From a virus: 22,061 bases of DNA. Position 1 is the first letter of the stretch, and each line of letters starts with the position of its first letter. The notes beneath the pieces were generated by a model, which saw nothing but the letters and a program-made list of their open reading frames with translations, was not told the origin of the DNA and made no database searches. The translations under genes and the position numbers were made by a program. The DNA is taken from the IMG/VR virus record IMGVR_UViG_3300030104_000141, positions 1 to 22,061 of that record. One strand, given 5' to 3'. Shown piece after piece: positions 1 to 22,061 of this stretch.

Positions 1-95
1 CCAATAATAGCATCATCACTGTTTGCAGCTGCTCTCACTTCTGTAGCAGACGTACCGATGTTTTGTTTTAGAACTCGTTCGAAATCTTGAGCCAT
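1..95 (-). CDS. Small conserved phage protein, N-terminal fragment (cut by window edge)
   Basis: An ORF starts with ATG at 95 and runs off the left edge after 31 codons; it begins MAQDFERVLKQNIGTSATEV and stays open. A perfect AGGAGG (106-101) lies four bases upstream of the ATG and includes the last two bases of the fiber gene's TAG stop, so the two genes are tightly coupled. From memory, small proteins of about 100 residues starting MAQDF and rich in Ser/Thr-Ala occur next to fiber or tail genes in marine phages and are listed as hypothetical, possibly structural. The rest of the gene is not visible, so no function is assigned. Confidence 0.75.
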   Translation of the reverse strand, partial: MAQDFERVLKQNIGTSATEVRAAANSDDAII

Positions 96-104
96 ATTTT
101 CCTC

Positions 105-2105
105 CTATAATGCTATTGCCATAGCCACAGCAAAACCTGCTGAAGCACCTGAACTGGCTGCGTATGATTTAATTCTTGATGCTAGGACTTTTCTATTTGT
201 TCCTCCTGCACCATCGTCAATAATAAATAAGTCACTATCATCTATGTCAGCACCTATCTCTGTGCCGCCATCAATATCTAAGTTGGCTATAGAAAACGCA
301 CCTGCTTCTGCACCAACATAAGTTTTTATCCTGGATGCTAACATTGATTTTTCTGTGCCGTTTGCACCATCATCAACAATAAACAAGTCAGCATCTACTA
401 ATGCTGCGTTCATCTCAGTTGCACCGTCAATCTCTAATGCACCTATGTCAACTTTACCTGCTGTTGATATTGTAGACAGTTTGCTGTCAGCAATAGAACC
501 ACCAAGCATAGAGTTAGATACAGAACCACTATCACCTGTTCCTACTAATGTTCCGCTGGCTACTGGTAAAACTAATGTTGCACTGCTTCCTGCTGAGTGT
601 GGCTGTGCTTGTAAAGTTTGTGCGTGTGCGTTGTTGACTTCACAATAAAATTTAACTTTTGATACAGCACCAGAACCAGATCTTATGTCTATGTTACCAT
701 CTGATACAATGACACCACCTGTGCTGCCGTTACCGTCCATGATAACTTTACCTGTGCCGTTAGGCAGTAAGTCAATATTACCATTAGATGTAGATACGAT
801 GTCGTTGCCATTTACATCAAGATCACCGCCTAGTTGTGGGCTTGTATCTGCAACAACGTCTGTCAAGCCACCAGCACTAGATATTAGATTGGCAACTGTA
901 ATTTTTTTGTTAGCTGACGCACTTGCATCATTAATTAATAAAACATCATTAGATGTATCAACGTCAGCACTGGCTAGTGCAGAGTGACCAGAGATAACTG
1001 TAGAGGCTAAACCGCCACTATCTATAGCACCACCAGCAAGTTTTGCATTTGTAACTGCGTTGTCTGCTATCTTTGCTGTTGTAACCTGTGAGTCTGCAAT
1101 GTGAGCTGTGTCAATAGATCCGTCAGTGTAATGCTCACTGTCTATAGCATCATCTGCAATCTTAGCACCAGTTACGGCATCTGCTGCTATAACAGCTGTT
1201 GCTACTGCATCGTCAGCCATCTTAGCTGCTGTGACGGCATCATCTGCAATCATAGATGTTTCTACAGCACCACTTGCAATCGTTAATGCACCGTTTGCAG
1301 CAAGAGTTGCGTCACCACTTATTGCCTTGTTGTCAAAGCTGTCTGAGCCGTCATAAATTAGAACATGTCCTGATGCCAGGCTAGATATGTTGGTGTCATT
1401 GAGTTCTTGTAAAGTGTCAAAAGATGCAACTTCTACAAGCAAGGCCCAGTTAGATGTATCATTTTGTGTAAGGTATGAGCCAGTAGATGTATGGGCTGTT
1501 GTACAGATATAGACGTTTTTAAACGTGCTAGAGTCAGACGTTGAGTTTTGTCTTACAATGTCACGCAATGCAAACGCTGTACCTGTTGTCCAGTTCCCAA
1601 GAAAGTTACCTATTTCGTTAGTAACTGATAACTCACCTGAGCTATCAAACGATAGAACTTTAGATGCACGACCTGTAGCATTTTCAGTAAACTCTGTAGA
1701 AGTCATCGTGTTTGTACGAGATAACTTAATAGACCTGTCTACTTCTTCTTGTATCTCTTGGATCTGCATTTGCATTTTATCCAACGCATCTTCGTGTGTT
1801 TCTGCTGGAAATGGATCGTTTGCAACGTAGTCTGTTTCTTGTGTTAGGTTAGTATCACGGATCAAAACTACAGTTTCACCAGATGCAGGTGTGTTGCCGC
1901 TAGTAAATGTAACTGTACCACCAGCTGCTCCTGCGTCTGCTACGGTGTAATGTGTTGTAATAGTTTTTGTGGTCTCTGTGCCTAGTGAACTTCTTATAAT
2001 AACTTTAAGTTCTGACGTGCTATTGATGCCAAAAGTGTAGTTAAATGCTGTGGTAGAGCCATTGCCAGAATAGCTGTTTTTCACAGTTGTTGTGCTAAGT
2101 GTCAT
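105..2105 (-). CDS. Tail fiber protein with T7 gp17-like N-terminus
   Basis: This 666-residue protein is the likely receptor-binding fiber. Residues 1-130 resemble the N-terminal tail-attachment domain of T7 gp17: a beta-rich start, the DYVANDPFPAETHEDALDKM segment (92-111), then a short coiled coil (about 111-128). Residues 280-368 hold about nine decapeptide repeats of the form AVTxAKIADD, which suggest a repetitive trimeric shaft. Residues 554-597 and 606-649 are a 52-residue-period duplication (IDGxTE...DLFIxDDGAxGT...LASRIKxY), with a degenerate third copy at 379-411. The protein ends in a short hydrophobic tail (AGFAVAMAIAL). The ATG at 2105 has AGGA at 2114-2111. The gene follows the internal virion proteins, as in T7, but is separated from them by a terminator-like hairpin and a 109-base spacer. 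No enzymatic domain is seen. Confidence 0.88.
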   Translation of the reverse strand: MTLSTTTVKNSYSGNGSTTAFNYTFGINSTSELKVIIRSSLGTETTKTITTHYTVADAGAAGGTVTFTSGNTPASGETVVLIRDTNLTQETDYVANDPFPAETHEDALDKMQMQIQEIQEEVDRSIKLSRTNTMTSTEFTENATGRASKVLSFDSSGELSVTNEIGNFLGNWTTGTAFALRDIVRQNSTSDSSTFKNVYICTTAHTSTGSYLTQNDTSNWALLVEVASFDTLQELNDTNISSLASGHVLIYDGSDSFDNKAISGDATLAANGALTIASGAVETSMIADDAVTAAKMADDAVATAVIAADAVTGAKIADDAIDSEHYTDGSIDTAHIADSQVTTAKIADNAVTNAKLAGGAIDSGGLASTVISGHSALASADVDTSNDVLLINDASASANKKITVANLISSAGGLTDVVADTSPQLGGDLDVNGNDIVSTSNGNIDLLPNGTGKVIMDGNGSTGGVIVSDGNIDIRSGSGAVSKVKFYCEVNNAHAQTLQAQPHSAGSSATLVLPVASGTLVGTGDSGSVSNSMLGGSIADSKLSTISTAGKVDIGALEIDGATEMNAALVDADLFIVDDGANGTEKSMLASRIKTYVGAEAGAFSIANLDIDGGTEIGADIDDSDLFIIDDGAGGTNRKVLASRIKSYAASSGASAGFAVAMAIAL
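159..446 (-). repeat. Duplicated C-terminal fiber module
   Basis: Two copies of a ~44-residue module (315-446 and 159-290 in DNA) share IDGxTE, DLFIxDDGAxGT and LASRIKxY in the same order and spacing, 52 residues apart. They end the fiber and are candidates for a repeated knob or tip domain. Confidence 0.8.
1002..1268 (-). repeat. Decapeptide-coding tandem repeat in fiber shaft
   Basis: About nine in-register copies of a 30-base unit encode peptides such as AVETSMIADD, AVTAAKMADD, AVTGAKIADD, SIDTAHIADS and AVTNAKLAGG (fiber residues 280-368). DNA copies have diverged while the Ala-Val/Ile start and the Ala-Asp-Asp end persist, so selection acts on the protein. Confidence 0.85.
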
Positions 2106-2118
2106 GGTTTTCCTGGGT

Positions 2119-2145
2119 AAAAAAAAAGCCGTCCGAAGACAGCTT
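2119..2145 (-). terminator. Rho-independent terminator-like hairpin ahead of the fiber gene
   Basis: Read on the minus strand: GCTGTC (2143-2138), loop TTCG, GACGGC (2133-2128), then nine T (2127-2119). The stem has one G-U pair and can be extended by two A-U pairs (AA at 2145-2144). A UUCG tetraloop plus U9 is a textbook intrinsic terminator. It ends only 13 bases before the fiber ATG and 5 bases before its AGGA, so fiber mRNA starting further upstream must read through it. Confidence 0.85.
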
Positions 2146-2157
2146 GGTTAAAATACA

Positions 2158-2209
2158 GACATATTTGTAGATTATAGTATTTTTTTTAGGTTATTCGGTC
2201 AAATATGTC
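2158..2209. repeat. Perfect 10-base inverted repeat with 32-base centre
   Basis: GACATATTTG at 2158-2167 and its exact reverse complement CAAATATGTC at 2200-2209 flank a 32-base AT-rich centre that holds a TATAAT on the minus strand. Arm centres are 42 bases apart. It could be an RNA stem with a long loop or a pair of operator half-sites. Confidence 0.8.
2171..2202 (-). promoter_or_regulatory. Possible sigma70-like promoter for the fiber gene
   Basis: A perfect TATAAT on the minus strand (2176-2171) has TTGACC 20 bases upstream (2202-2197); the spacing is longer than the usual 17. Transcription would begin near 2164, inside the left arm of the inverted repeat and before the terminator-like hairpin. 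AT-rich DNA makes chance TATAAT common, so this is tentative. Confidence 0.3.
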
Positions 2210-2214
2210 AAAAC

Positions 2215-4758
2215 TTATCTAAAGATAGAAGGGGCAGATCTAGGTGTTTTTTCACCTGGTTGCCACCAATATGTGTTCCTCTCGTCTTTTTTGGTTCTTT
2301 TTATTTTTCTTTTAATTTTTGAACGATATTTGGGGTCTATTTGCTCTTGTATGTATTCAAAAAAATATCTTTCTAAGACCAATCTCATGTACCAAGCAGA
2401 TCCGCCTGGTGAATTGTTACGCAAAAATTTAGCTATATCAGCTCCTAAGTTCATTTTTTTATTAGGGTCTAAGCCTTGATACACGTTGCCAAAAGTTAAA
2501 TCTAAGACCTGAAAAGCAAAACCTATAGTTGGCCCTGCTAACTCAGCTGTCCTGCCAGCTTGTGCATCTACAGAATATCTACCGCCAAAAAGTATATCAC
2601 CCGCAAAACCAAGACCCCCGCCATGCAGTAAAGAATTAAGCCAATATTTTGGATTGTTGTAATTATCATCTGTGCTTATATTTTTACCTTTGAATATATT
2701 TTTCATTTCGTGTGAAAAAGCACCCATAATCATAGTTGTAAACAGCAACGGCAAAATATAACCCATTTTACCTTTAATGCCTTTTCTATACACACCCCGT
2801 GCCATGTGTGTAAAATTAAAAGTCAAAGGAAACTGTTTAAATTGTAACACTGATCTTAAAAATTCACCTGCTACTGTTCCAGGTCTTGTTTTACCAGCTA
2901 TTACAGTTGCACCTCTAGCTGACGCAACTGGCACTGCAAAATCAACAAAATTTTGCATTGCATGCATGTATTTATAAGAAAGATCCTGTGCTAGTGCGGG
3001 TGATATATCTGTTCGTTTCGCAATGTCTTCACCACGCAAATATTCTGCACCCTTCCATTTTGCATCATCAACGCCAGCATCATAAGGTTTAGTTTGTCTT
3101 ATTATGTTCCATTCTGTTTCACCAATACCATACTCTTTTAAATAATTAGCATATTTTTCGTTTGTTTTTTGCAATTGTTTATATGATAAATTAAGATTCC
3201 TTGCATTAAATGCTTGAAATTCCATTCCTGCACCCCATCTGCCCGCTTGAGTAAGCCAAGATAGCTGTGTTGTTCTCAAAACAATATCTGCCAGTCTTCT
3301 TGAAAATTCGTAACTTTCTACTGTGTCAGCAGAATATCTTGCCATACCCGATGCAAGTGTACTCCAATGTTCTGCAGCCAAGCCTGATGTTGCAGCTATT
3401 TTTAATCGTGTATTTTTATCAACACCACCTAACGGACTTACAAAAGTTCTTAAATTTGACATCATAGCTTTTGCAGAAGGCACTCCAGCAAAACGTGCTG
3501 TTATTCTTGTTAAATTAAAATCACCAAGAGCTAAAATAGATGCAGATCCTAAATATGCAGCTGTTGCTATCTGTCTTAAAGTTGACATATTTTTTGCAAA
3601 CGATGCACCAACGGGTTGGTTAAGATCACCTCTAATATAATACAACTCTGCCTCTGCAGCTTCTAAAGCTGTTTTTGTTTTATTTTTTGCAGTCACTCTT
3701 TTGTTTACTGGTTGTAAACTAGCCCAAGTGTTTATTTCTTTTGACAAAGATCGTAAAAAACTATCAGGATTAGGCCCCATTATTTGCATAAGGGCAATAT
3801 CTCGTGATATTTTGTCAATATGAGTCATTACAACTTGAAATAAATCACCATCACTAAAACGCTCGGTATAAACTTTCCAAGAATCAAAATCTTTAAAATG
3901 TAAAAACCTGTGATCTAATCTTGAGTTTGCAAGACTGCGGCTGCCTTTACCTAATTTTACACCATGACCTTCTCTATAAATATTGTTGTAAGCCTCACCA
4001 AGTGCAACACGTAACTCTACATCATCAAAATTTTTACCTGTTTGATAGTTAATCATTTTTTCTCTGTTGAGCATTGGCATAACAAAATCTATCCATTCTT
4101 CTTGAGTTACCGATGCAACTTTTATTGAATTATGGTACTGAGGTATGTATCTAAAATCAGCTTTCGGTATACTGCCGCCTGCATCATTAAACATTTTTCT
4201 GCCTAACTCAATACCTCTTAAAACAGACTCAGCAACTTCTGATGCAGCTGTGTTTTTTGTAATACCTGGACTATATATTTCCTTACCAACTTGTTCTAAA
4301 TCAGCCTTGTTTCTTGTGCTACCTGTTAAAGTATGTCTATGGTTTTTTAAAAATTCAAACATTTCTGCGTGCAATTGACCTCTTACAATTTTAATTCTAT
4401 CTTCTGTATTTTGAAATCTTATCACACCCTCTGGTGTTTCAGATTTACCAACAATACGATACAGAGCTTCAGGAGGATTTATGTTACCTTTACTGTCTCT
4501 GTATGTTTCAAGTACATATTTTTTTGCTGTGTTTACAGCATTAGTTTGTGCAATTACTTGTCTTTTTTTATTTATAGCCTTGTATTGGTAACTTTCAAAA
4601 GTTGCTTTGCCCGCTAATCGTGCAGCTTCTGTTTCATTTGCACCTGCATCAATTGCTTTTTTTAATTCTTTTAAATACAATTCTTCTAATGATATTTGCT
4701 TTTCTTTTGATACTATCCCCTCTGCAGCCAAATTTGTAATACAATTAATAAAACTCAT
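2215..4758 (-). CDS. Large internal virion protein (T7 gp16-position; polyvalent-protein-like C-terminus)
   Basis: An 847-residue protein, last of three large genes between the tail tube and the fiber, where T7 carries gp15 and gp16. It is mostly helical. The segment LRSVLQFKQFPLTF (about 633-647) recalls the FKxFP motif of C-terminal domains in large phage internal and polyvalent proteins, from memory. It is followed by a hydrophobic stretch (YILPLLFTTMIMGAF, about 664-678), a Gly-rich segment (LLHGGGLGFAGDILFGG) and a very basic tail (KIKRKIKRTKK). This suits a protein ejected into the host envelope to help form the DNA conduit. The ATG at 4758 overlaps the upstream stop (ATGA) and has AGGGAG at good spacing; a GTG at 4764 would abut that site and is rejected. 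No lytic transglycosylase motif is visible. Function is inferred from position and hydrophobicity. Confidence 0.72.
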   Translation of the reverse strand: MSFINCITNLAAEGIVSKEKQISLEELYLKELKKAIDAGANETEAARLAGKATFESYQYKAINKKRQVIAQTNAVNTAKKYVLETYRDSKGNINPPEALYRIVGKSETPEGVIRFQNTEDRIKIVRGQLHAEMFEFLKNHRHTLTGSTRNKADLEQVGKEIYSPGITKNTAASEVAESVLRGIELGRKMFNDAGGSIPKADFRYIPQYHNSIKVASVTQEEWIDFVMPMLNREKMINYQTGKNFDDVELRVALGEAYNNIYREGHGVKLGKGSRSLANSRLDHRFLHFKDFDSWKVYTERFSDGDLFQVVMTHIDKISRDIALMQIMGPNPDSFLRSLSKEINTWASLQPVNKRVTAKNKTKTALEAAEAELYYIRGDLNQPVGASFAKNMSTLRQIATAAYLGSASILALGDFNLTRITARFAGVPSAKAMMSNLRTFVSPLGGVDKNTRLKIAATSGLAAEHWSTLASGMARYSADTVESYEFSRRLADIVLRTTQLSWLTQAGRWGAGMEFQAFNARNLNLSYKQLQKTNEKYANYLKEYGIGETEWNIIRQTKPYDAGVDDAKWKGAEYLRGEDIAKRTDISPALAQDLSYKYMHAMQNFVDFAVPVASARGATVIAGKTRPGTVAGEFLRSVLQFKQFPLTFNFTHMARGVYRKGIKGKMGYILPLLFTTMIMGAFSHEMKNIFKGKNISTDDNYNNPKYWLNSLLHGGGLGFAGDILFGGRYSVDAQAGRTAELAGPTIGFAFQVLDLTFGNVYQGLDPNKKMNLGADIAKFLRNNSPGGSAWYMRLVLERYFFEYIQEQIDPKYRSKIKRKIKRTKKDERNTYWWQPGEKTPRSAPSIFR

Positions 4759-7700
4759 ACGCACTCCCTTTTCACTAATTCACCTATAATTAATTCATCA
4801 TTAGCTATATCATCTTTAAATTGTTTTAATGTTTTTGTTACGTTTGTTATTTCGTTGCCATCTGCAATTTCACCAACAACTACCTCAGCATTATCTATAT
4901 CGTCTAACACGCCTTCTCTTTGTTTTATTTGATTATATGTTTCTTCAAACAATATTTTATCTTGAGCTTGCAAAGCATTTTTGTCTGCAACTTCTTCTTT
5001 AGTAAGCTCACCTTTTTTGTCTTTATATTTTCTGTAAGCCTTACCCAATTTATATACAGCCGCTAAATCTTTATGTTGTATTTGTACTTCCATACTAAAA
5101 CCGTCTTTTGTTACAAGATTAAAATGTATAGCCCTGTAGCCTGTGTCTTTTGTGGTAATAAAATAATTTTCGACTTCAATCATTTTTATATCTTGATCTC
5201 TTGCAGCTCTAAATACTTTGTTTACGTCCTCTAAAGTATCTACTAAAATTCTGCCTCCTAAATAATCACCTATGTATTGTCCGTCTATATTTTCGTCAAA
5301 ATTACGCAGTTTTTGTAGCTTTGTTTTTGTTGTTCCTGCGCCTTTAACTCTTGTTTCTATTGTTGCATTTTTTGTGCCAATCACTATATTATTAAGTGTG
5401 GCCTCTAAGTCAGGCTTGTGTTTTGTAGCTAGACTTAATAGTTCATCCACATTATTTGTATTTTGTAATATAGATTTTTTAGTTATGGCATTAAAACTAC
5501 CAATAGAAATTGTTGGATCAATAAGAGATGTAGGCGTTCCACTTGCTTTAGCAAAAACTGACTCAGGAGGTGAAATTGTTGTAGCCTGGAGTGTACCTAA
5601 ATCATCTTGGATGGATGCCTCAGCAGATTTTACAGTAGGTGATGTTTTAATTGCCCCCCCACTAACAAACTCAGGGTTGTTAGATGATATTGCTAATTCT
5701 GATTCTAAAGAAGCTAATTCCTGATTAGAATTTTTTCTGTTTTGTACTAAATTATTTGGATCATCAAAATTATCTAATTGTTTTTGTTTTAAGCTAGGCT
5801 CTGGGATTTTTGATATTTCTGATGACGTGCCTTCAATAATTGCACTCCGTCTATCTCCGCTTGCACTAATCCCCTTAGTATCACCTCGTTCAATTGCTCC
5901 TCTGATAGCTTCGATAAAAGTTTCCGTTGCTTCTCGTTGGTTGCCATCTGCCCAGAGTTTTGCTGACCTTGTAAGAGCATCTGAGATTTCACCTTTGCGG
6001 TTTGCAAGCGTTTCGATTTGGTAGATTGCGATTGCATTTTGTTCCTCCTGTGTTCTGTTATAACTTGTGTCTAGTTTATTTTTGCCATCCTTCACAATAC
6101 GTTGTTCGTTTTGCACAAGTGATGCCATAACGGTTTTGTCTTTTTTTAATTTATTTAAAGATGATTGTAATACCTTACCTCTTTCAACAATTAAACTTTC
6201 TTTTATAGTAGTTGTACCAAACATGTCTATTGTTTTTACTTCTCTATTGCCTGCCTGTAATATAGATTCTATTTGTGTGCGTATTTCTATGCCTGTAGCT
6301 GGTTTTGTTTTTTCTAATACTTTTATAACACTAAGATGTAATGCAGGATCATCGACTAATTCACCCACAGCTGCTGCAATTCTTGCATTTAATCCTGAGT
6401 TCATAAAATAACCCCAGGCATCATCACTTAGTTTGTATAGTTGTGTAGATAACCTGTACAATGATGAATTAGGAGCAACTTTATTTGCCATGCGTCCTAT
6501 GTACTCTGGGCTAACTCGTAATGCCCTTGCAACATCTACTGCATCTGCAGTGCCGTTCTGCACGTTGCGTATCATGGCCTCTGCCATAACTTCCTCTGGT
6601 GTAAATCCATCCAGCTCTCTGCGTACAGTAGTATTAATTATTATGTTTGCATCAGGATCTGCAATTGATAATCGTTTTGCAAGGGCAAGTCTTTGGTGTC
6701 CATCTGCTACAAAATATGTGCCATCAGCTTTTTCATAAACCATTAGTGAGCCTGCGGCATCTCTATCCCACTGTTTAACTCTTGCCAGTGTGTCTTTCAC
6801 ACCACGTTTATCACCACCAGTTTTAAATTGAAATGTTTCTGCGTCAAACAATATTTGATCTGGTGTCAAATATGTATCGTATGCAACTGGTCTGTTTTCT
6901 TTTAAAACAACAGGTATAGTTGACTCTGGCAATATTCTTGGTTGCTCGTTGTTACGCAGCCCGTCAGCTGCTGCTTCCATTCTTCGTATGTGTTCTATAG
7001 TTCCGTCAGCACCTGCCTCAAATGGTTTTTCAAGGTTATCATCAACAGAATTTTTTATATCTTCTATAACATTTTTAACTTGTGGTTTTTCTAATGCTGT
7101 TGGATTTAATTCTTGAACAACTTGCACAAGTTCGGTTGCATCTAAATTTTTAATGTTTTGTGCAAAATATTCCATAAATTTTACATCATCAAAATTTTCA
7201 TCTACAAATAATTTAGCTTTTAGATCTGGGCTTAAATTAGCAGCAGCTTTGATGACTTGTTGTTTTGCAGCTCCATATCCAAGTTGTATGCCTTTAGCAC
7301 TTCCTAAAAATACTGGAGGTATTGCAGCACCAAACAAAGTTGAAAACAAAACAACCTTAGCAGCATCGTTTACTGTGTATTCTATGCCAACGCTTTCTTT
7401 AAATGGCAATACTTGTGTTTCAATAGCTGTTGTAGCACCAAATGCTATAACTGCTTCAGCCGCTGTAACTCTTAACAAATTTGCAGTAAATGTTTTGCCT
7501 GTGCCATACATAAATCCTAGTGGCAATGTGCCTAAAATTAAAGGATCTGTGAAACCTGCCCCCACACCCCCTGTAAGTGTGCCAGCAAATCTGTCAAAAC
7601 TACTTTCTGCATATTGATTTACAGTAGCCAATCTTTGTTCACTATCTCTTGCAGCTTGAGCTTCTTTTTCAAAAAAATAATCAAAACCTTTGTACTTTTC

Positions 7701-8090
7701 TCTTTCTACAGGCGGTATGCTAGATAAATACGTCTGCATACGTTTTTGCACAAATTTTTTCTTTTCTTTAAATGGCAAGTCTTCATTAATGACAGCTTGT
7801 ATTTTATTTCTATAAAAATCTTGACTTAAAAATTCTTTTTCTCGTCTTTCAGCGTCACTAATATCTAAATCAGGCCTATAAGTTGTTGCGTGTGGTATAT
7901 TAGCGTCAGGAAAAGCATCGTTAAATTCATCTACCATAGCAGTGGTTGCCCTAACGTCTAAATGGTGTGCTGAAAAAGAGTTGTGATAATTTCTAAAATC
8001 ATCAAAAGCAACAGACATGTTATCGTTAAATCCTTGAGGATTTATCTGCATAGTATTTGTATTAGATTTACGTTTTGTGTTTATATACAT
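4755..8090 (-). CDS. Internal virion protein with ParB-like and RelA/SpoT-like domains
   Basis: A 1111-residue multidomain protein. Residues 165-265 contain Gly-rich hydrophobic segments (FAGTLTGGVGAGFTDPLILG, AAKVVLFSTLFGAAIPPVFLG) that could enter membranes. Residues about 386-475 look like a ParB/Srx-type domain with the VADGHQRLALAKRL signature (461-474), followed by a ParB-style helix-turn-helix (VDVARALRVSPEYIGRM, 518-534). A polar, low-complexity linker (about 760-870) leads to a RelA/SpoT-type synthetase domain (about 883-1015). There, RVK (914-916), K924, the D942 in GDYLGGRI, GYRAIH (984-989) and EVQIQ (1001-1005) line up with the substrate-binding and catalytic positions of that family. 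The start overlaps the upstream stop (TAATG). Its place among the internal virion genes suggests it is packaged and ejected. The domain calls are pattern recognition; enzymatic activity is inferred. Confidence 0.8.
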   Translation of the reverse strand: MYINTKRKSNTNTMQINPQGFNDNMSVAFDDFRNYHNSFSAHHLDVRATTAMVDEFNDAFPDANIPHATTYRPDLDISDAERREKEFLSQDFYRNKIQAVINEDLPFKEKKKFVQKRMQTYLSSIPPVEREKYKGFDYFFEKEAQAARDSEQRLATVNQYAESSFDRFAGTLTGGVGAGFTDPLILGTLPLGFMYGTGKTFTANLLRVTAAEAVIAFGATTAIETQVLPFKESVGIEYTVNDAAKVVLFSTLFGAAIPPVFLGSAKGIQLGYGAAKQQVIKAAANLSPDLKAKLFVDENFDDVKFMEYFAQNIKNLDATELVQVVQELNPTALEKPQVKNVIEDIKNSVDDNLEKPFEAGADGTIEHIRRMEAAADGLRNNEQPRILPESTIPVVLKENRPVAYDTYLTPDQILFDAETFQFKTGGDKRGVKDTLARVKQWDRDAAGSLMVYEKADGTYFVADGHQRLALAKRLSIADPDANIIINTTVRRELDGFTPEEVMAEAMIRNVQNGTADAVDVARALRVSPEYIGRMANKVAPNSSLYRLSTQLYKLSDDAWGYFMNSGLNARIAAAVGELVDDPALHLSVIKVLEKTKPATGIEIRTQIESILQAGNREVKTIDMFGTTTIKESLIVERGKVLQSSLNKLKKDKTVMASLVQNEQRIVKDGKNKLDTSYNRTQEEQNAIAIYQIETLANRKGEISDALTRSAKLWADGNQREATETFIEAIRGAIERGDTKGISASGDRRSAIIEGTSSEISKIPEPSLKQKQLDNFDDPNNLVQNRKNSNQELASLESELAISSNNPEFVSGGAIKTSPTVKSAEASIQDDLGTLQATTISPPESVFAKASGTPTSLIDPTISIGSFNAITKKSILQNTNNVDELLSLATKHKPDLEATLNNIVIGTKNATIETRVKGAGTTKTKLQKLRNFDENIDGQYIGDYLGGRILVDTLEDVNKVFRAARDQDIKMIEVENYFITTKDTGYRAIHFNLVTKDGFSMEVQIQHKDLAAVYKLGKAYRKYKDKKGELTKEEVADKNALQAQDKILFEETYNQIKQREGVLDDIDNAEVVVGEIADGNEITNVTKTLKQFKDDIANDELIIGELVKRECV
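5789..6037 (-). CDS. Candidate overprinted ORF inside the internal virion gene
   Basis: An 82-codon ORF lies in another frame of the same strand, within the 4755-8090 gene (host residues about 685-767, the region after the ParB-like domain). Its ATG at 6037 is preceded by a perfect AGGAGG (6049-6044) with a six-base spacer, as good as the site of the capsid gene. In the host frame those bases encode Gln-Glu-Glu. The product would be basic and Gln/Lys-rich, with a plausible amphipathic helix (LSEEQLNEVILRGLVQAEI). No family is recognised. It may be a chance open frame, since the host gene's codon use can generate one. Confidence 0.3.
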   Translation of the reverse strand: MQSQSTKSKRLQTAKVKSQMLLQGQQNSGQMATNEKQRKLLSKLSEEQLNEVILRGLVQAEIDGVQLLKARHQKYQKSQSLA

Positions 8091-10318
8091 TAGTAATTTA
8101 TGCTGTTATAAATTTTTGTTAGATCAAAAATTACAAGATTGCCTTCTTGATCTCTTACTTCTATGTCTGTAGTTCTAGGATCGTTACCAAATGCAAATGT
8201 GTATTGACCAAAACCATAAGGTATAAGATGTACCATGTCCTGATTAAATAAATCTTCTACAGTTGCGTTTCTAGGCCCACCTGTTGTCAATTCACCTGGC
8301 AAATACGGCATGCTTGATGTTGCCTGCTCAAGTAAAGAGTCAGTCATGTTTTCATCTAACATTTCTTCAAGTGTTTTTAGGCCATCAAAATATTTACCTT
8401 TGTAGTCAGCGTTTCTATGATACGTTTCACCCATCATCACTCCTGGCACTGTAATCATGTGACCGTTGTATTCTTCTAGGCCTCCAAAACCATTAAAATA
8501 ACCAGCTGCTACTTGCACAGCTTGTTCCATTTGGTCTGTCACGTCAGGTTCTAATCCGCTTTCATACTGCAAAGCTAACTCTGGGTCACTTAGTATAAGA
8601 CCTTGGAAAATCAAGTCAGATGCTTCACTCATCATTCTAAAAACCTGTCTGTCATCTAGCAAAGGACTTATCTGAAATGTTTGAAAAGCAGCAGATTTAA
8701 TATTTGAGTAATCAGCCGCAGTAGGCTTAAATTGATTTAGTATAGCTTTGGTGTTTGGATCGTCTTTTAGTGCAAAGGCTTTGATAGCACCTTGCAGTTC
8801 TGAACTGCTGCCAGTTACATTAAATAGTGTGCCTATGTGTGCTATCCCGTTTGCTCCGTCTAGTTTTGCAATTTGTTGAAAAGCTGTTGGGCCTTTATCT
8901 TGTGCCATTGTGCTTATAGTTGCTATAAGTTTTGTAATATCTTCTTCTGAACCGCTGTTCAATATTGTGGCTATTTGTTGTTTTTCTGTTTCAACAAAAA
9001 ATTGAGGGTCTTGCTTAAATTGTAATCCAGCTGTTATAGCTTGTTTGTATCTTAATTGTAATGGTTCTAAACTATCAACTTGGCTAAAATCTATTGGTTG
9101 AATATTCATGCCTGCACTTACAGCTACAGCTAATAAATTATCCTCATCATTCTTGCTTCTAAAATCTAAATATTTTTTAAGTGTTTTTTCTTTAGATACA
9201 TTTAATGAGTCAAAATCAGCTGTACCTGATTGTTGCATGTTTGCAGATTTAATTGCATTGTATTCAGCCGCAACCATATCTAAAGGCATTTGTTTTATAG
9301 GTGACATGTAATCGTAAACTTGCAATGAATTATTTAAATCAACCAGTTCTTCTCGTAATCCATCTTTGCCGTTAGCTACAAGCTGTTCATGCAGAGCTGT
9401 GCCAGTTTCCATAAGATTTTTAATATCAGATACATTTGGTGCATAGCCATCTTTTGTAACATCTATCACATCTTTTATTTGTGCAACAATTTCTGTTTTT
9501 TGCGTTGTCAACGCACTAACAGCCATGCTTTGTGCTTGTTTCGTAGCACCGTCAGCTTTTGCTTTTAGATCTGCTTTAGTTTTTGGGTCAAGTCCGTTGT
9601 AACCACCGTTATTATATATTTCGTAAAATTTTCCTAAATTATTATTTATTAGTTGTGTTGCGTGTAGAATAGATAGCTCGTCTTCTAAGTTTTTATTAAA
9701 TTGTTCTTTACTTAAATTAGGCTGCATGTTTGCTCTTGATAATTTATCGTAAATACCAACAACAGTTTCACTGCCAAACATGTTTTCTTCTTGCATTTGT
9801 TTTACAAGTTTGTTTTCATTCATATCAGCCGTCAACCAAGTATTAAAAAACAATTTTTTTTGATCGTTTACATCTTCTGCAACAGCATCTCTGTTATTAC
9901 TAAATATAGCATTTTCTATAGTAGGATAGTTACCACGCACCATGTCGTTAGATTTATTAAAAAACCATTCTGATACATGTTTGTTTTGTGTTGTATATTT
10001 ATCGTATATGCTTTGTATAAGTTTTTGTGATTCATCAAAATAATCACTTGCACCGTTTCTTACATCCTTGCTTGTTTTGTATTTATTAAAAATATCTGTA
10101 TGCTGTAAAGTTAATTCATTCATCATTTCAGTTTGTAATCTATCGTCTGCAATACGTTGGTTTTTTTCATTAACTCTCATTGCAAGATCAGATGCTGCGT
10201 CTGCAAATCTAGATACAGCGTTACCTACTTGCTCACCGCCTGTGTTAATAAATGGTCGGCTTCTTGTAACTGGTGATCTTGGTTGTGTTTGTGATGTATA
10301 TGTTGGAATTTTAACCAT
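8090..10318 (-). CDS. Internal virion protein (T7 gp15-position)
   Basis: A 742-residue, largely alpha-helical soluble protein, second after the tail tube B and GNAT genes. The N-terminus has a basic Ser/Thr-Pro-rich start (MVKIPTYTSQTQPRSPVTRS) followed by a helical region (GGEQVGNAVSRFADAASDLA), a style I associate with internal proteins of podoviruses. No catalytic motif or membrane segment stands out. The ATG at 10318 overlaps the upstream stop by eight bases (ATGGTTAA) and has no strong ribosome binding site, so translation is probably coupled to the gp14-like gene. The 3' end overlaps the next start as TAATG. By order and size it matches T7 gp15, an ejected component of the periplasmic tunnel; this is inference from synteny rather than sequence identity. 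Confidence 0.7.
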   Translation of the reverse strand: MVKIPTYTSQTQPRSPVTRSRPFINTGGEQVGNAVSRFADAASDLAMRVNEKNQRIADDRLQTEMMNELTLQHTDIFNKYKTSKDVRNGASDYFDESQKLIQSIYDKYTTQNKHVSEWFFNKSNDMVRGNYPTIENAIFSNNRDAVAEDVNDQKKLFFNTWLTADMNENKLVKQMQEENMFGSETVVGIYDKLSRANMQPNLSKEQFNKNLEDELSILHATQLINNNLGKFYEIYNNGGYNGLDPKTKADLKAKADGATKQAQSMAVSALTTQKTEIVAQIKDVIDVTKDGYAPNVSDIKNLMETGTALHEQLVANGKDGLREELVDLNNSLQVYDYMSPIKQMPLDMVAAEYNAIKSANMQQSGTADFDSLNVSKEKTLKKYLDFRSKNDEDNLLAVAVSAGMNIQPIDFSQVDSLEPLQLRYKQAITAGLQFKQDPQFFVETEKQQIATILNSGSEEDITKLIATISTMAQDKGPTAFQQIAKLDGANGIAHIGTLFNVTGSSSELQGAIKAFALKDDPNTKAILNQFKPTAADYSNIKSAAFQTFQISPLLDDRQVFRMMSEASDLIFQGLILSDPELALQYESGLEPDVTDQMEQAVQVAAGYFNGFGGLEEYNGHMITVPGVMMGETYHRNADYKGKYFDGLKTLEEMLDENMTDSLLEQATSSMPYLPGELTTGGPRNATVEDLFNQDMVHLIPYGFGQYTFAFGNDPRTTDIEVRDQEGNLVIFDLTKIYNSINY

Positions 10319-10808
10319 TTTTTATTTCACTGATTTTAGCAGCCCCTCCTAATAATGTTGTACCTGCGTTAAAATACGATGCCCTTTTTGCATTTTTGCC
10401 TCTAGCCATAGCAGCTGCACCTTGCATACGTTCTATAACGCTAGTTTCTATTTTATCTGCTGAGTCCACTTTTGCGTTATACATAATAACTTCTTTTTCT
10501 ATCTCAGCTTCAGCATAAATGTTTTGCAAAACCTCAAGTGGCGTGCCTTCTAATTTTACGCCAGATTTTAGATACGCTGACTCTGTTGACGATGCTAACG
10601 CAGTAAAATCTTTTTCAAATATTCTGACATTTCTTCTGCCTAGATCTATTGCTGCCTGTGCATCAAGTTCTGCTTTTGCAGCGTTACGTTCTGCAATTTG
10701 CTGATTAGCTCTACCTTCTTGTTCAGCAGCTTTACCAGCAGATATTTGACCAGCAGCTCCTACAGCAGTTGCTCCTGCCACTAACGCTATTGTTACTGGA
10801 TCACCCAT
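10311..10808 (-). CDS. Small internal virion protein (T7 gp14-like)
   Basis: A 165-residue protein with an Ala/Gly-rich hydrophobic N-terminus (VTIALVAGATAVGAAGQI, residues 5-22) followed by a long charged helix (about 25-135) and a Gly-containing C-terminal segment (FNAGTTLLGGAAK). This arrangement, and the place between the gp13-like and gp15-like genes, fits T7 gp14, which is ejected first and forms a channel in the outer membrane. The ATG at 10808 shares a base with the upstream stop (TAATG). Similar proteins are common in podoviruses, from family knowledge; membrane insertion here is inferred. Confidence 0.75.
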   Translation of the reverse strand: MGDPVTIALVAGATAVGAAGQISAGKAAEQEGRANQQIAERNAAKAELDAQAAIDLGRRNVRIFEKDFTALASSTESAYLKSGVKLEGTPLEVLQNIYAEAEIEKEVIMYNAKVDSADKIETSVIERMQGAAAMARGKNAKRASYFNAGTTLLGGAAKISEIKNG

Positions 10809-11245
10809 TAGAAAACCCTCGCATATAAATTATAATCCTCTTTGTCCATATAATGTTTCATAATACCTTCTGATTTTAATCCTAGCCATTGTGCAAACTT
10901 ATGACCTATCTCAAAATCAGATCTAACTGTTGTTTGTAATCTTTCAACCTTGTTATCTACCATAACTCTGTCAAAAATTTTTTTTATTATTCTTGCCGTC
11001 TGTATAGGGTAGTCATGTATATCAATCGTTGCCATGACCCATCCTTCGTAAACATTGCCCCACATATTTACCATTCCGCCTGCTGCAATAATTTTATCGT
11101 CAATCAAACCAGTCCAACTCATGCCAGGTTTTTCTAATTGATCAAGCATATCTGTGTATTCTGGTTTTACTTTTAGTAAATCATTATTTAGTCTGCGTGT
11201 TGCTATAAATTTACCATGCTCTGCTGTAAAAGGTATGATTTGCAT
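10808..11245 (-). CDS. GNAT-fold protein in the T7 gp13 position
   Basis: A 145-residue protein with an acetyltransferase-like outline: a charged N-terminal helix, a central strand (WTGLIDDKIIAAGGM), then WGNVYEGWVMATI, a helix (TARIIKKIFDRVMVD), the LQTTVRSDFEIGHKFAQWLG segment and a final strand (YNLYARVF). Phage T7 gp13 (the DUF2833 family) also has a GNAT-like character and sits at this place between tail tube B and gp14. A clear acetyl-CoA-binding Q/RxxGxG/A loop is not evident, so it may be catalytically dead and act in virion assembly. A TTG at 11248 is possible, but the ATG at 11245 is preferred because it forms TGATG with the upstream stop. Confidence 0.72.
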   Translation of the reverse strand: MQIIPFTAEHGKFIATRRLNNDLLKVKPEYTDMLDQLEKPGMSWTGLIDDKIIAAGGMVNMWGNVYEGWVMATIDIHDYPIQTARIIKKIFDRVMVDNKVERLQTTVRSDFEIGHKFAQWLGLKSEGIMKHYMDKEDYNLYARVF

Positions 11246-13770
11246 CAACCCTCGTACACAGTTACTTCAGGATAAATTGACAGCACGGTCAATGGCAACG
11301 GCTGTGTTTGTCTTACAAACACATGGCCGTCTGTTCCGTAGTCATCTCTAAGTTCAATTTTTTTGTCACCAGAAAATAAATTTACAGGTGAACCCATAAG
11401 AGCTGCACTAGACCTAAACGGTATATTCTCCATATTGTCTAAATCACCGCCTATTTCTACGCCTAATGTTTTATGCAATCTTACAGTTATTTCATTTATT
11501 CTTTTTATTTTACCTTGCGCAACTCCTTGTGATGCACCTGCCTCAATCCTTAATGTTTGCAATATAGAATCATAATTTAATCCTACATGCACTTTTTGTG
11601 CAAGTCTGTCTAATGTTATGCTGCCACCTGATACAGTTTTGTTTGCATGTGATGCACCGTCTGCAAGTATTTGTACAGCCTCACCTTCTAAATGATCTAG
11701 TCCTGATATTGTTTGGGTTGGCACACTGTCGTATGTCAATCCACTATCTAAGAAAAAAGCATCGTCTTGTGTTTCTCCAAAATCAAATGATTGCAAAAAT
11801 TCAACATAACGTCTTGTTGCTCCGTTTATGTATCTGTTGACTATCAGATAAACTTGATATTCATCTTGATCAGAAGGTATAACTCCAACAGACTCAGCCT
11901 GTGCGTCTAACAATATTTTGTCTGTGCGTGCTGACGTAACTGTTGTGTCATATTGTAAATTTACAAAAGTTTTTATATTTCTGTCTGCTGCAATCTTAAA
12001 CTGATTATCATCAATTCTTTTTACAAAATATTTTGCTTTGTCAGTAATATTGCTTAGACCTGTACCCCCTAAATCATAATAAAAATGATCACCTGTAGAT
12101 AAACCATGATTTGTTGAGTACACAACGTCAGTTGCTAAATTTACACCTTTGAAAATAAATTGTGTTGTATCTGTTCCAGGTGCAGTAGTTAAATCAACAG
12201 CTGTGCCTGCTGTTGCGTTAGCTGACGTAGTTGCTAACTTAATAGTGTTGCTGTCAACTGATATTACAAAATATAACAAATCAGTTGTTATACCGCCTAT
12301 GGCGTTAGAGCTAGTAAAATAATATACAGGATCTCCTGTGCTAAAACCGTGTGAACTTATAGTGATTGTATCATTTGCAACACTAACATTCGTGCTGTTA
12401 GCAGTAAAACTTTTAAATGATCTTGCTATTGTTTTTCCGCTATCACTATAACCGCCAAGTACATGCCTATGCCATCCAATAACTTTTTCGTTTCTCTGAT
12501 ATGTTAGTCCAAGTAATGTGCCATCGTTTCTTGTGGCCCACAAAATACTGTCGGGTTCTTGCTGATATGCAAAAGATGTCAAGCCGCCTTGTGTAATATG
12601 TTCTGCAAGAATAGTCATGTCTGGTGCTATGTAGCCATCAACTTCATAGTTATATACAAGCTCTCTAACTTTTCTTTTTGCACGCTGTAAAAACATTGTG
12701 ACGTTAGCTATTTGTATAGCGTCAACATTTGCAGATCCATAGTTTGTTTGTCTTGTAATCTGTATATTCGTAGGCGTTATAGGTTCACTGTTGCTACCTG
12801 ATGTTGCTATAAACTCACCGCCTGTTGTTCCTATGAGTAGCTGTGTAGATGCAGATAAAAATCTTATGGCGTTTACCTGATTAGATGCAATGGTATATAT
12901 CATAGCGTCTGTTGCGTTTGTACCAGTTGCAAAGTTTTCGTATGATCCAGCAACACTAAAAAACAAAGACTGCGGATTATTATTTGTTCCAGCAAACACA
13001 AGACGCTGCTCATAGAAAGTTACTGAACTTGGAAAGTTGTCTGTTGAACTTAAACTTGGATTAGGGCTGCCTGTGATTGTACACGCACCAATGCTCCATG
13101 ATGTATGACCTGTTCTTGTAAGTTTTTGGATTGCTACACTAGGATGCACTAAGTACATAACGTCTGCTGATTGTGCAAACTTGATGTCAAATAGTTGGTC
13201 GGTTGTGTAAGGTGAAGTTATTTGATACACACGAAACGCAGTGCCTGCTGAAGCGTATGCTGTAAGAGATGACGTATCAAAATTGTTGCCGTCCATATCT
13301 TGCAACTGGAACGTGTTAGTTGCTACGCCCGCAACTTTAAATTGTCTACTATTAAGCTCTGTCATGCCAACTATGCCTGACAAGATAACATAATCTCCAT
13401 TAGAATAACCGTGACTGGTTGCAGTTACAACGCCAGGATTAGCTTGTGTTATACCTGATATAGTTTTGCCTGTTTCTGTAATGATGCCGTTGTCTTTGTG
13501 AAACCTAATGTATTGGTTTCCGAACTCCATCATGTACGTTTGTGTCGTAGAAAATTCAAAAGGTATAAGACGTGTTTTATTGCCGCTTATTTTTACTTCA
13601 CTTACAAAATTTGTGCCTGGCCGTCTTGATGCTCCACCGTGCGGGTGTATAACCATATTCTCTAATGTTTTACAGCCATTAAAATATTTTTCTAAATCTG
13701 TTCTGCCGTCAAGTCGTGGTGACAGCTCACCTGCTGTAAAATTCGTAAAGCCAAAAGTTGTTTTAGCCAT
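11245..13770 (-). CDS. Tail tubular protein B (T7 gp12-like nozzle)
   Basis: An 841-residue tail nozzle protein. The N-terminus (FGFTNFTAGELSPRLDGRTD) with NGCKTLENMVIHPHGGASRR is characteristic of gp12-type proteins, as are FYEQRLVFAGT (about 252-262) and the WATRNDGTLLGLTY segment (411-424) of the beta-propeller core. Three inserted repeats resemble FCCH-type beta modules: residues about 113-180 (SHGYSNGD), 463-530 (SHGFSTGD) and 546-600 (NHGLSTGD), each continuing with a Val-Asp-x-Asn-x-Phe/Ile-x-Leu/Ile-like strand. The protein attaches below tail tubular protein A and closes the tail. The ATG at 13770 overlaps the upstream TAA (TAATG). The C-terminus (VTVYEG) encodes a GAGGGT just before the next start. 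Confidence 0.92.
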   Translation of the reverse strand: MAKTTFGFTNFTAGELSPRLDGRTDLEKYFNGCKTLENMVIHPHGGASRRPGTNFVSEVKISGNKTRLIPFEFSTTQTYMMEFGNQYIRFHKDNGIITETGKTISGITQANPGVVTATSHGYSNGDYVILSGIVGMTELNSRQFKVAGVATNTFQLQDMDGNNFDTSSLTAYASAGTAFRVYQITSPYTTDQLFDIKFAQSADVMYLVHPSVAIQKLTRTGHTSWSIGACTITGSPNPSLSSTDNFPSSVTFYEQRLVFAGTNNNPQSLFFSVAGSYENFATGTNATDAMIYTIASNQVNAIRFLSASTQLLIGTTGGEFIATSGSNSEPITPTNIQITRQTNYGSANVDAIQIANVTMFLQRAKRKVRELVYNYEVDGYIAPDMTILAEHITQGGLTSFAYQQEPDSILWATRNDGTLLGLTYQRNEKVIGWHRHVLGGYSDSGKTIARSFKSFTANSTNVSVANDTITISSHGFSTGDPVYYFTSSNAIGGITTDLLYFVISVDSNTIKLATTSANATAGTAVDLTTAPGTDTTQFIFKGVNLATDVVYSTNHGLSTGDHFYYDLGGTGLSNITDKAKYFVKRIDDNQFKIAADRNIKTFVNLQYDTTVTSARTDKILLDAQAESVGVIPSDQDEYQVYLIVNRYINGATRRYVEFLQSFDFGETQDDAFFLDSGLTYDSVPTQTISGLDHLEGEAVQILADGASHANKTVSGGSITLDRLAQKVHVGLNYDSILQTLRIEAGASQGVAQGKIKRINEITVRLHKTLGVEIGGDLDNMENIPFRSSAALMGSPVNLFSGDKKIELRDDYGTDGHVFVRQTQPLPLTVLSIYPEVTVYEG

Positions 13771-14357
13771 TAAAACCTCGAATTTATAAATGTGCTTGCA
13801 TCTACATCATAAGGTGTACCTTCTGTTGCATCTACAAATCTAGCTTCTCTTAACTTGTTTTGATAAATAGTTTCTAACTGTGCTGCTAAAGTATTTGATT
13901 GTGTAACTGCGTAGCACAATTCTGCTGCTAACCTTGCAGCAATTGTTTCAATCAACAAAGAGTCGTATTGTTGTGGGTCAGTTATTTTTGCAAGATAAGT
14001 TAAAAATATTTCTTCTTCGTCAGTTACAATCTTACGGCCTTCTACTTTAAAAGTTTGCCCATTGTCTAACATGGACGATGATCCATTATGAAAGCCACCT
14101 ATTTGCATAATACGCATGCAATCAGACGGCAGTGTATATTGTTTTGTAAATTCGTATGCAGGAGCGTCACTGTCTGCTGCTAACTCAACTCTTTTAATAA
14201 GACAGTTCCAATAGTGCGTTCTAAAAATTGCATCTCTAAGTGGTTCGTATCTTTGGTTACATAGTCTAGCGTTTCGTGAGTCCTCAGTTAATGCTGTAAT
14301 GTTAGATGCACCCAGACTGTTTAGTGCTGAGTTACAAATTTCTACTACTGATGTCAT
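13770..14357 (-). CDS. Tail tubular protein A (T7 gp11-like)
   Basis: A 195-residue gatekeeper or adaptor protein that forms the ring between portal and nozzle. The start MTSVVEICNSALNSLGAS, then RNARLCNQRYEPLRDAIFR and HYWNCLIKR, are typical of this family, whose usual length is about 190-200 residues. It lies directly before the tail tubular protein B gene with a one-base overlap. The ATG at 14357 follows the upstream TAA by one base; the AGGA of the upstream gene's last glycine codon and stop provides its ribosome binding site. Confidence 0.92.
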   Translation of the reverse strand: MTSVVEICNSALNSLGASNITALTEDSRNARLCNQRYEPLRDAIFRTHYWNCLIKRVELAADSDAPAYEFTKQYTLPSDCMRIMQIGGFHNGSSSMLDNGQTFKVEGRKIVTDEEEIFLTYLAKITDPQQYDSLLIETIAARLAAELCYAVTQSNTLAAQLETIYQNKLREARFVDATEGTPYDVDASTFINSRF

Positions 14358-14358
14358 G

Positions 14359-14625
14359 TTATCCTACTAAAGTTTTTGATTTTTTATTATTTGCTGCAAA
14401 TTTTGCAGCTGCTTCTTTGCTACCAAAACCCCATTTTTTTAATGCAAGTTTTAGTCGTGTCGGTTTTCCGTCTTTTTCTAGCGGGCCTTTCATGCCAGCA
14501 AATCTTGCAGCAAAGCTGACCCTTCTGGGATTTGTGCCTGAACTAACAGGTGCTTTTACACCGTAAAATTTTCTACCTTTTTCATTTAGACCGCCTGACG
14601 GATTTTGATGTTCTTTGCGTGCCAT
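14359..14625 (-). CDS. Small basic protein with TLVG tail (88 aa)
   Basis: An 88-residue, strongly basic protein that starts MARKEHQNPSGGLNEKGRKF and ends KKSKTLVG. It contains SFAARFAGMKGPL and a Lys/Arg-rich helix (TRLKLALKKWGFGSKEAAAK). Small proteins with this GGLNxKGRKxY start occur near structural genes of marine phages, from memory, and are annotated as hypothetical or structural; a DNA- or capsid-binding role would suit the charge but is inference. It starts at an ATG that shares one base with the upstream stop (TGATG). It is the last of three tiny basic genes between the capsid terminator and the tail genes, all ending in TLVG. Confidence 0.8.
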   Translation of the reverse strand: MARKEHQNPSGGLNEKGRKFYGVKAPVSSGTNPRRVSFAARFAGMKGPLEKDGKPTRLKLALKKWGFGSKEAAAKFAANNKKSKTLVG

Positions 14626-14768
14626 CAGCCAACAAGAGTTTGTTTTTTAGGTTTTTTGTTTTTTGTTGCAGCCGCTATAACGTCACCTCTAGTGATTTTG
14701 TTTTTGTCACCATACATTGCTGCAAGTTTTTTGTTTCTTGGTGACATGTGTGCTTTAGTGTGTGGCAT
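14625..14768 (-). CDS. Tiny basic protein with TLVG tail (47 aa)
   Basis: A 47-codon ORF: it begins MPHTKAHMSPRNKKLAAMYG, continues DKNKITRGDVIAAATKN and ends KKPKKQTLVG, then TGA. AGGAG with suitable spacing precedes the ATG, in the sequence TTAGGAGATTATTATG that also contains the upstream stop. It overlaps the next start by one base. The coding case rests on the ribosome binding site, the coupling, and the shared C-terminus with both neighbours. MSPRNKKLAAM...KITRGD recalls small phage proteins of unknown role. No function is assigned. Confidence 0.75.
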   Translation of the reverse strand: MPHTKAHMSPRNKKLAAMYGDKNKITRGDVIAAATKNKKPKKQTLVG

Positions 14769-14777
14769 AATAATCTC

Positions 14778-14945
14778 CTAACCAACTAATGTTTTTTTCT
14801 TTTTTTTAGCTGTCTTTGCAGAATCAACAAAGTCCTGTTTAGAAGGCGCACCTGGTGATCCTACTTTTCTCATTTTTTCACCTGATCCAGCTTCTATTCG
14901 TTTTCTTTTTGCATGTATGTTTGCATATAATCCTGGTCTTGCCAT
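14778..14945 (-). CDS. Tiny basic protein with TLVG tail (55 aa)
   Basis: A 55-codon ORF: it begins MARPGLYANIHAKRKRIEAG, continues SGEKMRKVGSPGAPSKQDF and ends AKKKKKTLVG, then TAG. AGGAGG (14955-14950) stands four bases before the ATG, directly downstream of the terminator hairpin. The MARPGLYANIHAKRxRI...SGEKMRKVG...GAP pattern is one I recognise from many marine phage genomes as a small conserved protein of unknown function near capsid or tail genes. About a quarter of its residues are Lys or Arg, so nucleic-acid or acidic-surface binding is plausible but unproven. Confidence 0.82.
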   Translation of the reverse strand: MARPGLYANIHAKRKRIEAGSGEKMRKVGSPGAPSKQDFVDSAKTAKKKKKTLVG

Positions 14946-14958
14946 ATATCCTCCTGAT

Positions 14959-14983
14959 AAAAGGGCAGCCCGAAGGCTGCCCC
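14959..14983 (-). terminator. Rho-independent terminator after the capsid/decoration genes
   Basis: On the minus strand GGGCAGCC (14982-14975), loop TTCG, GGCTGCCC (14970-14963), then TTTT (14962-14959). The eight-base stem is perfect and very GC-rich in an AT-rich genome. The stem begins eight bases after the decoration protein's stop codon. Its place mirrors the T7 T-phi terminator, which follows capsid gene 10 and limits downstream tail expression. Confidence 0.92.
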
Positions 14984-14990
14984 TAGTTAA

Positions 14991-15455
14991 TTAATCAACA
15001 ACGTAAAACATTGTTAATGCAATTGATCCAGTGCCTGCTGCACCGCCCATAGTTACAGTTACATTGTAACCGTCACCATCAGCGTCAACTTCGATGCCTG
15101 ATCCAAGAGCAAGAGTGTTTGCTACGTCAACTTTTTGAGCTGAAGTAGAAGCTGCTGCTGCATAGAACTCATCTACGTCTTTTGCGACAGTCGAACCGTC
15201 TGAGCTTTTGTATGCTCCATGTCCAACACTTAGTGTTGTGGAGCTGCCCATAGCGTCATGTGCTAGGTAGCCGTGCAATATTCTTGCACCGTCTGGTAAG
15301 ATAAACATTTCAATGTCATCACCAGATGCTAGAGAAGATGCTTCGTATTCTGCAAAAGCAACTCTCATTCTACCGCCAAGCTCATTAGCTTTGACTTTTT
15401 CAGAAGGTACGTTCTGGTCGTATTTAGTTTTTTGAGCTGAATAAACTGTAGCCAT
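14991..15455 (-). CDS. Probable head decoration or capsid-associated protein
   Basis: A 154-residue, Ala/Ser/Gly/Asp-rich protein encoded 12 bases after the capsid gene, with AGGAGG before its ATG. It begins MATVYSAQKTKYDQNVPSEK and contains RMRVAFAEYEASSLASGDDI, LPDGARILHGYLAH, TTLSVGHGAY and a C-terminal strand (GSIALTMFYVVD). The pattern of short beta strands (IEMFILPDGARI, NVTVTMGGAAGTGSIAL) fits a head-surface protein, and such genes commonly follow the capsid gene in marine podoviruses. It ends just before a strong terminator, so capsid and this protein probably share a highly abundant transcript. The exact role is inferred from position and composition; a head fiber is an alternative. 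Confidence 0.65.
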   Translation of the reverse strand: MATVYSAQKTKYDQNVPSEKVKANELGGRMRVAFAEYEASSLASGDDIEMFILPDGARILHGYLAHDAMGSSTTLSVGHGAYKSSDGSTVAKDVDEFYAAAASTSAQKVDVANTLALGSGIEVDADGDGYNVTVTMGGAAGTGSIALTMFYVVD

Positions 15456-15467
15456 AATGTCCTCCTA

Positions 15468-16340
15468 TTATTCGTTGCACGGAATTTGGAATACTTTTAC
15501 TTCTTCCATTCGAGTCGCACCAACTGACATGCAATAGTAAACTTGAGTAGAGTAGTTTTTGTCGTTTCTCTCATCAATTTTAGCCATGATGTCCTTGCCA
15601 ATAGCAAGTTTTACTGCGTCTTGAGTGAAGGCAAAGCATAGCCTGTCATCCGTGTTAGTTCCGTCAAAGTTTAGCCTGTTAGATGTAATGAACTTGAAGC
15701 CTAAGAAGCTGTCAATGTCACCCTGAGCTAGAGCTTTAACTGTGTTAAAATCACTAGATTTAATCTCAGTAGTTGCTAACAAATCAGAGATTTGTTGTGG
15801 CCCACATACGATGTATCTAGGGATCGATGGGTCAACACTTTGCAAGTCAAATCTTTTCTTTGCAGATAAGAGTTTTGCAATAGTTAATCCATCTGATTGG
15901 TTTGATGTTGCGAATTTACTTGCACTTGGTAGAGCAGTTGATGTTCCACCAGATACGCCAGTAAACGCAGTTCCGCCCAAAGCTGTAATGATAACGTCAT
16001 CAATAGCTCTGTTCATCGCAGCTGCTGCTGCTTTTGCGTAAGAGCTAGTTGGATCGATTAACATTCTAACTTTGTCAACGTCATCAATGAGATCCGCCCA
16101 AACGTAGTCTTCTAGACTTACACGTCTTCTTGCGTGTGGAGTGTCAAGTTGCGGAGTATCAGAGTGTCTTGACGTTTTCTTTACAGCAGCTACTGAGCCG
16201 ACTTGTTCGAAAAACGCATTTTTTCCAGTAATACTCTCAACATCTACAGCACCTCGCAGTTGCGAACCCATCTGTTGTGACAACATTTGTACGTTAGCAG
16301 AATACTGCTCGACAAATGCCGTTGTAATTTGTGAACTCAT
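15468..16340 (-). CDS. Major capsid protein
   Basis: A 290-residue protein placed right after the scaffold gene. It has features of podoviral HK97-fold capsid proteins: an N-terminal helix (FVEQYSANVQMLSQQMGSQL), the RRRVSLEDYVWADLIDDVDK segment (about 71-90), ASSYAKAAAAAMNRAIDDVI-like spine helix text at about 98-116 (SSYAKAAAAAMNRAIDDVII), the LLSAKKRFD helix with YIVCGPQQISDLL, and a terminal strand (RMEEVKVFQIPC). The length is shorter than the T7 capsid protein (about 345). AGGAGG precedes the ATG. The gene ends in tandem in-frame stops TAA-TAG, the second overlapping the AGGAGG of the next gene, which is in the same reading frame. A structured 117-base leader lies upstream. Confidence 0.88.
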   Translation of the reverse strand: MSSQITTAFVEQYSANVQMLSQQMGSQLRGAVDVESITGKNAFFEQVGSVAAVKKTSRHSDTPQLDTPHARRRVSLEDYVWADLIDDVDKVRMLIDPTSSYAKAAAAAMNRAIDDVIITALGGTAFTGVSGGTSTALPSASKFATSNQSDGLTIAKLLSAKKRFDLQSVDPSIPRYIVCGPQQISDLLATTEIKSSDFNTVKALAQGDIDSFLGFKFITSNRLNFDGTNTDDRLCFAFTQDAVKLAIGKDIMAKIDERNDKNYSTQVYYCMSVGATRMEEVKVFQIPCNE

Positions 16341-16457
16341 GGAGTCCTCCTTCTTTACAATGTTAAGTTAAAAAAAATCAGAAAATTGTCCTTACGGGTT
16401 CTCTTGCATTTTACGATTGCTCATCGGCTGATCTATACTCAGCTGTCAAACAGAGTC
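16341..16457 (-). promoter_or_regulatory. Structured leader of the capsid gene
   Basis: This 117-base spacer is the second longest in the window. On the minus strand it carries three small consecutive hairpins: CTGT-TTG-ACAG (16453-16443), GCTGA-GTATAGA-TCAGC (16443-16427) and CGAT-GAGCA-ATCG (16426-16414), the last two directly abutting. A ten-codon ORF (MSNRKMQENP, 16424-16392) without a ribosome binding site follows, then an eight-T tract and AGGAGG. No clear promoter is recognised. The place, before the most abundant protein, suggests a phage promoter, an RNA-processing site or a stabilising 5' structure. Confidence 0.4.
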
Positions 16458-17309
16458 CTAAATTTTGGATTGTTCTGTTAAATCTGGGTGTGCCATTTGA
16501 CGTAGCGCAAAAACATCGTCCACAGCCTGCTGGTGATTAGGATGTAATTTATCCCAATACGCAGTGCCTGGAGCAGTCAGTTTGTTTATTTCTGACTGTG
16601 CTTCTTGCGGTGTCATAGCACCAGAAGATGTTTGATCTGCTGTAATAGTGTCCTCAGAAAAATTAGCGGCTAAGTTTGTCAAAGCTCTAATAAACTGTGG
16701 ATTGTTGCCTAGCAATGATCCATCTTCTAATGTAACTTGTGCCATATCACTTCCAAAGAATTTTTGAAACACACCGTTAGCTTCTGATAATTTTTTATCG
16801 TAAGCTAAACCCCAGTCTTGTCTAAGGTCTTGCTCTGCTGTTGTGCGGTGCATTTCAGATGCAGCTTCGTTTGTTTCTATGGCAGCGGTTTCTAATCCTG
16901 AATACCAGTTCAATAATTCTTGAGCCTGGTTTGAATTTAGTCCTGCCTTATAAGCTGCTTCTTGAAATCCTGGTAAGTTAGTTGCTTCGTACCCTTCCGC
17001 TGGCGGTGTGTACTGCACTTCGTAACCTTCAGGTGTGTCTGGTCTACCAAGTCTTGAATAGAATTGATTCCAGTCTTCGTCAGTTGCGTGTTTATTAGGT
17101 AGTGGTATTTTGTCAGCCCCTACCATGCGTTGTGCGTGAACGTAGCCTTTGGCTAGTTGATCCACGTCTTGTATGTTTTGCAATGACGGTTCGTTTCTTA
17201 TATCTTCTGCTAGACCGTCTATAAATCTAGCTGGTGTTTCAGTTGTCGTTGCAGATTGCGTGGGAGTTTGTTGCTCCTCCGCTACAGTTGTCTGTACTTC
17301 TTCTGACAT
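16458..17309 (-). CDS. Scaffolding / capsid assembly protein
   Basis: A 283-residue acidic, mostly helical protein between the portal-side genes and the capsid gene. It has a Gln/Thr-rich N-terminus (MSEEVQTTVAEEQQTPTQSA), then a conserved block with VDQLAKGYVHAQRMVG and FYSRLGRPDTPEGYEV, which I recognise from phage scaffolding proteins, long helices (about 115-215), and a C-terminal helix (HQQAVDDVFALRQMAHP). Such proteins guide procapsid assembly and are expelled before or during DNA packaging. The ATG at 17309 directly follows the upstream TAA, and a GGAGA ribosome binding site lies in the upstream gene's end. Confidence 0.85.
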   Translation of the reverse strand: MSEEVQTTVAEEQQTPTQSATTTETPARFIDGLAEDIRNEPSLQNIQDVDQLAKGYVHAQRMVGADKIPLPNKHATDEDWNQFYSRLGRPDTPEGYEVQYTPPAEGYEATNLPGFQEAAYKAGLNSNQAQELLNWYSGLETAAIETNEAASEMHRTTAEQDLRQDWGLAYDKKLSEANGVFQKFFGSDMAQVTLEDGSLLGNNPQFIRALTNLAANFSEDTITADQTSSGAMTPQEAQSEINKLTAPGTAYWDKLHPNHQQAVDDVFALRQMAHPDLTEQSKI

Positions 17310-17543
17310 TTATCTCTCCTTCTGTTTAATGATATTGTCAATCCATAAGATTGCTGCTCTTTGTCCTTCAAGAAAAGCACTCTCATGTGAGTCACCTTTT
17401 ACATTTGTTGTTGTAAAATAGTGTAGTCTTCGTTTTAGGTCTGCAAGAACACGCATGCCCTCGTCCGAACTAAATACAAATTTGTAGTCAGCTATAAGTT
17501 GCTGTACTATTTTTTCTTTTTCTTTTTCTTCTTGTACATTCAT
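17310..17543 (-). CDS. Small portal-to-scaffold gene (Bbp19-like)
   Basis: A 77-residue protein: a charged N-terminus (MNVQEEKEKEK), then FVFSSDEGMRVLADLKRRL, ESAFLEGQRAAILWIDNII and a basic end. The pattern of F-x-S-x-x-G-x-x-V-L-x-D-L, then an E-G-x-R-x-x-I-x-x-I helix, is that of Bbp19-like proteins commonly encoded between portal and scaffold or capsid genes of podoviruses; their role is unknown. The ATG directly follows the portal stop (TAAATG), with GGAGGG just upstream. Confidence 0.7.
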   Translation of the reverse strand: MNVQEEKEKEKIVQQLIADYKFVFSSDEGMRVLADLKRRLHYFTTTNVKGDSHESAFLEGQRAAILWIDNIIKQKER

Positions 17544-19133
17544 TTACCCTCCTTCCTGAAGTGTTTTAACCAATGGTGCTGCTTGACCTGCGGCTTGTGC
17601 TGTCTGCATTAACTCTTGTTGCTCGGCAGCGGCCGCCTCTTGTTCAGACCTTTGTGTTCTGATTTGTGCAATCTCTTGATCAGATCGCAATACTTTACGA
17701 GGAACGCCTAGAACATCTGTTACATGTTTGACAAGCATGTCAGGATCAATGTGATCCATGACTGGCAACCTGTCACTTAGTGGAGCTATCATCTCCATAG
17801 TTCTGAGTATAGCCTGTACATCACCTTGTCTTTGTGATCTTGCAAGCGGTGATACATACTCAATATCAATAGTTTCACCTTGCAGTTGTTCAGGCGGCTC
17901 AGGTAATTTTTTGTTTCTTAGTAATATATTAAACACTCTGTCAATCAATGGACGCAACATTTCTGCTTGTAGTCTGCCTAAGACTGGTGCAAGCAATCTC
18001 ATTTTTTCTTCGTTACGTTGCATAACTTCTGTTGCAGTCATACGTTGGTTTTGTTCAGAAATAAGCTGATCTATAAAATAAACTTGTTGTATGGCTCTAC
18101 GTCTTTGTTCTTCTAAATTTAATCCAACAGGTGTGTTTGCACCTATGTTAAGTGGTTCTATACGATCTCTTGATCCTGACCTGTAGAAATTTAGTCCGCC
18201 TGGTTGTGTTCTTACTGGCAAAATAAAACTGTCATCTGGCACAAGAAGCGGTGGATCTACCATTTTTTGTGCAGCCTTGATGGTTGTTTCTGCCATCTTG
18301 TTTAACATTTTTATATCAGGCAGTGCCGTCATGGACGGTGAACGTCCATAAACCTCACTTGATGATTTTAAATATCTTGGAACGATGTACGGGAACTCTC
18401 TGTAACCGCCAACAGATATAATATGGTTTTCGTCTTTGTGATAATAGATAGACGAAAAAGCCATAGACTTGTTATCAAGTTTGTATGGATTTAGCTTATC
18501 ATTAGGCTTGACACAGTGGTGTAGCGTGACCTCCTCGTATGGATGATCTTTTACTTTTTTTAGTATGACCTTTGGCAATGCCTCACCGAACTTTCTAAAT
18601 GCAGCTTCTGCTGTCATCTTAAACTCACGGTGTACTGTGTCGACTACGCCTTTATGATTTTCTGCTGCGTAAACTTCTCTAATATGTCTTGTGTTAAAAC
18701 GTAATACGTTTTCATCGTCTGGTTCTATCAACATGCAGGCTGTACCAAACGCCACTAGATCTGTATAAACTTCGTGTACCTCTTGTTGAAAGTTTGATCT
18801 AGCAAACGCCATGTACATAATTCTTGTAGATGACTCTAACCATTCTAGAGCTTGCTCGTCATTTCTAAATGACTCGTCCTTAAAACGCATGTCAAACCAG
18901 GGGGAGGCTGAGTTTGTAAGCATGCTGTGCAAGGATGATGACAAAAGTTCAAGTGCGTGTAAAGCTGTACCATCAAATATTTGTTCTGTGCGTTTATCTC
19001 CTTTGCTTCTTGACTTTGTTACATCTGCCCTTCTTGGCAAACAAAAGTCGGCAACTTCTTGCCAGTGACTTTCCCAGTTTGCTCTTGAAGCCTTTAGTTT
19101 ATCAAATTGTTTCGTTAGCTCTTTAGCTTTCAT
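17544..19133 (-). CDS. Portal protein (head-to-tail connector)
   Basis: A 529-residue portal of the podoviral head-tail connector family. The N-terminus (FDKLKASRANWESHWQEVAD) with FCLPRR, then IFDGTALHALELLSSSLHSM and LTNSASPWFDMRF, is diagnostic. Further family-like blocks are GTACMLIEPDDENVLRFNTR, YGRSPSMTALPDIKMLNKMA, and RMTATEVMQRNEEKMRLLAP. The C-terminus is a Gln/Ala-rich helix (QEAAAAEQQELMQTAQAAGQ) that fits a barrel or tunnel helix. Length matches T7 gp8 (536). Twelve copies form the ring through which the terminase pumps DNA. Its last codons (LQEGG) encode the ribosome binding site of the next gene. Confidence 0.95.
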   Translation of the reverse strand: MKAKELTKQFDKLKASRANWESHWQEVADFCLPRRADVTKSRSKGDKRTEQIFDGTALHALELLSSSLHSMLTNSASPWFDMRFKDESFRNDEQALEWLESSTRIMYMAFARSNFQQEVHEVYTDLVAFGTACMLIEPDDENVLRFNTRHIREVYAAENHKGVVDTVHREFKMTAEAAFRKFGEALPKVILKKVKDHPYEEVTLHHCVKPNDKLNPYKLDNKSMAFSSIYYHKDENHIISVGGYREFPYIVPRYLKSSSEVYGRSPSMTALPDIKMLNKMAETTIKAAQKMVDPPLLVPDDSFILPVRTQPGGLNFYRSGSRDRIEPLNIGANTPVGLNLEEQRRRAIQQVYFIDQLISEQNQRMTATEVMQRNEEKMRLLAPVLGRLQAEMLRPLIDRVFNILLRNKKLPEPPEQLQGETIDIEYVSPLARSQRQGDVQAILRTMEMIAPLSDRLPVMDHIDPDMLVKHVTDVLGVPRKVLRSDQEIAQIRTQRSEQEAAAAEQQELMQTAQAAGQAAPLVKTLQEGG

Positions 19134-19134
19134 A

Positions 19135-19317
19135 TTAATATCCCATCAAAGTTTTTTTGCCCTGACGCATGGCGTTAAGTCCTAACATATTGTTAAACTC
19201 TGTAAAAACTTTGCCTTGTTTCTGTTTAGGCTTAAGTGATTTAGTCATGTCTGTTGCTGCTGCAATCTTTATTGGAGAGCTAAAGGGTGCAGATAGCATG
19301 TTATTAGATTGATACAT
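19135..19317 (-). CDS. Small protein with KKTLMGY tail (60 aa)
   Basis: A 60-residue protein starting MYQSNNMLSAPFSSPIKIAA and ending AMRQGKKTLMGY. No known domain is recognised. It is basic in its second half (KSLKPKQKQGK, RQGKK). The ATG at 19317 shares one base with the upstream TGA (TGATG); a TTG at 19320 is also in frame but less likely. Its last codons (GGA TAT TAA) place GGGA in front of the portal ATG. Its tail is a variant of the TLxG ending shared by five other small proteins in the window. Confidence 0.72.
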   Translation of the reverse strand: MYQSNNMLSAPFSSPIKIAAATDMTKSLKPKQKQGKVFTEFNNMLGLNAMRQGKKTLMGY

Positions 19318-19790
19318 CAACCGAGTAATGTTGGTCTAAATATAACAGGATCACCAAGCACACCTTTGCTTGATGTTTGCACTAAAGGTTTTCTGCCTTT
19401 TGCCATTTTAGTACCGCCAGTAGCAGCGCTATAAGCTCCAAGTTCTGCTGTAGCTCCAGCTTTTTTGTCTGCTGCGGCTGCGGCTGCCTTAGCTGCGGCT
19501 TCTGCCGCTGCTTTCTTACGAGCTGCTTCTTCGGCAGCTGCTTTCTTGGCAGCTTCTTCAGCTGCTTTTTTCTTTGCAGCTTCTTCTGCGGCCTTCTGTT
19601 CTGCGGCAGCTTTTGCCTCGGCTGCTGCTATTTCTGCTGGTGTTGGCCCAGGTGGGGGCGGTGGTGGTGTAGGTGCTACTGGTGTAGGTGCTGGTGTAGG
19701 TGCTGGTGCAGGTGGTGGTGCAACCACATCAGGTTTCACATCAATAACCTTGTCAACTAAGTTTATAACCTTTGGAACTATTTTAGACAT
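19317..19790 (-). CDS. Pro/Ala-rich low-complexity protein with TLLG tail
   Basis: A 157-residue protein with three parts: a short start (SKIVPKVINLVDKVIDVKPD), a proline-rich stretch (about residues 24-52, PAPAPTPAPT and PPPPPPGP), and a TolA-like Ala-Lys-Glu helix (about 53-112, repeats such as KKAAAEEAARKKAAAEAAAK). The C-terminal ~45 residues are of normal complexity (KGRKPLVQTSSKGVLGDPVI, then FRPTLLG) and look related to the end of the 20184-20474 protein. A proline arm plus a long single helix would make an extended spacer between an N-terminal and a C-terminal docking site. Function is unknown; similar genes sit between terminase and portal in marine podoviruses, from memory. The ATG overlaps the upstream stop by eight bases. 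Confidence 0.75.
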   Translation of the reverse strand: MSKIVPKVINLVDKVIDVKPDVVAPPPAPAPTPAPTPVAPTPPPPPPGPTPAEIAAAEAKAAAEQKAAEEAAKKKAAEEAAKKAAAEEAARKKAAAEAAAKAAAAAADKKAGATAELGAYSAATGGTKMAKGRKPLVQTSSKGVLGDPVIFRPTLLG

Positions 19791-20187
19791 TTATGTTTCT
19801 CCATGTGTAGGGCAAGTTTAGCCTGGACTCGTTACGTTTGTACTGTGTCCAGCCTATGCGTTTGTAAAGTTCTATAAGTTTCTTAGGTATTGGGCTTGCC
19901 ACTAAAGTCTTTGCTCCCAAACCATGTGCAAAGTTATAAAAATTATTTACAACCTTGCGTGTCAGTATTTTGCCTTTGTACTCGTCAGCTATAGCAAGAT
20001 GCGTGTGGAACATCCCATCCTGGATGTCGTAAAGCCACACAAATCCAGCCGTATTCTGATCGTGTACAAACTTAAATATTTTTGCATAATAAATTATTTC
20101 GTTATGTGTTTCTAAGTACGGGTACTTATTTGCAGTCAAGAAGCTGTAAAGTTCTTCGTGACCGTACACTCTAATAATATCAATCAA
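19783..20187 (-). CDS. GNAT-like acetyltransferase-fold protein
   Basis: A 134-residue protein with a GNAT-like layout: N-terminal helix (HEELYSFLTANKYPYLETHN), strands (IIYYAKIFKFVHD, TAGFVWLYDI), HLAIADEYKGKILTRKVVNN (the usual place of the CoA loop and following helix), then AKTLVASPIPKKLIELYKRI and GWTQYK, the C-terminal helix and strand. The pyrophosphate-binding loop is poor (YKGKILT instead of Q/RxxGxG/A), so activity is uncertain. The start is unclear: a TTG at 20187 overlaps the upstream TGA (TTGA), and a GTG at 20169 is an alternative. Neighbours are small structural-type genes, so it may be a virion or assembly protein rather than a metabolic enzyme. Confidence 0.65.
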   Translation of the reverse strand: MIDIIRVYGHEELYSFLTANKYPYLETHNEIIYYAKIFKFVHDQNTAGFVWLYDIQDGMFHTHLAIADEYKGKILTRKVVNNFYNFAHGLGAKTLVASPIPKKLIELYKRIGWTQYKRNESRLNLPYTWRNINV

Positions 20188-20474
20188 CCTAATAATGATT
20201 TTTTATATATTTCTGCGTCTTCGTCTATGCCTTGCGGGCCTGTTAGAATAGTTTCTGTCATGCCCGTTTTTTTTCTTTTTACTTTTTTCTCTGCTATTTC
20301 TTTGGCTGTCGTTTCTTCTTGCGGGCCTTCCTCACTTGTAGGCGTAAATCTGTCTTCTGCCTTCTTTGGCACTTTAAATTTATCTTCTATAGTTGCAGGC
20401 GGTGGCGTAACTGCTTGCGGTGGTGCTGCCGCAGCTTGTGGCATAACTATTGTTTTTGGTTTTAAAAATCCCAT
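20184..20474 (-). CDS. Small Pro/Glu/Lys-rich protein with SLLG tail
   Basis: A 96-residue protein with a start of MGFLKPKTIVMPQAAAAPPQ, a proline- and alanine-rich arm (PPQAVTPPPA), a charged middle (EDKFKVPKKAEDRF, EETTAKEIAEKKVKRKK) and the end TETILTGPQGIDEDAEIYKK then SLLG. The TILTGPxG...KxLLG ending is a pattern I recall in small proteins next to terminase or portal genes of many podoviruses; function unknown. The ATG is one base after the terminase stop and uses AGGAGA encoded by the terminase's last codons. Confidence 0.78.
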   Translation of the reverse strand: MGFLKPKTIVMPQAAAAPPQAVTPPPATIEDKFKVPKKAEDRFTPTSEEGPQEETTAKEIAEKKVKRKKTGMTETILTGPQGIDEDAEIYKKSLLG

Positions 20475-20475
20475 T

Positions 20476-21759
20476 TTAATCTCCTAATGGATTGTAGTGT
20501 AGACCACTAGCCTCTTTCTGCGGTGGTCGTAGTTGGTTTAGATCTAGTTCTTGGTGTGCCACTGCTACATATCTCCAGCAATCAGCATAGTGACTTGACC
20601 AGTCATGCACAGGCCTAGAAAATGTTCTGTCCTTGTCTATGTATTTTCTATGATACCACTTCATGGCATCTAGAAACGGTTTGCACTTTTCTCTGTCTAT
20701 AAAAGTTTTTGACAGCAGCATTTGTCCTGCGTGCAGCCCGTCCTCTATCGGCAACTTAGGGCATATCTTTATAGGCCGCATGCCTAACTGATACGCATAC
20801 TCTTGCCTAGAGTGGCCCGTTGACATCTCTCTGACGGCAACATCGTGCGGAAACACATAGTTTCGTATTAAATAATTACGATCTTTTATAACTTGAGCAT
20901 AATGATCAAGGCCATGATTGCTATCAGAATAACAGTCAATGACGAATAATCCTCGACCAATTGTTTGAGTGAATAAAAGACACGTTTGATCGGAGATACC
21001 CAGGTCGAAATATACGTCCACAGGGTAGCCAGCATCATACGGATATAGTCCAATTCGTTTCTCCTCCTCTAGTTTTTCAATATACTTACCATAGATTGCA
21101 CCTGATACATTAGCAGTCCAGCTGCACTCAAACTCTTGCATGTACTGATCTTCTGTCATCAGCTTCTTTGCAGAGTCTAGTTCTTCTTGTAGCAATAATT
21201 GTGTCTCACTTGCCTTAAATAGACATGTAAACCATTCTTTGTTTGCCTTGGCATCCTCGTATAGATGATAGAACGCATCCATACCATTAGGTGTACCAAT
21301 AAATATCACCTTGCCTTGACGGTCAGCTATGGCTGGCCGCTGCACTTCACTGAACATTCTGCTGTCCATTTGCGCATACTCATCGTTTACTACCAGGTCT
21401 AGCCGCAGCCCCCTGGCTGCGTCAATGTTTTCTGATCCAAACAAAGTTATTCTTGATCCGTTTGGAAAGTCAGCACGCAGCTCAGTCTCATTGAACTTCA
21501 TGCCAGGTATCATCCTGGAATATTCTTTGACGTAATCCCAGGCCACCTGCTTTGCTTGCACCCTAGTTGGGCAAAAGAAAGCTCCTCTAAAATCCTTATG
21601 CTTTGTGATCAACGCTTCTTTGATAAGATGGTTGATCGAAAATATCGTTTTGCCGCCCCGTCTGTGCATGACGCACACTGCAAACCTATAGTTTTGCAAC
21701 GCATCATGTAGCACCTTTTGCTGCGGCCTAGGTGAATACGGTATCTTGATAACTTCCAT
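20476..21759 (-). CDS. terL: Terminase large subunit
   Basis: A 427-residue packaging motor. The ATPase domain has a Walker A-type motif MHRRGGKT (31-38), a Walker B region LVVNDE (122-127, with Asn where Asp is more usual before the DE pair) and a coupling motif IGTPNG (154-159). The nuclease domain has the first acidic residue in YFDLGISD (D252), a HDVAVREMSTGHSR block (305-318) and HDWSSHYADCWRY (385-397). The length is somewhat shorter than T7 gp19 (about 586) and near that of compact podoviral terminases. The ATG shares one base with the upstream stop (TAATG). It stands at the head of the structural block, unlike T7, where it comes after the fiber. No small terminase is seen in the window. 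Confidence 0.95.
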   Translation of the reverse strand: MEVIKIPYSPRPQQKVLHDALQNYRFAVCVMHRRGGKTIFSINHLIKEALITKHKDFRGAFFCPTRVQAKQVAWDYVKEYSRMIPGMKFNETELRADFPNGSRITLFGSENIDAARGLRLDLVVNDEYAQMDSRMFSEVQRPAIADRQGKVIFIGTPNGMDAFYHLYEDAKANKEWFTCLFKASETQLLLQEELDSAKKLMTEDQYMQEFECSWTANVSGAIYGKYIEKLEEEKRIGLYPYDAGYPVDVYFDLGISDQTCLLFTQTIGRGLFVIDCYSDSNHGLDHYAQVIKDRNYLIRNYVFPHDVAVREMSTGHSRQEYAYQLGMRPIKICPKLPIEDGLHAGQMLLSKTFIDREKCKPFLDAMKWYHRKYIDKDRTFSRPVHDWSSHYADCWRYVAVAHQELDLNQLRPPQKEASGLHYNPLGD

Positions 21760-21935
21760 TAATGAACCGTGGCATCAAACGGCACACTTGTCTTGTGCAG
21801 ATCGAGTAGTGATATTATGAAATCGCACGCCTCCTTTGCATCTGCGTTATCTTCAAAAGTGCCAATCTCGACAATCACTTTCTTTTGATGTTCGTCAAAA
21901 TAGACTGCTGCTTTCACATCTGGTTTGTCTGTCAT
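21759..21935 (-). CDS. Unknown small protein upstream of the terminase (58 aa)
   Basis: A 58-codon ORF: MTDKPDVKAAVYFDEHQKKV, then IVEIGTFEDNADAKEACDFI and ISLLDLHKTSVPFDATVH, ending in TAA that overlaps the terminase ATG (TAATG). It looks like a small alpha/beta fold: two strands (VKAAVYFDE, KVIVEIGTF) followed by a helix (NADAKEACDFIISLLDLH). The upstream GGA is a weak ribosome binding site. The tight coupling, sensible composition and lack of other genes in this stretch support it. It is too short and lacks a clear helix-turn-helix to be called a small terminase with any confidence. Confidence 0.68.
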   Translation of the reverse strand: MTDKPDVKAAVYFDEHQKKVIVEIGTFEDNADAKEACDFIISLLDLHKTSVPFDATVH

Positions 21936-22061
21936 CGTCCGTTCTCAAGTCCTATTTATATATATAGCAAAACCGCACGCCATTTTGGGGTGGGTCGAGC
22001 CACGAAAAACTGCGAAAAAATACATGTGTCTAGGTATATATCCCACACACACACTAGGCTA
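21936..22061 (-). promoter_or_regulatory. Non-coding leader of the structural block
   Basis: No gene is seen in these 126 bases, and the stretch may continue past the window edge. On the minus strand it holds a GTGTGTGTGTG run (22053-22043 region), two CCTAG words, an AT-rich TATATATATAAATAG (21968-21954) about 20 bases before the first start codon, and a short GTGG/CCAC hairpin. The AT-rich block is a candidate promoter, but no -35 box or phage-polymerase promoter consensus is recognised. Confidence 0.35.

Follow-up and report, generated by a model that had tools for sequence, protein, structure and literature searches.

Results

Gene order of the window

The window analyzed here is a stretch of 22,061 bases, corresponding to bases 1-22061 of a linear and possibly incomplete virus record of 34,444 bases; IMG/VR records are fragments without known hosts. 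Its minus strand carries, in order, terminase (20476-21759), portal, a scaffold-like protein, the major capsid protein and tail tubular proteins A and B, followed by an acetyltransferase-like and a phrog_418 internal virion protein, a 742-aa protein, the gene under study (the carrier), a phrog_684 protein and a fibre. The portal matched Pfam Head-tail_con with an E value of 5.5e-156, while terminase, scaffold, tail tubular A and fibre were named from gene order and a reading of the sequence and not from a family match. Because of this order, in which head, tail tubular and internal virion genes precede the carrier, the carrier occupies the place of a T7-type ejection protein. The initial annotation had compared it with the ejected core proteins of T7, which is correct for gene position but does not extend further, as this phage carries an integrase; among the proteins read, none stood out as a T7-type RNA polymerase. 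The tyrosine integrase is encoded in the remainder of the record, and thus the phage is probably a temperate podovirus.

The start of the phrog_684 gene overlaps the end of the carrier gene, with no gene between the two in the window, and family searches with the 742-aa protein gave no significant match (Table 1). No HD_4 alarmone hydrolase was matched anywhere in the 34,444-base record, itself possibly incomplete, and such an enzyme was set aside as a candidate antidote. An antisense open reading frame at 5272-5724(+) was dismissed as a mechanical one that nothing supports. The acetyltransferase-like protein (10808-11248) adjoins the ejection genes and matches the internal-virion families phrog_308, phrog_4177 and phrog_4470, and a 157-aa protein near the portal gene (19317-19790) has a very high content of Ala, Lys and Pro.

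Table 1. Coordinates of the carrier gene, its parts and its neighbours in the window
Feature	Coordinates	Strand	Basis
Carrier gene, 1111 aa, ATG start	4755..8090	-	ORF; position of an ejection protein (T7 gp16-like)
Next gene, 849 aa virion structural protein	2215..4764	-	phrog_684, E 9.8e-135
Preceding gene, 742 aa, gp15 position	8090..10318	-	
Internal virion protein	10311..10808	-	phrog_418, E 9.6e-15
Candidate membrane-insertion segments in the helical N-terminal part (hydrophobic, within residues 205-265)	7296..7478	-	Hydropathy, AlphaFold
ParB-like domain and DNA-binding-type part, residues 404-612, DGHQR motif	6255..6881	-	VIA-align
Linker from core to cargo, residues 739-870, probably flexible	5481..5876	-	Mostly low pLDDT
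RelA/SpoT-type synthetase (cargo) domain, residues 879-1061	4908..5456	-	Pfam PF04607, AlphaFold, RelP match
Lys916 of R-x-K ATP-binding motif	5343..5345	-	Invariant in A9
Asp942 (Mg2+ Asp, syn2; D-Y-L-G-G-R)	5265..5267	-	Invariant in A9
Tyr985-x-Ala-x-His989 (syn3, acceptor base pocket)	5124..5138	-	Tyr and His invariant in A9
Glu1001-Val-Gln1003 (syn4, catalytic Glu)	5082..5090	-	Glu and Gln invariant in A9
Conserved C-terminal hairpin-helix peptide, residues 1069-1110, near-terminal Cys	4761..4886	-	Follows every cargo type

The synthetase domain and its conserved residues

Residues 914-1025 of the carrier matched Pfam RelA_SpoT (PF04607) with an E value of 8.4e-10 and a score of 39.4 bits (curated cut-off, 27), and a six-frame search of the genome with the same model gave 43.7 bits at 5016-5351. 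The NCBIfam search agreed with this assignment, and the PDB sequence matches were all RelA/SpoT-type pyrophosphokinases. The RelA/SpoT synthetase domain proposed in the initial annotation was thus confirmed, with every motif string quoted there present in the reading frame; the fold reaches slightly past the location given there, 5031-5453, and spans approximately residues 879-1061.

Conservation was examined in an alignment of 12 homologues (A9; 30-71% identity, 200 domain columns), in which 12 of the 200 columns were invariant: L884, A888, K916, D942, G946, F977, G984, Y985, H989, G997, E1001 and Q1003. All six catalytic residues named beforehand (K916, D942, Y985, H989, E1001 and Q1003) were among these, for which the probability by chance is ~1e-8, and none had been lost in any homologue. 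The earlier statement that all catalytic positions are kept therefore holds for the window protein, but Arg914 of the R-x-K motif is no constant of the family: it is kept in only the three nearest proteins and is replaced by Asp, Asn or Ser in remoter ones. In the window protein, Ala takes the place of Ser in the YxSxH signature of syn3 (AIH), and QH replaces the RT that follows E-x-Q-I. The dN/dS of the cargo was 0.17-0.32, in line with purifying selection, although these values are approximate because dS (1.2-2.0) was near saturation. Since the catalytic residues are invariant in the 12 homologues, the synthetase domain is probably catalytically competent. A chance match was ruled out, as profile, fold and invariance concur.

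Predicted structure of the domain and of the whole carrier

The AlphaFold model of the synthetase domain, made with A9 as input, had a pLDDT of 85.3, and small alarmone synthetases ranked first when it was searched with Foldseek and VIA-align. The best match was S. aureus RelP (Z 17.0, 2.8 Å over 166 residues), and other matches included B. subtilis SAS1 (Z 16.9), CapRel (Z 14.2) and Tas1 (Z 13.6), with long RSH enzymes at Z 8.5-13. Structure prediction thus bore out the synthetase fold. The domain resembles the small alarmone synthetases RelP and RelQ in fold (Z 15-17), in its Syn motifs and in having no hydrolase domain; unlike these stand-alone cellular enzymes, it is the C-terminal domain of a 1111-aa phage protein, so that it may work like a stand-alone small alarmone synthetase but is not one.

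The model of the full-length carrier had a pLDDT of 75.6 and a pTM of 0.37. Like T7 gp15 and gp16, the carrier is large, is encoded past tail tubular and internal virion proteins and has a helical N-terminal part with hydrophobic stretches, whereas in place of the lytic transglycosylase of T7 gp16 it has a ParB-fold core and an enzyme cargo; a Pfam search of the window carrier gave no match to the gp16-type N-terminal lytic transglycosylase domain. Residues 404-612 aligned to ParB/Noc structures, DNA-binding part included, with a best Z of 10.6 in VIA-align, and some of these alignments had high rmsd values because the two sub-domains are hinged. The FQFK and DGHQR motifs of this core were invariant in 49 homologues. 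Pfam ParB models did not match the carrier core at E values up to 5, and thus the likeness to P1 DdrB is by fold only; the DdrB-ParB assignment by Pfam was dropped for lack of a match, and we restrict the claim to a ParB fold. Both the N-domain and the DNA-binding region of the ParB-like part resemble ParB/Noc CTP-binding proteins.

At the C-terminal end, residues 1069-1107 form a hairpin and helix in the full-length model. All 85 complete tails have a Cys near the C terminus, within the last nine residues in 83 of them and slightly further in for the other two, and this peptide is possibly a packaging or processing tag. A similar β-hairpin and helix was modelled at residues 615-660 (DNA 6111-6248) as well as at 1069-1107 (4770-4886), and the pair may be a repeat flanking the cassette.

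Relatives of the carrier

When the domain by itself was used as a single-sequence query, IMG/VR gave no match and INPHARED only weak ones; the family was recovered by searching with the ParB core, not with the domain. One scan with the core gave 400 related IMG/VR loci, and the same search in bacteria gave 16 contigs, mostly alpha- and gammaproteobacterial. The synthetase domain was kept in relatives with 73% (L003/L002) and 67% (L009) identity across the whole protein, with the L003 and L009 orthologues equal in length to the window carrier, and it occurred at 30-39% identity in eight further orthologues (L028-L034 and L049) and in L096 and L117. The IMG/VR loci found with the canonical domain class had it in the same gene family (on one contig, the gene was split by the contig ends).

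The C-terminal cargo slot

Typical podoviral carriers either stop ~90-160 residues past the core or hold an insert there, and a few others are much longer. Whatever the cargo, complete podoviral carriers end in a similar C-terminal peptide. The cargo was classified in the best-scoring 80 of the 400 IMG/VR loci, which is not a random sample; the sampled rows comprised 29 with a divergent RelA-like domain, 22 with Zeta, 17 that were empty, 12 with the canonical domain, 6 with a third RelA-like class and 9 with other contents. Zeta-toxin kinases were matched in 16 of 58 tails, a PBECR1 RNase cargo was found in two Aureimonas loci, and one ART-like cargo gave a weak match, under the Pfam cut-off.

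An iterated profile also recruited RelA-like domains that Pfam misses. When the classes were compared with the canonical one profile to profile, the two divergent RelA-like classes were linked to it (98% and 93%) and the Zeta class was excluded (0.4%). The first of these (EGYFDRK...GEIQIW; L071, L076, L057, L067 and others) keeps the Lys, Asp, Tyr, Glu and Gln positions and is missed by Pfam in the members tried; its syn3 His is mostly replaced by Lys, which might correspond to a new specificity. The third class (DSYRFKT...GWRIIAFDLRMPNGQLVEWYLP), found in the tails of L050, L051, L054, L061, L073 and L091, is RelA-like by profile comparison (93%), and Pfam misses L050, the member tried.

In relatives, the divergent domains that occupy this slot no longer have the syn3 His, or lack still more of the motifs, and therefore the fold can outlast the canonical chemistry. 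The window domain might be catalytically dead and have a purely structural or nucleotide-binding role in the ejection apparatus. We regard this as very improbable, since the catalytic set is invariant in the class to which the window protein belongs, and since several relatives have the carrier without any such domain, which makes the domain dispensable for structure.

Exchange of the cargo as a cassette

On a tree of the ParB core, the cargo labels required 29 changes. In the group L050, L051, L052 and L057, the core branches are of zero or near-zero length and yet three kinds of cargo are present; at the DNA level, these four were 89-100% identical in the core, 23-53% in the cargo and 87-98% in the tail. 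Near-identical carriers with unrelated cargo, the pattern by which polymorphic toxins are recognized, are thus found in this group. The same drop in identity was seen at lower overall identity in the pairs L054/L053, L073/L064 and L091/L085, and the canonical L096 falls among Zeta carriers, again with a drop over the cargo. As the DNA identity of near-identical carriers falls from ~95% in the core to ~35% in the cargo and recovers to ~90% in the tail, the slot recombines as a cassette. The nearest relatives of the window hold the same cargo class, so that swaps were seen in relatives and none for the window's own gene.

The ejection protein thus resembles a carrier whose payload can be changed, as the slot is filled by other toxin-like enzymes in its relatives. 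The initial annotation missed this larger point, namely that several cargos, the synthetase domain among them, can take each other's place in one slot.

Discussion

Proposed function

Homology, fold, invariant catalytic residues, gene position and cassette exchange in relatives, all obtained by computation, are best accommodated if the RelA/SpoT 3'-pyrophosphokinase is an exchangeable cargo of a ParB-core ejection protein that is injected and makes a (p)ppGpp-like alarmone in the host, to which we assign a probability of about 0.58. From the gene position and the family names, we infer that the carrier is packaged in the virion with the ejection apparatus, and it would then enter the newly infected cell together with the phage DNA. 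There, the domain would act as a working 3'-pyrophosphokinase of small-alarmone-synthetase fold, with a guanosine nucleotide as the most likely acceptor of pyrophosphate, and its presumed product, a (p)ppGpp-like alarmone, would slow host growth and translation and shift transcription as infection or lysogeny begins. Few ejected copies could suffice because the product would be made catalytically. In a back-of-envelope estimate, an assumed 5-10 copies working at 1-10 turnovers per second for ten minutes would give roughly 3,000-60,000 molecules, which would amount to micromolar to ~0.1 mM concentrations in a cell the size of E. coli and to higher ones in a very small marine cell. An early effect on alarmones, ATP or translation in the host, as the initial annotation had suggested, is plausible, and the idea had already been put forward in general terms for phage polyvalent proteins (PMC5512222).

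The identity of the product is the part of this proposal with the most serious competitor. A toxic pyrophosphokinase of other specificity would make (p)ppApp and drain ATP, as Tas1 and Apk2 do, or pyrophosphorylate the CCA end of tRNA, as FaRel2 and CapRel do, and would halt host metabolism or translation. Tas1 (Z 13.6) and CapRel (Z 14.2) both resemble the domain in structure, the slot is elsewhere occupied by Zeta toxins, a PBECR1 RNase and an ART-like domain, and a phage MuF-Apk2 enzyme yields only (p)ppApp (PMC12226406). We nevertheless consider this reading unlikely, though still a serious one, as the closest folds are the (p)ppGpp-making RelP and RelQ and His989 of the guanosine-type syn3 is invariant, neither of which settles specificity. 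An SxH signature in syn3, of which the window domain keeps the His, marks guanosine pyrophosphokinases and GxN marks Apk2, but swaps of the Syn motifs in Apk2 left its specificity as it was (PMC12226406); thus, the invariant syn3 His is weak evidence for a guanosine preference, and the acceptor is not readable from the sequence.

The synthetase could also act in the producing cell or the lysogen rather than in the newly infected cell, through late expression, by excluding superinfecting phages or in defence against rival ones. An integrase gene is present in the phage, and nucleotide-signal enzymes acting against rival elements were mentioned by Iyer et al. (PMC5512222); however, the domain is embedded in a late structural-type protein instead of forming a separate gene, no partner gene adjoins the carrier, and the 34 kb record holds no HD_4 alarmone hydrolase, so that we judge this improbable. 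The record, though possibly incomplete, gave no HD_4 match, and no gene lies between the carrier and the phrog_684 gene; as negative evidence, this fits a host- rather than a kin-directed enzyme.

For the family as a whole, we see an even chance that a widespread podoviral ejection protein is a delivery platform with one recombining slot that injects interchangeable signal-nucleotide or toxin enzymes at the onset of infection. If so, it would be the phage equivalent of polymorphic toxins, directed against the host, and its cargo would comprise alarmone synthetases, RelA-like enzymes with altered chemistry, Zeta kinases, RNases and ART-like domains. Such an exchangeable slot in an ejection protein would reveal the way in which phages trade effectors that act early, and the virion itself could set the stringent response before phage gene expression if an alarmone synthetase is injected.

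Comparison with known systems

The fold is used as a weapon in the T6SS effector Tas1 and in the anti-phage defence protein CapRel, from which the window protein differs in delivery route and in its side of the conflict. The assayed Apk2 proteins, polymorphic toxins from temperate phages in which MuF is joined to a (p)ppApp synthetase, likewise have a RelA/SpoT-like domain toward the C terminus of a protein associated with the head (PMC12226406). In contrast to Apk2, the window protein has AxH and not GxN in syn3, with the His invariant in 12 homologues, and its cargo precedes a conserved carrier tail rather than forming the very end. No MuF domain was matched in the window carrier among Pfam families at E values up to 1, and this missing match together with the different syn3 rules out an identity as a MuF-type toxin. 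Apk2 has the linked immunity genes iapK and aph1 (an HD hydrolase); here, the overlapping next gene encodes a virion protein, and HD_4 gave no match in the possibly incomplete record.

In 2017, Iyer et al. predicted RelA/SpoT domains in phage polyvalent proteins of spirochaete and epsilonproteobacterial prophages and in MuF fusions. They described DdrB-ParB alongside RelA/SpoT in prophages of Helicobacter, and zeta-like kinases in conjugative elements, in further polyvalent proteins and in MuF proteins. An alarmone-driven host shut-down was already hypothesized there, and P1 DdrB was reported to be in the P1 head (PMC5512222). The carrier likewise combines unrelated domains, a ParB fold and RelA/SpoT, in one late phage protein, and it shares with the polyvalent proteins its large size, its late-gene setting and a ParB-type domain combined with RelA/SpoT, PBECR, ART or zeta-like domains, for which delivery with the DNA was proposed (PMC5512222). 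Unlike those proteins, it is a podoviral ejection protein with one slot, for which cassette exchange was seen by DNA comparison in relatives, and the Pfam ParB and MPTase models do not match it. Literature searches on toxin, Zeta or RelA/SpoT cargo in ejection and internal virion proteins yielded no paper on this podoviral family, most subscription journals lying outside the search. The new element is a podoviral carrier, an ejection protein whose core has a ParB fold and whose slot recombines; phage RelA/SpoT polyvalent proteins were already known. The 2017 proposal becomes directly testable with a domain that is small and whose catalytic residues are clear, and with naturally occurring pairs of carriers that are nearly identical but differ in cargo or have none.

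Among viral predicted structures, the top two matches to the carrier were proteins of 1321 and 1104 residues that were given no name, and the next ones were uncultured Caudovirales proteins annotated as RelA/SpoT, "DdrB-like domain-containing" or "ART-PolyVal-like"; public databases therefore already contain proteins of this kind. The same ParB core also lies inside a 3,900-aa protein of the isolated Ruegeria phage 45A6 (L005, 6781-18543), which, read by eye, seems to contain helicase-like and methylase-like stretches.
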